From: Streptomyces sp. NBC_01549
GTDB lineage: Bacteria > Actinomycetota > Actinomycetes > Streptomycetales > Streptomycetaceae
Direction: 5' to 3'
Assembly: GCF_026339955.1 (NCBI RefSeq)
Contig: NZ_JAPEPW010000002.1
Coordinates: forward strand, 372,001-436,000
DNA: 64,000 nucleotides
Shown here: in pieces, positions 1-64,000 of the stretch
Numbering within the stretch: the stretch's first letter is position 1
Layout of the letters: each line of letters starts with the position of its first letter
Notes under the pieces: model-generated
The model's database searches: none
What the model was told of the DNA's origin: nothing
What the model saw: only the letters and a program-made list of their open reading frames with translations
Program-made: the position numbers and the translations under genes

Positions 1-235
1 CCGGGACGGGTCGACGCACGTAGGTCGGGTGTCCGCGATACCCTGACGCGGCCGGCGGGAGATTCGGCCCTGCCCGCGGTGGCGCCGCGTGACCGCCGGT
101 CGCGGGATCGGCTGGGCGGGCACGGAATTGTTTGGAACCCTCACGCGCTGATGAAGTCAGAGGGCTCGGGATACCACCGGTGTGCGATCCGAGCAGCTCG
201 AGTGATCGAGGGCAACAGACATTGGAGGGGCCGAA

Positions 236-748
236 ATGGCAGCGCAGACACAGAGGGCCGTACTGGCGGGCGGATGCTTCTGGGGGATGCAGGACCTGAT
301 CCGCCGGCAGCCGGGCGTGACGGCGACCCGGGTCGGATACACCGGGGGTGACATACCGAACGCGACGTACCGTAACCACGGCACTCACGCGGAGGCCATC
401 GAGATCCTTTTCGACCCTGAGAAGACCGACTTCCGCGCGATCTTGGAGCTCTTCTTCCAGATCCACGATCCGAGCACCAAGAACCGCCAGGGCAACGACA
501 TCGGCCTCAGCTACCGCTCGGCGATCTACTACGTGGATGACGAGCAGAAGCGGATCGCCGAGGACACCATCGCGGATGTGGACGCCTCCGGACTGTGGCC
601 GGGCAAGGTCGTCACCGAGGTCGAGCCGGTAGGCCCCTTCTGGGAGGCCGAGCCCGAGCACCAGGACTACCTGGAGCGTTACCCCGACGGCTACACCTGC
701 CACTTCCCTCGCCCGGGATGGCGGCTGCCCGCCCGCGCGGAGGGCTGA
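236..748 (+). CDS. msrA: peptide-methionine (S)-S-oxide reductase MsrA
   Basis: The enzyme reduces methionine-S-sulfoxide in proteins or free methionine, repairing oxidative damage in the cytoplasm. The 170-residue product has the MsrA signature G13-C14-F15-W16-G17, whose Cys14 is the catalytic nucleophile, followed by the family blocks [17 protein letters not shown] and the acidic [12 protein letters not shown] segment. Length fits the family's single-domain form. The ATG is preceded by GGAGGGG at 224-230. It appears monocistronic; the next gene starts almost 290 bases on. Resolving cysteines near the C-terminus are limited to Cys at YTCHF, so recycling may differ from three-cysteine enzymes. 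Confidence 0.95.
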
Positions 749-1034
749 CCGCACGAGGCGGCAACCACCTCATCAGGGGCCGGGACCAGCAGCCTTTCGT
801 AATACGGTGCCAGGGGGCCGGCCTGGTGGTGATGATGAAGTAGGCCGGTGCCACTGGTCCTGTGCCTGACGTCCTGCCGGGCTCAAAGAGAGCTGATCCC
901 CGCGAGGAGGGCGACCTCCTCGCGGCGCGGCCACGGGACGCGCCGGTTGCCCTGATCCCGGGCTCGTCCCACCGTGCTCCTGCCACCGTGCTCGGCGCAG
1001 TCTGACGGCGCAGTTCGAACGAGGAATGCATCAC

Positions 1035-1958
1035 ATGTCCCACCTCTTCACGACCCCCTTCGGCCGCGACGCCACCGCCTCGGAGGTGATCGAAGGCGTC
1101 GACCTGTCCGGCAGACGGGCGATCGTCACGGGGGCCGGCTCGGGCATCGGCGTCGAGACCGCCCGAGTTCTGGCGGCAGGCGGCGCCGAGGTCACGCTCG
1201 CCGTCCGCCGTCCGGAAGCCGGCGAGCAGGTCGCGGCCGACCTGCGCAAGGCCACCGGGAACGACGCGATCCACGTCGTCCGCCTGGACGTGGCCGACCT
1301 GGAGTCGGTGCGCGCGCTCGCCGCCGACTGGCAGGGTCCACTGCACATCCTGATCAACAACGCCGGCATCATGATGCTGCCGGAACTCGAGCGGGGCATC
1401 GGCGGCCACGAGCAGCAGTTCGCCACCAACTACCTGGGGCACTTCGCCCTGGCCCTGGGGCTGCACCGCGCCCTCGCCGACGGCGACGGCGCGCGCCTGG
1501 TCTCGGTCTCCTCCAGCGGCCATCTCTTCTCTCCCGTCGTCTTCGACGACATCGACTTCCGCTTCCGCCCGTACGACGCGCTCGCCGCCTACGGCCAGTC
1601 CAAGACCGCCGCCATCCTCCTCGCCGTCGAAGCGCAGCGCCTCTGGTCCGCCGACGGCATCACGGCCAACTCCCTGCACCCCGGTGCGATCGCCACCAAC
1701 CTCCAGCGGCACACCGGAGGTCTGCGGACCCCCGAGCCCTACCGCAAGACGATCGAGCAGGGCGCCGCGACCACCGTGTTCCTCGCTGCTTCCCCGCTGG
1801 TCGAAGGCGTTGGCGGCCGCTACTTCGAGGACGTCGACGAGGCGCCTGTCGTCCACACCCGGCCCACGCAATGGGGCGTCCCGGGCGTGGCCCCCTACGC
1901 GCTGGACCCGGAGAACGCCGAGCGCCTGTGGCAGCTGGCGAGCGACATCGTCGGCTGA
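1035..1958 (+). CDS. short-chain dehydrogenase/reductase (retinol dehydrogenase-like)
   Basis: NAD(P)-dependent oxidoreductase of the classical SDR fold; the substrate cannot be inferred. Seen in the sequence: cofactor motif TGAGSGIG at about residues 32-39, LINNAGIM after the central strand, a Ser-rich stretch VSVSSSGH and the catalytic YGQSK. The C-terminal extension with WGVPG is typical of WW-domain-oxidoreductase/retinol-dehydrogenase-like SDRs. An ATG at 1026 sits directly against GAGGA (1021-1025), so the ATG at 1035, nine bases downstream of that ribosome binding site, is the more likely start. An esterase remnant follows immediately on the same strand. Confidence 0.85.
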   Translation: MSHLFTTPFGRDATASEVIEGVDLSGRRAIVTGAGSGIGVETARVLAAGGAEVTLAVRRPEAGEQVAADLRKATGNDAIHVVRLDVADLESVRALAADWQGPLHILINNAGIMMLPELERGIGGHEQQFATNYLGHFALALGLHRALADGDGARLVSVSSSGHLFSPVVFDDIDFRFRPYDALAAYGQSKTAAILLAVEAQRLWSADGITANSLHPGAIATNLQRHTGGLRTPEPYRKTIEQGAATTVFLAASPLVEGVGGRYFEDVDEAPVVHTRPTQWGVPGVAPYALDPENAERLWQLASDIVG

Positions 1959-1975
1959 CCGCCACGGCGTCCGGT

Positions 1976-2119
1976 GTCACCGTCTTCAAGGACGGGGAGC
2001 GGCGCCCGGCGTACGTGTGGATCTGCGGCGGCGGGTTCTCCGGGGGAACCGGCTCGGACCCGCGCTTCGACGGTTCGGTCCTGGCCGGCAAGGGCGTCGT
2101 CATGGGCGGAACATCGCCG
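1976..2119 (+). pseudogene. type B carboxylesterase fragment
   Basis: A short stretch in one frame reads TVFKDGERRPAYVWICGGGF, then SGGTGSDPRFDGSVLAGKG. This is the oxyanion-hole region of type B carboxylesterases, where HGGGF is normal; here the usual His is Cys. Both the N-terminal part and the catalytic Ser, Glu and His regions are missing, so it is a relic. The frame stays open for another 200 bases but the translation stops resembling esterases. Confidence 0.6.
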
Positions 2120-2128
2120 AGTCCGGCG

Positions 2129-2446
2129 GCGATCCGCGCCACATCACCTGAGCGGCCAGTCCGCCGACGCCGGCTCCACGGACGGCGCGTCACTCAAGGG
2201 CGGTACTGGCGCCGGGCGAGCTACCCGGACCGTCCCGGCTCACCGACCGTGACGGAGATCGGCGAGCACTGCGGGCGATTACGGGTGGCGTCCTCCGAGA
2301 AACTCCACTCCTGGAAGCGGTACTTCGCGACGCAGGAGGCCTGGTAGGGCTGCCGGGTCCGGCGAGGACGAATCCGCCGTTGCCCGGCCGCCCACAGGGT
2401 ACGAGGTTCGATGCCGGCGTGTGCGATGGGCTTGTCGGCGGCAGGG
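2129..2446. other. non-coding stretch, nothing recognised
   Basis: About 320 bases between the esterase remnant and the end of the convergent phosphoesterase gene. I see no conserved protein segment and no clear hairpin. Confidence 0.4.
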
Positions 2447-4150
2447 TTACCTGGTGTGGCCGTCGGAGCGTCGGCGGTGGAGTGTGAACTTCTCGAAGAC
2501 CGACAGTTCGCCGTGCGGCTTGTTCACGTTGTAGTAAGTCACGTGCATGCGGGTGGTGTCACCGGCGTGCCGGCCGGGGTCGACGGTGAAGGCTGCGAAG
2601 CCATAGGGGTGCTCGGTGTCCCGGACACCGGTCCAGATCGCCTCCTCCTTGGTGTACGTGGAGGTGCGCTTCCCGTTGGAGCCGGGGGTCGCCGACACGG
2701 CGGTGATCACCTTGGCGGTGCCGTCCGTGAAGAAGTTCTGGTTCGTGGTTCCGGAGACGCCCCCGCCGCCGAGGATCATGTGCACGGTGCCCAGACCGGT
2801 GTCGATGGAGTCGGTGGCCTGGGAGGCCGGGTTGGGGGTCAGCGTTTCGCTGCCGGTGACGACTCCGCGGACGGCAAGCGAGCGCTCGTAGTTGTGCTCG
2901 TGGCCGCACAGCACCAGGTCCACGCCGTACCTGTCGAACAGCGGGCCGTATTTCTGGCGCAGTCCCAGGTCGGCGCCGTTCGCGTCCGAGGAGCTGATCA
3001 TGACCTGGTGCATGGCGACGACCACCCAGTCGATGTCGCGGGAGGACCGTGCCGCCTTCAGCTCCTTTTCCAGGAAGGCGAGTTGGCGTCCGCCGGAGTA
3101 GCCGCTGATGTAGACGTCGCCGCCGTCCTGCAGGCAGTTGTCGTCGTTCTGCAGCACGATCACCCGGACGGAACCGGCCGTGAAGGCGTACCACAGGCCC
3201 GCGAGTTCGGCGTCGGTCTCGGTGGAGGGGAGGTCGAAGTAGGTCTGGTAGGCGCCGAGTCCGATCGGGCCGTTGGCCTTCTCGATCTCGTGGTTGCCGG
3301 CTGCCGGCATCCAGGGGCGGAAGCGCGCGGAACGGGTGTTGTTGGTGAAGAAGTTGTTCCAGGTACGCACCCGGTCGACGTCCAGGTTGGCATAGCACAG
3401 GTCGCCGTTGAGCAGGTGGAAGAGCGGGGCGACCTGCTCGATGCCGGTGACGATGTCCTTCGTCGCGGGGGTGGAGTTGGCGTCGAGTGCCACCTTGCCG
3501 TCGGCCGCCCAGGTCACCTGCGGAGCCGACTGGTCTCCGAAGCTGGTGAAGGTGAGCGGCTTCCGTCCGCGCGGCGCCGTGCGGAACGTACCGCTGTCCG
3601 GAGTCGCCCCCTCATGGGTGGCGAGGTAGATGTAGTCGGTGCCCGGGGCGAGCCGGTTCAGCGCGGCGTGGTGGACGTAGACGGTACGGCTGGAAGTGCC
3701 GTCCACGTAGGTGACGGTCCGGGCCTCGGCACTGGAGCCGAAGCCGTGCTCCAGGGTGCCGTAGCGCACGACGGGTCTGGTCACCGGTCTGTCGGTGATC
3801 CACGACACCGTCATCTGGGTGCGCGGGTCCGCCCCGAAGGTCAGGTGCAGTCCTTGGACCGGGGGCGCACCGGACGAGTCGGCGGTGAGGTGAAGGGCCG
3901 GGGCGGCGAGCGAAGCGGCCTCCGCCGTACCTGCTCCCAGCAACGGGGTGACGGCCGCGCCGGCTCCGGCCGTACCGAGGAGGCCCAGCGCGTGGCGACG
4001 GCTGACCCCCTCGGAAGACTTCGTCGAGCCGTCCGAGTCCCTGCGTGTGTGGTCATGGTGCCCTCTCTGGCCAGCAGTTGAGCTGACAACGACCGCACCC
4101 TGGCGCGCCCTGGCGGCCCCTGAGTGAACGGTGCGTTGCCAGAGGGTCAT
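2447..4150 (-). CDS. secreted purple acid phosphatase-like metallophosphoesterase (Tat)
   Basis: Predicted exported phosphoesterase. After a Tat signal (SRRHALGLLGTAGAGAA, cleavage near AEA) comes an N-terminal Fn3-like purple acid phosphatase domain, then the metallophosphoesterase core: GDQ, NGDLCY, GNHE, VVAMHQVM and GHEHNYER, the usual dimetal ligands. A calcineurin-like phosphatase acting outside the cell on phosphate esters is likely. Start problem: the only in-frame ATG is at 4150, far upstream of the twin-arginine motif, without a good ribosome site. A well-placed ATG at 4056 (AGAGAGG upstream) begins a different frame that would need a one-base shift before the Tat motif. Either the start is at 4150 or the signal peptide region carries a frameshift or base-call error. 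Confidence 0.85.
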   Translation of the reverse strand: MTLWQRTVHSGAARARQGAVVVSSTAGQRGHHDHTRRDSDGSTKSSEGVSRRHALGLLGTAGAGAAVTPLLGAGTAEAASLAAPALHLTADSSGAPPVQGLHLTFGADPRTQMTVSWITDRPVTRPVVRYGTLEHGFGSSAEARTVTYVDGTSSRTVYVHHAALNRLAPGTDYIYLATHEGATPDSGTFRTAPRGRKPLTFTSFGDQSAPQVTWAADGKVALDANSTPATKDIVTGIEQVAPLFHLLNGDLCYANLDVDRVRTWNNFFTNNTRSARFRPWMPAAGNHEIEKANGPIGLGAYQTYFDLPSTETDAELAGLWYAFTAGSVRVIVLQNDDNCLQDGGDVYISGYSGGRQLAFLEKELKAARSSRDIDWVVVAMHQVMISSSDANGADLGLRQKYGPLFDRYGVDLVLCGHEHNYERSLAVRGVVTGSETLTPNPASQATDSIDTGLGTVHMILGGGGVSGTTNQNFFTDGTAKVITAVSATPGSNGKRTSTYTKEEAIWTGVRDTEHPYGFAAFTVDPGRHAGDTTRMHVTYYNVNKPHGELSVFEKFTLHRRRSDGHTR

Positions 4151-4408
4151 CGCGCCGCGAGTGGCGGGCCACGGAGGCGATTCTTGCCCCTGCCTTTACC
4201 TGTGGCGGCCCCGGCGTTGACACGACCGCCCCGCGCGACCGCTGGGCGGCCCATGCAGTGGCCTCACGACATGACCGGTCCGCTGAACGCCAGTCGGGCG
4301 GAACGCCGGACCGAACTCGGTCCGTAGGCGTCAGCGCCTGCGCCCGTCCGACCTGACCCGAAGCCGAGCGGAATCTCGGCAAACAGTGACCGCGGGTCGC
4401 AGGGCGGA

Positions 4409-4430
4409 TTCAACCGGTCGTCGCAACACC
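4409..4430. repeat. left terminal inverted repeat of the IS30 element
   Basis: Reads GGTCGTCGCAACACC at its core (4416-4430) and pairs with 8427-8448 on the opposite strand with three mismatches over 22 bases. It lies 22 bases upstream of the transposase start. Confidence 0.75.
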
Positions 4431-4451
4431 TTGAGAATCCGGAGGTGCGCG

Positions 4452-5370
4452 ATGGGACGAGGTAAGCAGCAGAAGGTGCCGGAGGCGCCTGCGGATGCGC
4501 GACGCCAGTGGGCCGCCGATCGGGCGATGCGACCGCCGATGCGTTCACCGGGTCGGCCGGAGCCGTCTAGTGCGGTGCAGCGGGACTTCTGGCGGCGGAT
4601 CGCGTCGGGAGTGACGACGGCAGAGGCCGCGGCGGCTGTTGGCGTTTCATGGCCGGTCGGATCCCGGTGGTTCCGTCACGCTGGCGGCATGCCGCCCATC
4701 AGCCTGGACGAGCCCACCGGCCGCTACCTGTCGTTCGCCGAGCGCGAGGAGATCGCGCTGCTGCGCGCCCAGGAGATCGGCGTGCGCGAGATCGCCCGCA
4801 GGATCGGCCGCGACGCGGGCACGATCTCACGCGAGCTGCGCCGCAACGCGGCGACCCGCCGCGGCAAGCCGGTCTACCGGGCTCTGGTCGCGCAGTGGAA
4901 GGCGCAGCAGGCCACGAAGCGCCCGAAGACTGCGAAGCTCGCAGGCAACGACAGGTTGCGTGAGTACGTGCAGGATCGGCTCGCCGGCAGTGTCCGTCGT
5001 CCCGACGGCACGATCGTCACCGGTCCCAAGACGCCCGCGTGGAAGGGGCTGAACAAGCCGCATCGGCAGGACAGACGATGGGCGACGGCATGGAGCCCGG
5101 AGCAGATCTCCCACCGTCTCCATGCCGACTTCCCCGATGATGAGTCCATGCGCATCAGCCACGAAGCCATCTACCAGGCGCTGTTCATCGAGGGCCGTGG
5201 CGCGCTCAAGCGGGAGCTGGTCACATGTCTGCGTACCGGCCAGGCGCTGCGGACTCCCCGTGCACGGTCACAGAACAAGCCGCAGGGGCATGTCACCGCG
5301 GACGTCGTCCTCAGCGAACGCCCCGCCGAGGCTGGGGACCGCGCGGTCCCCGGACACTGGGAAGGCGATT
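4452..5370 (+). CDS. IS30-family transposase, 5' exon
   Basis: First 306 codons plus one base of the transposase. It carries the N-terminal helix-turn-helix (FAEREEIALLRAQ, then ARRIGRDAGTISRELRRN) typical of IS30 and reaches PGHWEGD, whose Asp is the first catalytic residue of the DDE triad. The ATG at 4452 follows GGAGG by a few bases; a GTG at 4386 would be upstream of the inverted repeat and is rejected. The coding sequence is cut exactly after that Asp codon plus one T, where the group II intron begins. The rest is at 7930-8447; splicing gives a continuous 478-residue protein. Confidence 0.85.
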
Positions 5371-6043
5371 GTGCGACACGAAGTTGCACGAATTTGAGTG
5401 GACTGACCGATTGGAGAGGCAGTTGATGAAGCTGTAGGTGCAGTCACGGGTCCGTGTCCGTATGACCCGTCCCCACCCTTGACGTGCGATGCCGGTAACG
5501 GCGTGGTGCGAAGCTCAGGGGAAAGCCCAAGGACTTCCGTTCCATCCGGGAGTTACCGGCAAGGGGAAGACCGGACGGGTGAAGTACATGAACTCCCGAT
5601 GATGCCTCGTGATCCCAAGCCCTGCCGATGGAATGTGTGAGTGGGGTGTATGGCTAGCCGTTGAGAAGCGGCAGGCGCTGGCCGGTAGAGGTCACTCCGG
5701 CCAGGTAGACACCGTCGCCTCGGGGTAAAGGGAGCACCCACCCCGGTCGTATCTCATTCGTGTGGAACGTGGAAACCCCGTTGGGGTCCGGGCCTTTTTT
5801 TTTGGCTTGGTCAGCCGACCGTAAGGAAGGCTCAACTCCCCAGCGGGAACAGGACGGCCCAAGAAGCCAATGCCGGAAGCCGAAAGGAATCGGGAACCCG
5901 GGGCGGACGATCGGACTCTCCGCCGGTCGCCCCGCACAACCGTCCGGATACGGGTGAACTGCCCGGACCCGAAAGGGTGCTGACGTGGGCCGGGTGAGCC
6001 TGTGGAGAATCACTGAACGACGACGACGGAACCGAGGGGCAAG

Positions 6044-7855
6044 TTGGACACAATGCAGATAGCGGACGAACCGGCCTCGGCCCTTCCGACTGCTTCTGTG
6101 CCGGTGAACGGACCCGAGGGCGAAGACTTGGACTGGGCGTCGATTGACTGGCGGCGGGTCGAGGAGGACGTACGGCGTCTGCGGCAGAGAATCTTCACGG
6201 CATCGCAGGCAGGGGACCTGAAGAAGGTCCGCAATTTGCAGAAGCTGATGCTCCGGTCCCGCTCGAACACGCTCCTGAGCGTGCGACGGGTCACGGAGAT
6301 CAATGCTGGACGCGCGACGGCGGGAGTCGACGGAAAAGTCGTGTTGCTTTCCCAGTCCAAGGCCGCATTGGTCAAATGGGTCCAGCATCGCGCCCGACCG
6401 TGGATTCCCAAGCCCGTCAAGCGGGTGTTTATCCCCAAACCGGGGACCATGAAGAAGCGCGGACTCGGAATTCCCGTGATTGTTGACCGGTGTCTGCAAA
6501 CTGTGGCATTGGGAGCATTGGAGCCCGAGTGGGAAGCGCGGTTCGAGCCGAAGTCGTACGGCTTTCGGCCCGGCCGCGGCTGTCACGACGCGATCGGGGC
6601 CATCTACTCCACGCTCAACGGGAAGAACCCGCAGCGTGCGTGGGTACTCGACGCAGACCTGACGGCGGCGTTCGACCGCATCGACCATGATCGGCTCATG
6701 GCCGCTCTCGGCACCTTCCCCGCCCGGGGACTGGTCCGTCAGTGGCTGAAGGCCGGGGTTGTGAATCGCGGTCGGTTCGCCCCGACCGAGGAGGGAACTC
6801 CGCAGGGTGGGGTGATCAGCCCGTTGCTCTTCAACGTGGCCCTGCACGGGATGGAGGAAGCCGCAGGGGTCCGCTATTACACCACCGGCAGAGATGTCGG
6901 GAGTGCACAGAGCGGCAGCCCCGTGCTGGTGCGGTACGCAGATGATTTTGTCGCGATGTGCACCAGTCGTGAACAGGCCGAACAGGTCAAGGAACGGCTG
7001 GCTGCATGGCTGACGCCCAGGGGACTCGCCTTCCACGAGGACAAGACACGAATCGTCCACGCGGAGAGCGGGTTCGACTTCCTGGGGTTCAACGTCCGCC
7101 GCTATCACGGCAAACTGCTGATCAAGCCGAGCAGAGCGGCTCAGAGACGGATCCGGGAACGGCTCAGCACCGAAATGGTGGCCCTGCGAGGGGCCAACGC
7201 CGGTGCGGTACTCAAGAAGATCAACCCGATCGTGCGGGGTTGGTCAGCCTATTACCGGACGGTGGTGTCCAGCGAGATCTTCACGGCGCTGGACAATCAC
7301 ATGTGGAAGCTCGCCTACAAGTGGGCCAAACACAGCCATCCGAACAAGCCGAAGCACTGGATATCCGACAAGTACTTCGGCCGGTTCAACAAGTCCAGGA
7401 ACGACCGGTGGGTGTTCGGTGACCGCGACAGCGGCGCCTACCTGCTCAAGTTCTCCTGGACGAAGATAGTCCGGCACCAGTTAGTCAAGGGGAAGGCGTC
7501 CCCGGACGACCCTGCTCTGGAATCCTATTGGGCTCAGCGTCGCCGCAAAGGAACCCCTTTACCAGTCGATGCTATGACCGTGCGTCTACTACAGGCACAG
7601 CACGGCCGTTGCTCGATCTGCGGAGGGCTCCTGCTGCACGCCGACCACCCGCCGCAAAGCCCAGGAGAATGGGAAGCGTGGCGGGTTGTCATCCGGAAGG
7701 CGATCTCCAAGCAATACATCGCCTTCCGGAACTGGAGCACGCCGGACGGTCAACGACTCCGTCTCCTCCACACCCATTGTCAACGGCGGAATGGAGCCGC
7801 TGCGATGACGAGACCAGCACTTTTGCCTGCCAGCGAGCCTCCGGGACTTGCTTGA
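6044..7855 (+). CDS. ltrA: group II intron reverse transcriptase/maturase with HNH domain
   Basis: Intron-encoded protein that binds its own intron RNA, assists splicing and reverse-transcribes it during retrohoming. The 603 residues contain the RT fingers and palm (IPKPGTMKKRGLGIPVIVDR, FRPGRGCHDAI, DADLTAAFDRIDHD, GTPQGGVISPLLFN), catalytic Y298-A-D-D301, a maturase X domain with GWSAYYR near residue 400, and a C-terminal HNH/zinc nuclease region with C523-S-I-C526 and a later HTHC. The DNA-cleavage domain suggests full mobility. Start: TTG at 6044 lies just after GAGGGG; an ATG three codons in is the alternative. All key catalytic residues are present. Confidence 0.93.
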   Translation: MDTMQIADEPASALPTASVPVNGPEGEDLDWASIDWRRVEEDVRRLRQRIFTASQAGDLKKVRNLQKLMLRSRSNTLLSVRRVTEINAGRATAGVDGKVVLLSQSKAALVKWVQHRARPWIPKPVKRVFIPKPGTMKKRGLGIPVIVDRCLQTVALGALEPEWEARFEPKSYGFRPGRGCHDAIGAIYSTLNGKNPQRAWVLDADLTAAFDRIDHDRLMAALGTFPARGLVRQWLKAGVVNRGRFAPTEEGTPQGGVISPLLFNVALHGMEEAAGVRYYTTGRDVGSAQSGSPVLVRYADDFVAMCTSREQAEQVKERLAAWLTPRGLAFHEDKTRIVHAESGFDFLGFNVRRYHGKLLIKPSRAAQRRIRERLSTEMVALRGANAGAVLKKINPIVRGWSAYYRTVVSSEIFTALDNHMWKLAYKWAKHSHPNKPKHWISDKYFGRFNKSRNDRWVFGDRDSGAYLLKFSWTKIVRHQLVKGKASPDDPALESYWAQRRRKGTPLPVDAMTVRLLQAQHGRCSICGGLLLHADHPPQSPGEWEAWRVVIRKAISKQYIAFRNWSTPDGQRLRLLHTHCQRRNGAAAMTRPALLPASEPPGLA

Positions 7856-7929
7856 GCCGTGTGCGGTGAATAGCTGCTTGCACGGTTCTGAGGGGGCGGG
7901 GACGCAGTAATGCGTCCCCGCTACCCGAC
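7854..7929 (+). ncRNA. group II intron domains V and VI
   Basis: Domain V spans about 7854-7888 as a 35-nt hairpin that begins GAGCCGTGTGCGG and closes with GCACGGTTC, including the catalytic AGC triad. Domain VI follows as an 11-bp stem (GCGGGGACGCA at 7896-7906 with its complement at 7911-7921). The A at 7923, seven bases before the 3' splice site, is the probable branch point. The maturase stop codon lies immediately upstream. Confidence 0.85.
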
Positions 7930-8447
7930 TGATCATCGGAACGGGCCGATCCGCAATCGGCACGCTCGTCGAGCGCAGCAGCCGCTCCACGCTCCTCGTG
8001 CACCTGCCTCGGCTCGAGGGCTGGGGCGAGATTCCGCCCGTGAAGAACGGCACCTCACTCGGGGGCTATGGCGCGATCGCGATGAACGCGGCGCTCACGA
8101 CATCAATGACGCGGCTGCCCGAGCAGCTACGCAAGACCCTCACCTGGGACCGTGGGAAGGAACTCTCCGGCCATGCCCAGTTCGCTCTCGACACCGGGAC
8201 GAAGGTGTTCTTCGCCGATCCGCACTCGCCCTGGCAACGACCGACGAACGAGAACACGAACGGGCTGCTGCGTCAGTACTTCCCGAAGGGCACCGATCTC
8301 TCCCGGTGGTCGTCCACGGACCTCGAAGCCGTCGCCATGGCGATCAACAACCGGCCCCGCAAGATCCTCGGTTGGCGGACGCCGACCGAGGTCTTCGAAG
8401 AGCAGCTACGCTCGCTGCAACAGCCCGGTGTTGCAACGACCAATTGA
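7930..8447 (+). CDS. IS30-family transposase, 3' exon
   Basis: C-terminal 173 residues of the transposase, beginning inside the Leu codon that the intron splits. It carries LIIGTGRSAIGTLVERSSR, the second catalytic Asp in TWDRGKEL and the final Glu in NENTNGLLRQYFP. Exon lengths 919 + 518 make a multiple of three, and the stop codon lies inside the right inverted repeat. The segment from 7998 could also be read as a stand-alone frame, but that product would lack the first catalytic Asp. Confidence 0.85.
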
Positions 8448-8448
8448 A
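8427..8448. repeat. right terminal inverted repeat of the IS30 element
   Basis: Contains GGTGTTGCAACGACC, complementary to the left repeat, and overlaps the transposase stop codon at 8445-8447. Confidence 0.75.
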
Positions 8449-8509
8449 CTCGCCCAGTGTGGCCTCGGCGAGATCCGTCCGGCACCACCCGCGAACGCCC
8501 CGCGTTATA

Positions 8510-8538
8510 CCGCCACCACGCACGTGATGAGGTGGCGG
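8510..8538. terminator. hairpin, possible terminator of the split SDR gene
   Basis: Perfect 8-bp stem CCGCCACC/GGTGGCGG with a 13-nt loop, about 100 bases beyond the 3' end of the leftward SDR gene. No T-tract follows, which is common in Streptomyces terminators. Confidence 0.4.
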
Positions 8539-8635
8539 TTGACCGGCGCCGAAGTACGCGGGACCACGACATCTGCAGTCCCAACTGGCCAACGACGTAG
8601 GCGACCCGACCCCTCACCCTTTCCGGATCAGATCC

Positions 8636-9175
8636 TCAATGGTTGGCCGCCGCGGCCCCGCTGTCGGCGCAGCCGTCTCCGCCGAGGAACTCTCGGGCGC
8701 CGCGGAGTCTGGTCCGCAACCGCTGCTGCGTTGCGCGGCTGTCGAGGCGTACGTCGAGGGCTCCGGGCAGGCAGGAGTCGGCGCGTCGCCCGGCGGGCAG
8801 TCGCACGCCGCCAAGTCCTTCGCGCCGGGCGATGAGCACACCGAGGTCGTGACGGCTCAGGGCGTCCGGCCCGGCAAGGTGGAACACCCCGGCCACGTCG
8901 GACAGCACGACCTCCCACAAGGCTGCGGCCAGATCTTCGACATGTACCGGGCAGCGGATGTCGTCGGTGAACAAGACCCCATTGCGCGTACCCACAGCCA
9001 GGGCGCGCACCATAAGCTCGTGCCCGGATCGGCCGTGCCCGATGATCAGCGAGGTGCGTGCGACGGCGGCGCCCGGCACCAAGAGGCGCACGGCCGTCTC
9101 GGCGGCGGCCTTTGCGGCGCCGTACGGGGTGACCGGATCGGGCAGGCAGCTCTCGTCGTAACGGATGCGTGCGCC
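8636..9175 (-). pseudogene. SDR/NAD-dependent epimerase (RmlD-like), 3' part, split by transposon
   Basis: C-terminal 179 codons of an extended SDR of the dTDP-4-dehydrorhamnose reductase/sugar epimerase type. Seen: GARIRYDESCLPDPVTPYGAAKAAAE with the catalytic YxxxK, ARTSLIIGHG, DDIRCPVHVEDLA and GVFHLAGPDALSR. The 5' part lies 5.4 kb away at 14568-14888. Joining base 9175 to base 14568 gives GTG TTC TCC GGC GCA CGC (VFSGAR), continuous and in frame, so the gene was intact before insertion. An in-frame start within this fragment would give a protein without the cofactor-binding motif. Confidence 0.85.
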
Positions 9176-9293
9176 AGTTATCTGCGGTCCTGATCTTGCC
9201 CTTGTTGTGTGAGGCACATGGGCTCATCAGTCCGTGTGACTGTGAGATATCTGTTGGTTGTGAGGCACGTCTTGACGGTCAGTCATCGGTGTC
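9176..9293. promoter_or_regulatory. left end of the transposon: terminal repeat and recombinase-site-like repeats
   Basis: GTTATCT at 9177-9183 is the terminal inverted repeat. GTGAGGCAC occurs twice (9209-9217 and 9260-9268), 51 bases apart in the same orientation. These are plausible arm-type binding sites for TnpA/TnpB and lie where the tnpA promoter must be. Confidence 0.55.
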
Positions 9294-10439
9294 ATGAAGT
9301 TCCGTGCTGCATGCGCCGAGTCCCCGGTCGACGGGGGCCCGCTGTGGGTCGTGGTCGATGAGTCGTACCGGCTTCACCATGAGTCCTGCCTGTTCCTGGC
9401 TTCGTTGCGGGACATGGGTCGGTCGTTCAACACCGAGAAGGCGTACGGCATCCGTTCCGCTCTGCTGCTGACCTGGTGCTCCGAACGTGGCCTCGATTGG
9501 AAGTCGATCACGCTGCTCGACCTGGCCCGGTTCCTGCGTTGGCTGGTGGACGAGCCGCTACCTCCACGCAGCCCGCGGTTGTCGTCCCCGCCGCGCTTCC
9601 GGATGGAGAAGTCCGCGAACGCGGTGATGACCGGGGTCTGCGAGTTCTTGCGGTTCTGCTCGCGCAATGAGTGGGTGGACGCGGAGCTTGTGGGCCGGCT
9701 GTCGGAACCGAAGTACCTGAGCTGGCTTCCCCCGGGCAAGGATGCGGGCGAGGACGGCCAGTTCCGCACCGTGAGGACGAAGATCCTCAAGCTGCCGGAG
9801 CCGTCCGAAGAGGCCGTGGAGTATCTGCCTCCGGAGGAGGCTGACCAGCTGTTCCAGGTCGCCACGCGGGCCCGCGACCGGTTCCTGATCGCCCTGCTCG
9901 GCTGCACTGGAGAGCGGATCAGCGAGGCACTGGGACTACGCCGTCAGGACATGCACCTGCTCAGCGACTCACGGATGCTCGGATGCCGGGTCGAGGGCCC
10001 GCACATTCACGTCCGGCGGCGGGCGAACAACGCCAACGGAGCCCTGGCCAAGTCCCGCTTCGCCCGGGTTATCCCGGTGACCGAGGACCTCGCCGGGCTC
10101 TATGCGGACTACCAGCTCGAACGGGACGAGGTCCCCGAGGCGGCCGATTGCGACATGGTCTTCGTGAACCTCTTCCACGTCCCGCTCGGGCGACCGATGC
10201 GCTACGGCACGGCGAAGGAGCTCTTCGACCGGCTGGCGAAGAAGACCCAGCTCACCGCACGTCCGCACATGCTGCGGCACGGGGCGGCCACGGCCTGGGT
10301 CCGCGCCGGCGTCGACGAGGACGTGGTCCAGGACCTGATGGGGCACGTCTCCCGGTCCTCGCTGACTCCCTACTTGCACGCCAGTGACGCGGACAAGCGG
10401 GCGGCAGTCGAGCTGGTGGCAGCAGGGAGGCGCTCGTGA
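9294..10439 (+). CDS. tnpA: tyrosine recombinase TnpA of a Tn554-like transposon
   Basis: Site-specific recombinase of 381 residues that, with TnpB and TnpC, moves the element. An N-terminal core-binding (SAM-like) domain is followed by the catalytic domain: Arg in TGERISEALGLRRQD near residue 207, H325-M-L-R328-H329, His351 in LMGH, and nucleophile Tyr360 in TPYLH. All catalytic positions are present. Its TGA overlaps the GTG of tnpB, indicating translational coupling. Confidence 0.9.
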   Translation: MKFRAACAESPVDGGPLWVVVDESYRLHHESCLFLASLRDMGRSFNTEKAYGIRSALLLTWCSERGLDWKSITLLDLARFLRWLVDEPLPPRSPRLSSPPRFRMEKSANAVMTGVCEFLRFCSRNEWVDAELVGRLSEPKYLSWLPPGKDAGEDGQFRTVRTKILKLPEPSEEAVEYLPPEEADQLFQVATRARDRFLIALLGCTGERISEALGLRRQDMHLLSDSRMLGCRVEGPHIHVRRRANNANGALAKSRFARVIPVTEDLAGLYADYQLERDEVPEAADCDMVFVNLFHVPLGRPMRYGTAKELFDRLAKKTQLTARPHMLRHGAATAWVRAGVDEDVVQDLMGHVSRSSLTPYLHASDADKRAAVELVAAGRRS

Positions 10440-12943
10440 CCAGTCCCGCCCCGATCACAGCGGAGCCGCACTCCGACGTCGTTCCCCTCGACCTGACGGC
10501 CTGGACGAGCTGGCTGCAGGACCAGGTCGATCCTCTCTGGCGGCCGGGCGAGTGGTCCCAGCAGGCATGGTTCTTCGACGGCGACGTGGACAACCCGCGC
10601 ACCTCGGCCTCGAAGTGCGCCACCACCTCGTGCTGGACCGTGATGCCCTCCCGCAACCTGCTCTGCCGGCACTGCCTGGATGCTCACAGGATCAGCACGC
10701 TGAGCCGGGAAGAGTTCGTCGCCACCTACCAGCGGCCCCGACGGATCCGCACGAAATGGGGGTCCGAACGCGAGCCATGCGCTCTGGAAGGTCTCTCCGG
10801 CAGATGCGAACGGCCGGCCTACAGCGGCAAGATCTGCCGCACCCACTACTCGCGTTGGCGCCGGCGCCGGAATCCGGAAACCACAGTCGAGGAATGGCTG
10901 GCTGTCACCACTGCGGAGCCGCTGGAAGCAAGGCCGACCTGCATCGTCCGGGGCTGCTTCAACCAGCGAGTGGTCGCGGGACTCTGCGGCACGCACGTCC
11001 AGCGGTGGGACCGTGACAAGAGGGCGGGCGCGACCCGCGACCCCGAGCAATGGGCCCGGCAAGTGGCCACACGTCTGCTCACCCACCAGTTCACCCTGCG
11101 GGACCTGGAGGACCCTGTCCGCTGGGAGCTTCTCTACGCACTGCAGCAACGGGATGCCCGCGGCGGCATCATCGAGCCGATGGCCACCCGCCATCTGACC
11201 CGCCGGCTGGAGGGCGTCCCGAGCCTGCTGACGGTGGACGTCGCGGCCTTCATCGAGGGGATCTACCAGCACCACAACCTCGCGGCCTTGATCCGGGAGA
11301 CCGTTCGAGGCCTGCGCCGAGCCTCTCTGTCGTTCCGCGGCCTGACGCCCACCGATGCCGACACGTGGGACCTGGGCTGGATGAATCTGCGGTCCCCGGC
11401 GCTGGGCGGGCGCCGCAGCCGCCCGGGGCAGGTCGACGCTTCCGCCATCCGCCAGCCGTGGCTCCGAGAGGTGATCAAGACATGGGCCACCACGGTCAGC
11501 TTGGACAGTGGCAAGTTCAAGCAGGTGTTCGCTGCTTGCGTCGTCGCTTCCGATGCACTGCATGCACGGCCCGGCGGGGGCCAGGACTACACGAAGCTGC
11601 GGTTCGCCGACATGCAGGCGGTCTTCACCGCGATGAGCCGCATCCGACGCACCACCGATGACGAACTCGCCAGCCGAAACCATCGCCAGCAGTCGTTCGG
11701 CTACTTCATGGAAATCGTCGACTTCGGCCGCAAGACGGACATGCTGACCGGCATGCCCGGCAGCTTCGACCGGGACAAAACACTGGTCCTGCCGCCCGAG
11801 GAGACGAGCGAGGACGCCGCCGGCCGGGCCGTCCCTGAGCCCGTCATCGCCCAGCTCGATGCCCACCTTGCCCTGATGGGAGCCGGCTTCCGCTACGGCG
11901 AGATGGAGCCGGCCGACGTCGAGCTGATGATGCAGACGGCCTACTTGGTCCTACGTGATACCGGCCGCCGTCCCGTCGAGATCGCCAGCCTGCGGCTCGA
12001 GTGCGTGGAGACCCACGGAGTCGAAGACACCCTGATCTGGGACAACGTCAAGAAGCGCCGCTACGGCCGCAAGCTGCCGATCACCCGCGAGACCGCCGCG
12101 GTGATCAGGACCTGGCAGTCCCGTCGACGTCAGCTGGAGGTTCCCTCCCGCAGCCGGAAGTACCTGTTCCCGTCGATCACTGGCCGCAGCGGGATCGCGC
12201 ACATGGGGTCCAACCTGGCCAACGCGATGCGGGACTGGGTCGCGGCCATCCCGGTGCTGCTGAGCGACGAACTGGACGAGCACGGCAACAGGCTGCCGTT
12301 CGACCGCTCGCTGATCTTCCTCTACGCGTTCCGGCACGCCTATGCCCAGCGTTACGCCGACGCCGGCGTCCCCGTTGACGTGCTCAAAGAGCTCATGGAC
12401 CACCGGTCGATCGTCACCACGATGTCGTACTACCAGGTGTCCCTGAAGCGGAAACGCGAAGCGATCACGACCATGCGGCAGCACACCATCGACCGTTCCG
12501 GACGGCCGGCACCGTTCACCAGCACCGCCGACTACGAGGCGCAATCGGTCGCCGTCCCGTTCGGCAACTGTCGCGAGCCCAGCAACGTCAAGGCGGGCGG
12601 CAAAGCCTGCGCGATTCGCTTTCAGTGCGCCGGCTGCGGCTTCTATCGCCCCGACCCGTCCTACCTGCCCGCGATCGAAGAGCACGTCAACGACCTGCGG
12701 GCCGACCGCGAGACTGCCAAGGCCATGGACGCCGACGACTTCGTCGTCCGCAACCTCGCCGACCAGATCACCGCCTTCACGACCGTCGCCGACACCATGC
12801 GTGACCGGCTCAGCAAGCTCCCCCAGGACGAGCGCGAGGAGATCGAGGAGGCCAGCGCGGTCCTGCGGAAGGTTCGCGCGACCCGGGACCACAAGCTGCT
12901 GCCGCTGACCGTGATCCGCAAGGACGCCCCGGATGCCTGCTGA
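10436..12943 (+). CDS. tnpB: tyrosine recombinase TnpB of a Tn554-like transposon
   Basis: Large 835-residue second recombinase. The N-terminal third has repeated Cys/His clusters (CRHCLDAH, CRTHYSRW, CGTHVQRW) that look like small zinc-binding modules. The catalytic domain has Arg in DTGRRPVEIASLRLE (about residue 511), FRHAYAQRYADAG (about 631), LMDHRS and MSYYQVS with the nucleophile at Tyr665 or Tyr666. The C-terminal region CAIRFQCAGCGFYRPDPSYL resembles the cysteine-rich tail of Tn554 TnpB. The start GTG overlaps the tnpA stop; the stop overlaps the tnpC start by 11 bases. Apparently intact. Confidence 0.88.
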   Translation: MTSPAPITAEPHSDVVPLDLTAWTSWLQDQVDPLWRPGEWSQQAWFFDGDVDNPRTSASKCATTSCWTVMPSRNLLCRHCLDAHRISTLSREEFVATYQRPRRIRTKWGSEREPCALEGLSGRCERPAYSGKICRTHYSRWRRRRNPETTVEEWLAVTTAEPLEARPTCIVRGCFNQRVVAGLCGTHVQRWDRDKRAGATRDPEQWARQVATRLLTHQFTLRDLEDPVRWELLYALQQRDARGGIIEPMATRHLTRRLEGVPSLLTVDVAAFIEGIYQHHNLAALIRETVRGLRRASLSFRGLTPTDADTWDLGWMNLRSPALGGRRSRPGQVDASAIRQPWLREVIKTWATTVSLDSGKFKQVFAACVVASDALHARPGGGQDYTKLRFADMQAVFTAMSRIRRTTDDELASRNHRQQSFGYFMEIVDFGRKTDMLTGMPGSFDRDKTLVLPPEETSEDAAGRAVPEPVIAQLDAHLALMGAGFRYGEMEPADVELMMQTAYLVLRDTGRRPVEIASLRLECVETHGVEDTLIWDNVKKRRYGRKLPITRETAAVIRTWQSRRRQLEVPSRSRKYLFPSITGRSGIAHMGSNLANAMRDWVAAIPVLLSDELDEHGNRLPFDRSLIFLYAFRHAYAQRYADAGVPVDVLKELMDHRSIVTTMSYYQVSLKRKREAITTMRQHTIDRSGRPAPFTSTADYEAQSVAVPFGNCREPSNVKAGGKACAIRFQCAGCGFYRPDPSYLPAIEEHVNDLRADRETAKAMDADDFVVRNLADQITAFTTVADTMRDRLSKLPQDEREEIEEASAVLRKVRATRDHKLLPLTVIRKDAPDAC

Positions 12944-13529
12944 GACATCCGAGAAGCCCTCCAGGACACCCGCAGACATCCTCAAGGCCGCACGTCAACG
13001 GGACAGTGCCGACAAACGGGGACGCGTCCTCAAGGCCGTCCAGGACATGCTCCGCGACAACCGCCGGATCACCTTCGCCGCGGTCGCCCGCGAAGCCGGC
13101 GTCTCCAGCTGGCTCGTCTATGCTCCTGGCCTGCGCGAACGCATCGATCAGGCACGAGCCCGACAGGCTGCCCAAGGCCACCAGGACCAGCGGAGCGGGC
13201 GGAAGGTCTCCACCGCCAGCGAGCAGACCGACCTGCTTCTCGCCCGACAGGAGATCAAACAGCTCCGAACCGAGAACGGACAGCTACGGCAACAAGCCCG
13301 CATTCATCTGGGCCAACAGGTCGAACAGCTAGGCAACCACGACCTGGTCAACCGCATCAGCGAGCTCACCGAGGAGAACCTACGACTCTCCACGGCGGAA
13401 CGGCAGGCGACCACAGAGAACACACAGCTCCGGCAACGAGTCACCGAGCTCGAGGACGACCTGGCAGCTGCCCGCACAAGCCTCCGCCGCATGATCCGCA
13501 ACGAGAATCGGTTGCCACCAGAGCGCTGA
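12933..13529 (+). CDS. tnpC: TnpC-like transposition accessory protein
   Basis: 198-residue protein at the conserved third position of the Tn554 operon. The N-terminal half has an alpha-helical DNA-binding look (ADKRGRVLKAVQDML, ITFAAVAREAGVSSWLVY, a helix-turn-helix). The C-terminal half is a long Gln/Glu/Arg-rich coiled coil (about residues 95-190). In Tn554, TnpC affects orientation and frequency of transposition; this role is transferred by position and architecture. The start overlaps the end of tnpB. Confidence 0.75.
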   Translation: MPAETSEKPSRTPADILKAARQRDSADKRGRVLKAVQDMLRDNRRITFAAVAREAGVSSWLVYAPGLRERIDQARARQAAQGHQDQRSGRKVSTASEQTDLLLARQEIKQLRTENGQLRQQARIHLGQQVEQLGNHDLVNRISELTEENLRLSTAERQATTENTQLRQRVTELEDDLAAARTSLRRMIRNENRLPPER

Positions 13530-13564
13530 ATCCCGCCGATCATCGGTTCTGGAATCATTCGCTC

Positions 13565-14074
13565 ATGGAATTCGAACTCACGCCGCCCACCGGTCTCGGC
13601 GCCCTGGTCATCGGCATGCCCCGCGAGGCGGCAGACCAAGCGCTCGCCTCGTTCCGCGATTCCTCAGCGATCTCGGAATCAGACCAATTGGGCAGGTTCG
13701 TCTTCCGGCCAAGCGGCCTGATGGTCAGCATTCACTGCTCGCGCGGCAAGCTGGAAGCAATCGAGCTGGGCCGACCCGCCAGCGGCCAAGACATCGTCCG
13801 GTTCCGCGGCATCGATGTCTTCGGTCTGCCCGCTGCCGAGGTGGTCACCCAGCTGCGAGGGCTCGCCACGATCACCGAGGCCGAGGACGACCCGGCCTCC
13901 TTCATCGCACCAGACCTTCTTCTCAGCTTTTGGCGCCCCTTCGAAGCGGACGACAAACCCGACGAAGAACAGGGCTACTACTTCAGCTCGGTCCTCCTGG
14001 CTCGCCCCGGCTACTACGACACACCCGCTGAAGCCGCTGCCAGACTCCGCGCAGCTGGAGACCAGGAGCGATGA
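13565..14074 (+). CDS. transposon cargo protein, unknown function
   Basis: 169-residue acidic soluble protein inside the Tn554-like element, 36 bases after tnpC. No signal peptide or membrane segment. It begins MEFELTPPTGLGALVIGMPR and has an internal LGRFVFRPSGLMVSIHCSRGK segment; the fold looks alpha/beta. I do not recognise a named family. Position in a mobile element suggests an accessory or fitness trait, for example an immunity-type protein, but nothing in the sequence proves it. Confidence 0.65.
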   Translation: MEFELTPPTGLGALVIGMPREAADQALASFRDSSAISESDQLGRFVFRPSGLMVSIHCSRGKLEAIELGRPASGQDIVRFRGIDVFGLPAAEVVTQLRGLATITEAEDDPASFIAPDLLLSFWRPFEADDKPDEEQGYYFSSVLLARPGYYDTPAEAAARLRAAGDQER

Positions 14075-14116
14075 CCTGACGGAGCTCGACTGGTGACGAT
14101 CCAGCGTTGCCGCCCA

Positions 14117-14470
14117 TCAGAGTGGAAGGGCCTCATTAACCAAGGTCTTCAACTCTGCCGGCAGATCAGGTGAGTCCCGCCAGTTCTGGGCGATCAGCAA
14201 GAGCGCGACCCACGCGCCACGCGCCTCAGCGTTCGGCTGCCCGGAGAAAACCGCGTCCAGCACCTGCCTAGCGAGACCGTCGACAACCTCATACAGGGCA
14301 TCGGAGACCTTGCTCACGTCATCCAGAGGCGAGCCCGCAGCATGAGACGGTGCACCGTCGAGCCGGATGGTGACTGAGGCAGCCGAGTACGTCCTTCCAT
14401 GGAGGAAGTCACGAAGGCTGCCAACTTGATGACGAGACGGCAGAAGCGGCTGATCAGGACTCTGAGACAC
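14117..14470 (-). CDS. transposon cargo protein, unknown function
   Basis: 117-residue protein on the opposite strand from the transposition genes, ending 43 bases from the other cargo gene. The C-terminal half (VSDALYEVVDGLARQVLDAV ... WVALLLIAQNWRDSPDLPAEL) is predicted helical; there is no signal peptide. No recognised family. It is the last gene before the right end of the element. Confidence 0.55.
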   Translation of the reverse strand: MSQSPDQPLLPSRHQVGSLRDFLHGRTYSAASVTIRLDGAPSHAAGSPLDDVSKVSDALYEVVDGLARQVLDAVFSGQPNAEARGAWVALLLIAQNWRDSPDLPAELKTLVNEALPL

Positions 14471-14503
14471 CCCGTCACCCTATTTGAAGCGGGACCGTGG
14501 CTA

Positions 14504-14567
14504 ACGTCCCTCACACAGCAGCGAAGCTCTGAGCTGCAACGACGCCACACAAACCCGAGATAACGAC
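14504..14567. repeat. right end of the Tn554-like transposon
   Basis: Contains GTCCCTCACACAG at 14506-14518, an inverted near-copy (two mismatches) of the left-end TTGTGTGAGGCAC, and the terminal AGATAAC at 14558-14564, the inverted partner of GTTATCT at the left end. Confidence 0.6.
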
Positions 14568-14888
14568 GGAGAACACCGCGTCGCTGGAGACATGGACCAG
14601 GCGGCAGCCTTGCTCGACGGCGGCCAGCGCCACGCGGACCGCGCCATCAGCGGTGACCGCCCAGTCGGAATTGCCGCTCGACGCGTTGACCACGACCGAG
14701 GGGGCCACGTCGGCAATCACCCTGGCGACACGCGCGGGGTCCCGGACGTCGAGCTGATGCCAGACGACACCTGAGTCCCTGCCGGGCCGGGACGCGAACG
14801 TCGCGGCCGTCTCATGCCCCGCCAGGGTGGCCTGACGGACCAGTTCGGTGCCCAGGAATCCGCTGCCACCGATGATCAGGACCGTCAT
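14568..14888 (-). pseudogene. SDR/NAD-dependent epimerase (RmlD-like), 5' part, split by transposon
   Basis: N-terminal 107 codons of the interrupted gene: MTVLIIGGSGFLGTELVRQ carries the GxxGxxG cofactor-binding motif, followed by LDVRDPARVARVIADVAPSVV and the VHVSSDAVFS block. The transposon enters within the Ser-Gly of DAVFSG; the remainder is at 8636-9175. The frame is open upstream to 15143, giving a possible 85-residue extension, but the family begins at the Met used here. Confidence 0.85.
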
Positions 14889-15336
14889 GGACCGACACGG
14901 TAGCGAACGCGGGATCGGTGATGGGCCAAAGCCCCGCATCCAGCACGCGACCCAGATGTCCTCGTCGCCCGACCACTCGTGGAGCTCGAGATGAACGGTG
15001 GATCCGTCGTGGCTCCACCATTTGTCGGCCGGCCCGGTTGCCTCAGCATCGAGGGTCGGCAAGCCGGCATCGTCGACGCTCGGCAACTGGCCGGATTCGG
15101 TCGCGATGCCCAGGGTCACGTGGGGCCTGTGCCAACTGGGCATGGGCCTCCAGGCGCTGGCAGACGCTGCTGTTGATGATCCGGGGCCGCTCCGCGAGCG
15201 TCATGACGGTACGCCCATCGTGACGCCGATACCGGCTGTGAACCCGGGTGGCAGGATGCTCGCACTGGGGACACCTGGCCGGCGGAACGCTCCTGCGGTC
15301 AACCGCCAGGTGCCCTCGGCGTGGCTCATCCTTGGT
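14889..15336. other. no confident gene; open frame upstream of the split SDR
   Basis: On the minus strand the SDR frame stays open to 15143 and reads segments such as ADKWWSHDGSTVHLELHEW that look protein-like but match no family I know. It could be the 3' end of a lost upstream gene. Nothing else was seen. Confidence 0.3.
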
Positions 15337-15888
15337 TCATGACGGCCGCCCGCCGAACTGCCAGTCATGGACCTCGATGTCGGCATACGCCTCCTGGGTC
15401 AGGACGGCGCGTGCCGTGTCCGGGTTCGAGGCCCGGAGCAGCACCGCCGTACCCAGCCAGGTGGCGCCGTCGTCGGACAGCAGCGGCCCGTATGCGATCA
15501 GCCCGTCACGGTCGGGCGGCACGATGAGGTCGACGGCCTGCCCCGCGCCGAGGCCCAGCACCAGGTACCGGTTGCCACCGGTCCGACCACCGGGGAAATC
15601 CCACATCGTGCGCCCCAGCATGTTGCGCCACCTGCGCAGCAACACGTCCCGGTACGCGCCGGCCTGATAGTTGGGCTCGTCGAAGGCGAACGCGCGGGCA
15701 GCAGAGGGATCCGGCAAGTCGATGATGTGCACGCTACCGCTGGGCGTTTCGCCATCGCTGGTGAAGGTCGGACCGCGGGCGATCATCTCCTTCGCGTACC
15801 GGTCCATGTACGACCAGTGCTCTTCGAGCAGTTCGTCGCGTAACGTGGCCGAGCCCGGCCGATCGCGGTGATAACAGAAGAACTCCAT
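15337..15888 (-). CDS. YciI-like domain protein
   Basis: 183-residue soluble protein. The N-terminal part MEFFCYHRDRPGSATLRDEL, HWSYMDRYAKEMIARGPT and GSVHIIDLPDPSAARAFAFDEPN matches the YciI/DGPF ferredoxin-like fold, a small dimeric family with a conserved His-Asp pair and no settled reaction. A second half repeats a similar fold (VLLRASNPDTARAVLTQEAY). The Met at 15888 is chosen because the family begins MEFF/MKYF; an upstream start at 15912 would add eight residues. Confidence 0.7.
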   Translation of the reverse strand: MEFFCYHRDRPGSATLRDELLEEHWSYMDRYAKEMIARGPTFTSDGETPSGSVHIIDLPDPSAARAFAFDEPNYQAGAYRDVLLRRWRNMLGRTMWDFPGGRTGGNRYLVLGLGAGQAVDLIVPPDRDGLIAYGPLLSDDGATWLGTAVLLRASNPDTARAVLTQEAYADIEVHDWQFGGRPS

Positions 15889-16089
15889 GCTCAGAGACTC
15901 TCCCCAACGCACGACAGCATCGCAACGGGATTTGGCGAAGACGACCGCGCACTGCGACGCGCCGACGCTCCGTCAGACGGCATAGCCATCACGGACGCGC
16001 GGTCACAGCGGCTTGCTGTGACCGGAAATATTGGCCCCACCGTCGTACTGACGCGTGGCAGACTGCCGACATGACGATCCAAAGGGACG

Positions 16090-16497
16090 ATGCCGCGTAG
16101 GTCACCCAGCGCCGTGCGCGCCGGCCGGCATCCCCGCGGCGGGGTTCGAAGGGCCAAGCAGATTCCCGGCCTTGCGCGGAGCTCGCAGGCAGCCGTGGCT
16201 CGACTGGAGGCCGAGGCCTTGTGGCCTGGGGCCGTCTTCGATGCGTTTGCCGTAGTTGTCGAGTTCCTGAAGCAACCAGGAAGACTGCTCTATGTCTCCT
16301 GGGCGGACTGCCCGTGCTGCGACGTGGTATCGGCGCGTGACACGCTCCAAGCCGCTTTGACCGGGCTACCGCCTCGGGCGCGTGCTGATCTGCGTGTGAT
16401 CGTCGAAGAGTTGGATGCCCGGTTTCTGCGCCGGACACTGCCGGATCCGTTGTCTCCTGCCGGACCTTGGTGGCATCGGCGGCTTCGCGAGCGGTGA
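16090..16497 (+). CDS. hypothetical protein
   Basis: 135-residue product with a basic N-terminus and a central segment YVSWADCPCCDVVSARDTLQ, then RADLRVIVEELDARFLRRTLPDP and WWHRRLRER. The C-terminal half looks like a conserved actinobacterial protein of unknown function; the CPCC motif may bind metal. The start is uncertain because the N-terminal 35 residues are compositionally odd. Confidence 0.5.
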   Translation: MPRRSPSAVRAGRHPRGGVRRAKQIPGLARSSQAAVARLEAEALWPGAVFDAFAVVVEFLKQPGRLLYVSWADCPCCDVVSARDTLQAALTGLPPRARADLRVIVEELDARFLRRTLPDPLSPAGPWWHRRLRER

Positions 16498-16596
16498 CGG
16501 AGTGCGTGTCGCCCTTCGTCTTCGCTGTGGCGATGGTCGACCCCCGTGACGGGCCACTCATCCGTCAGTGTCAGTAGCAGGCGTTTGAATGCGCCC

Positions 16597-17265
16597 ATGA
16601 CTGTCTATGAGGTGACCGCCCAACTGCCGGAGATCGCGGTCGTTCAAGAACGAGCGCAAGCAATGGCCATGCTGGATGTGATCATGTGCAGAGAGCCCTC
16701 GCTGCGCTACTACTCCTTCGATCCCGTCTGGTCCGAGACGGAGAGTGTGGCGTCGATGGCCGACGGCTCGGGCAACGACTACTCGGTGGTGTTCTCGTCG
16801 GCTGGAGCGTTCGCACGCGGCTTCGACCACGAGTCGCCGATGACGCCTTGGGCTGAGGACCCGCTCCGTCTGTGGCCTGGTCTGGTGGACTCGGTCCCCG
16901 AGGTGTTCCGCCCGCTCCTGAGCGAGCCGGCCTTCTGCGAGCATGACGGGACCCTGAGGGCAACCGTGTGCTTCTGGCGCGAGGCCTCGGATGCCGGCTG
17001 GAAGAGCGGGGTCGTGGACCTTCCAGATGAGAACAACGGAGACGCGGACGGCGCGAGCTGGCTGTTCGACGTCCTCGTGACGGGGACCGCCGAGGCGTAT
17101 CGGGAGTTCGCCGAGGAGTACTACGAGATGGCGCCAGATCTGAAGGCGATCCAGCACGTCCTGGACCATAAGCCGCTGGCTCAAGCCGTCGTCGGGCTGC
17201 TGAATGGCGAGCGCCGCCTTGCCGACCTTCACGCTCACATCGCCCAGATCGGATATCCGGCGTAG
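16597..17265 (+). CDS. hypothetical protein
   Basis: 222-residue acidic soluble protein beginning MTVYEVTAQLPEIAVVQERA. It has no signal peptide or membrane helix and no family I recognise. Aromatic-rich segments (YYSFDPVWSETESVASM, AEEYYEMAPDLKAIQHVL) suggest a folded alpha/beta domain. A strong hairpin 74 bases downstream probably terminates it. Confidence 0.65.
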   Translation: MTVYEVTAQLPEIAVVQERAQAMAMLDVIMCREPSLRYYSFDPVWSETESVASMADGSGNDYSVVFSSAGAFARGFDHESPMTPWAEDPLRLWPGLVDSVPEVFRPLLSEPAFCEHDGTLRATVCFWREASDAGWKSGVVDLPDENNGDADGASWLFDVLVTGTAEAYREFAEEYYEMAPDLKAIQHVLDHKPLAQAVVGLLNGERRLADLHAHIAQIGYPA

Positions 17266-17338
17266 AGGCCTTGGCGATCACAACAGGTAGATCTCCAGGC
17301 GTAGTGAGACCGACCCCCTTGGCTCTGGCCGGAGTTCC

Positions 17339-17390
17339 GGATGCTGTTGGTGATCTTCACTCGGTGGGGTGAAGATCACCAACAGCATCC
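17339..17390. terminator. 22-bp perfect hairpin
   Basis: Arms 17339-17360 and 17369-17390 are perfectly complementary, with an 8-base loop TCGGTGGG. It lies between two rightward genes and most likely ends transcription of the upstream one; there is no T-run, as often in Streptomyces. Confidence 0.7.
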
Positions 17391-17531
17391 AAAGCCTGAG
17401 CCAGAACCCGTTCTCGCGCACGCAGCCAACCCGGTCCGGACCTGTTGACTACACGCGACCGCGCATGCTCGGCTTGTAACCAGTCGTATCTGCGCCACCA
17501 ACCCCGCGAGAGAAAAGGGAGGCGGCTCGGC

Positions 17532-18641
17532 GTGGTCGAGCACGTAGTTGTCATCGGTGCCGGCCTCTACGGCGCGGCGGTGACTGCCTCACTGACGCGG
17601 AGGGGTGCTCGCGTCACCGTCGTGGACGCCGGTGCGCCGGCGGGCGGCACCTCCGGTGCGACGTTCTCGTGGACCAACTCCTGCGGCAAGAAGCCTCGGC
17701 CCTACCACGATCTCAGCGTCGCCGGCATGCAAGCCCACCGGCAACTGGCAACCGAAGTGCCTTACAGCGACTGGTACCACGAGGGTGGCAACCTGGAGTG
17801 GGCCGCCGATGACCCCGAACTCGAGGAACTGCGCGAGAAGGTCGACGGCGTCCTGAACTACGGATACGAGGCACGTTGGCTCAGCCGGGCGGAGACACTG
17901 CGCCTCGAACCGGACATCGACCCTGCCGGACTGCCCGCCGACGGGATCGCCTACTTCCCACGTGAGGGCTGGATCGAACCCACCCGCCTCATCGGCCACC
18001 TGCTCTCGAGCGCGGTCTCCCCTGGTGCCGAGCTGGTACGCGACGACCCCGTGACCCGCCTGGAGTCGACCGCCGGTCTGGTGCGCGCCGTCCGGCTCGC
18101 ATCGGGGCGGCGGCTCTCGACAGATGCGGTCGTCAACTGTGCGGGGCCGCAGGCTGCCAGGATCGCCGAGCTCGCCGGTCTGGTTCTGCCGATGCGCAAC
18201 ACACGCGGTGTACTCATCTACACCTCGCCGGTCGCGGTCTCGGTGTCGCGCGTCATCCACGCCCCGCACGTCCACCTACGCCCGGACGGCGCCGGACGGC
18301 TCCTTCTGCACACCCCCGAGATCGACAGTGCCGCGTACGTGTCCGACGCCGGTGAGGTCAGAGTTGAGCGATCGTCAGTGGTAAGAGTGCTTGAGGCGGG
18401 TCGTGCACTGTATCCAGGGATCCGAGCCGCGACCGTGGAAAGCGTTCGGGTGGGTGAACGACCCATCCCCGCCGACGGCCTACCCGTCCTGGGCCGGGCG
18501 GTCGACCTGCCCAACTTCCATTTCGCCGTCTCACACAGCGGTGCGACGCTGAGCGTGCACGCCGGCGACCTGGTCGCAGCCGAGGTGCTCGGCGAAGATC
18601 GGGGCGAAGCCCTGGCCCCATTCAGGTTCGAGCGGCTTTGA
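17532..18641 (+). CDS. FAD-dependent oxidoreductase (DAO/DadA-like)
   Basis: 369-residue flavoprotein of the D-amino-acid oxidase/dehydrogenase superfamily. The N-terminus VVVIGAGLYGAAVTASLTRRG is the dinucleotide-binding motif with the following acidic strand end VVDAG; later blocks AVVNCAGPQAARIAELAGL and the C-terminal GERPIPADGLPVLGRA and HSGATLSVHAGDLVAAEVLG are typical. It would oxidise an amine or amino acid; substrate unknown. The GTG at 17532 follows GGGAGG; an upstream in-frame start at 17445 has no good ribosome site. The stop overlaps the next frame. Confidence 0.85.
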   Translation: MVEHVVVIGAGLYGAAVTASLTRRGARVTVVDAGAPAGGTSGATFSWTNSCGKKPRPYHDLSVAGMQAHRQLATEVPYSDWYHEGGNLEWAADDPELEELREKVDGVLNYGYEARWLSRAETLRLEPDIDPAGLPADGIAYFPREGWIEPTRLIGHLLSSAVSPGAELVRDDPVTRLESTAGLVRAVRLASGRRLSTDAVVNCAGPQAARIAELAGLVLPMRNTRGVLIYTSPVAVSVSRVIHAPHVHLRPDGAGRLLLHTPEIDSAAYVSDAGEVRVERSSVVRVLEAGRALYPGIRAATVESVRVGERPIPADGLPVLGRAVDLPNFHFAVSHSGATLSVHAGDLVAAEVLGEDRGEALAPFRFERL

Positions 18642-19030
18642 CCAGTGACTCAGCACTGGAACAGCACATCTGGCCAGGGGGGTGTTACGGCGGCCTCGAC
18701 CTCGACGGAGCGCCCGCCGAACAGTACGGATATGTGAACCGGGCCTTCTCCGGCAAGGAGCGCGACGGCTTCATCGACGAGTTCGCGTCCCGCATTGCCT
18801 CCTTCGGCTTGCAGCCGATCAGGGACATCAAACACTTCGTCAACCTCGCCACGCAGCGACCGGAGGCCGAGTTCAAGGACCAGACGGATGCCCAATGCCG
18901 CTCCGGCACCGACGGGGAGTGGACAACTGCCCCACCCTGTGGATCCGGCATATCCACACGGACTCGGATGGTGTCTACGGCTCCCCGCGCGTACACACCG
19001 TACTCACCACTGGTCGGACCAGTCCCTTAG
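18638..19030 (+). CDS. hypothetical protein, probably truncated
   Basis: Begins at a TTG overlapping the FAD oxidoreductase stop. Residues 1-90 look coherent (YGYVNRAFSGKERDGFIDEF, LQPIRDIKHFVNLATQRPE), but after about residue 90 the translation becomes Ser/Thr/Pro/Arg-rich and low in hydrophobic pattern, suggesting a frameshift. The stop coincides with the target site of the IS1380 element. No family recognised; function probably tied to the upstream oxidoreductase. Confidence 0.4.
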   Translation: MTSDSALEQHIWPGGCYGGLDLDGAPAEQYGYVNRAFSGKERDGFIDEFASRIASFGLQPIRDIKHFVNLATQRPEAEFKDQTDAQCRSGTDGEWTTAPPCGSGISTRTRMVSTAPRAYTPYSPLVGPVP

Positions 19031-20710
19031 CCTTGATCCACCGACGTGGTCTGAAAATGATCTTCTGACTGATCCTGAGCCGGTTTCGGGGCGGTGATTG
19101 TGGGCGGGCAGGTGGCACCCGCTGGTCTGCCCAGCATTTCCACGTTGTTCGGTTCCGGTTGGGCCTTGGCGGGCGGGGTGGGCAGGGTCGTCAGGCGGGT
19201 CCGGGTGGGTCGTGGGCGGTGTCGAAAAGATGTGTCCAGGCGTGCTGCCAGGGCCAGTTGTGTGGCAGGTGCAGGGTGATACGCCGTGCGGAGCGGGCGA
19301 TCCGGGCCGGAATCTGGACCAGGTGGGCACGGAGAGTGGCGGTGGTGGCCTTGGCGTGGAAGGCGGAGGTGAGCGCGCCGGTGGCCCGCAGCAGGTTGTA
19401 GGTCATGGCCCACAGGGTGAGCCAGGCGGCGTTGGCGTGGAAGTGTCCGGAAGGCAGGTGGGTCAGTGCGGAGGCTTTGCTGTCGGCGATGACCTGTTCG
19501 ACCACCGCGTGGTGGCGGTGTTCCCGCTCGGCCTGGAGGGTGGGGGCGGGGTTGTCGGTGAAGAACGGGTGGTAACGCCAGACGGGGAACAGTTCGCCCT
19601 GCTCACCTACGACGGCGGGTTTGGCGAGGTCACGGACCCGGCGGACGATCAGCCGGGCGGTGACTTGCTCGCTCTTCTTGCGGCTCGCGAAGGCGGTGTA
19701 GGCGGGCATCTCGGCGACTTCGGCGTCCGAAATGAGTTCGCCGGTCTCGGGGTCTGGCACCGCGGTCGGGTAGGTGATCTGCTGCCATGCTTCGGTGGGA
19801 ATGGCGAGGACGGCCCGTTTGATGGAGGGGTTCATGCCGGTGGTGATCGAGAAGTGGGCTCCGGCCCGGCGGCAGGCGGCGATCACACCGGCGTTGTAGA
19901 ACTGCGAATCGGCGCGCAGGATGCGGGTGCCGGTGCAGCCGGCCTCCCGGGCGGTGGCCAGGGCTTCGCTGACGAACTTCGGGGCGCCGCGGGAGTCGGC
20001 TGCCTTGCCGCGGCGCATGCGGACTCCGGCGATCACCGGGCGGGAGCCGGGCGTGCAGATGGTGGCGAGCAGGGGGTGGAGGGTGCGGATGCCCTTGAAC
20101 CGGCCGTACTCGGCACCCTGTTTGGCCCGGCCGTAGACCCGTTTATGGGTGGAGTCGACATCAATGAATGCCATCGCGTCGGCGCCGGGCAGCAGCGGGG
20201 TATGCGCGGCCAGCGCGCCAAGGAACCGGCGGTGAACGGCGTGCAGTTGGAGAGCGTGACCGTGGGTGAACGAGCGCAGGAACGTGCCCAGCGTGGACGG
20301 GGCACGAATGCCCGCGAACACGGCCGTCATCGCACCATGGCGCAGAACGTTCAGGTCGTCGATGCTGTCCGCACCTGCGGCCATGCCCGCGACGATGCTG
20401 GTGACCTTGGCGTCCGCCGCCGCCCCCGCGCTGTTGCTCGCGCCGGTCAGCTTCACGTTCTCGGCCACCAGACGCGAAAGACCGCCCCGCTCGGCCAGGC
20501 GCATCACCGGGACCAGCCCGGCATACGCGATCAGATTCGGGTCATCGAACGCAGCGGAGACCGCCGCCGATGTATGGGAAACTTTCATCTCGGAAGTGCC
20601 TTGCCGATCGTGCGTGCTGGAAGCCTGAAGAACTCCCATCATCGCAGGTCACAAGGCACTTCCTCGTTTTTCTAGCCGCTATCCACAAGACGCCGGCCGG
20701 TGGATCAAGG
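19031..20710 (-). mobile_element. IS1380-family insertion sequence
   Basis: A 1680-bp element with terminal inverted repeats CCTTGATCCACCG (19031-19043) and its complement (20698-20710), flanked on both sides by CTTAG (19026-19030 and 20711-20715), a target duplication consistent with the 4-5 bp of this family. Contains one transposase gene and appears complete and recent. Confidence 0.88.
19191..20588 (-). CDS. IS1380-family transposase
   Basis: 465-residue DDE transposase filling the element. Recognisable blocks: SHTSAAVSAAFDDPNLIAYAG at the N-terminus, AMAFIDVDSTHKRVYGRAKQG with the first catalytic Asp, TRILRADSQFYNAG with the second, and EREHRHHAVVEQVIADSKAS with the third acidic residue, followed by NAAWLTLWAMTYNLLRA. 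MKVSHTS at 20588 is the usual family start; an ATG at 20642 would extend it by 18 residues. No internal stop, so probably functional. Confidence 0.9.
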   Translation of the reverse strand: MKVSHTSAAVSAAFDDPNLIAYAGLVPVMRLAERGGLSRLVAENVKLTGASNSAGAAADAKVTSIVAGMAAGADSIDDLNVLRHGAMTAVFAGIRAPSTLGTFLRSFTHGHALQLHAVHRRFLGALAAHTPLLPGADAMAFIDVDSTHKRVYGRAKQGAEYGRFKGIRTLHPLLATICTPGSRPVIAGVRMRRGKAADSRGAPKFVSEALATAREAGCTGTRILRADSQFYNAGVIAACRRAGAHFSITTGMNPSIKRAVLAIPTEAWQQITYPTAVPDPETGELISDAEVAEMPAYTAFASRKKSEQVTARLIVRRVRDLAKPAVVGEQGELFPVWRYHPFFTDNPAPTLQAEREHRHHAVVEQVIADSKASALTHLPSGHFHANAAWLTLWAMTYNLLRATGALTSAFHAKATTATLRAHLVQIPARIARSARRITLHLPHNWPWQHAWTHLFDTAHDPPGPA

Positions 20711-20848
20711 CTTAGGGAGGCATGATGGCTGTTGAAATTCCGCCCCTGAGGACTGTCCCGTAAATGATCTCCGGAGCGGTGGATGCCTGCTCGCGGTGGT
20801 GGTTACCGGGCACCGCCAGGGCAGGGCAGGGGTGGTGATGCTGACGCG

Positions 20849-21526
20849 TCAGTGCTGGTTGACCGGCCAGATGGCCGCCGGATCGCAACGGGCCGGGCAC
20901 GCCAGCAGGTAGACCTCGTTACCCAGGAACAGCAAGTAGGTGTCGGCCCTGACGCTGTAGGGCTGTTCTGGCCGGCCGGGGTGGACGGCGAAGTCCATAC
21001 CCTCAGGAACCTGGCAGACATACACCAAGTCCGCGCCGCACGCGCACCTGTAGTACTCGGGATACTGCGCCCAGGACGGGGTACCGCCCACCTTGAAAAT
21101 CTGGGCCCCGATGTCCTCCCCGTCGGGGGTATCCACGAAAGGTCGCAGAGCCAGCGGCAGCGCGCACAAGGACGGTTCGGCTTCCGGGTCCGGCAGCGCC
21201 GCGCGGCTCTGAATCAGTACACGCCAGAACGGCGCCGGATAGGGCGGCTGCGGAGCGTCCCAGTACTTCGGCACGAGCCGACCATCAGCAAGCTGGGGGT
21301 CGGACGCGTCGTTGTGCGCACGACAGTGAAAGACAAGGAGGTGGTCTCCGCCGAAAGGCTCCAGGTCCCAGGGGATGTCGAACTGGAAGAACAGAGCCAT
21401 CCGCTCACCACAGAAGCACTCGGGCCAGTCCTGGGCCTGGTCGAGGAAGGGCCAGCCTCCCACCGAGTTCCGCGCCGGGCGGACCAGCGGTTCGGTTCCA
21501 ACCTCGACCGCGTAAGCAGGCAGCAC
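20849..21526 (-). CDS. DUF1963 (YwqG-like) protein
   Basis: 225-residue soluble protein. Features that fit DUF1963: MALFFQFDIP, GDHLLVFHCRAHND, a GGTPSWAQ segment, and CACGADLVYVCQVPEG near the C-terminus. The family is widespread with no established biochemical role. The GTG at 21526 is preceded by GAGGAGG with good spacing, whereas the longer frame to 21655 runs through an IS5 remnant on the other strand. Confidence 0.65.
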   Translation of the reverse strand: MLPAYAVEVGTEPLVRPARNSVGGWPFLDQAQDWPECFCGERMALFFQFDIPWDLEPFGGDHLLVFHCRAHNDASDPQLADGRLVPKYWDAPQPPYPAPFWRVLIQSRAALPDPEAEPSLCALPLALRPFVDTPDGEDIGAQIFKVGGTPSWAQYPEYYRCACGADLVYVCQVPEGMDFAVHPGRPEQPYSVRADTYLLFLGNEVYLLACPARCDPAAIWPVNQH

Positions 21527-21565
21527 AGTCCGTATCCTCCTCACATTGCGTTCGAACGTCCGTTC

Positions 21566-21711
21566 ACAGCGTACTGGCGAACAAACTTGACGATGCGCCG
21601 GCTCGCACCGCCGTTCGGGGTGTCCAGATCGGCGGCGGACCGCATCATCGATCACCTCGGGCCGGTGCTCGCGCTCCAGCCCCGCAAACGGTTCGCCAAG
21701 AACACCGCACG
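21566..21711 (+). pseudogene. IS5-family transposase fragment
   Basis: Reads AYWRTNLTMRRLAPPFGVSR followed by SAADRIIDHLGPVLALQPRKRF, the N-terminal helix-turn-helix region of IS5/IS112-type transposases. The catalytic domain is absent. About ten bases further, GTGTCCGGCGGATCA matches the outer end typical of such elements in Streptomyces, so this is a collapsed copy. Confidence 0.7.
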
Positions 21712-21836
21712 CGCTGGTCAGGGCGTGTCCGGCGGATCATGATGACTCCCATGCAGGACGTGCCAGGCCGTGCGAGGACGGGGCAATCGCCTGATTATCA
21801 TGACTTGCGCCTGTATACAGCGGCGGGAGAGGAAAC

Positions 21837-22364
21837 ATGGGCGAGGGAACTGATGGTCCGACGGCCAGGGCGGGAATCGTCAGCGCTTCACCTTCCGCAC
21901 TGCGGCACCTTGGTGCCATGCATCTGAGCGGAGCCATACTCCTGCTCACGTTCTTGGTACCGCCGTTGTGGATGCTCGACGCCGCCTACGCGACCCCGCC
22001 AGGCGATCCCACCGCGGATACGCCGTTCGTCCTCCTCTTCACTGTGCCGCTGGCATGCGCAAGCTTCCATGTGCTGGTGCAGATCCCAGCTGGATTTTTG
22101 GGAGACTGGCTGGGCAGAAGCCGCACGACACTGGTCAGGTACGGGAGCGCGGTCGCGGTGGCAAGCGCACTGAGTTTGCTCCTCTTCTGGGGCCTGGGAT
22201 GGAACAGTTGGGGCAGCATCCTGCCAGCGTGGGCTGTCGCCATGGTGCGCGGATCACTTGGTCTGGTCGGGTACATGTGGGTCATGCGGGCGCAGCCTGG
22301 ATCCGTGCGGCACGGATGGACGCTCACCGGACGGCCTGACCTGCAAAATCCACCCGTCCGGTGA
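21837..22364 (+). CDS. small integral membrane protein, unknown function
   Basis: 175 residues with four hydrophobic segments (about 32-54, 65-92, 105-125 and 133-150), so a four-helix membrane protein. Nothing identifies a family. The ATG at 21837 has a good upstream GGGAGAGG; a later ATG at 21918 starts right before the first helix and is an alternative. Confidence 0.55.
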   Translation: MGEGTDGPTARAGIVSASPSALRHLGAMHLSGAILLLTFLVPPLWMLDAAYATPPGDPTADTPFVLLFTVPLACASFHVLVQIPAGFLGDWLGRSRTTLVRYGSAVAVASALSLLLFWGLGWNSWGSILPAWAVAMVRGSLGLVGYMWVMRAQPGSVRHGWTLTGRPDLQNPPVR

Positions 22365-22422
22365 CGGCAGTCGGCGCCCCCTCGGCCTGCTGAACGCACC
22401 TGGTCAACGGGGCGAACTCCCG

Positions 22423-22806
22423 TCAGATGATCGCAGTCCTCGAACGTGTCCGCGCCCCTCGACGTTCGGCTTCCTGGGCGGCCATGACCTCATCACCGTG
22501 CTCGAAGGCCCATGCTCCGACGGCGTCGATGGGTGCCAACAAAGTCCGCCCCAGGGCTGTGAGTTGGTACTCGACCCGTGGTGGAACTCCGGGATGTGCG
22601 TGTCGATCCACCAGTCCGTTGAACTGCAGGCGTCGCAGCGTCTCGTTGAGGACCTTGGGGCTGATGCCTCCGATCCGTTCCCGCAGTTCGACCGGGCGCT
22701 TGGGGCCGTCGCGCAATGCCCAAAGCACCACGGCGTTCCAGGTGTTGGAGAGAAGGTCGAAGGCAAGGCGGGCGCGGCAGTCGGCAAGGAAAGCGTCAGT
22801 CGTCAC
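22423..22806 (-). CDS. HxlR-family winged-helix transcriptional regulator
   Basis: 127-residue one-domain DNA-binding protein. It shows the HxlR order: cysteine near the N-terminus (DAFLADCRARLAFDLLSNTW), then RPVELRERIGGISPKVLNETLRRLQFNGLVDR as the winged helix, and EYQLTALGRTLLAPIDAVGAW. Such proteins sense electrophiles or redox state through the N-terminal Cys and control a divergent gene; here the divergent neighbour is the reductase at 22881. The GTG at 22806 gives the family length. Confidence 0.88.
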   Translation of the reverse strand: MTTDAFLADCRARLAFDLLSNTWNAVVLWALRDGPKRPVELRERIGGISPKVLNETLRRLQFNGLVDRHAHPGVPPRVEYQLTALGRTLLAPIDAVGAWAFEHGDEVMAAQEAERRGARTRSRTAII

Positions 22807-22880
22807 GTACCAAATGGTGCCCCACGGGCCACCTAGCGTCGTCCCGAACGGTCGAAGCGAACAGGGAGAGGGAACGCGTG

Positions 22881-23564
22881 ATGAGAATCGGCGTACTGGG
22901 AACGGGCAACATGGCGGACGCACTCGCCACCCACTGGGCGCGGGCCGGGCACGAGGTGACCCTCGGGGGACGGAACGCAGTCGAGGCGGAGCGGCTCGCG
23001 ACGCGCATCGGGGGCAGCGTGAAGCCTTCAAGTCTGCGTGCGGCGGCCGAGTTCGGTCAGGTGGTGCTGGCCGCGCTGCCCTTTGCCGCAGGGGTGAGCG
23101 TGGCACAGGAGCTGCGGGCGGCCCTGGACGGCAAGGTGCTGCTCGACTGTTCCAATCCTGTAGGGCCGGGCTTCCGGCTGCTGACGGAAGGAGGCCCTTC
23201 GGCCGCGCAGCAGCTGGCCCCGGCGGCACCGGGAGCCCATGTGGTCAAGGCGTTCAATCTCTGCCACGAGAACGTGTGGCGCATGCGGCCACCCGTCTTC
23301 GAGGGGCGGCCACTGGCCGTTCCGGTCTGCGGGGACGACCATGCGGCCCTCGCGCGCGTACGCGAGTTGGTGCGGGACGTGGGCTGCGAGCCCGTAGTCG
23401 GCGGCGGTCTCGAACGGGCGGGACTCCTGGAGGCGACCGCCGCGCTGTTCATAGCGCTGTGGGTCGGAGAGGAAGCGGATGTCCAGGCCATCGCACCTCC
23501 GCTGGCCTATGCGGCCGGACCGAGTCGTGAGCAAGCAGAAGGTGGTCGGAGGAGTTTCTGCTAG
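22881..23564 (+). CDS. NADP oxidoreductase, coenzyme F420-dependent type
   Basis: 227-residue Rossmann protein: RIGVLGTGNMADALATHWAR (GxGxxA), VTLGGRN, VVLAALPFAAG and KVLLDCSNPVGPG, matching F420H2:NADP oxidoreductase-like dehydrogenases. It probably moves hydride between NADP and F420 or reduces a small carbonyl substrate. ATG at 22881 (GTG three bases earlier) follows GGGAGAGGGAAC. It is divergent from the HxlR regulator, 74 bases apart, so it is the likely target of that regulator. The C-terminus is slightly irregular after VQAIAPPLAYA. Confidence 0.8.
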   Translation: MRIGVLGTGNMADALATHWARAGHEVTLGGRNAVEAERLATRIGGSVKPSSLRAAAEFGQVVLAALPFAAGVSVAQELRAALDGKVLLDCSNPVGPGFRLLTEGGPSAAQQLAPAAPGAHVVKAFNLCHENVWRMRPPVFEGRPLAVPVCGDDHAALARVRELVRDVGCEPVVGGGLERAGLLEATAALFIALWVGEEADVQAIAPPLAYAAGPSREQAEGGRRSFC

Positions 23565-23736
23565 GAGTTCCTGGCGCTGGATTCCTCCTTCGCCGGGTGT
23601 ATGTCCTGGTGCACTATGTCCGCGTACTCCCGCCACCGGCGGCGCGGTGGTCAGCCTCTACGGGCCCCGCATCGCAGCCGGCGGCGCGACGATCAAGGCA
23701 GGCGCCGTGGCCGCACCGTGTCCGTGGGCTGGGCGG

Positions 23737-24243
23737 TCAGTGTGTCTGCGCCTCCTGCGGGGGTGAGGGCTGCCAGGCGTGGGCGGGGACTACCAATGGG
23801 CCGCCGGTGACTGGGTCGGGGACGACGACGGAGGAGAGCCCGAAGACGTCCTGGACCAGATCGGCGGTGACGACCTCGTCCGGCGGCCCCTGGGCGACGA
23901 TGCGACCGGCCTTCATGGCGACGAGGTGGTCGGCGTAGCGGGCGGCCTGGTTGAGGTCGTGGAGAACGGCGACGACGGTGCGGCCGCGCTCGTGGTTGAG
24001 CCGGCGGACGAGGTTCAGGACCTCCACCTGGTGTGCGATGTCCAGGTACGTAGTCGGCTCGTCGAGCAACAGCAGGTCCGTGTCCTGGGCCAGGGCCATG
24101 GCGATCCACACCCGCTGCCGCTGACCGCCGGAGAGCTCGTCCACCGGCCGGTCGGCGGTGTCGGTGTGTTCCAGCGCCTCGGTGACGGCCCGCTCGTCGG
24201 CCTCCGACCACTGCTGCCACCACTTCTGGTGCGGCTGGCGGCC
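23737..24243 (-). pseudogene. Fe-siderophore ABC transporter ATPase fragment lacking Walker A
   Basis: C-terminal two thirds of a FecE/FepC-type ATPase that would power iron-siderophore import. Present: [17 protein letters not shown], the signature [17 protein letters not shown], Walker [14 protein letters not shown] and the switch His in [15 protein letters not shown]. The Walker A region and everything before RGRQPH are missing; upstream sequence is unrelated. A GTG at 24144 (DELSGGQ) could still start a peptide but it cannot bind ATP normally. Confidence 0.8.
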
Positions 24244-24401
24244 GCGGGTCCTGAGTGCCGGGTGAGCGTGGTCAGGTGGTCAAGGCCCCTGCGCGGCCTA
24301 CCGCAGGGATCGCCACACGTCCGGCGATCCGAGGTCGCCGCTCGGCGACGTCGCACCAATCGCTGCGCTGCCCGAACGGCCAGGAGCGTCCGTTCATAGG
24401 G

Positions 24402-24833
24402 TCAAGGTGTGATCGCCACGCGTTCGAGTGCGGCGGCCAGCGAGCCGAGGTTGTGACCGGTCGGGTTGTCCAGAACGTGCCATCGGATGCTGGCCAGATG
24501 GGCGGGCCAGGCCTCCTGGAGGCGGGCGAGGCCGTCGTCGGTGAGGACGGCGTTCCATCCACGCAAGTCTTCCTGACACTTGGCCCGTTGGACGAGTCCC
24601 TGCTTTTCGAGGCGGTTGACGACGCGGGTCATTCCACTGAGCGAGAGGTTGCAGGCAGCGGCGAGTTCGTTCATCCGCATCCGTCGGTGGGGCGCCTCGG
24701 ACAGGAACATGAGGGGGGTGTACTCGGAGTGGGGCAGTACTCAGTCACCGACCATGTCCGCGTCCACCAGTCGTGGCAGCGCCGTCATGACATGTCCCAG
24801 GGCGCGCACGAGCGTTTCCTCGGTCCGGTCCAA
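24402..24833 (-). pseudogene. MarR-family regulator, nonsense mutation and lost start
   Basis: The frame reads DRTEETLVRALGHVMTALPR, LVDADMVGD, then TGA (24741-24743), then VLPHSEYTPLMFLSEAPHRR and a normal MarR winged helix (MNELAAACNLSLSGMTRVVNRLEKQGLVQRAKC). So a premature stop splits the gene, and the expected initiator Met is replaced by a junction to the FMN-reductase fragment at 24833-24838. A restart at 24710 would give 102 residues without the first dimerisation helix. Confidence 0.8.
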
Positions 24834-24837
24834 GGGG

Positions 24838-25329
24838 GTGCACGAGCTGGCCACGCGCCGCACCGACGCGCAGTACGAGCTCGTCGACCTGCTGGACTAC
24901 AAGCTGCCGCTACTGGATGAGGCCTACCCGCCGGCGATGGGCCAGTACGGCCAGCCGCACACGCGGGAGTGGGCCGCGAAGATCGCCTCGTTCGACGGCT
25001 TCGTCATCGTGACCCCCGAGTACAACCACTCGGTGCCCGGCGCGCTGAAGAACGCCATCGACTTCCTGGCCGCCGAGTGGGCCAACAAGTCCGTCGGCTT
25101 CGTCAGCTACGGCTCCACCGGCGGCACCCGTGCCGTGGAGCACCTGCGCCTGATCGCCGGTGAGCTGCAGACGGCGGACGTCCGCTCCCAGGTGGCGCTC
25201 TCCCTTTTCACCGACTTCGAGAACTTCAGCGTCTGCAAGCCCGCCGACAGCCACCGCGACGCCGTCACCTCCACCCTCGACCAGGTCGTCGCCTGGAGCA
25301 ACGCCCTCGCTCCGCTGCGCGCCAGCTGA
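24838..25329 (+). pseudogene. NADPH-dependent FMN reductase, N-terminally truncated
   Basis: 163 residues of a flavodoxin-like SsuE/YieF-type reductase: QYELVDLLDYKLPLLDEAYPP, GFVIVTPEYNHSVPGALKNA and SYGSTGGTRAVEHLR. The first ~25 residues, including the phosphate-binding GSxRxxR loop, are gone. The fragment starts at the junction with the divergent MarR pseudogene, as if one deletion removed both 5' ends and the shared promoter. A GTG at 24838 without ribosome site is the only possible start. Confidence 0.8.
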
Positions 25330-25660
25330 CACAAGGAATCACGGAACGCCGCCGACCCATGCCCCGTACCGGCGTCCGCGTTCGGTACGGGACCCCGGGC
25401 CTGGGCCGCCCGTTCGAGCGACATGGGGACATGGGAAACGAGAAATCCGCCGATGTCGGAACGTGCCGCCTCCCCCGCGGGTGACCGGAGCGTTCTACCA
25501 GCTCGACGTGGCCCTCGGGTCCGGGACAGACCGCGTTGATCACGACTCCGGACAAGCCCTCGCGCGCGTCGCCGGCCGTGATCACGCCGCGGAGTGGCAG
25601 AGTGAGGCCGCTGTCAGAAAATAGGGACCGGGCGGCGGTCGGGTTGCCTTATTCCTGTTC
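25330..25660. other. non-coding stretch, nothing recognised
   Basis: No conserved protein segment on either strand. A GTACCGGCG...TTCGGTAC imperfect dyad around 25366-25388 may terminate the upstream fragment. Confidence 0.3.
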
Positions 25661-26098
25661 GTGCCCGAGATCCAGCTGCTCCGTCCAGGCCACGCCCCCG
25701 CGCTACTTGCCTTCGAGCAGGAGAACCGGGCCTATTTCGCCGCGTCCATCCCTGACCGAGGCGATGACTACTTCGCTCGGTTCGACGAGCGGCACCGTGC
25801 CCTGCTTGCGGAGCAGGAGGCTGATGTCTGTTACTTCCACGTGTTGGTCGGCGCCGAAGGCGAGGTGCTGGGGCGGGTCAACCTCGTGGATGTGGCGGAT
25901 GGCGGCGCCGAACTCGGCTATCGGATCGCGGAGCGTGGCGCGGGCCGGGGGCTGGCCACCTGGGCCGTGCGGGAACTGTGCGGCCTCGCCGCCAACAGCT
26001 ACGGACTGACCGTCCTTCGTGCCGCGACCACACTCGACAACGCGGCATCGCGGGCCGTGCTGGCTCGATCAGGGTTCGCCGTCGTAGGCGAGAGGTAG
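25661..26098 (+). CDS. GNAT-family N-acetyltransferase
   Basis: 145-residue RimJ/RimL-type acetyltransferase that would transfer acetyl from acetyl-CoA to an amine. Seen: N-terminal LLRPGHAPALLAFEQENRAYF, VLGRVNLVDVADGGAELGYRI, the CoA-binding region GAGRGLATWAVREL, and LRAATTLDNAASRAVLARSGF. It ends soon after FAVVGER, some 15-25 residues earlier than usual, so the C-terminal strand may be lost. GTG start at 25661. Confidence 0.75.
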   Translation: MPEIQLLRPGHAPALLAFEQENRAYFAASIPDRGDDYFARFDERHRALLAEQEADVCYFHVLVGAEGEVLGRVNLVDVADGGAELGYRIAERGAGRGLATWAVRELCGLAANSYGLTVLRAATTLDNAASRAVLARSGFAVVGER

Positions 26099-26175
26099 CT
26101 CTCCGGTCGCCCCGGTCTGTCATATCTCCGCAGTCTCGCGGACTTCACCGCTCCGCCCGGTGCGCCGGCCGCCCG

Positions 26176-26370
26176 TTAGGGAGTGAGCTGGGCCTTGGTC
26201 GTCTGGTGGCTTGAAGGCTTCGGATCCAGATGATCGCTGCGCGAAGACCGCCAGATCACCCCCTTGAACTTCTCCCGCAGGCGTTCGGGATACGGGCCGA
26301 ATCTGCCGCTCGGCAGGAAGGGCTCAATGAACTCTCCACGTGCTCGAAACCGGAGAGCCGGAGTGCGACG
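26176..26370 (-). pseudogene. IS5-family transposase N-terminal fragment
   Basis: Minus-strand translation IEPFLPSGRFGPYPERLREK then FKGVIWRSSRSD resembles the N-terminus of IS5-group transposases (PxGRxGPYPxRLRxxFxGVIWR). The reading continues as unrelated sequence after about 26240. No catalytic domain present. Confidence 0.6.
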
Positions 26371-26541
26371 GTGCCCACTTCGGACGCAGCACGCGGCCAT
26401 AACCCGATGCGTGCAGAGATCCCGCCAGGGCCTTCCGGCGGGTTTTCGTCATCTCACGCGCTCTCACACAGGTCTCATCGACTGTGTGGACTTCCCCCGT
26501 CGGGGATTTCGACTCGGCCGGTACGGGACCGGGGCACAGCG

Positions 26542-27216
26542 TCAGCTCACGAACTCTTCGTCCCCGTAGCGCACCTCGGCTCTGTTCCAGTCGACGCCGA
26601 GTTCGGCCGTGAACCTCTGGGCCACCGGCAGGTCGGCGAGCGGGGCGATGAGGACAAGCCGCCCGTCCAGGGTGACCGAGCCGCCGCCGAGCCGGTCGCG
26701 GGCCTCCGCGTCCGCGAGCAGGGCGTCGTGCAACCGGGTCCGGCTGACGCCGGGGGCCTGGATCTCGACCGCGTCGGTGTCCGGCGAGGTGCGCGGCAGA
26801 CAGCGGAACGTGAGCACCGAATCCTGGTGGTACTGCTTGGTGATGACGTCGGCGATGTGGTGGAGTCCGTCGCGGCCGACCTCGTTGACGTCGAACTCGC
26901 GTGAACGCTCGTAGGTGGCCTTCTTCAGGTCGCCGGACCAGAAGACGCCGTCCAGGAGGGTCGAGGGGCCGGGCCTTGCGTCGTTGGCCCGCATGATCTC
27001 GCGCACCTCGTGATCGAAGCGCGTCAGGCGGGTCTTGAGCCGGGAGTCCGCCGGATCCGTGATGATCGCGGTGTTGTCGGTGGCGAAGATCTCGGCAGTG
27101 GGGCACCCCTGGGCCGGCGGGCTTGCCTGTGCGCTGCCCGCGCCCGCGACTCCCAGCGTCAGGGCGGCGACCGTGGCCAGGATGCGGGACTGCCGCCGCA
27201 AGATGACGTTGTTCAT
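26542..27216 (-). CDS. secreted protein, unknown function
   Basis: 224-residue precursor with a Sec signal (MNNVILRRQSRILATVAALT ... GSAQA, cleavage near residue 32). The mature part contains CPTAEIFATDNTAIITDPADSRLKTRL, TLLDGVFWSGDLKKATYERSREFDVNEVG and a single further Cys, possibly forming a disulfide. No recognised family. The Met at 27216 puts the signal peptide at the N-terminus; an upstream start at 27291 would bury it. Confidence 0.7.
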   Translation of the reverse strand: MNNVILRRQSRILATVAALTLGVAGAGSAQASPPAQGCPTAEIFATDNTAIITDPADSRLKTRLTRFDHEVREIMRANDARPGPSTLLDGVFWSGDLKKATYERSREFDVNEVGRDGLHHIADVITKQYHQDSVLTFRCLPRTSPDTDAVEIQAPGVSRTRLHDALLADAEARDRLGGGSVTLDGRLVLIAPLADLPVAQRFTAELGVDWNRAEVRYGDEEFVS

Positions 27217-27532
27217 GCCGTGATCAACGAGCGTTGGCCGACTTCGTTGCCGAGGCGATCGACTCACCGACGTTGCCGACCCCGACGACACGTAGCTGGA
27301 AGACCGGGCCGCGGCCCGAGAATTGCGCAGAGATGCCCGGGCTGGGCGTCGACAGCAACTACCTGAAGCCTGGCTGGGGGCGCCGACCGGGGAGGGGCGC
27401 GCCGGCGCGCTGTCACTTCATGGGCGCCGATGTCCGCGCACCAGGGTGGCGTTTGCCTTCCACCTGGCGGGCAGCTGCGCGACCGGCAGGCCCCGTCCGC
27501 GGCATCGGGTCGGCTAGGGCCTGTCCGGCGGA
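27217..27532. other. non-coding stretch with a solo IS end
   Basis: No protein-like segment recognised. Around 27517-27535 sits GGCCTGTCCGGCGGATCA, the kind of outer end carried by Streptomyces IS5-family elements and seen also at about 21723. No transposase accompanies it. Confidence 0.45.
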
Positions 27533-28663
27533 TCAAGTCGCTGGGCCCGGGGCCTGGGTATTCGGGCACCTCACCGCGAGGGCCGCGATGTCGTCGCCGA
27601 GCCTTCCGCCACTGTGGTGGAGCAGATCCCGGTGAAGCCGGTCGAGCAGCTCGCGGGGCGGCTTCGCGCCCTGCCGCCGCATCCAGTCCGTCAGCGGGAA
27701 GAACTCGCCGGTGCGGTCCCGGGTCTCCGATACGCCGTCGGTGTAGAGCAGCAGCTGGTCGCCCGGGGTGAAGGCGACGGTGTCGACGAAGTAGTGGTCT
27801 CCCATGAGCGCCGCGAGATGGAGAGGCGGCGAGGGAGTGGTGGGGTCCAGGACGCGGATCTTCCCGTGGTGCGCAAGCAGCGGCGGGGGGTGCCCACAGT
27901 TGAGGAGTCGGACGTGGCCGCCGCCGTGCGGGATCTCGGCGATGAGAGCGGTGGCAAAGCGCTCCGGCATGTCTTGGGCCGGATACGCGGCGCTGTGGCG
28001 GTTGATGCTGATCTCCAGACGATGGACGACGCCTCTCAGGTCGGGCTCGTCGTACGCGGCCTCCCTGAAGCAGCTGGTCACCGCCGAGGCCGCCCCCACC
28101 GCGGACAGACCCTTGCCGCGTACGTCGCCGATGAGCAGCCGGACCCCGTACCGTGTAGCGGCCGCTTCATAAAAGTCACCGCCGATCCTCGCCTGTTGTT
28201 GGGCCGCCAGATACAGCGACTCGATCTCGACGTCGTCCATGCGGCGTGGCAGGGGGCGCAGCAGCACCTTCTGGGCCGCGTCGGCCACGAGGCGGATGTG
28301 GAAGAGAGCCTCCTCCCGCTGGAGTCGGACATGGCTCGCGTACGCGGCCGCCAGAGTGACCGCGACGATCGCCGCGGCCGTGTACTGCGTCCCCAGGTCG
28401 GTGTAGACGAAGCTGAGGCCGATCATGACCAGCAGGCAGAACGTCCCCAGCAGGATCGTGGGGAGCACGGGCCACATCGCCGCGGCAAGGGCGGGAGCGG
28501 CCGGCAGGAGTCGGCTGACGGCGATCTCCCTCGGTGTGGAGAACGCCAGGCAAGTGATGAGGAGGGTAAGGACCACCGGGGACAACGGGGCAGCTTCCCA
28601 CCAGCCACCGCCGAGGGAACGACGGCGCCGCAGCCGTCCGGACATGATCACAAAATGCATCAT
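27533..28663 (-). CDS. membrane-anchored SpoIIE-type PP2C serine phosphatase (RsbU-like)
   Basis: About 376 residues. The N-terminus has three or four hydrophobic helices (APLSPVVLTLLITCLAFS, LPTILLGTFCLLVMIGLSFV, AAAIVAVTLAAAYA), then the phosphatase: VLLRPLPRRMDDVEIESLYL, ARIGGDFYEA, VRLLIGDVRGKGLSAVGAAS, LLNCGHPPPLL, DQLLLYTDGVSETRDRTGEFF and the final DDIAALAVR. It would dephosphorylate an anti-anti-sigma factor, releasing a stress sigma factor. The start is uncertain (28663, 28660 or 28645). The 5' end abuts a DoxX remnant on the other strand. Confidence 0.85.
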   Translation of the reverse strand: MMHFVIMSGRLRRRRSLGGGWWEAAPLSPVVLTLLITCLAFSTPREIAVSRLLPAAPALAAAMWPVLPTILLGTFCLLVMIGLSFVYTDLGTQYTAAAIVAVTLAAAYASHVRLQREEALFHIRLVADAAQKVLLRPLPRRMDDVEIESLYLAAQQQARIGGDFYEAAATRYGVRLLIGDVRGKGLSAVGAASAVTSCFREAAYDEPDLRGVVHRLEISINRHSAAYPAQDMPERFATALIAEIPHGGGHVRLLNCGHPPPLLAHHGKIRVLDPTTPSPPLHLAALMGDHYFVDTVAFTPGDQLLLYTDGVSETRDRTGEFFPLTDWMRRQGAKPPRELLDRLHRDLLHHSGGRLGDDIAALAVRCPNTQAPGPAT

Positions 28664-28747
28664 ATCGGTCGAAGCGGGCATTGAGCTTTGATGGAGCATC
28701 GGCTCGGTGCGCGTTGACCGCCGGGAGCCCAGCGGGGATTCGCCGCG

Positions 28748-29096
28748 CCGGGCTACCGTCCCGGAAAGGTCTACGCCGCCATAGGCGGCGGCTCCGAATT
28801 CCTGGGCGGCATCGGATTGGCTCCTGGGGCTGTTCACGCCCCTGGCGGCGGCCGCCGTGATCGGCGTGATGATCAATGCCATGGCGACCGTGACCGGGGC
28901 ACATGGATTGCGGGAATCCCAAGGCGGCGTGGAGTACAGCGTGTGTATCGCCGTCGTCGCGCTCGCCCTCGCGCCCATCGGTCCGGGAAAGCCGACCTTG
29001 GACAGCCTATTCCCTTGGGACAAAGGCGGCTGGGCCGAAGCGGCCGTCGCCCTGTTCCTGGGCGGCATGGCCGCCGCGATCGCCCTCATTCTCTAG
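28748..29096 (+). pseudogene. DoxX-family membrane protein remnant
   Basis: Reads PGYRPGKVYAAIGGGSEFLG, then GGIGLA, and after a one-base frame change near 28818 continues LGLFTPLAAAAVIGVMINAM and ATVTGAHGL...EYSVCIAVVALALAPIGPG. This is the DoxX core with the N-terminal ~50 residues missing and a frameshift. An ATG at 28857 could express only the last 79 residues (two helices). Confidence 0.75.
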
Positions 29097-29108
29097 CCGT
29101 GACCGCCG

Positions 29109-29558
29109 TCAGTTCTTGAGTTTGAGGAGGATCCGGGCCAGTTCATCGAGTTCGGCCGGGTCCAGCCTGTCCGTCAGGACGGGCGCCAGGATTTCGCGGC
29201 GGGCGGCGTCCGCGCGCTCGAAGAGGTCGCGACCTTTGGGCGTGATGGTCACCTCGACGGACCTGGCGTCGAGGGCCGAAGGGGCGCGGGTGACCAGTTC
29301 GCGGGCCTGGAGGGCGTCGATCACCCGGGAGACCTGACTGCGGCTGATCAACGCGCAGGAACCGAGATCGGTGGCCGACAGCGGCCCGGCCTGGTGGTAG
29401 AGCCAGAGCAGTACCTCGAACCAGGAGGCCGGCAGGTGGAAGTCCCGCTCCAGTCGGGCGCTCGCGCGTGAGGTGAGGTCGCTGCTCACCCCTACGAGGC
29501 GGTAGTACGCCTGGTCCTCGACAGGCAGTTCGGCCTGCTTCAGCTTGATGTCGGTCAC
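29109..29558 (-). CDS. MarR-family transcriptional regulator
   Basis: 149-residue dimeric winged-helix repressor: [67 protein letters not shown] and a C-terminal helix. Ligand unknown. It is divergent from the SDR gene at 29636 with 77 bases between them that contain two palindromic sites, so it very likely represses both genes until an inducer binds. Confidence 0.92.
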
Positions 29559-29575
29559 AAGCCGAGTCTACCAAT

Positions 29576-29619
29576 TTGCGTGCACATACACGCAACTTTA
29601 GTATGTGCGTGTACACGCA
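29576..29619. promoter_or_regulatory. two palindromic operator candidates between divergent marR and SDR
   Basis: Site 1: TTGCGTG-CACATA-CACGCAA (29576-29595), perfect 7-bp arms. Site 2: TGCGTGTACACGCA (29606-29619), a perfect 14-bp palindrome. Both share GCGTG/CACGC half-sites, the likely MarR-dimer recognition element, and lie over the divergent promoters. Confidence 0.75.
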
Positions 29620-29635
29620 ACGATGGAGGCTCGTC

Positions 29636-30463
29636 ATGAAGATCGCCCTTGTCACCGGCACGTCGACCGGGATCGGTCTGGAAACCGCCGTACTCGCCGC
29701 GGAGGCGGGCTATGAGGTCGTCGCGACCATGCGGAACACCGACAAGGCCGGAGCGCTGCTCGAGCGGCTGCCCGACGCCGACGTCCGACAGCTCGACGTG
29801 ACGGATCCGAACTCCGTCAGGGCCTGCGTCGACGGTGTGATCGCCGACCACGGCCGGCTGGACGCGCTGATCAACAACGCCGGGGCCGGGCACCTCGGCA
29901 CCATCGAGCTGGAGCGTGTCGACGACGTCCGCGACGTCATGGAGGTCAACTTCTTCGGAGTCGTCCAGACCACCAAGGCCGCGCTGCCGCACCTGCGCGC
30001 GGCCAAAGGGCGCCTGATCACGGTCACCAGTGTCGGAGGCGTGGTCGGCCAGCCGTTCAACGAGGCTTATTGCGCGGCCAAGTTCGCGGTCGAGGGCTGG
30101 ATGGAGAGTCTCGCCCCGGTCGTCGGCAAGCTCGGTGTCGCGGTGAGCGTGATCGAGCCCGGCGCGGTGGCCACCGAGTTCGTCGCGAACGTGCGGGCCG
30201 ACCGGGACATCGAGGCCCTGGTCGCCGGAGCCGGCGACTACCAGCCAGTGATCAACGCCTACCTGGCCCGCACCCAGCAGGCGTTCTCCGCGGCACAGTC
30301 GGCCCGCGAGTGCGCGGAGGTCGTCGTGGGCGCGCTGACCGCCGCCGAGCCCCGGTTCCGCTACCAGAGCTCCGAGTGGGCGGCCGGCTTCACGGCGGTC
30401 AAGCTGGCCGACGCCGACGGCTCGGCCGTACAGGCTCTCACCACGTCCTGGCTCGGGGCATGA
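29636..30463 (+). CDS. short-chain dehydrogenase/reductase
   Basis: 275-residue classical [11 protein letters not shown] near residue 8, [19 protein letters not shown], catalytic YCAAKFA and the [11 protein letters not shown] block. It is an NAD(P)-dependent oxidoreductase acting on an unknown alcohol or carbonyl. ATG at 29636 has GGAGG at 29625-29629. It is controlled, by arrangement, through the divergent MarR regulator. Confidence 0.9.
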
Positions 30464-30643
30464 GTCCGGAGGCCGTCCACCGCCTGACATCCGCATGGCG
30501 TGGGTCACCCCTCCGACCAGCGGGATCCACGGGCGCACGCCGGGGATTCCCGTGAAGTTGTGACGCTGTTCACCCCAACTCCGGTCAGCGGCCGGACAGT
30601 ACGGCATCAATCCATGTCAGTCCCCGCAAGGAGTTACCCCCTG

Positions 30644-32755
30644 ATGCCGAGCACCACGCCCGCCGAGATCCGTACCATCCCAGCGGGCGGCGGATCCGCA
30701 CCACCCGAACGCCACTCCTTGCGGTGGGACATCCAGGGACTGCGCGCGGTGGCTGTCACGCTCGTGGTGCTCTCCCACGCCGGAGTGCCTCAGGTCAGTG
30801 GCGGATACGTCGGGGTCGACGTCTTCTTCGTAATCTCCGGCTTTCTCATCACGTCCCTGCTGCTGCGCGAACTCGCCACCACCGGCCGCTTGTCGGTCCG
30901 CACCTTCTACGCCCGCCGGGCGCTGCGGCTGCTGCCCGCGTCGTCCCTGGTCATCGCCGTCACGCTGGCCGGGTCGTGGCTGTTCCTGTCGAAGGCGCGG
31001 CTCGCCGAGTACGCGGGCGACGCCCTCGGCAGCGCGCTGTACGCGGTCAACTTCCGGCTGGCGGCGGCCGGTACGGACTATCTCGCCCAGAACGGTCCGC
31101 CTTCACCGTTCCAGCATTTCTGGTCGCTCGCCGTGGAGGAGCAGTTCTACGTGGTGTGGCCGCTGCTCCTGCTGCTCAGCTGGCGGGCCGCCCGCGGCCG
31201 GCGCCGACCGATCGCCCTGGCGCTCGGGGCGCTGTGCCTGGTGTCGTTCGTGATCAGTGTCCTGGTGACCAACTCCTCGGCGCCCTGGGCGTACTTCGGC
31301 TCCCCCACCCGCGGCTGGGAGCTCGGCGCCGGTGCGCTGCTGGCGCTGGCCACCGCCCGGCTGGAACGGCTGCCCGCCGCCCTCGCGGCCCCGCTGACCT
31401 GGCTCGGCCTGGCCTGCGTCGCACTGGCGGCGGTCTGGTACGACGACGCGACGTCCTTCCCGGGCTACCACGCCCTCCTGCCGGTCCTCGGCGCCGCGCT
31501 CGTCCTGGCCGGCGGCTGCGCGCCCGCCCCGCACGGCGCGGGGTGGCTGCTCGGGCGGCGTCCACTGGTGTGGCTGGGCGGACTCTCGTACGGCTGGTAC
31601 CTGTGGCACTGGCCGCTGCTGGTCGTAGCCCCGATGGCACTGGGCCGTACGGACGGCACCGCCGAAGTGCCGCTCGCGCTCGGGGTGTGCGCGGTCGCGC
31701 TGGGTCTGGCCTGGCTGACGCTGCGCCTCGTCGAGAACCCGGTCCGCTTCCACCACGCGTTCCGGGGACGGCCGAACCGGGCCCTGGCGCTCGGGGTCGG
31801 GCTGTCGGCGGGGGCCACGGTGCTGGCGCTGACGGCGGCGGCGGTCCCGCCGACGATCGAAGTCGGCGGGCCCGCACCCGTACTGTCGCGGGAGCTGGCC
31901 GACGCGCCGGACCCGCAGGGGCGGCTGGCCGAACTCCTGGCGGCGTCCTCCGGAAGCCTGCCGAACAACCTCACCCCGGCTCTGCCGAAGGTGAAGTCCT
32001 CCCGGTCCGCGGTCTACCGGGACGGCTGCCACGTCGACTACGGCAGCACCCGTAATCCGCCCTGCGTCTACGGGAACCCCGCGTCCTCCCGGACCGTCGT
32101 GCTCTTCGGCGACTCCCACGCGGCCCAGTGGTTCCCGGCCCTGCAGGGCCTCGCGACGGAGCGCGGGTGGAAGCTGGTCTCGCTGACGAAGGCATCCTGC
32201 AAGATCGCCGCCGTGACCATCGTCAACCGCCACAAGCCGTACACGGCCTGCGACACCTGGCGTTCCAACGCCGTGGCGAGGATCAACGCCCTTCACCCCG
32301 CCCTGGTCGTCGTCTCCTCCTCGGACGCGGGCGATCCCGCCCAGCCCGCCGACGACACCCTGCGGCAGTGGACCACCGGCTTCAAGGACACCTTCCGGGA
32401 CCTCCGCACCTCCGGCGCCCGCGTCGCCGCCCTGCTCGACACCCCGTGGCCCAAGGACGACCCAGTCGACTGCGCCGCCGACAACTCCCTGCAGTTGCAC
32501 GCCTGCGCGAACCACCTGCCGGACGCGATCCACGATGCGACCCGCCAGAGAGCGATGCGCGGCGCCGCCGCCACGGCCGGCGCCGCGGTCATCGACCCCC
32601 GACCCTGGGTCTGCGCCGTGCGCACGGGCATCTGCCCGGTCGTCGTCGGCAACACCCCCGTCTACCGCGACGAAAGCCACCTCTCCGAGGCCTACGCCGC
32701 GGCCCTCGCTCCCGTCCTCGCCCCCGCCTTGGACCGCCTCGTCGGTTCGTCCTGA
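30644..32755 (+). CDS. membrane acyltransferase OafA/YrhL type with SGNH domain
   Basis: 703-residue protein that probably O-acylates a cell-surface glycan or lipid. The N-terminal half is an acyltransferase-3 domain: LRWDIQGLRAVAVTLVVLSH with the catalytic His, VDVFFVISGFLIT, FYARRALRLLPAS, HFWSLAVEEQFYVVWPLLLL and about ten membrane helices to residue 430. The C-terminal extracytoplasmic part is an SGNH hydrolase-like domain with VLFGDSHAAQWFPAL and a terminal DESHLSEAYAAAL. ATG at 30644 follows AAGGAGT (30628-30634). Upstream alternative starts have no ribosome site. Confidence 0.92.
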   Translation: MPSTTPAEIRTIPAGGGSAPPERHSLRWDIQGLRAVAVTLVVLSHAGVPQVSGGYVGVDVFFVISGFLITSLLLRELATTGRLSVRTFYARRALRLLPASSLVIAVTLAGSWLFLSKARLAEYAGDALGSALYAVNFRLAAAGTDYLAQNGPPSPFQHFWSLAVEEQFYVVWPLLLLLSWRAARGRRRPIALALGALCLVSFVISVLVTNSSAPWAYFGSPTRGWELGAGALLALATARLERLPAALAAPLTWLGLACVALAAVWYDDATSFPGYHALLPVLGAALVLAGGCAPAPHGAGWLLGRRPLVWLGGLSYGWYLWHWPLLVVAPMALGRTDGTAEVPLALGVCAVALGLAWLTLRLVENPVRFHHAFRGRPNRALALGVGLSAGATVLALTAAAVPPTIEVGGPAPVLSRELADAPDPQGRLAELLAASSGSLPNNLTPALPKVKSSRSAVYRDGCHVDYGSTRNPPCVYGNPASSRTVVLFGDSHAAQWFPALQGLATERGWKLVSLTKASCKIAAVTIVNRHKPYTACDTWRSNAVARINALHPALVVVSSSDAGDPAQPADDTLRQWTTGFKDTFRDLRTSGARVAALLDTPWPKDDPVDCAADNSLQLHACANHLPDAIHDATRQRAMRGAAATAGAAVIDPRPWVCAVRTGICPVVVGNTPVYRDESHLSEAYAAALAPVLAPALDRLVGSS

Positions 32756-32936
32756 GCGCACCGGACCGCGCTGCCGTCCGACCGGATCGGCATGCGCGGC
32801 CCTGCCGACGAGCACGCCGCGCGACGTCGCCGCCGACCGTCTCGTCGCCCTGATCTAAGCCAAGGACCGCCGGCGACCGTGAGATCGTCGCCCGTCCCCG
32901 CCCGGGCGGCGACATCTCCTCCGCCTACGGCCCCAG

Positions 32937-33092
32937 TCACCAGTAGTGGCGGCGACCACCGACAGCGTGTCCGGCGGTGCCGAGGATCCATAGGACGAGT
33001 CCGATGATGACGAGGATCAAGCCGATCGTCCAAAGAATGCTGATGCCCGTCACGAAACCGACGACGAGCAGAATGATGCCGAGGACAAGCAT
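32937..33092 (-). CDS. DUF6131-like small membrane protein
   Basis: 51 residues, almost entirely two hydrophobic helices: MLVLGIILLVVGFVTGIS and ILWTIGLILVIIGLVLWILG, then AGHAVGGRRHYW. This matches the small DUF6131-type proteins common in actinobacteria, of unknown function. The ATG at 33092 has GCAGGAGG upstream. Confidence 0.8.
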   Translation of the reverse strand: MLVLGIILLVVGFVTGISILWTIGLILVIIGLVLWILGTAGHAVGGRRHYW

Positions 33093-33169
33093 GGCAACCT
33101 CCTGCAATGAGCCCCCCTCGTCCCTCCGTGTACCACCGCAGGGCAACTCCTAACGCGGATTCGACACGT

Positions 33170-33997
33170 TCAAGACGGTCGTTCCGGGGAAAGGCGCCAG
33201 GTCACGCGGCGTGACCGTACCTGCCGCGTCTCATGGTTCGCGGGTACGAGTTCGGTGAGCAGGAGCGTGCGGTCGTCCCCTCCGTCGTTGGTGGCCGACG
33301 TGCCGTGAAGCAGCCGCCGACACAGGGATTGCAGGGTGTCCGGGCCGGTGGTGCGCTCGGGGTCGACGCCGTCGGTGTCGAGAAGGGCGGCGAGACGGGC
33401 GATGCCCTGGTCGATGTCGGTGTGACGAGACTCGACCATGCCGTCGCTGTAGAGCAGGAGCAGCACGGGGTCGGGCACGTGCAGGACGGTGGGTTCGTAC
33501 GTCCCCAACCCCATTCCGAGGGGCAGGCCTGGGCTGGTCAGCATGATCGGCCTGGTCCGTCCGCCCGGATCGCGGATCAGCGCGCGGCCGCGCTCTGATT
33601 CGCCATCGCTGCCGTGGGCCATCGGAACGCCGGGCATCTCGTCGCGCACGTAGATGTGCAGGAAGCCATCACCCACCGTCATGGTGAAAGTGATCTTTGT
33701 TCCACCGCTGTGAACGATGGCGTTGGTGACGAGCTCGGACGCGATGAGCTTGGCGTCATCAACCAGACCAGGCAGGCCGCAGTAGCGCAGCCGGGCCGCA
33801 GTCACCCGGCGGACCATCCTCACGCGGAGAGCGTCGGCATCGGCGATGCACTGCCTGGGGACGTGCGGGGAGACTCGGAAGGACAGCGCCATCAGGTCCC
33901 GGGCCACGCGTGCGCGCCCGGGCTGCGGACGCTCGTCACAGAAAAAGCTTGCTGGCGTGACGGGACCTGTTGTCACTGTTGGTGCGCTGGTCACCAC
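33170..33997 (-). CDS. chimeric protein: anti-sigma HATPase N-terminus joined to PP2C C-terminus
   Basis: Residues to about 112 form a HATPase_c domain of the RsbW-like kinase family: RLRYCGLPGLVDDAKLIASELVTNAIVHSGG (N box), TVGDGFLHIYVRDEMPGVP (G1 box). The G2 part is absent: after GRALIRDP the sequence switches to a SpoIIE/PP2C C-terminus (MLTSPGLPLGMGLGTYEPTV, LLLLYSDGMVESRHTDIDQG, DDRTLLLTELVP). Each parent domain is incomplete, so it was probably produced by a deletion between neighbouring genes and may not work. It is divergent from the XRE pseudogene at 34129, the normal partner arrangement for the HATPase. GTG at 33997 follows GGGAGC. Confidence 0.75.
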   Translation of the reverse strand: MVTSAPTVTTGPVTPASFFCDERPQPGRARVARDLMALSFRVSPHVPRQCIADADALRVRMVRRVTAARLRYCGLPGLVDDAKLIASELVTNAIVHSGGTKITFTMTVGDGFLHIYVRDEMPGVPMAHGSDGESERGRALIRDPGGRTRPIMLTSPGLPLGMGLGTYEPTVLHVPDPVLLLLYSDGMVESRHTDIDQGIARLAALLDTDGVDPERTTGPDTLQSLCRRLLHGTSATNDGGDDRTLLLTELVPANHETRQVRSRRVTWRLSPERPS

Positions 33998-34128
33998 TGC
34001 TCCCAAGGCCGAGATCGTTCGCTCTAACTTGGTAGAGGTAATCGCACGATCACTGTCTGCCGGTACCGTGGGAGATAGGTAGGACCGTGAACACCGTGAA
34101 CGCCATGGAGCTGTCGGGAGTTGAGTAC

Positions 34129-34995
34129 ATGGCCACGAGAAACCGCACGCCCAACCCTGCCCTGAATAGGCTGCTTGAACAGGCACGATGGACTCGCACG
34201 CAGATGGCGCAGCAAGTCAACCGGCTCGGCCCGCAGGCAGGATTGAAACTGACGTACGACCGGACGGCCGTAGCGCATTGGATCGCCGGTACGCCGCCAA
34301 AACCGGAGGTCAGGCCCCTGATCCTTGAGGCCTTGTCCGCGCGCTTAGGCCGACCGGTCACGCACGCGGAGGCCGGACTTTCGCCCGCTCTGGCCGACGG
34401 CACCTCCCAACCGCTCGACACTGTGGAGGAGTTGATCGACTTAGGAAGGGCGGCTATGGACCCATCCCGTCGCGGCCTGTTGGGTGCGACCCTGTTCTCT
34501 GCTGCACTCGCCGTACCTGCGTTCCAGTCCAGGGCGCGTGCCGCTAGCGACCCGGTCACCCCGGGCAAGGCGACCACGCGCATCGGTGCCTCCCAAGTCG
34601 CTTCGGTGCGCTCAATGACCGAACGGATCGCGGACATCCTCGATGAGTTCGGCGCAGGCCACGCCCGCCCCATGGCGGCAGCGTTCCTCGTCAACACGGT
34701 CGGTCCGTGACTGCGAGCGGAGGCGTCCGAACCGGTGAAGACGGACATGCTTGCTGCGGCCTCCGACCTGACGTATCTCACTGGCTGGATGGCCATGTAC
34801 GAGAAGGCTCACGGTCTGGGACAGACGTACTACGTCAAGGCGCTCAAGTTGGCCGATGAGGCAGGAGATCACGTCACCTACTGCCGGACCCTCCGCGGCA
34901 TGTCGCTTCAGGCTGCGAACCTGGGGCACGGTCGAATGGCGCTGGAACTGGCGGACTCCGCAGCCGAGGCAGCACCGTCGGCCGGCCCTCGCCTG
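34129..34995 (+). pseudogene. XRE-family regulator with premature stop and lost C-terminus
   Basis: Starts MATRNRTPNPALNRLLEQAR with an N-terminal helix-turn-helix (TQMAQQVNRLG ... DRTAVAHWIAGTPPKPEVRP), typical of Streptomyces regulators paired with HATPase genes. An in-frame TGA at 34708-34710 interrupts NTVGP-stop-LRAEASEPVKTDML; TGG to TGA would explain it. The frame continues with tetratricopeptide-like sequence (LTYLTGWMAMYEKAHGLGQ, YYVKALKLADEAGDH) to about 34995, where it is cut by the cation-efflux gene. Confidence 0.8.
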
Positions 34996-35030
34996 GTGGC
35001 GTTACGGATGCCTGCTGCCGGCCGCCGGGG

Positions 35031-35639
35031 GTGCGGGATGCGGCCTGGCATGCGGCCGCCCGCAAGGCGAAGCTGCTGTCGTGGCTGTCGCTGGGGTACA
35101 TGGCGGCCGAGGGCGCGGTGGCGATCGTCGCCGCGGTGCTGGCCTCCTCGGTCGCGCTGCTGGGCTTCGGCTTGGACTCGGTGATCGAGGGCCTGGCGTC
35201 GGTGATCGTCGTGTGGAGGTTTTCCGGCACCCGGACCCTGTCCGAGACCGCCGAGGCCCGCGCACAGAAGGCCGTCGCCGTCACCTTCTTCCTCCTCGCC
35301 CCCTACATCGCCTACGACGCGATCTCCACTCTCGCCGCGGGCGAGAAGCCGTCCACCAGCTGGCTCGGCATCGCCCTGTCGGTCGCCTCGCTGATCGTGA
35401 TGCCGCTGCTGGGCCGGGCCAAGCGCCGTCTCGGCGCCGTCCTGGACTCCGGCGCCACCACCGGGGAAGGCACCCAGAACCTGCTGTGCGCTTACCTGGC
35501 CGCCGCCGTCCTGGTCGGCCTGCTCGCCAACACCCTGTTCGGCCTGTGGTGGCTCGACCCGGTCGTCGGTTTGCTCGTCGCCGGCCTCGCCATCCGCGAG
35601 GGCATCGAGGCGTGGCGCGGTGAGGAATGCGGCTGCTGA
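35031..35639 (+). CDS. cation diffusion facilitator family transporter
   Basis: 202-residue membrane protein with five or six helices, which would export a divalent metal such as Zn, Co or Fe in exchange for protons. Seen: LLSWLSLGYMAAEGAVAIVA, LLGFGLDSVIEGLASVIVVWRFSG with the helix-2 DxxxE motif, GATTGEGTQNLLCAY and LWWLDPVVGLLVAGLAIREG with the helix-5 Asp. The N-terminus begins VRDAAWHAAARKAK at a GTG right at a recombination junction with the XRE pseudogene, so its own promoter may be lost. It is shorter than two-domain CDF proteins but typical for the actinobacterial short type. Confidence 0.8.
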   Translation: MRDAAWHAAARKAKLLSWLSLGYMAAEGAVAIVAAVLASSVALLGFGLDSVIEGLASVIVVWRFSGTRTLSETAEARAQKAVAVTFFLLAPYIAYDAISTLAAGEKPSTSWLGIALSVASLIVMPLLGRAKRRLGAVLDSGATTGEGTQNLLCAYLAAAVLVGLLANTLFGLWWLDPVVGLLVAGLAIREGIEAWRGEECGC

Positions 35640-36226
35640 CCCCGGCCGACGCGCGCCGGGGCTACCCGGCGGCCTTACCGGTAACTCCTGCCCCCTCGTG
35701 AACGCATGGCCCGAGGGAGGGGCGACCGCCTCCAGGCACTGAGCCACCGCATCCGCGATGGCCTGCTCATCGGAATCGCCTGGGCGACGACGTGGGCGAG
35801 CAGGCCATCGCGGGCCCCACGCATGCGGCAGCCGGCTCGACAGCGGCTGCCTGCCTTCCGGCCCCACGGGCGAGAGTGCTCCAGCAGCCGGTAGCGATCG
35901 AAGCAGTCGAATGAGCCGCCACCGAGACCGCGTGATCGAACCCAACAGGCAGGCAGGAGAGGCCGGCTATAGGCTGGTCGGGTGACGTCCGGTTTTGCTC
36001 GCAACGACGTCGATACGTCGGGTGAGGGTCTCCGACGACGAGACTCACCCGCACGGTCAAGCACCTCATGGGCGGCCTACGAGTCCGCCCGCGCGAGCCG
36101 CACCCCGCCTGTCAGGTGCGACACCAAGGCCCCGGCCCTGGGCGCATGAGGACGTCGTGTGACGTCCGGCGCACCGCGGTCGGGCCGCGGAAACTCATCA
36201 CAGGACCGCCCCGCAAGGGGAGCATC
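35640..36226. other. non-coding stretch, nothing recognised
   Basis: About 590 bases without a convincing conserved protein on either strand. Open frames here are compositional only. The promoter of the small secreted peptide at 36227 should lie at its right end. Confidence 0.4.
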
Positions 36227-36412
36227 ATGCGCGCGAACTCCGTCAAGATCCGCCGTGTGGCCGCCGCGCTGTTCGCCGTGCCCATCCTCGCGCTGGCCGG
36301 AGCGACTGCCGCGAGCGCAGCACCTGCGACCGCGTCGGCTGCACCGACCGCGCCCGCACAGCACTGCGGCTGGTACCACAACCACTACTACCACTGCTGC
36401 TGCCACGACTGA
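36227..36412 (+). CDS. small secreted His/Cys-rich peptide
   Basis: 61-residue precursor: MRANSVKIRRVAAALFAVPI with LALAGATAASAA as a Sec signal, an Ala/Thr/Pro spacer, then a compact tail QHCGWYHNHYYHCCCHD holding four Cys and five His among 17 residues. The tail looks like a metal-binding site for copper or zinc. The ATG has AAGGGGAG just upstream. Neighbours are a cation-efflux protein and a multicopper oxidase, which supports a metal role, though no known family was recognised. Confidence 0.65.
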   Translation: MRANSVKIRRVAAALFAVPILALAGATAASAAPATASAAPTAPAQHCGWYHNHYYHCCCHD

Positions 36413-36595
36413 TACCGAGACCTCGGCTGGTGCGGGCAAAACCTCGCGTGCGAGGCCGCAGCTGTCCCCTGGCCGTGGGTCAGGCGCCGTGGCGAAGCGG
36501 CCATGAGGTGTCGAAACTCGTCGAAAGGTGGTGCCGCTTTCACGCACAGGGCCAGACTCCTTGCCCCGTCTCTGCGTGCCACCACCGGCCCGTTC

Positions 36596-36760
36596 GCTGC
36601 CTCGCTGATCGTCATGCCGCTGCCGGGCCGGGCCAAGCTGGACTCCGGCGCCACCACAGGGGCAACCAGAACCTGCTGCGCGTCTACCTGGCCGCTGCCG
36701 TCCTGGTCGACCTGCTCGCCGACACCCTGTTCGGCCTTGTGGCTCGACCCGGTCGTCGCA
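36596..36760 (+). pseudogene. degenerate partial copy of the cation-efflux gene
   Basis: Reads ASLIVMPLPGRAKLDSGATTG and, after frame changes, pieces matching YLAAAVLV, LLADTLFGL and LDPVV, parallel to 35385-35580 of the intact gene at about 1.2 kb distance. It has lost bases relative to the intact copy (for example the RRLGAV segment) and several frames are needed, so it is a decayed duplication. Confidence 0.65.
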
Positions 36761-36906
36761 CGCCGGAGTCCGGGGCCGTCGTCGACGGCCCCGGGCCGCC
36801 TGCCGTGCCGGCCGCGCTCGCGGGCGGATGCCAGAACTCGCCGGCCGACCGTCGTGATGAGCCCGAGCTCGGCCGGCGCTGAGGCGAAGGAAACTGCCCG
36901 AGGGAC

Positions 36907-37143
36907 GTGATCGCGGTGTTGGGCGGTCAGGCGATCGGCTGGATGTGGGTGTGGCTGGCACTGGTGGGGGTCGGTTTGCTGATCATCGGCTACGCCACGG
37001 TGAACCTGGCGCGTGGCGGCCGGAAGCCTTCCCCGACCGGGGCAGGGGCCGGGTTGGCGGCCCGACGGATCCTCGATGAGCGGTACGCACTCGGGGAGAT
37101 CAACGAGCAGGAGTACCTGCAGCGCAGGAGTATGTTGCCGTGA
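36907..37143 (+). CDS. SHOCT-domain membrane-anchored small protein
   Basis: 78 residues: one hydrophobic helix (MWVWLALVGVGLLIIGYATV) and a C-terminal SHOCT motif AARRILDERYALGEINEQEY. SHOCT motifs occur in oligomerising or regulatory membrane proteins and are commonly placed next to copper-resistance genes. Its TGA overlaps the GTG of the multicopper oxidase, so the two are translationally coupled. Confidence 0.8.
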   Translation: MIAVLGGQAIGWMWVWLALVGVGLLIIGYATVNLARGGRKPSPTGAGAGLAARRILDERYALGEINEQEYLQRRSMLP

Positions 37144-38624
37144 GCGGAGAGCCGATCAGCCGCCGCCGGGCGCTGGGTCTGCTCGGGTTGGGTACGGCCG
37201 GCGTGGCGGCCGGCGCGGCGGGCTGGGCCACCGGCCTGGGCGCCCCGCCCAGCAGCCGGCTGAAGCCGGCCGCCCAGGGCCAGGGGCTGGCCGAGCCGCG
37301 GGTGCTGGCCAGCCGTGACGGGCTGCTGGACGTGCGGCTCGTCGCCGCCCCAGGCGTACGGCTGGCGGGGCGGGACACCACGGGGTGGGGGTTCAACGGC
37401 ACCTCACCGGGACCGACGTTGCGGGTGCGGCCCGGGGACCTGCTGCGGGTGCGTCTGGTCAACCACATCGACCAGCCGACCAACCTGCACACCCACGGCA
37501 TGCACGTGTCCCCGTCGGGCAACAGCGACAACCCGTTCATCACCATCGAGCCCGGCGACAGCTTCGACTACGCCATAAGGATTCCGGCCAGGCATCCGGC
37601 GGGCACCTTCTGGTACCACCCGCACCACCACGGCACCGTCGCCGATCAGATCTTCGCCGGCCTGGTCGGGGCGCTGCTGGTCGACGGAGTCGGGGGTAAG
37701 GCGGACCTGCCAGTCGACGGCGACCGGCTGCTGCTGGTCACCGACACCACCCTGGACGGAGCCGGCCGGGTCGCCTCGCCCACCAGGATGGCCAGGATGA
37801 TGGGCCGCGAGGGCGAGCTGGTGCTGGTCAACGGCCAGCACCAGCCCGTCATCACCGCCGCACCCGGGTCGGTGCAGCGGTGGCGGGTCATCAACGGCTG
37901 CGTCTCCCGGGTGCTGGCGCTACGGCTGGACAGCCACCGGCTCACCCAGCTCGCCCTGGACGGGGCGCTCCTGCCCGCACCGGTCGACCGGGACCAGGTG
38001 GTGCTGGCCCCCGGCAACCGCGCCGACCTGCTCGTGCGCCCCACCGGCAGCGGCCAGTACGCATTGGTCAGCGACCCCTACGACCGGGGCAGTCTCGGCA
38101 TGATGGGCGGCATGATGGACGGTGGCCCGTCCGCCAGTGGTCCGGTCACCCTGGTCACCCTGGCCACCGCCGGCCCGGCCACAACGTCGCCATCGGTGCC
38201 CGCGACGCTGTCGGCCCCGGCTGTCCCGCAGGGCCCGGTGACCAGGCAGCGTCGGCTCACCTTCGCCATGGGTATGGGTCGGATGGGCATGGGTGGGATG
38301 GGTTTCACCATCGACGAGCGTACCTTCGACCCGGACCGTGACGACCAGAACGTCGCCCTTGGCACGGTCGAGGAGTGGACCGTGGTCAACACCAGCCCCA
38401 TGGATCACCCGTTCCACCTGCACGCCTGGCCCTTCCACGTGCTGGCGGGCAGCACCGGTATGCCACCGGCCGGCGTGCTGCAGGACGTCGTGCTCGTCCC
38501 CGCGCGGGGATGGGTGCGCCTGCGGATCCCGTTCAGCGACTTCGCCGGGCGCAGCGTATTTCACTGCCACATCCTCGACCATGAGGATCTGGGCATGATG
38601 GCCACCGTGAACGTGCGCGGCTAG
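37140..38624 (+). CDS. Tat-exported multicopper oxidase
   Basis: 494-residue periplasmic-type oxidase that probably oxidises Cu(I) or phenolics using O2. Tat signal SRRRALGLLGLGTAGVAAGAAG at residues 7-28, then three cupredoxin domains. All four copper motifs are visible: HTHGMHV (about 118), WYHPHHHGT (about 158), HPFHLHAWPFHV (about 423) and FHCHILDHEDLGMM (about 475). Met-rich loops (MMGGMMDGG, MGMGRMGMGGMGF) recall CueO-type cuprous oxidases. Coupled to the upstream SHOCT gene. Confidence 0.92.
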   Translation: MSGEPISRRRALGLLGLGTAGVAAGAAGWATGLGAPPSSRLKPAAQGQGLAEPRVLASRDGLLDVRLVAAPGVRLAGRDTTGWGFNGTSPGPTLRVRPGDLLRVRLVNHIDQPTNLHTHGMHVSPSGNSDNPFITIEPGDSFDYAIRIPARHPAGTFWYHPHHHGTVADQIFAGLVGALLVDGVGGKADLPVDGDRLLLVTDTTLDGAGRVASPTRMARMMGREGELVLVNGQHQPVITAAPGSVQRWRVINGCVSRVLALRLDSHRLTQLALDGALLPAPVDRDQVVLAPGNRADLLVRPTGSGQYALVSDPYDRGSLGMMGGMMDGGPSASGPVTLVTLATAGPATTSPSVPATLSAPAVPQGPVTRQRRLTFAMGMGRMGMGGMGFTIDERTFDPDRDDQNVALGTVEEWTVVNTSPMDHPFHLHAWPFHVLAGSTGMPPAGVLQDVVLVPARGWVRLRIPFSDFAGRSVFHCHILDHEDLGMMATVNVRG

Positions 38625-38708
38625 CTACCGGCCGGTGACGTCGAGTCCGGTGTACATACCGGCCACGTAGTGGCCGGGGATGTCGCAGACCAGCTCGTAG
38701 CCGGCGCC
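38625..38708 (-). pseudogene. cupredoxin C-terminal fragment
   Basis: Minus-strand translation GAGYELVCDIPGHYVAGMYT followed by GLDVTGR-stop carries the C...GH...M copper-ligand pattern of plastocyanin-like proteins. Only the last 28 residues remain; upstream is an IS256 end. The stop directly abuts the oxidase stop on the other strand. Confidence 0.7.
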
Positions 38709-38717
38709 TTTCGTGCA

Positions 38718-39129
38718 TCACGCCGCCACCTTCGGCCGCTCGACCAGGAGGCCGCGTTCGAAGCGGGCTCCGGCGCGGACGAGGGCGACGAACTGGGGCG
38801 CATTCACGGCTCGCCACCGCTGCTGTGCGGACTCGACGAGCTTGAAGACCATGGCCAAGGCAGCGGCCGGGCTGCCGGCGCCCCGGGTGACCTTGGTCCG
38901 CAGGCGGACAGTGGCAAAGGTCGACTCGATCGGGTTGGTCGTCCGCAGGTGGATCCAGTGCTCGGCGGGGAAGTCGTAGAACGCCAGCAGCTCGTCGACG
39001 TCGTCGGTGATCTTCTTGACCGCCTTGGGGAACTTCGCACCGTAGGTCTGGGCGAACCCGGCGACGGCCTTGAGCGCATGGTCGCGGTCCTCGGCGTTGT
39101 AGATCTCCTGCAGGGCGTTCCCATAGCTA
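38718..39129 (-). pseudogene. IS256-family transposase C-terminal fragment
   Basis: About 137 residues: NALQEIYNAEDRDHALKAVA, FAQTYGAKFPKAVKKITDDV, HWIHLRTTNPIESTFATVRL with the last catalytic Glu of the DDE triad, and QRWRAVNAPQFVALVRAGAR near the end. N-terminal two thirds are missing; the left side joins the cupredoxin fragment and the right side the HIT gene. Confidence 0.85.
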
Positions 39130-39137
39130 CGCTCTGC

Positions 39138-39551
39138 TCAGGGGTTGGGGCCAGCACTCCGTTCTCGGTCATGAGTGCATGGAACTGCTGCTGCTCGTAC
39201 GGGACCCCGAGCGAGCAGTCCTGCGATGTGCCAGTGCACGTGGGCGTTGCCTTGCTGGCTTCCCAGGGACAGTAGATACGTCCGCTCCGGCGCGAAGACC
39301 TCCTCCACGGCCAAAGCCACCCTACGTACAACGAGCATGAGAGCGCGGAACGCGGCCTGGTCCAGGTCTCGGACCACGTGCTCGATGTGCGCTTTCGGCG
39401 CCACCAGCACCTTGCCTGGCACGGTAGGCCACCGGTCCAAGAAGGCCACATGGGCCTCATCCTCGCAGACCAGCTCATGCTGATAGTCCAGATACGCACA
39501 GACGAGACAGGGACCGGTACGGGCCCTGGCGGCATAAGCACCAAGATCCAT
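39138..39551 (-). pseudogene. HIT-family protein with C-terminal frameshift
   Basis: N-terminal 120 residues are a good histidine-triad domain: CLVCAYLDYQHELVCEDEAH, KVLVAPKAHIEHVVRDL and HVHWHI, the nucleotide hydrolase/transferase active site. Past HIAGL the frame is shifted; a neighbouring frame continues with GVPYEQQQFHALMTENGVLA and PTPEQSV, the usual C-terminus, and then runs into the IS256 remnant. So one indel near 39205 plus a junction at about 39130 damage the end. Met at 39551 follows GGAGCGGG. Confidence 0.75.
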
Positions 39552-39614
39552 TGCTTCCCGCTCCACCGAATCACCACCTCTTGAGTACGGCACTGGCCGC
39601 GGTTGGACCTGTCG

Positions 39615-39956
39615 TCACAACGGCTTGTCGTCCCTCGGGAGCCTGGCGCTGATCGCCGTGTCGAGTTCTGCCATGGTGCGGCGGAAGGCCGCTTCCAGAT
39701 CGATGTCGTAGCGGTGGGCCAGGATGAGCACCGACCACAGGCAGTCCGCGAGCTCGTGCTCCAGCGCCGTCCGCCCACCCGGCATCTCCCGGGCGCCTGC
39801 TTCGGCCATCACCAGCTTGGCCAGATCTCCGACATCTCCTACGAAGCCGAGCATGAACTCCTCTTGTGTCCACACCCGGCCCCGCTCCTGCAAATTCAGC
39901 TCGTCGTACAGATCATGTATGCGCATCGCCTGCTGCAGCAGGCCTTCGAGGCTCAC
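39615..39956 (-). CDS. MazG-like nucleotide pyrophosphohydrolase
   Basis: 113-residue all-alpha protein that would hydrolyse a (d)NTP to NMP and PPi. Motifs: MLGFVGDVGDLAKLVMAEAG (first helix; Gly-Asp-Val-Gly-Asp replaces the common GExGEL), and HELADCLWSVLILAHRYDIDLEAAF with the second metal-binding E..D pair. The GTG at 39956 has AGGAGGGG upstream. The start of the HIT gene is 63 bases downstream in the same direction. Confidence 0.75.
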   Translation of the reverse strand: MSLEGLLQQAMRIHDLYDELNLQERGRVWTQEEFMLGFVGDVGDLAKLVMAEAGAREMPGGRTALEHELADCLWSVLILAHRYDIDLEAAFRRTMAELDTAISARLPRDDKPL

Positions 39957-40052
39957 CACAAGGCCCCTCCTGATCTGGGTCGAGACGAACATGATCCCCA
40001 AGCGGCGCCGAGAAGCTGAGCGCCGAATCGGCCAACTGAAGCACTCATTGGC

Positions 40053-40089
40053 CTACTGTCACGCTCAGTCACACTGAGGGTGACAGTAG
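40053..40089. promoter_or_regulatory. two-part palindrome between divergent genes
   Basis: CTACTGTCA (40053-40061) pairs with TGACAGTAG (40081-40089), and inside it CTCAG pairs with CTGAG. It lies in the region between the leftward mazG-like gene and the rightward gene at 40162, where a shared operator would be. A transcript hairpin is the alternative. Confidence 0.55.
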
Positions 40090-40161
40090 TCAAGCGGCGT
40101 CCATGAGACTATTTTCGAACACATGACCGAATGACGCGACACAGAGGAGCTACCACTCCCA

Positions 40162-40707
40162 ATGTCGGTGAGGACTCCGAGCCTGCGTGAGGTCTTGACC
40201 AATCGCACGGGCCTGTGGCTGTGGCTGCAATAGGACGGTCAGCGTGAGCGGACGGAACTGCTCGAAATCCGGGATCTTCCGGACGGGCGCCGGGCTCTGC
40301 TCACGATCGTGAATACGCGCCGCCCCGGCATCCGGAGAGCATGGGTCGCATGGGATCCGGACCGCATGCGCCTCGCGAACGACTGGCCGCAAGCGTCAGC
40401 CCCGGCCGGAGCCGAGCCACATGAGGGGGACACACAGGGGCACGGCCGCGACATGATCGACTGCTTCACCGGCGACCACACACTCATCCGTCCGCCCCGC
40501 GATGTGGAAGTGCGCGTCGGAGGCCGCTGGCATCGAAGCCTACTGAAGTGCCGGTTCAACGGGCGAACTAAGGACCGGGCCGTGGTCACAGTCTGCGTAC
40601 CCTTCTGGGAGCCGAAGTGGGGGGCCATGATCGAGTACAAGCGGATGTACCGCTGGGATCCCGTGGCGATCAGACCCGTCGATGCCGACCAGCCCAAACA
40701 CCCCTAG
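40162..40707 (+). pseudogene. conserved hypothetical protein with in-frame amber codon
   Basis: The ATG has GAGGAGC (40144-40150) upstream and begins MSVRTPSLREVLTNRTGLWL. TAG at 40231-40233 (WLWLQ-stop-DGQRERTELLE) interrupts it; a GAG to TAG change would explain this. The frame then continues 158 codons (DLPDGRRALLTIVNTRRPGI, PRDVEVRVGGRWHRSLLKCR) without a further stop. A restart at GTG 40309 is possible. No known family. Confidence 0.6.
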
Positions 40708-40717
40708 ACTCGAACAT

Positions 40718-41071
40718 GTGAGCGATGGATTGTCTCGTCTTGAGTTGCTGCACTTCGCGCGTCGCGTGATCGTGCAGCAAGCGCAGGCGAGTCTTGCGCA
40801 GCTGGATCGGTGGATCGCGGTCGAGGAGCGGCGAGAGGCCGAACGCCAGCGCGGTGACGAGCGGCGTCTGCCTCCGCCCGAGTGGCTGTTGGAGCGAGGG
40901 ATCGGCGCCGGGAGCCCGCCCGCGCGGGTTCACCAGGGCGGGTGTGCCGTGGCGAACGGTGCCCGGGTCAAGCCGATCATTGAGGACCAGGCGCGGAGGG
41001 CGCTGTACGAGCATGTCGAAGCCTGCCCGTTCTGCAATCCGGACACGGCGCTCCAGGTCATTCCGGAGTAG
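40718..41071 (+). CDS. DUF6233 family protein
   Basis: 117-residue Streptomyces-specific protein: SRLELLHFARRVIVQQAQAS, EERREAERQRG, PPPEWLLERGIGAGSPPARV and the C-terminal ALYEHVEACPFCNPDTAL with paired cysteines. Role unknown. The GTG at 40718 matches the usual family start, 11 bases past the stop of the preceding frame. Confidence 0.8.
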   Translation: MSDGLSRLELLHFARRVIVQQAQASLAQLDRWIAVEERREAERQRGDERRLPPPEWLLERGIGAGSPPARVHQGGCAVANGARVKPIIEDQARRALYEHVEACPFCNPDTALQVIPE

Positions 41072-41138
41072 GCCCTCCACCCGGGAGGGCCGAGTAGACC
41101 GACGGGCGCGCGGCCATTCATGGGCGGAGGCTGATCAC

Positions 41139-41223
41139 GTGGAGTTCCCCGTGCAGGTCGCGCTGGCTGAGCTGGTTCCCGTGCTGCCGGCCACGCCGGG
41201 CTGGTGGTACGAGATCAAGTTAT
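41139..41223 (+). pseudogene. ATP-dependent DNA ligase N-terminal scrap
   Basis: VEFPVQVALAELVPVLPATP then GWWYEIK ends exactly at the position of the catalytic Lys motif (YExKLDG) of ATP-dependent ligases; the next residues are unrelated. Only 28 residues remain. Confidence 0.5.
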
Positions 41224-41340
41224 GGACAGGGTTTGAATCTGTCCGCTGTCCATGACGTTCCCTGATTAAGTCTGGTGCTGAGTGCCCCAGCGGGCGTCAT
41301 CATGGAGCAGTGGCTCAGTGGCTGCGCCGGGGAGGGAACG

Positions 41341-41862
41341 ATGGACCGGGAAGTCGTTCATGTGGAGCTGCGTTAGGCCAGCGCAACGTTCCACCAGCTT
41401 CTGGACTCGGCGGCCGTTGACGACATGGGCCGCCGGAGCGATGGAACCCGTTGGACCAACGAGCAGTTGCTGTACCACATGCTTTTCGGCTACATCGTCG
41501 TGCTGGCGCTGCTGCCCCTGGTGCGCCTGTTCGGCCGTCTTCCGCCGGGCGTGAGCCGTACTTGGGTGCGTTTGCTCAATGCCTCGACAGGCCCGTTCGA
41601 TGTGATCAACTACTGGGGGGCCGCGGGCGGTGCCCGGGTGTTCGGCCACCGCCGTATGGGCGCGAAGTTCGATCGCACCATCACGCCCTGTCCCGCCGGC
41701 TGGAGGCCGAGCCGGAGGCACAGTGGGGCGGACGATGCACTTTCCGGTGCGGTGGGATCCGTTCTTTTAAGGACGCGATGATTCTCGAAGACGTCTACCG
41801 CTACCCGACCCAGCACTTCGACTTCCACTGTGCTCAGCTCACCAGGGCACGCCCACCTGACC
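41341..41862 (+). pseudogene. DinB-like protein remnant, nonsense and frameshifts
   Basis: Begins MDREVVHVELR, then TAG at 41374-41376, then ASATFHQLLDSAAVDDMGRR, TRWTNEQLLYHMLFGYIVVL and GGARVFGHRRMGAKFDRTI in one frame. Later pieces RRLEAEPEAQ, MHFPVRWDPFF and LEDVYRYPTQHFDFHCAQL occur in other frames, so at least two indels follow. The whole resembles a DinB/YfiT-type four-helix protein in which the HxxxH metal site (QHFDFH) is still readable. Confidence 0.7.
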
Positions 41863-42095
41863 CGTACCGTGAGTCGCGACCCTGTACGGCCGCCCGCAGG
41901 CGCGCGGCCGTGCAGGGCGTGCGTCAGCTCTGGTAGCCGCAGCCGGACGCCGCCTTGGCTTCGGTGACGTGGATGCCGTCGGGGAAGCGGACCAGATGGC
42001 GCCTGTGAGGGGCCCCTTGGTCCTGTAGCGGCGGGATGTGGCCGGGCTGAAGCTGGGAAGTGGCAGCGGTGGTACGTCTGGGCTTGGGAGGCACG

Positions 42096-42983
42096 ATGAG
42101 CGGTCTGGTGGTCGTCGGTGTGGACGGGTCGGCGTCGAGTCTTGCCGCTGTCGAGACGGCGGCTCGGGAGGCACGGCTGCGTGGGGCAGGGCTTCGGGTG
42201 GTGCATGCGTTCTTGTGGCCGGCGATGCATGTGCCGTTGGGTCCGTCGCCGCTGGGTCCGCCGGAGGGCGGGGTCCGGAACATGGTGGAGCGTCTGGTGG
42301 CGGAGGCCGTTGAGCGTGCGCGGGAGACGGCACCGGACGTGGACGTCGGTAATGCCGTGGTCACCGGTGAGCCGCTGACGGTCCTGGAGGCGCAGTCGCG
42401 TGCGGCCGAGTTGGTCGTGGTCGGTTCCCGGGGCATGGGTGGGTTCGTCGGGCTGCTGGTCGGATCGACGGCGGTGCATCTGGCGGCGCACGGCCGGTGC
42501 CCGGTACTGGTGGTGCACGAGCAGACGAGTGCGGACGGTCCGATCGTGGTGGGTGTGGACGGTTCGGATCTGGGCGAGCGGGCGGTGGAGTTCGCCTTCG
42601 CCGAGGCGGCGCTGCGCAAGGGACCCCTGGTGGCGGTGCATGCCTGGACCACGTGGAACGCGCCGATGCCGGCGCCGCAGGATGCGCCCGAGCCGTACGC
42701 GAACCCGCCGGGCGCGCTGTCCGGGGAGGAGGAGCGGCTGCTGTCCGAGGCGCTGGCCGGCCATCGGGAGCGGTATCCGGATGTCGCGGTGGAGGACAGG
42801 GTGGTGCACGGCGGGACGCGGGAGGCGCTGATCGAGGCGAGCCGGTCCGCGCAGCTGGTGGTGGTCGGTGCGCGGGGGCGTGGTGGGTTCGTCGGCCTTC
42901 TGTTGGGGTCGGTCAGCCAGGCTCTGCTGCATCACGCGCACTGCCCGGTCGTTGTGGTGCGGGGAGCGGGCGAGGACCACTGA
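42096..42983 (+). CDS. universal stress protein, tandem UspA domains
   Basis: 295-residue cytoplasmic protein of two UspA domains. Domain 1 (residues 1-145) starts LVVVGVDGSASSLAAVETAA and ends GSRGMGGFVGLLVGSTAVHL with CPVLVV; domain 2 starts IVVGVDGSDLGERAVEFAFA and ends GARGRGGFVGLLLGSVSQAL. Both have the ATP-binding G-2X-G-9X-G-S/T motif. Such proteins accompany hypoxia and stress responses in actinobacteria. The ATG follows GGGAGGCACG. Confidence 0.93.
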   Translation: MSGLVVVGVDGSASSLAAVETAAREARLRGAGLRVVHAFLWPAMHVPLGPSPLGPPEGGVRNMVERLVAEAVERARETAPDVDVGNAVVTGEPLTVLEAQSRAAELVVVGSRGMGGFVGLLVGSTAVHLAAHGRCPVLVVHEQTSADGPIVVGVDGSDLGERAVEFAFAEAALRKGPLVAVHAWTTWNAPMPAPQDAPEPYANPPGALSGEEERLLSEALAGHRERYPDVAVEDRVVHGGTREALIEASRSAQLVVVGARGRGGFVGLLLGSVSQALLHHAHCPVVVVRGAGEDH

Positions 42984-43279
42984 CGGCTGCGGGCGCCGTG
43001 CGGGAGCTGCGGGGCGGGTGGGAGTGAAGCGGGTCAGGACGGGGCCGCACACGGCGAGGAGCAGCACGTAGGTGGTGACCAGGGCCCCGAAATGCTGGTC
43101 TGCGGTACCGGCGAGGCCGACGATGACGACGGAGAACTCGCCGCGGGCGATCAGCGCGGTCCCGGCCCGCAGCCGGCCGCGGTGGCCCGCTCCCTCGCGG
43201 CGGGCCGCGCACCAGCCGGAGGCCAGCTTCGTCGACGCGGTGACCACGGCCAGTGCTGTGGCGGCGGGCAGCATGGACA

Positions 43280-43909
43280 TCAGGTCGCCGGGGGGGCGAC
43301 GGCCAGGCCCAGGGCCAGGAAGAACACGGCGGCGAACAGGTCGCGCAGCGGGCTGAGCGCGGCCCGGGCCCGATCGGCGGCGGTTCCGGTCAGTGCGAGC
43401 CCGATGAGGAAGGCGCCGACGGCGGCAGACACGTGGATGGTTTCGGCGAGTGCGGCGACGACGAGGGTGATGCCGAGGACCCGCAGGAGTACCTGTTCGG
43501 GCTCGGGGTGGGTGAGGATCCGGCCGACGTGGTGGCTCCAGCGGGCGGAGGCGGCGATCGTGGCGGCGACGGCCGCAGTGGCTGCCAGGACGGCGAGCAG
43601 CGCCTGCCACCAGGTGCCGCCGGAGGTGATGACGGCGAGCAGGGGCAGGTATGCGGCCATGGCGAAGTCCTCCATCACCAGGACGGACAGCACCGCCGGG
43701 GTCTCCCGGTTGCCCAGGCGGCGCAGGTCGCCGAGCAGGCGGGCGATGATGCCGGAGGAGGAGACGTAGGTGGCGCCGGCCAGTGCCAGCCCGGCCAGCA
43801 GGTACAGCGGCACGGGCGAGAGGGCGTAGCGCCGTGCGAGGGTGCCGAGCACGCTCAGCCCGGTCAGGATGGCCCCCAGTTCCAGCAGCAGGGCGATGGG
43901 GGTGTGCAC
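43280..43909 (-). pseudogene. KhtU-like cation:proton antiporter, frameshifted at a C7 tract
   Basis: Membrane exchanger of the CPA2 family that would expel K+ or Na+. The readable part has about six helices: PIALLLELGAILTGLSVLGT, YLLAGLALAG, SVLVMEDFAMAAYLPLLAVI, IHVSAAVGAFLIGLALTGTA. It stops at LAVAPPAT, but another frame immediately continues GDLMSMLPAATALAVVTAST, LIARGEFSVVIVGLAG and TYVLLLAVCGPVLTRF up to about 43020. The shift maps to seven consecutive C on the minus strand (43290-43296). This may be mutation, slippage or base-call error. The GTG start at 43909 lies four bases past the stop of the regulatory-subunit gene. Confidence 0.8.
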
Positions 43910-43912
43910 CGC

Positions 43913-44398
43913 TCAGCCCTGGATGATGCGCTGGACGTCGGCGATGCCGTCGCGGGTGCCGATGACCACGAGGGCGTCTCCGGCCTGCAGCAATTGGCCG
44001 GGACCGGGCGAGGCGACGACGTCCTCGCCGCGGACGACGGCCACGATCGAGGCGCCGGTGCGGGTGCGGGCCCGGGTGTCGCCCAGGGCGCGGTCGGCGA
44101 ACGGGCTGCCGTGACGCACTTCGACCTGTCCGGCGCTCAGGCCGGGCACTTCGCGGGTCAGGTCGGCGAAGCGTTCCGCGATGCGCGGGGCGCCGAGGAT
44201 CTCGGCGAGGGTGTCGGCCTCTTGACTGGTGAGCCGGAAGACCGGACGGGCCTCGTCGGGGTCGTCGCCGCGATACACAACCACCTCGAAGTCCCCCGAA
44301 CGCTGGGCGACGACCCCGATCCGGTCGCCTTCGTGGTTGACGAACTCGTACCGCAGCCCCACGCCCGGCAGCAGCACCTCGTTGACGTCCACATGCAT
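43913..44398 (-). CDS. cation:proton antiporter regulatory subunit (KhtT-like, TrkA-C/RCK_C)
   Basis: 161-residue soluble subunit that gates the antiporter. The N-terminal domain LPGVGLRYEFVNHEGDRIGVV and the C-terminal TrkA-C domain EVRHGSPFADRALGDTRART, ASIVAVVRGEDVVASPGPGQ, AGDALVVIGTRDGIADVQRI are clear. It is immediately upstream of the antiporter gene, the standard khtT-khtU order. Start at ATG 44398 (MHVDVNEVLLPG) or the GTG one codon earlier. Confidence 0.85.
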   Translation of the reverse strand: MHVDVNEVLLPGVGLRYEFVNHEGDRIGVVAQRSGDFEVVVYRGDDPDEARPVFRLTSQEADTLAEILGAPRIAERFADLTREVPGLSAGQVEVRHGSPFADRALGDTRARTRTGASIVAVVRGEDVVASPGPGQLLQAGDALVVIGTRDGIADVQRIIQG

Positions 44399-44554
44399 CA
44401 CCCCGGCAGCCACTGCGGTCGGAACCTGTGCGCACCCCGTGGCGCGGCCCGCTATACCAGATATTCGGCAGATGCCGACGGGTACTCGAGGACCGGCATC
44501 GCCTTGATCCGTCTCGGTTGATGCCAGTGTCCTGACCGCTCGGGCGCCTCGGCA

Positions 44555-44568
44555 GGGCCGAGCGGCCC
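44555..44568. promoter_or_regulatory. GC-rich palindrome upstream of the second usp
   Basis: GGGCCGAGCGGCCC, inverted repeat of six-base arms, about 100 bases before the universal stress protein start and between divergent genes. It might be an operator for a stress regulator such as DevR/DosR, but that link is a guess. Confidence 0.3.
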
Positions 44569-44668
44569 CTCAGGCGACCTGATGGCCCCTGGCCCCGAAG
44601 GCGGAACGAGCCGAGGCTGGGAAACGAAGCGGCTGCTCGCCGACGGCGCTGCGGGACGGGAGTGCGCA

Positions 44669-45550
44669 ATGAGTGATCCGGTGATCGTCGGGGTGGACGG
44701 TTCCGTCTCCAGCCTTGACGCGGTCGATGTGGCGACCCGTGAGGCGCAACTGCGTGGGGTGCCCCTACGGGTAGTGCACGCCTTCGGCCATGCGCCCGGA
44801 CACCTGCCGGTCGGTGCACCGCCGTGGAGCCCTGCCGACCACGGCCTGGAGCCGATGGTGCACGGGGTGCTGGCGCGCGCCGAGGAACGGGCGCACGCGG
44901 CAGCGCCGGACATTGAGATCACGCGGTCGGTGGTGGCCGGTGAGCCGCTGGAAGTGCTGGAGATCGAGTCGCGCGCGGCGGCGCTGGCGGTGGTCGGCAG
45001 TCGGGGCCTTTCCGGCTTCGCCGGGCTGCTGCTGGGCTCGACAGCGGTGCAGCTGGCCGCCCACGGCCACTGCCCGCTGATGGTGGTGCGCGGCCGCCCC
45101 GATCCCGCCGGTGCGGTGGTGCTGGCCGTGGACGGCTCCGAGGCCGGGCAGGCGGCGGTGGAGTTCGCGTTCGCCGAGGCCGCACTGCGCAGGGCGCCCC
45201 TGGTGGCGCTGCATGTGTGGAACACCTGGAGCGAACGCGCCTACGAAGGCCCCGGCGACCCCCTGACCGCCGTAGTGGTGGACGCCGAGCATCTTCGTCA
45301 GGCAGAGCAGGACCTTCTGGCCGATGCAGTGGCCCCTCTCGAAGAGGTCTTTCCGCAGGTGGCGGTGGAACGGCGCCTAGTGCGTTCCCGGATCCGTCCC
45401 GCTCTCATCGACGCGAGCCGGTCCGCGCAGCTGGTCGTGACCGGGGCGAGGGGCCGTGGCGGCTTCACGGGCCTGCTGCTCGGCTCGGTCAGCCAGGCCC
45501 TGCTGCACCACGCCCACTGCCCCGTCACCGTCGTCCGAGGCAAGGAGTGA
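44669..45550 (+). CDS. universal stress protein, tandem UspA domains
   Basis: 293 residues, two UspA domains. Domain 1: VIVGVDGSVSSLDAVDVATR ... GSRGLSGFAGLLLGSTAVQL; domain 2: VVLAVDGSEAGQAAVEFAFA ... GARGRGGFTGLLLGSVSQAL with CPVTVVRG. Paralogue of the protein at 42096. The ATG has GGGACGGGAG upstream. It is followed after two bases by the cation ATPase start, whose ribosome site AAGGAG lies in its last codons, so both are co-translated. Confidence 0.93.
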   Translation: MSDPVIVGVDGSVSSLDAVDVATREAQLRGVPLRVVHAFGHAPGHLPVGAPPWSPADHGLEPMVHGVLARAEERAHAAAPDIEITRSVVAGEPLEVLEIESRAAALAVVGSRGLSGFAGLLLGSTAVQLAAHGHCPLMVVRGRPDPAGAVVLAVDGSEAGQAAVEFAFAEAALRRAPLVALHVWNTWSERAYEGPGDPLTAVVVDAEHLRQAEQDLLADAVAPLEEVFPQVAVERRLVRSRIRPALIDASRSAQLVVTGARGRGGFTGLLLGSVSQALLHHAHCPVTVVRGKE

Positions 45551-45552
45551 CC

Positions 45553-48279
45553 ATGTCCCCGCAGCCCTCCACCACCGCCGGGCCCGAGGCGCCACCCAGT
45601 CGGACGGAACCGGTGACGGATGCCTACCGGCGGGAGGTCGCAGAGCTGGCGGGTCTGCTCGCCGTGGAGTTGGCCACTGGCCTGACCACGGCGGACGCTG
45701 AGCAGCGGGTCGCTTCCTGGGGGGCCAATGAACTGGCCGAACCTGCCCGCCGGCCGCAGTGGCTGCGTCTGCTGGACCAGTTCCGCAACTGGCTGATCGG
45801 CATCTTGCTTGCCGCCGCCGTCGTCGCCGGAATCATCGGCGACGTCAAGGACGCCATCGTCATCACCCTCGTCCTGTTCATCAACGCCACCCTCGGCTTC
45901 CTGCAGGAACGCCGCGCCGAGCGCAGCCTGGAAGCCCTGCGCCAGATGCTGGTGCCAACCGCCCTCATACGCCGCGACGGCCAGGTCCAGGTGGTGCCCG
46001 CCCGCACCCTGGTGCCCGGCGACGTCGTCCTGCTGGAAGCCGGCGACCGCATCCCGGCCGACGGGCGTCTGGTAGTCGCCGAGTCGGCCGAGGCCGCCGA
46101 GGCCACGCTGACCGGTGAGTCCCACACCGTGGCCAAGACGACCGCACCCACGACGGCCGAGGGCGACGAGCCCGTGCCCGTCGCCGAACGCACTGGCATG
46201 CTGTTCATGAACACCGCGCTCACCCGCGGCCGCGCCGAGATGATCGTCACCGCCACCGGGATGCGCACCGAGGTCGGCGGCATCGCCGAGGCGCTGCGCA
46301 CCGGCCAGGAGCCTCCGAGCCCGCTGCAGGTCCAGATGGACAGCCTGGGCCGGCGCCTGGCCCTGGTCAGCGGTATCGCCGTCGCCGCCTACGCGCTCGT
46401 CGCCCTCATCCGCGGCGAGGACCTGGCCGACCTGGCGCTGCGCGCGGTTGCCCTGGCCGTCGCGGCGATCCCCGAGGGACTGCCCGCTGTCCTCGCCCTC
46501 ACGCTGGCCCTGGGCGTGCACCGGATGGCCCGCCGCGGCGCCATCATCAAACGCCTGGCCTCCGTCGAGGCCCTCGGCTCCGCGACCGTGGTGTGCAGCG
46601 ACAAGACCGGCACCCTGACCCTGAACGAGATGACCACCCGCGCCCTGTGGACCACCGGACACCGGTATGAGGTGACCGGCGAGGGTTACGACGCTGCCGG
46701 TACCGTACGCCCCGTCGGCGAGGGGGCCGCGCCTGCGGACCTGCGCGAGGCGGTGCTGCCGTTCGCGCTGTGCAACGACGCCCGCCTCGCCCCCGACGGC
46801 CAGGGCATCATCGGCGACCCCACCGAAGCCGCCCTCCTCGTACTCGCCGCCAAGACCGGCCTCGACACCGAAACCCTGCGCACCCGCACACCGCGCACCG
46901 GCGAGATCCCCTTCGACCCGGCCGCCAAGTACATGGCCACCTTCCACCCGGAAGCTGGCGGCGGTGTCCGCGTCCACGTCAAGGGAGCCGTCGACGTCCT
47001 GCTGGACCGCTGCAGCCACATCCTGACCGACCACGGCCCCGCCCCGCTCACCGCGGAGCGCCGCCGGGAGGTCACCGGTGCCGTCCGGTACCTGGGCGGT
47101 CAGGGCCTGCGCGTCCTCGGCGCCGCCACCACGGTCACGGACCGGCCGCACCCGGACGAGGTGCGGGGGCTGACCCTGACGGCGATCGCCGGGATTGCCG
47201 ACCCGCCCCGCCCCCAGGCCCGCGACGCGGTCACCCTGGCCCAGGCCGCCGGCGTCACCGTCAAGATGATCACCGGGGACCATGCCGACACCGCCGCGGC
47301 CATCGCCCGCGAACTCGGCATCACCGGTGACGTCGTCACCGGCACCGATCTGGCCCGGATGAGCGAGAGTAACCTCGCCGAACGCATCGAGGACATCGGT
47401 GTATTCGCCCGCGTCGCCCCCGAACATAAAGTGACCATCGTGCGCGCCCTGTCCGAGCGCGGCCACATCGTGGCCATGACCGGCGACGGAGTCAACGACG
47501 CCGCCGCCCTGCGCGCCGCCCACATCGGCGTCGCCATGGGCATCACCGGCACCGACGTCGCCAAGGAAGCCGCCGACATGGTCCTGACCGACGACGACTT
47601 CTCCACCATCGTCCGCGCCGTCCGTGAGGGACGCTCCATCTACGACAACATCGTCACCTTCGTTCGCTTCCAGCTGTCCACCAACATCGGCGCCATCCTC
47701 ACCCTGCTCGCCACCGTGCTGGCCGGGCTGCCCGCGCCCATGTCCGCGATCCAGCTGCTGTGGGTCAACATCATCATGGACGGCCCGCCCGCCATGGCCC
47801 TGGGCATCGACCCGCCCCGAGAGAACGTGATGCACCGCCCGCCCCGCCCGCCCGACGAACGCATCCTGAACACCCGCCGCCTGACCGTCATCACCCGCGC
47901 CGGCGCGGTCATGGCCACCGGCACCGTGGCCGTCTTCGCCGCCGCCCGTCACCTCACCGATACGACGACCGCCGCCACCATGGCCTTCACCACCTTCGTC
48001 CTCTTCCAGCTGTGCAACGCCCTGGCCGCCCGCAGCGAGGACGAACCTGTCCTCGGTCGGCACCAGCTGCACAACCGCACCCTGTGGATCTGCCTCGCCG
48101 CGGTGCTCGTCCTGCAGGTCATCGCCGTACAGGTGCCCGTGGCCCAGGGAGTCTTCGACACCGTCGCCCTCAGCGCGGCCCAGTGGGCGATCTGCCTCGC
48201 CACCGCATCCACTGTGGTAGTGGCTGAACACCTCTGGCGCACTGCCCGGACCTGGCTGACGCCCTCCCAGCCCGCATGA
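45553..48279 (+). CDS. P2-type cation-transporting ATPase (Ca2+-ATPase-like)
   Basis: 908-residue ion pump. Order: N-terminal cation ATPase domain (LLAVELATGLTTADAEQRVA), membrane helices with DAIVITLVLFINATLGFLQE, actuator motif TLTGES (about 185), PEGLPAV in helix 4, phosphorylation site D350-K-T-G-T, nucleotide domain with KGAVDVLLDRC, hinge MITGDHADTAAAIA and GDGVNDAAALRAAHIGVAMG, then helices 5-10 with LLWVNIIMDGPPAMALG. Motifs fit P2A/P2B Ca2+ or P2-type Na+/K+ pumps rather than heavy-metal P1B (no CPC). Linked to the upstream universal stress gene, a common stress-regulon pairing. Confidence 0.93.
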   Translation: MSPQPSTTAGPEAPPSRTEPVTDAYRREVAELAGLLAVELATGLTTADAEQRVASWGANELAEPARRPQWLRLLDQFRNWLIGILLAAAVVAGIIGDVKDAIVITLVLFINATLGFLQERRAERSLEALRQMLVPTALIRRDGQVQVVPARTLVPGDVVLLEAGDRIPADGRLVVAESAEAAEATLTGESHTVAKTTAPTTAEGDEPVPVAERTGMLFMNTALTRGRAEMIVTATGMRTEVGGIAEALRTGQEPPSPLQVQMDSLGRRLALVSGIAVAAYALVALIRGEDLADLALRAVALAVAAIPEGLPAVLALTLALGVHRMARRGAIIKRLASVEALGSATVVCSDKTGTLTLNEMTTRALWTTGHRYEVTGEGYDAAGTVRPVGEGAAPADLREAVLPFALCNDARLAPDGQGIIGDPTEAALLVLAAKTGLDTETLRTRTPRTGEIPFDPAAKYMATFHPEAGGGVRVHVKGAVDVLLDRCSHILTDHGPAPLTAERRREVTGAVRYLGGQGLRVLGAATTVTDRPHPDEVRGLTLTAIAGIADPPRPQARDAVTLAQAAGVTVKMITGDHADTAAAIARELGITGDVVTGTDLARMSESNLAERIEDIGVFARVAPEHKVTIVRALSERGHIVAMTGDGVNDAAALRAAHIGVAMGITGTDVAKEAADMVLTDDDFSTIVRAVREGRSIYDNIVTFVRFQLSTNIGAILTLLATVLAGLPAPMSAIQLLWVNIIMDGPPAMALGIDPPRENVMHRPPRPPDERILNTRRLTVITRAGAVMATGTVAVFAAARHLTDTTTAATMAFTTFVLFQLCNALAARSEDEPVLGRHQLHNRTLWICLAAVLVLQVIAVQVPVAQGVFDTVALSAAQWAICLATASTVVVAEHLWRTARTWLTPSQPA

Positions 48280-48704
48280 TCAGGCGCCCCGCCCTCTTTC
48301 CGGTGCAGGCCCGGCCGCCCTGTGCGGTTACACTGGCCAGCAGCGAAGGGGAGTAGTCCCGCAACACCGGCAGGTCGACACACTGGACGTCCACGGACAT
48401 CCCGGCCCCCGGGCCCCCGCACCACACGGTGTGAAGGCGGACCGTCGGAGGCGGCTCGTAGAAGCCGTCGGGAACGGCCGCCGCACGGCCACAGCCCGCG
48501 CGCGGCGCCTCCTTGCTCACGCGGCCACCGCCGACCGCTCAAGCCAGCCCTCCTCGCTGAAGCCCGGCGGCTCCCACGCCCCCTCTGGCACCAGCTCCAG
48601 CCGGGCCTGCTGCGGTACAGCGCCATGCGCGTCTACTGATCGACGCTGCCGTGGACGGGAAGCTGGACCAGGCGCCACACCGGAAGCCGTGACTTCCGGA
48701 CACG
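48280..48704. other. non-coding stretch between ATPase and prophage remnant
   Basis: A rightward frame around 48530-48639 ends RPLKPALLAEARRLPRPLWH and GLLRYSAMRVY, which is mildly protein-like but unassigned. Nothing else recognised. Confidence 0.3.
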
Positions 48705-49520
48705 TCAGACCGAAGTCAGATCCGGCCGTGGACCAAACGCCCGCCGACAGCGCGGATGGGAGATCGGCCACCCCGCAGCATCCTCGACGGTTCGCACTGT
48801 GCGGTTGGCCTTGTCGGTGTCCTGATGGGCGGTCCAGCCGCAGTCGAGGCCGTCGAAGACCTCGACCATCGTGACGCCTGCCTGGCGGGTCCGGTTAAGG
48901 GTGCCGGCGTTGTAGGCGACGGCCGACTTGGCGAGGGTAGCGGCCTCAGCCCAGGCGCGGACCGGGACGCGAGCGCCGTTGCGGTAGACGACGTGGGTCA
49001 GCTTGTGCTCGGCGGTAAGTCTGGCCGCCAAATTCTGTGCGGCCTGCATCGCCGTCATGTTGCCCGCAGCCAGCAGCGCAACCTCTCGGCGGGCTGCCTC
49101 GCGGGCCGCCCGATAGAACTGGTTGGCCATTCGCTCGGCTTCCTGGGAGCGGCGCAGGAAGTCGGCGTAGGAGTCGGCCGCGAGCGACTGTAGGGCGTCG
49201 CGGTGAGAGGTGGTCCAGGTGAAGGTCACGTCGAGGGCTTCGGCGGCGGATTGAGCGCCAGCAGCGTACAGGTGAGGTAACTGCCGCTGGACGAACTGCT
49301 GCGCCTCTTGGTCTACACGTTGGCGGAAGGCACGGATCGCTTGCTTGAACTCCTCCAGCGTCGCCACGGTGTGCGGCGTCCTCGGGTTGTCGGCGAACTG
49401 GGACAGGACGGCACGCTGTTGGGCGGCGAGCCGCTGCCAGGCGTCTTCGAGTACGGCCGCGACGCGACGCGCGATCTTGACCGGGTCTCCGGCCACCAGC
49501 GGTGGCCACTCGTACGGCAT
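48705..49520 (-). CDS. phage head morphogenesis/minor capsid protein (MuF-like)
   Basis: 271-residue phage structural protein. The N-terminal two thirds is helical (DPVKIARRVAAVLEDAWQRL, FKQAIRAFRQRVDQEAQQFV), and the C-terminal FDGLDCGWTAHQDTDKANRT, ISHPRCRRAFGPRPDL carries the Cys/His pattern of the MuF/SPP1 gp7 family that enters the virion with the head. It is at the downstream end of a leftward run of phage genes. Confidence 0.75.
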   Translation of the reverse strand: MPYEWPPLVAGDPVKIARRVAAVLEDAWQRLAAQQRAVLSQFADNPRTPHTVATLEEFKQAIRAFRQRVDQEAQQFVQRQLPHLYAAGAQSAAEALDVTFTWTTSHRDALQSLAADSYADFLRRSQEAERMANQFYRAAREAARREVALLAAGNMTAMQAAQNLAARLTAEHKLTHVVYRNGARVPVRAWAEAATLAKSAVAYNAGTLNRTRQAGVTMVEVFDGLDCGWTAHQDTDKANRTVRTVEDAAGWPISHPRCRRAFGPRPDLTSV

Positions 49521-49526
49521 GGCGGT

Positions 49527-49853
49527 CTACCGGCCCCGGCGAGCGCGCAGCAGTGGCGCGGTCACGAGGTCAGTGCTTTCCTCTCCTGCGGACAGTTCGT
49601 CCGGCGCGACCAGGTCCACGAGCGCCGCAATCTGGCGTTCGAGCCCTGCGAGGTTGTTGCTCTGGTCGATGGTGACCACGCCGTCCACTGTCATGCGGAG
49701 CGGGTCGGCGAGCAGCTTCGCGCGTCGCTCGGCCAAGACCTCGTTTGCGACAGCGCGAGCGGAGGTCAGCCGCGCATAGCGTGTGTCGAGGTCGGAGGTG
49801 TCAGTGGTGGGGCCGAGCTGAGCCAGCAGCCAGGCGCGTACAGCGACTTCCAC
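49527..49853 (-). CDS. phage protein, putative head-tail component
   Basis: 108 residues, helical: VAVRAWLLAQLGPTTDTSDL, RYARLTSARAVANEVLAERR, DQSNNLAGLERQIAALVDLV. Its position between the MuF-like gene and the Glu-Pro repeat gene, with only six bases to the former, suggests a structural or connector role. No specific family recognised. Confidence 0.55.
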   Translation of the reverse strand: MEVAVRAWLLAQLGPTTDTSDLDTRYARLTSARAVANEVLAERRAKLLADPLRMTVDGVVTIDQSNNLAGLERQIAALVDLVAPDELSAGEESTDLVTAPLLRARRGR

Positions 49854-49926
49854 GAGATCCTCCTGTCGTACGGGGCGAGGCTCGGTACTGTGGCGGTGCC
49901 GAGCCTCACTGGTGATGTACCGCTAC

Positions 49927-50265
<339 letters not shown>

Positions 50266-50277
50266 GGCCAGCTCCCT

Positions 50278-50920
50278 TTAGAAGACCGTCGCGGCAATGT
50301 GGATGTCCGGCACGTACAGCACGGGCATCGCAGCAGCGGCAGAGATCGTGGACAGTTGGACTGGGGTGCGCGTCTGCACATGCGTGGTGATCACGATGCC
50401 GGGGGCCTCATCGGCAGTGATGACTCCCTTGCCGCGCAGCTCGATCGCCTCGGCGGTCAGACCGTATTGCGTCTCGCCCCACTGTTCGCGGCGCGGCGGG
50501 ATCATCGCCCACAGCGATTCCGGGGTCGTGCGCACCAGGTTGTCGCTGCTGTCGTACACCTGCACGTCGTAGGCGGTGACGGGCGGCAAGTTGTACTTGG
50601 CGCGGACCCGGTTGACCTCCTCCGGAGCGAGCATCCCGGTCGGGATCTGGTTCGTGGACGGCGAGTTGTGGAACGCGGCCCGGTACTCCGCCGTGGACCC
50701 GAGCAGGGACAGAGCCTTCTCCGAGCTGATGACCCGCTCCGGACGCGGGGCGCCGATGCTCTTCAGGTACTGGATCCACGCCAGCTCGTCCGTGACCGGG
50801 GTGGCCGCATCCGATTGGGACCACGGCACCGCCACCGTCGGCCGGTTGGTAGCCGGCACCCGCCAGTCCACGTCCAGGGCCACCCCGACAAAGGTACAGA
50901 TGTGGCGTTTCGCGTCCCAC
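50278..50920 (-). pseudogene. phage major capsid protein C-terminal part, fused to phosphatase
   Basis: About 210 residues that look like a phage capsid (HK97-type or E-like): ATPVTDELAWIQYLKSIGAP, YRAAFHNSPSTNQIPTGMLA, NLPPVTAYDVQVYDSSDNLV, PPRREQWGETQYGLTAEAIE and GIVITTHVQTRTPVQLSTIS. The N-terminal part is lost; instead the frame is joined near 50920 to a SpoIIE-type phosphatase without an intervening stop. Confidence 0.65.
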
Positions 50921-51890
50921 TCGGCGTACATGCACGTGGCGAAGGAAGCGCCCGGTGTGTCACAGGCGAGCGCGTCGAGACGGCGCATCAACTCCGCCGG
51001 GGTGATGTCCAGTCCCGCCAGGGTACGGACGGCGGTACGCAGTTGGATCACGGCGACGGCCGATTCCGGACCATGGCCCATGGCGTCCCCGACGATCAAG
51101 CTGACGCGGCCTTCCGACCGCGGCAGCACGTCGAACCAGTCACCGCCGATGAGGTTGTCCTGCCCGGCGGGGAGGTAGCCGTGGGCGATGCGGCACCCCT
51201 CGAACGTCTGGTCGGTGGCGGGCAGCAGGCTTCGACGGATGGCCAGGGCCGTACGGCGTTCGCGTTCGTACCGGCGTGCGTTGTCCAGGGCCACGCAGGC
51301 TCGCGCGGCCAGCGACTCCACGGCCTCGGCGTCGCCGGGCAGGAAGGGCGCTTCGTCCGGGCCGCGCGTGCAGGCGATGAATCCGACGGCGGTACCGCGC
51401 AGATGCAGCGGGACGACGAGGAAGGAAGCGGTCCGCAGGAGGACGTCCATGCGTGCGTCGCCGCCACCGGAGGTGCTGAGCCGCGCGGAGGTATGGGCGT
51501 CGACCGTGTCGAGCAGTTGCGCCTTGAAGGTGGCGATGGCACGTGTGTAGGGCGTCCCGCGCGGAAAGACGATGACCTCGCCGACCGGCAGCAGCCCTTC
51601 CCAGTCCTCGGGCGCGTCCGTTCCGATACGCAGCGCCAGTCGGCGGGCCTCGATCTGGGGCGGTTCCGCGGAACCGTACGCGTTCTCCTCCAGCAGCCAG
51701 CGCTCCAGCAGGTAGACCGAGGCCGCGTCGCAGAATCCGGGCGTCAGTGCGTGGACGACATGGCTTCCGGTCAGGCGCAGGTCGAGTTCGGATCCGATGG
51801 CGTCGGCCGCGGGGGAAAAGGCCGGCTGAGGGCGCGAACGTGCGGTGGCGGGTTCGTCGTCCGTGTGACAATGCGCTTCGTTCCGCAGGG
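50921..51890 (-). pseudogene. GAF-SpoIIE (PP2C) phosphatase, both ends lost
   Basis: Continuous frame of about 320 codons. From 5': SELDLRLTGSHVVHALTPGF, a PAS/GAF-like region ending VPLHLRGTAVGFIACTRG, then the phosphatase core RRSLLPATDQTFEGCRIAHG, QDNLIGGDWFDVLPRSEGRV, LIVGDAMGHGPESAVAVIQL. It breaks off after about residue 175 of the ATG-51450 frame, before the C-terminal metal ligands, where the phage capsid begins. No start codon occurs in frame above ATG 51450 before a stop at about 51900, so the 5' end is also lost. Confidence 0.7.
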
Positions 51891-52008
51891 TTGTGCCTTT
51901 CCGATGGGGCCCGACTCAGGCAGCGCGTGGCCTGGGCGCCGTCCCGCCACACATGGTCGGCAACTATATGATGGAGCGTCAAGATCACGTATGTGAAAGG
52001 GAGTTGAG

Positions 52009-52821
52009 TTGGCGGACAACGAAGGTCTCCCACAGGGGATCGACCCCGACAAGGCGAGCGTTGCCCGGATGTACGACGCGATGCTCGGCGGGCAGCACAA
52101 TTTCCCCATAGACCGGGAGGCGTTGGCGGCCTTCACGGCGATCGACCCCCAGGTGCGTACGCTGGCGCGGGCCAATCGCGCTTTTCTCGGGCGGGCCGTG
52201 CGCTTTCTGATAGAAGCCGGGGTGCGGCAGTTCATCGACCTCGGATCGGGCATCCCGACACAGGGAAACGTTCACGAGGTGGCACAGGCGGTCTGCCCGG
52301 AAGCCCGGGTGGTCTACGTGGACAGTGACCGGGTGGCCGTGGCCCACAGCACTGCCCTGCTCGCCCACAATCCCGGTGCTGACATCGTCGACGCCGACAT
52401 CCGCCGGCCGGCCGACATCCTGTCGTCCCCGCAGGTAGGGAAACTGATCGACTTCGAGCAGCCGGTCGCGGTGCTGATGATCACGATCCTGCACTTCATC
52501 ACACCCGAGGAGAACCCCGCGGGCATCGTGGCGGCGTTCCGAAACGCCCTGCCCGAGGGAAGCTGGCTGGCGCTGACGCACGCGACGAACCAGGATCGCC
52601 CGGACACGGCCGCCGCTGTCGGACAGCTGTACCGGTCCAAGGCGACATCCCCGGTCACCGCTCGCTCCCGCAGCGAGATCCGAGATCTCTTCGACGGCTT
52701 CGACCTGGTGGAGCCCGGCCTGGTCTACGTACCCCTGTGGCGCCCGGACCCGGACGACCACATCCCGGCCAACCCGTCGGAGTACTGGGTGTACGCGGGT
52801 GTCGGCCGTAAGCGTGCGTGA
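52009..52821 (+). CDS. SAM-dependent methyltransferase (PF04672-type)
   Basis: 270-residue methyltransferase of the family abundant in Streptomyces: IDPDKASVARMYDAMLGGQHNFPIDREA at the N-terminus, RFLIEAGVRQFIDLGSGIPT as motif I, VVYVDSDRVAVAHS, and VLMITILHFITPEENPAGIV. The acceptor is unknown; relatives are often regulated developmentally. TTG at 52009 follows GGGAG by seven bases. Confidence 0.9.
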   Translation: MADNEGLPQGIDPDKASVARMYDAMLGGQHNFPIDREALAAFTAIDPQVRTLARANRAFLGRAVRFLIEAGVRQFIDLGSGIPTQGNVHEVAQAVCPEARVVYVDSDRVAVAHSTALLAHNPGADIVDADIRRPADILSSPQVGKLIDFEQPVAVLMITILHFITPEENPAGIVAAFRNALPEGSWLALTHATNQDRPDTAAAVGQLYRSKATSPVTARSRSEIRDLFDGFDLVEPGLVYVPLWRPDPDDHIPANPSEYWVYAGVGRKRA

Positions 52822-53079
52822 CGAGGCGCACCGCGAACCACAGGGCTGCCAAGTCGCCCCCGAGGGCGTACGCGCGGGTAGCGGCGTACGGCGGCCTGGC
52901 GGCCGGCCACACCGAGGGTGGGCGAGGCCGGTCCCGCCGGCGCCCTTGCCGTACGGGCTGTTTCGATCGGTCCGGGTTGCTGCCTCCCGACAGCGATGGA
53001 GGCGGAGATGAGCCAACTCGCCCGGCTACGGCCTCCGTTTCGGCCGTCCCGAGCGCACTGCCCGTCGAGACGGTCGGCG

Positions 53080-53487
53080 TCACGGTGGGACGGGTGCGTC
53101 ATGGCGGCCGTCACGCCGACACACCCCCGACGCACTCCTGTCACCGTCCGCCTGTGACCTCCGGTCCGTGGGAGAAATCCAGTCGACGTTCGGATGGTGG
53201 GGGGCGTGGGGACCGAGAACTTCGGTGACCGCCGCGGACACTTGTTGCCGGAGCGGGTCGGGAAGCGGATCTCCGTTGACGGCGCTGACCAGATCTTCGG
53301 CGAGGCAGTGGACTTTTGTGTTGGTGTGCTGGGACACCTCGACCAGAACATTCCAGGCGTCGTCGGCGCTCAGGCCGAACGAGGCCATCAGGACTCCCCG
53401 GGCCAGATCGATGACCGGCCGGGTCTGCATGGCCCGTTTGAGCTGGACGACTTCGGTGCGCAGGTCCTGCTCGGCGTCGTCGCTCAA
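53080..53487 (-). CDS. ANTAR-domain RNA-binding regulator
   Basis: 135 residues: short N-terminal coiled coil (DDAEQDLRTEVVQLKRAMQT) and an ANTAR domain RPVIDLARGVLMASFGLSAD, DAWNVLVEVSQHTNTKVHCL, AEDLV. ANTAR proteins bind paired RNA hairpins and antiterminate transcription. The C-terminal 45 residues are unstructured. The TTG at 53487 overlaps the stop of the upstream small gene (TTGA) with GGAGG in front. Confidence 0.8.
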   Translation of the reverse strand: MSDDAEQDLRTEVVQLKRAMQTRPVIDLARGVLMASFGLSADDAWNVLVEVSQHTNTKVHCLAEDLVSAVNGDPLPDPLRQQVSAAVTEVLGPHAPHHPNVDWISPTDRRSQADGDRSASGVCRRDGRHDAPVPP

Positions 53488-53729
53488 CCCATCCTCCTGG
53501 TTCGCTCTGTCGTTCTTGGCAGGATGCGGAAGTCGATTCCGGTCAGGTCGAGGTCCAGGCCGCTGATCGACCGCGTGAGCGCTTCACGCGCGGAGCGCTG
53601 CAGTTGCCGCTCGGATTCGGTGTCGGTGTCGGTGGCACCGGAGACCGCCACGGCCGACGCTTGGCACGCAGCGTCGCCTGTGGCCTGGCCTTCGCTCCCG
53701 GCCTGGAGGGAGAGTGGACGTTCGTACAT
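53484..53729 (-). CDS. small protein preceding the ANTAR gene
   Basis: 81 residues, acidic and low in hydrophobic pattern until REALTRSISGLDLDLTGIDF. Its stop overlaps the ANTAR start, suggesting one operon. No recognised family; the real 5' end may be further in. Confidence 0.4.
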   Translation of the reverse strand: MYERPLSLQAGSEGQATGDAACQASAVAVSGATDTDTESERQLQRSAREALTRSISGLDLDLTGIDFRILPRTTERTRRMG

Positions 53730-53862
53730 GGCAGTCGCTCCTGGGGCATCCGCCTATCTCACTGCTTACAGCGTCAGCCTTCGGATCCTCACACGTCAAG
53801 AGATACAGGAACTTCCTTTCGCCCTTTTGAATGCGTGAATGCCGAGCCCTATCCTCATAGGC

Positions 53863-54237
53863 ATGGGTGAAGTACCGCAGGGACACACCGGCTGGACCTT
53901 TCTCACCAACCACGCCCGGGTTCTGGCCGCGATCTCCAGGGATCAGGGCACCCGCATCCGCGATATCGCCGCACGGTGCAGGCTCACCGAGCGCGCCGTC
54001 CAGAAGATCATTTCCGATCTGGAGCAGGACGGCTATCTCACCCACTCCCGCCAAGGGCGCTCCAACGTCTACCATATCGAACCGGGGACCATCCTCCGGC
54101 ACCCGGCCGACGCCGGGTTGACCGTCGAGGGTTTGCTGGCCCTCCTCGACCAGCACGACGCACGACACGACGGCAGGGCCGAGCGCGAGCGGCACCCGCT
54201 CGTGTTCGATCATTCCGCTCGGCGCGCAGAGGGCTGA
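53863..54237 (+). CDS. winged-helix transcriptional regulator
   Basis: 124 residues: GHTGWTFLTNHARVLAAISR, DQGTRIRDIAARCRLTERAVQKIISDLEQDGYLTHSRQGRSNVYHIEP is a clear MarR/ArsR-like winged helix, followed by ILRHPADAGLTVEGLLALLD. It presumably represses or senses through the C-terminal helices; target unknown. ATG at 53863; the earlier ATG at 53839 is less likely. Confidence 0.8.
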   Translation: MGEVPQGHTGWTFLTNHARVLAAISRDQGTRIRDIAARCRLTERAVQKIISDLEQDGYLTHSRQGRSNVYHIEPGTILRHPADAGLTVEGLLALLDQHDARHDGRAERERHPLVFDHSARRAEG

Positions 54238-54373
54238 CCTGTCCGGCCGAGCCGACCGTCCTGCCCTACCGCCGAGTGCGCGACGCGCGCCGATCGTGGA
54301 TCGACCACGACGAGCCCGCACACCGAAGACATGACCGCGAAGATCGCGTGGGCCGGCACGTCGGGACGGGATC

Positions 54374-54500
54374 GTGGCAGGGCTGGAGCCGGAGGATCCG
54401 AGCTCCGTCGGGAACTACCGGTCACCCGGACGTGCGGGCGTCAGCAGTATGGGCCGGGTCTTCCTCGGACGGTCCCCCGCCGGCCGGGCCGTCCCTCCAG
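54374..54500 (+). pseudogene. serine/threonine kinase N-terminal fragment
   Basis: AGLEPEDPSSVGNYRSPGRA then GVSSMGRVFLGRSPAGRAV resembles the glycine-rich loop (LGxGGMGRVFLG) of Streptomyces protein kinases. The loop itself is damaged (GVSSM for GEGGM) and the VAVK lysine is missing, so it is a relic. Confidence 0.55.
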
Positions 54501-54548
54501 GAGGCGGTCGCCGACCGGGGCCCACCGCCCCCGGCCTCGGTGCCGGCC

Positions 54549-54620
54549 GCCGACTATTTTCCCGGTGCCATCAAGGACGTACGGGGCTTCGATCGGGCCC
54601 TCACCTCCGCCCGCGTCGAA
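54549..54620 (+). pseudogene. LamG-domain C-terminal fragment
   Basis: ADYFPGAIKDVRGFDRALTS plus ARV is the typical last strand of LamG/concanavalin-like domains of secreted Streptomyces proteins. No more of the domain remains. Confidence 0.5.
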
Positions 54621-54854
54621 GTCCCGCGCCGAGCGCCACGAGGCTGGACGCGGCACCGTGGGCCCGACCGGCGACGAGGGCGGTCGACGCCCGGAGCATG
54701 ACCTCAACGGGCCCCGCTTCATGGGTTGCACCACGTGCCGGGCGGACATACTGACCGGTACGGCCCCGCTTGACCAGTGCAGCAAGAGGGATGAACGTGA
54801 TCACAGGTGGCTAATCTTTTCATCGCATGATGAACTCCCTCAAAGGAGGCACTC

Positions 54855-56306
54855 GTGACCACATCGTCGCAGCCACGGGTATCGGGTCTGGAAATCCGCT
54901 CCATCGACTACGTCCCCCTGGACGAGCGGCACGGAAAGCTCTGGCACCTGGGGCCTCTTTGGTTCATGTCCAACGCGCAGATCGCCACCCTGGCCGTAGG
55001 GCTGATCAGCATCACCGAGGGCGGCAACCTCGTCTGGTCGCTGATCGCGATCGCGGCGGGCACCATCCTCGGCACGTTCTTCATGGCCTTCCACTCGGCA
55101 CAGGGCCCGCAGCTGGGACTGCCGCAGATGATCCAGTCACGGCCGCAGTTCGGCTACGTCGGGGCCCTGCTCGTATGGCTGTTCGCCTATGTGCAGTACG
55201 CGGGGTTCAACGTCTTCAACACGATCCTGGCCGGCGAGGCCCTGCACACCACCTTGCACGGCGGCGTCAAGCTGTGGGTCGTCGTGGTCACACTCATCGG
55301 GTTCGTCATCGCGCTGGTGGGCTACGACGTCATCCACCGCGCCGAACGAGTGCTCACCTACACCTTCCTGGTCATCTTCGGGATCTTCACCGTGGGCATC
55401 CTGCTCACCCTGCACTATCCCCCGGGCTCCTTCGACCTCGACGGCTTCCAGTGGACCCCGTTCCTCGCGCAGTTCGGCGTGGTCGCCGGCTACCAGATCA
55501 GCTGGGCCATCTACGTCTCGGACTACTCCCGCTACCTCCCGCCGGACGTGACCGTCCGCAAGACCTTCTACTGGACGTACTTCGGGTCGGCGCTCGGCGG
55601 CATCTGGCTGATGTGTCTCGGCGCTCTGCTCGCCGCGTGGGCGGGCAAGGACTTCGAGACCATCCGCTCGATCAACGCGGCGGGCGACAAGGTGTTCAGC
55701 GGCTTCGGCGCGATCGTCCTGCTGTTCTCCGCCCTGGGTCTGATCTCGGTGACCGCCCTGAACATGTACGGCGGGTCCCTCACCCTCATCAGCGCGATCG
55801 ACTCGTTCAAGAGAGTGCGGCCGACCGTCGCCGTACGAGTCGTGACGATCGGCCTCACCGCGGCGCTCTCCATCGCGGGGGCTCTGGCCTCCACCGCCCA
55901 CTTCCTCGAGAACTTCAACAACTTCCTGTTGGTGGTCCTCTACCTGTTCATTCCGTGGACCTCTGTCAACCTCATGGACTACTACGTGGTACGCCGCGGC
56001 CACTACGCGGTCGCCGAGATCTTCAACCCGCACGGCATCTACGGCCGCTGGGGCTGGCACGGCATCATCTCCTACCTGGTGGGCTTCGCCGTCATGGTGC
56101 CGTTCTTCTCCGTCGGCACGCTCTACGTCGGGCCCGCCGCCCGTGCGCTCGGCGGTGCGGACATCGCCTTGTTCATCGGACTGCCCGTCTCCGCGGTGCT
56201 CTACTGGCTGCTCACCCGGTCGATCGATGTCGATGCCGAGGCCCGGCTGGCCGAGGAGGAGATCGTGGCGCTGGAATCGGCGTCCCACGAGCACCGGGAG
56301 CCATGA
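54855..56306 (+). CDS. NCS1-family purine/cytosine permease
   Basis: 483-residue membrane transporter with twelve predicted helices, importing a nucleobase or hydantoin-like substrate with cation coupling. Seen: HLGPLWFMSNAQIATLAVGL, GNLVWSLIAIAAGTILGTFF, QLGLPQMIQSRPQFGYVGAL, QYAGFNVFNTILAG and RPTVAVRVVTIGLTAALSIA. GTG at 54855 has AAAGGAGG 6 bases upstream. Substrate is not deducible. Confidence 0.9.
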   Translation: MTTSSQPRVSGLEIRSIDYVPLDERHGKLWHLGPLWFMSNAQIATLAVGLISITEGGNLVWSLIAIAAGTILGTFFMAFHSAQGPQLGLPQMIQSRPQFGYVGALLVWLFAYVQYAGFNVFNTILAGEALHTTLHGGVKLWVVVVTLIGFVIALVGYDVIHRAERVLTYTFLVIFGIFTVGILLTLHYPPGSFDLDGFQWTPFLAQFGVVAGYQISWAIYVSDYSRYLPPDVTVRKTFYWTYFGSALGGIWLMCLGALLAAWAGKDFETIRSINAAGDKVFSGFGAIVLLFSALGLISVTALNMYGGSLTLISAIDSFKRVRPTVAVRVVTIGLTAALSIAGALASTAHFLENFNNFLLVVLYLFIPWTSVNLMDYYVVRRGHYAVAEIFNPHGIYGRWGWHGIISYLVGFAVMVPFFSVGTLYVGPAARALGGADIALFIGLPVSAVLYWLLTRSIDVDAEARLAEEEIVALESASHEHREP

Positions 56307-56588
56307 CCTTCCCTTGGGCGCCCGAAGCAACGGCCCATCGGCGCCCGGAGCAATGGACCGGATCGCCGCGAGCGACGTCGCGACCAGGCCCCGCGCCCAC
56401 TCGCCGGACGCGGGCTCAGGACTGAAGATCGCATGCCGGTCGGTCGTGCAGGCGCTGCCGGACCAAGACGGTCGACGGCAAGGCGACAGCACTGTCGGTG
56501 CGCAGAACACCCTCGTCACTGACGTACGAGGGGCCGGTCATCGGCGGGGCGTCGGCCTCGAAGTAGAAGAGGCGGGGCGCAGGCCAGG

Positions 56589-56780
56589 TCAGCGGTCGGC
56601 GATGTCCTCGCGGAGGCCGTCGGAGAATTCCCACCAAGACAAGGGAAGCCAGTCGCCGTTGACGAAGGCGTCGACGGTAGCGCCTCGGCCGCGGACCGTC
56701 ACGGTCGTTCCCGGCGGGTACGTGGTGCCGGACAAACCTGGTACGGGGACAAGCAGGGTTCCCAGTCGCTGTGCTGACAT
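56589..56780 (-). CDS. small hypothetical protein
   Basis: 63 residues: MSAQRLGTLLVPVPGLSGTT, TVRGRGATVDAFVNGDWLPL and WWEFSDGLREDIADR. The ATG has AATGGAGAGGTAGG upstream, a good initiation region, and the length and beta-rich pattern suggest a small folded protein. Family unknown. It is divergent from fdhA. Confidence 0.6.
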   Translation of the reverse strand: MSAQRLGTLLVPVPGLSGTTYPPGTTVTVRGRGATVDAFVNGDWLPLSWWEFSDGLREDIADR

Positions 56781-56956
56781 CTTTCGTCCTACCTCTCCAT
56801 TGCATTTCTCTGCACGGCACCGGGCAGTTATTCACATCGACATTACCGGCTTGTCCGATCGTGCAGGACGGAGAATCATGAGAGATGGGTCACGCGGAGA
56901 ATGCGGGCGGGGGCGTGGACAGCAGATACATACGTCACCGAGCGGAGGAGGCAACC

Positions 56957-58090
56957 GTGAAGGCCGTCGTTTACAAGGGGCCGTTCAGCGTTGCGGTCGA
57001 AGATGTTGAAAAGCCCAGCATTCAGCATCCGAACGATGTGATCGTACGGGTCACCTCGACCGCGATATGCGGATCCGATCTGCACATGTACGAGGGCCGT
57101 ACCGCCGCCGAGCCGGGCATCGTCTTCGGCCACGAGAACATGGGGATCATCGAGGAACTCGGCCAGGGCGTCACCTCACTCAAGGAGGGCGACCGCGTGG
57201 TCATGCCCTTCAATGTCGCCTGTGGGTTCTGCATGAACTGCGTCGAGGGATTCACCGGATACTGTCTGACCGTCAATCCCGGTTTCGCGGGCGGCGCGTA
57301 CGGATACGTCGCCATGGGCCCCTGGAAGGGCGGCCAGGCCGAATATCTGCGCGTTCCCTACGCCGACTTCAACTGCCTGAAGCTGCCGCCGGGAAACGAG
57401 CACGAGAGTGATTTCATATTGCTCGCCGACATCTTCCCCACCGGATACCACGGCTGTGAACTCGCCCAGGTCCGCCCGGGCGAGAGCGTCGCGGTGTACG
57501 GCGGAGGGCCTGTCGGACTCATGGCCGCCTACTCGGCTCTGATGCGCGGCGCGAAGCAGGTCTTCGTCGTGGACCGAGTGCCCGAACGGCTGCAGAAGGC
57601 CGAGGAGATAGGCGCGGTTCCGATCAACTTCTCCGAGGGCAACCCGATCGAACAGATCAAGGACCAGACGGACGGCATCGGCACGGACAAGGGCATTGAC
57701 GCCGTCGGCTATCAGGCGACAGGACATGGCACGGACCGCGAGGAACCGGCGACCGTCCTCAACTCGCTCGTCGGCACGGTTCGAGCCACCGGAGCGCTCG
57801 GCGTGCCCGGCCTCTATGTGCCCTCCGACCCCGGCGGCCCGGACGAGCAGGCCAAGCAGGGCATGCTCCTCGTCTCGATCGGCAAGCTCTTCGAGAAGGG
57901 CCTGCGGATGGGGACGGGACAGTGCAACGTGAAGCGCTACAACCGGTACCTGCGCGACATGATCATCGAGGGCAGGGCGAAGCCCAGTTTCGTCGTCTCC
58001 CACGAACTGCCCCTGGATCAGGCGCCGTCGGGCTACGACAAGTTCGACAAGCGGATCGAGGGCTACACGAAGGTGATACTGCACCCGTAG
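56957..58090 (+). CDS. fdhA: glutathione-independent formaldehyde dehydrogenase
   Basis: 377-residue zinc-dependent medium-chain dehydrogenase that oxidises formaldehyde to formate with bound or free NAD, without a thiol cofactor. Seen: ICGSDLHMYEGRT (catalytic zinc Cys), GHENMGIIEE, CGFCMNCVEGFTGYC (structural zinc), VAVYGGGPVGLMAAYSALMR (NAD fold) and LRMGTGQCNVKRYNRYLRDM near the end. The sequence block IGTDKGIDAVGYQA is typical of this subfamily. GTG at 56957 follows GGAGGCAACC. Confidence 0.92.
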   Translation: MKAVVYKGPFSVAVEDVEKPSIQHPNDVIVRVTSTAICGSDLHMYEGRTAAEPGIVFGHENMGIIEELGQGVTSLKEGDRVVMPFNVACGFCMNCVEGFTGYCLTVNPGFAGGAYGYVAMGPWKGGQAEYLRVPYADFNCLKLPPGNEHESDFILLADIFPTGYHGCELAQVRPGESVAVYGGGPVGLMAAYSALMRGAKQVFVVDRVPERLQKAEEIGAVPINFSEGNPIEQIKDQTDGIGTDKGIDAVGYQATGHGTDREEPATVLNSLVGTVRATGALGVPGLYVPSDPGGPDEQAKQGMLLVSIGKLFEKGLRMGTGQCNVKRYNRYLRDMIIEGRAKPSFVVSHELPLDQAPSGYDKFDKRIEGYTKVILHP

Positions 58091-58358
58091 CCCTGCGGAT
58101 CGCGCCCTCCGGACACTCCCACTCGCCGACTGTCGCGATGTGATGGCCCGTCAGATGTGCGGGAACTCCCCCGCGAACGGGGGACGTCGGCGGACGGTGT
58201 GTCCGCGGGCCCTGGCCCCGCCACTCCCCCTGCGCGAGGTCCCTGTCGACGACGGGAGCCAAGGCGGTGAACCCCTCGCGCAGCGGACGACGGCGGGCCC
58301 CGGCGGAACAGCATCCGCCGGGGCCCGCCGCCCAGGTACGTACGACCGGTGACCGGTG

Positions 58359-59842
<1,484 letters not shown>

Positions 59843-59975
59843 GCCAACCGCCGCAGCGCCGTCGACTTCGCGGCATACGCGCGCATTTTTGTGACCCAGG
59901 ACACACAAAAAACGATGTCGTTTCGATAGCCCCGTAGCTACGCTGGGGGCATTGAGGTGAACGAAACCGTTTCGT

Positions 59976-60400
59976 TCACGGGGAGCGTGGTGGCGGACAC
60001 CCAACCCACGTGGTCAGGCTCTTCGAGTCGAAGACCCAATAGTCGCTCGCACTCGTTGACGAGCTCTTGGAGCTCGTATACGTGAGGCCGATACCGGTCC
60101 GCCCGCCCCGTCCTTGACGCTTTTCACGACGCGCACGCCCGGGAGCTTCGCCACGGCACGGTAGCGGGACCTTCTGGTGGTCGCCCCCGGTGACACCTGC
60201 GGCAGGGGTGTCGCCCTTGCCGTACTGCGCGCTGTCGACCACCACCACGCCCAGGCCCACGACGGCGGCCAGTGCCAGCGGCGCCGCGACGAGAGCGAGG
60301 CGCCGCCCGGGCGGCTCCAGGACAGTCTCAAGACGACCACTCCGCCTGAACTGCGGCCCCCTGCTGGAGCTCTGTGCCGCCTCCCCGCGTCGCGTCGCAT
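59976..60400 (-). pseudogene. CU044_5270-family membrane-anchored protein remnant
   Basis: Pieces in two frames: RLALVAAPLALAAVVGLGVV (membrane helix), then in a shifted frame YRAVAKLPGVRVVKSVKDGA, then RTGIGLTYTSSKSSSTSASD and VFDSKSLTTWVG. This order matches CU044_5270-type proteins that accompany sigma factors. Frame changes near 60170 and 60110 mark it as broken. Confidence 0.55.
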
Positions 60401-60522
60401 GGAAGGACGACGACGAGCTGTGCAGCCTTCTCGACGAGCCGATGCCCTCCTCACGCAGCGCACCGCCACCGACACCGCCGTCACCGACAGCGCCCCTGTC
60501 TGGAACCACCTGGTCCCGGCGT

Positions 60523-61347
60523 TCACGCGAGTGCGGGCTTGCGGACCAGTTCGTAGGCGAAGCTGACTGTCTCGGTGAGGCGGTCCTTGGCCGTGTGGCG
60601 GCTGAGTTCGGCGGTGAGGTCGGCATCGAAGGCGTCGGTGCGGTCCGCGAGCACCTGCGGCGGCAGGAACGATGTCGACCGGATGTGCCCGGCGAGTTCG
60701 CGGATCGTCCAGTGGTGCTCGACCGAGAACTCATGGCGTCCCGCAGACTCGAACCCCGCACGGGACAACACGTCGCGGTCAGGGTCGCGCTGCCTTGACT
60801 GGTCCCAACCTGGCGGAACGCGTCCGGCCGCGCCGAGGACGTTCCGCCATGTGCGCAGCGTGCTGTCGAGTGCCCGCTGCCAGTCCTGGGGGCCTGCCCA
60901 CGGGGAGGTCGACCAGCACAGTGCGAGGCAGCCGCCGGGCTTGAGCCAGGAGTAGGCGCGCTCGGCGATCAGGGCGCGGTGGAGCCGGTGGAAGGCGTTG
61001 CCGATGACGATGAGCTCGAAGCTGTCCGGCTCTGCGGGGAGATCCTCGGCGCGGACGGTGATCGTATGGATGTGGGCCGCGGCGACGGCGCTCGCCTTCG
61101 CGCGGACCGCCTCGGTCATGTCGGGTTCGGCGTCCACGCACCATACGTCCGCGAACCGGCCGCGCAGCGGGAAGGCGAGTTAGCCGGTGCCGCATGCCAG
61201 GTCGAGCAGACGCCCGCGTCCCGACGGGGCTGCCCGGCGTAGGAGGTCGGCGATCAACGCGTCGGGGTAGGGAAGCCGGAACCGGTCGTAGTATCCGGCG
61301 GTGCCACGGTACAGATCGGGTTCGAACCTCATCGTCTCACCGGCCAT
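60523..61347 (-). pseudogene. class I SAM methyltransferase with premature ochre stop
   Basis: Starts MAGETMRFEPDLYRGTAGYY with DRFRLPYPDALIADLLRRAA, motif I RLLDLACGTG, then TAA at 61180-61182, then LAFPLRGRFADVWCVDAEPD and LIVIGNAFHRLHRALIAERA to a normal end HTAKDRLTETVSFAYELV. Both sides are in the same frame; CAA (Gln) to TAA explains it. A 204-residue restart at 61137 would lack the SAM-binding loop. Confidence 0.8.
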
Positions 61348-61448
61348 GCGATCACCATCACACAGGGCATGCTGGACCGCCGTATCCCTGACGCGCCCCT
61401 GGGTGCCCCGAATCACGAGCCGGGCGACTCCGCGGGACGGCCCGGCTG

Positions 61449-63005
61449 TCAGTAGCCGAAGCTCGTCGTGTAGGCGCACTCGGTGTAGATGTAGCCGGAC
61501 CTCAGCTTGGCCGTGTCCGAGGCAGGGGACTTTCCGGTTCCGCTCCGGGCCTTGTGGACGAAGTACGTGGTACCGGCGGGTAGTTGGATGGTCCGCTGCG
61601 GGTAGCTCTTCCCGCTGTCGTGGCACGGTGTGAAGCCCGGCACCAGCGTGCTGGAGAGGGAGTAGGAAGTGCAGCTTCCGCAGGCCTTGAGAGGAAAGCT
61701 TCCCGTCACAGGTCCCGTGTACATCACGGTGATGTCGTCGGGGCTGTCGTTCTTGACGGTGACGGAGATGCTGCCGCCGGATGCCGTTGTAGGCAGTCTC
61801 TTGCCCGCGGCGGGCACTGTCTGGGCGATTTCCGCCGCGATGGCGATCTTCTGGGCGCGGGCCCGGTTCTTGTGGTGCGGGTTGTTCTTGACGAAGCCGT
61901 CCATGGTGGTGATGGCCTCGTCGAAGTTCCCGTCCTTGTACTGGTCCACACCGCAGGCGTACGTACCCGAGTCCGCAGTCGTGTTGGCCCGGTCGGCGTC
62001 TTTGTCGAGGGCCGCGGCCACGCCCGCCTGTTCTCCCGGCAGCGCGGCGACCTGGGTGCCGAGGCTGTCGAGGCGCTGGACGGCCGCGCAGGGGTCGCCG
62101 CCACCCACCTGATGCACGGCCTTGTCGACCTCCGCTTTGACCGCCGGTTCCACCTTCGCGGCCGACGCGGACCGAGGGAAGGTCGACAGGAGGTCGCTGA
62201 AGTGCGTGGTCCAGTCCGCCTCGCCGCCGCTCAGCGACTGCGACGCACACTCATAGAGTGAGGTCGCCAGCCGGTCGTCGGGCCAGGTGGACAGTGCTCC
62301 GAGCGCCTGCTTGCCCATGGTCCTCGGTACGGTGCGGAGGTACTTCAAGGGCGCTATGGCGTCGCAGTAGTTCTTCTGAGCGTAGGGCGAACCGACGGTG
62401 GCGTAGTACGTCTTGAGCCGGTCGGGGACGCGGGCCGCCGCGCGCGAGTCGGGGTGGTCGTTGCGCAGGCCCCGGTAGACGGCCAGTGACCGGCGGTAAT
62501 CGGCCTCCGCCGTCGCGAACGGCTGCTTCCCGGCGGTCTGGACAAGCTTGTCCGCCCGCTCCAGCCGATCGATGAGCATCGCCTCGGTGGCCTCGTCACG
62601 CGCGCCGTCGTACAGAACGACGCCTCCGGCCGGCACGGCCAGCAGTACGACACCGAGCGCGCTCGCGAGCCAGGCGCGCGGCGGCCACACCAGACGGGTC
62701 CGCAGACCCACGACCGCACCGTGGACGGCCGCGAGACCGAGGAAGATCAGGTAGGTGACGACGGCTCCACCGGGGACACCGTCCGGGTCCGCGGGCAGGG
62801 CGACGAAGAGCAGAATCGCGGTCGCGACCCAGCACAGCGCCATCAGTCCCCACCGGCGCACCAGCGCGTAACCCAGGCCCAGTCCACAGAGGTTCAGCAG
62901 TGCCACCGCGGCCGCTCGCAACCCATCAGCGGGAGCGCGCGGCGGCGCGCTCGGCATCGGCGGTACGACGAATCCGGCGCGCAAGCCGTTGTTGTCCCAG
63001 GACAT
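61449..63005 (-). CDS. membrane protein with large extracytoplasmic C-terminus
   Basis: 518 residues. Four hydrophobic helices up to about residue 135 (AAAVALLNLCGLGLGYALVR, MALCWVATAILLFVALPA, VVTYLIFLGLAAVHGAVVG, ASALGVVLLAVPAGGVVLY), then tetratricopeptide-like helical repeats with several cysteines (YCDAIAPLKYLRTVP, CAAVQRLDSLGTQVAALPGE, CGVDQYKDGNFDEAITTMDG) and a beta-rich end SGGSISVTVKNDSPDDITVM, ACGSCTSYSLS. Function unknown. Start MSWDNNGL at 63005 is preferred to 63023. Confidence 0.75.
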   Translation of the reverse strand: MSWDNNGLRAGFVVPPMPSAPPRAPADGLRAAAVALLNLCGLGLGYALVRRWGLMALCWVATAILLFVALPADPDGVPGGAVVTYLIFLGLAAVHGAVVGLRTRLVWPPRAWLASALGVVLLAVPAGGVVLYDGARDEATEAMLIDRLERADKLVQTAGKQPFATAEADYRRSLAVYRGLRNDHPDSRAAARVPDRLKTYYATVGSPYAQKNYCDAIAPLKYLRTVPRTMGKQALGALSTWPDDRLATSLYECASQSLSGGEADWTTHFSDLLSTFPRSASAAKVEPAVKAEVDKAVHQVGGGDPCAAVQRLDSLGTQVAALPGEQAGVAAALDKDADRANTTADSGTYACGVDQYKDGNFDEAITTMDGFVKNNPHHKNRARAQKIAIAAEIAQTVPAAGKRLPTTASGGSISVTVKNDSPDDITVMYTGPVTGSFPLKACGSCTSYSLSSTLVPGFTPCHDSGKSYPQRTIQLPAGTTYFVHKARSGTGKSPASDTAKLRSGYIYTECAYTTSFGY

Positions 63006-63145
63006 GACGGCTCCCCCAGTCAATCACGCCCGAAGTTCTATGACTTGTCAGGGTACGTTCAATCGTTCGATCGCGACAGAGGGTGCGCAGCACTCCTGGC
63101 GGCAGACCCGATATCCGGCCGCCACCTCAATAATTACTAACATTT

Positions 63146-63171
63146 GGTTTATCAGCCTAGACTGATAAACC
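63146..63171. promoter_or_regulatory. perfect palindromic operator upstream of marR-MFS operon
   Basis: GGTTTATCAG-CCTAGA-CTGATAAACC, 10-bp perfect arms, in an AT-rich patch 15 bases before the MarR start. It is the likely autoregulatory site of the MarR protein. Confidence 0.75.
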
Positions 63172-63185
63172 TATCGTAAGTAATT

Positions 63186-63653
63186 GTGCAGGTGGATACA
63201 GAAGCAGGTCCCGATCACATCCGCGGTCCCGGTGACACCGCCCGGCTCGCCGCCGGCCTTCGCCTCGCCGTCGGTCGCATGACCCGGCGACTGCGCCAGG
63301 CCCACGCCGTGGGGGACGTGTCGCTCTCCGGTGTTTCCGTGCTCGCGCGGCTCGCCGCCGACGGCCCCAGCTCGCCGGGATCCCTCGCCGACCTGGAACG
63401 CGTACGGCCACAGGCGATGGCCAGCACGCTCGCCGTGCTCGAACAGCGCGGGCTCGTCGGCCGTGGCTCCGACGCGGCGGACCGGCGACGGATCATCGTG
63501 GCGATCACCGAGGAGGGACGGACCATGCTGGCGGAGCGGCGCTCCGAGTCCGTACACCGGCTCTCGGTCGTCCTCGACGGGTTCACCACGGAGGAGCGAG
63601 AGACACTCGCGTCGGCCCTGCCCCTCCTCGACCGACTGGCGGAACGACTGTGA
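63186..63653 (+). CDS. MarR-family transcriptional regulator
   Basis: 155 residues: LRLAVGRMTRRLRQAHAVGD, LSGVSVLARLAADGPSSPGS, LERVRPQAMASTLAVLEQRGLVGRGSDAADRRRIIVAITEEG (winged helix), and C-terminal helix. It probably represses the efflux gene coupled to its stop codon until a drug-like inducer binds. The GTG start lacks a classical ribosome site, suggesting a leaderless or weakly translated repressor. Confidence 0.9.
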   Translation: MQVDTEAGPDHIRGPGDTARLAAGLRLAVGRMTRRLRQAHAVGDVSLSGVSVLARLAADGPSSPGSLADLERVRPQAMASTLAVLEQRGLVGRGSDAADRRRIIVAITEEGRTMLAERRSESVHRLSVVLDGFTTEERETLASALPLLDRLAERL

Positions 63654-64000
63654 ACGCGCGCATCCCCGGTGCGGGCGACCGACACCCGGGCCAGCCGCGA
63701 GGGGGCGGGGCGTCGGCCCCGCGTGCTCCGCGCTCCACGCGCCGGAAGGACTCACCCCCGGGCCCCGGCTACAAGTGGGTCGCTCTGTCCAACACCACGC
63801 TCGGTGTACTGATCGCCACGATGGACGCCTCCATCGTGATCATCTCGCTGCCCGCGATCTTCCGCGGGATCGGGCTCGACCCGCTCGCGCCCGGCAACAT
63901 CGGCTATCTGCTCTGGATGATCCTGGGCTATCTCCTGGTGTCGGCCGTACTCGTCGTCGTGCTGGGCCGGCTCGGCGACATGTACGGCCGGGTCAAGATC
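63650..64000 (+). CDS. MFS transporter, DHA2 (EmrB/QacA) type, partial at window end
   Basis: First 117 residues of a drug:proton antiporter. After a 40-residue hydrophilic start come VALSNTTLGVLIATMDASIVIISLPAIFRGIG (helix 1, motif D1 region) and LLWMILGYLLVSAVLVVVLG then RLGDMYGRVKI (motif A). The gene continues beyond the window. GTG overlaps the marR stop (GTGA). Confidence 0.88.
   Translation, partial: MNARIPGAGDRHPGQPRGGGASAPRAPRSTRRKDSPPGPGYKWVALSNTTLGVLIATMDASIVIISLPAIFRGIGLDPLAPGNIGYLLWMILGYLLVSAVLVVVLGRLGDMYGRVKI

Follow-up and report, generated by a model that had tools for sequence, protein, structure and literature searches.

Tn554, of which we take Tn6188 and Tn6674 to be relatives, the SEs and an actinobacterial Tn554-related class are the described systems to which the locus analysed here can be most closely compared. 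As stated in the accessible portions of the sources cited here and below, the hexamer taken along in the Tn554 circle was the one from the radC side, that on the opposite side reflecting the former target (PMC3261861), and in the SEs, reported from Gammaproteobacteria, it is the left hexamer that travels and ends up at the right junction of the new insertion, a footprint rule that is also in print for Tn554-related elements (PMC10214605). The actinobacterial class (Famint27/33 and partners) was named in 2012, with the proposal that multiple copies could reflect several identical or similar attB sites (PMC3414803).

The window, that is, the whole 64,000-nucleotide stretch analysed, is part of contig C11 of a 12.6-Mb genome (G000) and carries the following features.

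8636-9171, minus strand: RmlD-like SDR gene, 3' part (PF04321, E 1e-15)
9172-9177, plus strand: left 6-bp core CGCCAG, putatively target-derived, identical to the right core of copies B and C
9177-14564, plus strand: Tn554-family element, 5388 bp, GTTATCT to AGATAAC, with the same boundaries in two further same-genome copies
9178-14563: functional unit TTATCT...AGATAA, 5386 bp
9178-9183, plus strand: left terminal arm TTATCT
9206-9214, plus strand: subterminal TGTGTGAGG
9294-10439, plus strand: tnpA, 381-aa tyrosine recombinase (PF00589, E 2.1e-25)
10436-12943, plus strand: tnpB, 835-aa long tyrosine recombinase (PF00589, E 5.5e-13)
12933-13529, plus strand: tnpC, 198 aa, DUF6262 (PF19776, E 3.3e-12)
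13565-14074, plus strand: cargo ORF, 169 aa, no family found
14117-14470, minus strand: cargo ORF, 117 aa, no family found
14509-14517, minus strand: inverted copy of subterminal TGTGTGAGG
14558-14563, plus strand: right terminal arm AGATAA, inverted repeat of the left arm
14564-14569, plus strand: right 6-bp core CGACGG, putative footprint of the previous site, identical to the ParE-like-gene core in loci L191 and L192
14570-14888, minus strand: RmlD-like SDR gene, 5' part (PF04321, E 9.4e-16)

The first-pass annotation had described an SDR/epimerase gene split by the insertion, and this was borne out by comparison with related genomes. Both parts, tested as 14568-14888 and 8636-9175 on the minus strand, matched RmlD_sub_bind, and the gene was uninterrupted in 29 of the 29 relatives fetched, which bridge both halves in one frame with the site reading through, so that the split can be taken as real. 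These relatives were the best other matches, four of them 84-90% identical over 106 residues, and SDR relatives were present in 80 of 295 Streptomyces genomes, the own genome included. The 5392 bp of extra DNA noted earlier correspond exactly to the 5386-bp unit plus one 6-bp core, and the previously proposed join of 9175 to 14568 was refined, as it falls within a core that differs by side (CGCCAG on the left, CGACGG on the right). The window copy lacks a target duplication, in agreement with the earlier description, and the terminal GTTATCT inverted repeats were found again at the same ends of two more copies in the genome. The subterminal TGTGTGAGG pair is possibly an accessory recombinase site.

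The gene order, a short TnpA, a long TnpB and then TnpC, is that of the Tn554 family, and the Tn554-like identity assigned at first pass was upheld by the tyrosine recombinases of 381 and 835 aa together with the DUF6262 TnpC. On the basis of what we take to be the catalytic motif of tyrosine recombinases, R208, H325, R328, H351, and Y360 were assigned as catalytic residues of TnpA and are kept in 28 or 29 of 29 rows, and R511, R633, H656, and Y665 of TnpB are kept in all 26 rows, with Y630 at the position of the usual His. No family was found for either cargo ORF in Pfam, NCBIfam or PADLOC, nothing matching the region of the 117-aa ORF was present in the 8L, NBC_00289, and G360 elements, and no resistance cargo was recognised in the window element.

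Elsewhere in the window, at 4386-8447, an apparent transposase gene, presumably of the IS30 type, is interrupted by a group II intron that encodes a reverse transcriptase. The HTH_38 part of the transposase gene lies at 4386-5426 and its rve match at 7998-8447 is weak and below cut-off; the intron is marked by the reverse transcriptase at 6044-7855 and Rfam matches at 5452-5534 and 7852-7929.

A search for close copies at E 1e-170 in 394 Streptomycetaceae genomes returned the own genome and G602 only. Two further copies, designated B and C, lie on contig C9 of the same genome, the window copy being copy A. When aligned, copies A, B, and C measure 5388, 5387, and 5381 bp and differ only at window positions 14213-14219, by 1-bp and 7-bp indels in a short GCGCCAC-like tandem, and their flanks (40 bases per side) look unrelated except for the hexamers; it is this alignment of three same-genome copies that fixes the ends of the element. 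Copy B begins 18 bp upstream of a 191-aa ORF and appears to be intergenic. Copy C is situated within the last codons of a small ParE-like gene; its left core TGATCG is present exactly at the site in the intact ParE-like genes of loci L115, L117, and L118, and its right core is foreign to them.

It is hardly credible that the three copies are a product of recombination or assembly error and not of transposition. The 1.0-Mb linear plasmid record of NBC_01562 (NZ_CP109357.1, L142) opens at base 1 of a 100% identical element, which could be read in favour of such an error and is probably an assembly break at the repeat; in that record the element is followed by copy B's right flank, with 2,000 of 2,000 bases identical, each of the three copies has distinct flanks that start at the same base, and the flanks of copy C match intact ParE-like genes of other genomes, all of which argues for three genuine insertions.

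The junction hexamers of these insertions are related to one another. The left and right cores are CGCCAG and CGACGG in copy A, TTCCTG and CGCCAG in copy B, and TGATCG and CGCCAG in copy C, the left hexamer of A being identical to the right hexamer of both B and C. Under the published Tn554/SE rule, by which the donor's left hexamer is placed at the new right junction, both B and C would descend from copy A, and the three copies fit no other order, since TTCCTG and TGATCG are absent from the right ends of the other copies. No donor of copy A was found in this genome, which holds three copies only.

We consider it likely that the locus represents a complete actinobacterial Tn554-like element that moves via a circle, takes its left hexamer from the target and brings its right one along, and that copy A arrived from a CGACGG site and then became the parent of B and C. 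In the proposed mechanism, the two tyrosine recombinases TnpA and TnpB, aided by TnpC, would join both ends about a 6-bp core into a circle in which AGATAA and TTATCT flank the donor's left hexamer. Recombination of this circle with the 6-bp core of a target would leave the target hexamer at the left junction and deposit the carried hexamer, as a footprint, at the right one. The window copy would accordingly have come to the SDR gene from a site whose CGACGG core is an allele of a ParE-like small gene, and would later have seeded copy B, at an apparently intergenic position, and copy C, in a ParE-like gene, itself staying in place, as expected if movement is by copy-out/copy-in.

Alternatively, the element may transpose by conservative cut-and-paste, with the three copies generated via excision from one replicon copy while the sister kept the element, in which case the SDR gene would be restorable. 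The 6-bp core preserves the reading frame, and Streptomyces mycelium holds several genome copies, both of which count for this scheme. Against it, copy A persists beside two daughters, which fits copy-out without proving it, and in the SEs no empty site was seen after attL x attR recombination and copy-out/copy-in was favoured, in a study which itself notes that Tn554-related elements had not been put to this test (PMC10214605). We therefore regard cut-and-paste as rather unlikely, and movement by copy-out/copy-in remains the preferred reading.

To what extent the SDR gene is a preferred target was judged from 16 insertions of the close subfamily, a loose term here as some of the rows are remnants of 70-630 bp. 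Twelve are in the ParE-like gene, three at the SDR position, and one (copy B) is apparently intergenic, so that insertions recur at two sites, of which the SDR gene is the less frequent in this sample (3 versus 12 of 16). The three SDR insertions share one hexamer position, namely, the window copy, a G360 element that is 96.6% identical over 4331 bp and lies in an SDR relative with CCGGCG on both sides, and a left-end remnant on an S. halstedii plasmid, the latter two in the orientation opposite to the window copy. The earlier suggestion that an SDR gene serves as an attachment site other than radC was thus corroborated by the intact relatives and by two more same-position insertions in other Streptomyces; same-genome copies with the same ends occupy other sites. 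In the S. halstedii locus (L147, 4001-4210), the SDR left-end remnant enters, after about 180 bp, what by eye appears to be a ParE-like 3' end, a junction that is possibly a recombination scar between the two sites.

The insertions in the ParE-like gene occur in both orientations. Nine of the 12 were assigned by a match to its 5' part at E 1e-15 or better, NBC_01369 and K. papulosa by the final ten codons next to the right end (E 0.03 and 0.22), and S. fulvoviolaceus by reading the last codons by eye; the ParE-like label itself is weak (PF15781 at E 0.03-0.06, below cut-off, and nothing in NCBIfam). NZ_LFML01000159 and G071 were counted as one row (S. roseus). Excluded from the 16 were NBC_01562, which has the same insertion as B; G004 and G249, where the left end is degenerate; NBC_00846 (second place) and NBC_01558, whose right-end remnants lack the terminal bases; and MZ04/G602 (80-81% TnpA identity; host gene not assigned). 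The NBC_00846 and NBC_01558 plasmids (L144, 5998-6550; L145, 6001-6515) carry 88-91% identical cargo-side ends with no adjoining tnp annotation.

The two sites differ in their position on plasmids. The ParE-like gene lies within 6 kb of the end of a plasmid record in 37 of the best 60 of 138 matches, as compared to 5.3 expected under uniform placement, and in 26 of 49 (5.0 expected) without the S. clavuligerus records, the count being one of best-scoring matches and of record ends whatever the topology. The corresponding number for SDR matches is 1 of 33 (1.4 expected; the 33 measured among 40 of 41). Beside the core, the consensus right arms of the SDR site and the two ParE-like types share 16 and 14 of 26 positions, levels that are attained at 36 and 405 of the 51,154 control positions, the sites themselves among them; the left arms agree at 8 of 20 and 10 of 20, figures without a control.

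Five copies at a known site have two unlike cores and were used to examine the footprint rule. In four of them (C, S. roseus, NBC_00289, and NBC_00872), the left core equals an allele of the intact host gene and the right core equals none. Each core of copy A differs by a single base from the closest of the 29 SDR alleles, none of which is CGCCAG, and only the left core keeps the Gly codon found in 29 of 29 SDR relatives, so that copy A appears to fit the left-from-target rule by coding, without an exact match; its odd base would be a synonymous change, if it was present in the target. Proximity by one base, as also seen between the left core of G166 and the alleles of its host gene, means little, since 24% of sampled window hexamers come within one base of an allele of the set. 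Comparison thus revealed no target-site duplication, together with left cores from the target and right cores apparently from a previous site, in four copies by alleles and in A by coding only.

The right cores equal an intact allele of either site gene in 8 of 12 cases, four matching the copy's own site and four crossing between sites. By chance, 3.1% of all window hexamers and 7.5% of the C-initial ones equal a site allele, and the latter level was adopted because most cores start with C; the binomial probability at 7.5% is 4e-7, with copies taken as independent, as in all hexamer binomials here. The window right core CGACGG equals the ParE-like allele of L191 and of the own-genome L192, where the gene diverges from its relatives soon past the site, and is also the left core of NBC_00289. 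Conversely, SDR hexamers occur at the right end of three of the nine ParE-like-site copies with a known right end (S. fulvoviolaceus CCGGCT, NBC_00289 CGCCGG, and NBC_00872 CCGGCA; chance 0.004 at 3.9% per core), and copy C is a further cross-site case through A's own hexamer. As read from the hexamers, these cases indicate that traffic between the SDR and ParE-like sites ran both ways.

These counts bear on the view that insertion is of an ordinary kind with little target preference, the SDR gene being incidental and the hexamer sharing a coincidence of GC-rich DNA. Such a view could draw on the apparently intergenic copy B, on an MZ04 relative (L050, 80% TnpA identity) in a gene without assignment, on the two of 12 right cores that match neither site (S. 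roseus CGAGCG and G119 GGCTGG), and on the higher chance level for C-initial cores. It is nevertheless improbable, given the concentration of insertions in one small gene and at one SDR position, the proportions of right cores equal to site alleles and of SDR hexamers at ParE-like sites, and the rarity with which cores of distant relatives match the two allele sets in a rough control (1 of 22 left and 1 of 10 right). Selective insertion with footprints is retained as the main reading. We tentatively extend it, at somewhat less than even confidence, to a life at two addresses, in which the SDR site on large plasmids and chromosomes would be the residence and the ParE-like site, often a few kb from plasmid ends, the vehicle, the hexamer serving as a log of hops, as a Tn554-family counterpart of the two-target strategy of Tn7. 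Our confidence in both was lowered slightly because the cores of A are one base off and the C-first control is less favourable.

TnpA relatives were found at E 1e-40 in 44 of 295 Streptomyces genomes, own included, G360 being the row nearest to the window in the TnpA tree. At E 1e-5, TnpA matched 450 plasmid records, many of which may encode other tyrosine recombinases, including Staphylococcus and Enterococcus records at about 28-30% identity; no relative was found in the viral contigs scanned. In 29 of 32 related loci, pattern searches located a [TAC]TATC[TC] motif at 100-150 bp upstream of where the aligned tnpA begins (without a shuffled control); the motif is exactly TTATCT in 25 of the 32, and AGATAA right-end candidates were located in 13. 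In an S. anthocyanicus plasmid element, outside the 32 loci, TTATCT lies 78 bp upstream of the annotated tnpA start, about 105 bp from the window-aligned start, and simple, non-exhaustive searches gave no convincing TTATCT/AGATAA pair in Priestia and Peribacillus elements. More distant groups are inserted in other genes, namely, DUF4244 (below cut-off), a tyrosine recombinase at its HxxR motif, GmrSD_C, ABC ATPase, DNA ligase, and APH-like genes. The elements of Mycobacterium scrofulaceum, M. parascrofulaceum, and M. gordonae (L056, L057, and L058 near 7886) lie in another tyrosine recombinase gene, at its HxxRHT motif, an identity checked by Pfam for L056 and L058. Loci L111, L112, and L113 apparently share one gene (GmrSD_C in L112) with equal left and right cores in each strain (CGCGTG, CGCGAG, and CGCGGG), a pattern resembling a duplication of 6 bp or, alternatively, footprints left by matching donors. 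L100 and L102 have CACCTG-type cores in a gene that resembles MazG by eye, with no Pfam match in either, and L101 has cores CAGGTG and CACCTG in seemingly the same gene in the opposite orientation. The own genome also holds, at L011 (G000:C2:45000-60000), several tyrosine recombinases (open frames of 294, 394, 406, and 856 aa). The same locus has both TTATCT and AGATAA motifs as well as a TnpC-like match.

The locus is a genuine Tn554-related element whose boundaries are well defined, whose attachment sites are new and whose history is unusually legible; its activity, circle formation, hop direction and copy-out are inferred. If each insertion keeps the hexamer of the prior site, ordinary genome sequence is enough to tell in which direction the element has moved. 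A putative parent with two daughters in one genome, together with relatives that appear to shuttle between two genes, would make questions about Tn554 testable in Streptomyces, i.e., whether it moves by copy-out or cut-and-paste, which hexamer travels, and whether it uses one site or several, and the ParE-like site near plasmid ends suggests a route of spread between strains.

Unlike classical Tn554, the window element is not in radC and its kind has several targets, the SDR gene, the ParE-like gene, and an apparently intergenic site; we use the wording Tn554-related because radC insertion, a trait of the classical subgroup, is absent here. Its TnpB (835 aa) and TnpC (198 aa) are longer than those of Tn554, which we take to be 630 and 125 in length. 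The two tyrosine recombinases with TnpC, the absence of target duplication, and the previous-site hexamer footprint are in good agreement with Tn554 (PMC3261861). With the Famint27/33 class it shares a long and a short tyrosine recombinase, a TnpC-like third gene, and occurrence on plasmids and chromosomes, sometimes in multiple copies, whereas the accessible portion of that source defines no ends or att sites and three near-identical copies are found here in three unlike sequences (PMC3414803). Multi-recombinase modules are also known from GInts, whose GinD shows low identity with TnpC but which carry ginABC and ginD in place of two recombinases and TnpC (PMC5385486), and from RITs, with three tyrosine recombinases versus two here (PMC10214605). 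The SE likeness comprises the target core on the left and the carried footprint on the right (6 bp each), few selected sites, and imperfect inverted terminal repeats (PMC10214605). The window element accordingly shows the 6-bp fingerprint and footprint at attL and attR that are a trait of SEs, but has tnpA, tnpB, tnpC and two family-less ORFs, with no Tfp-like gene, in place of the SE set intA-tfp-intB-srap. In the literature searched, with most subscription journals outside it, no paper gave the ends of the class, the SDR or ParE-like sites, or a hexamer pedigree. The mechanism is already known from Tn554 and SEs, and, as far as the searches show, the exact ends, the two recurrent attachment genes, and the footprint pedigree are new.
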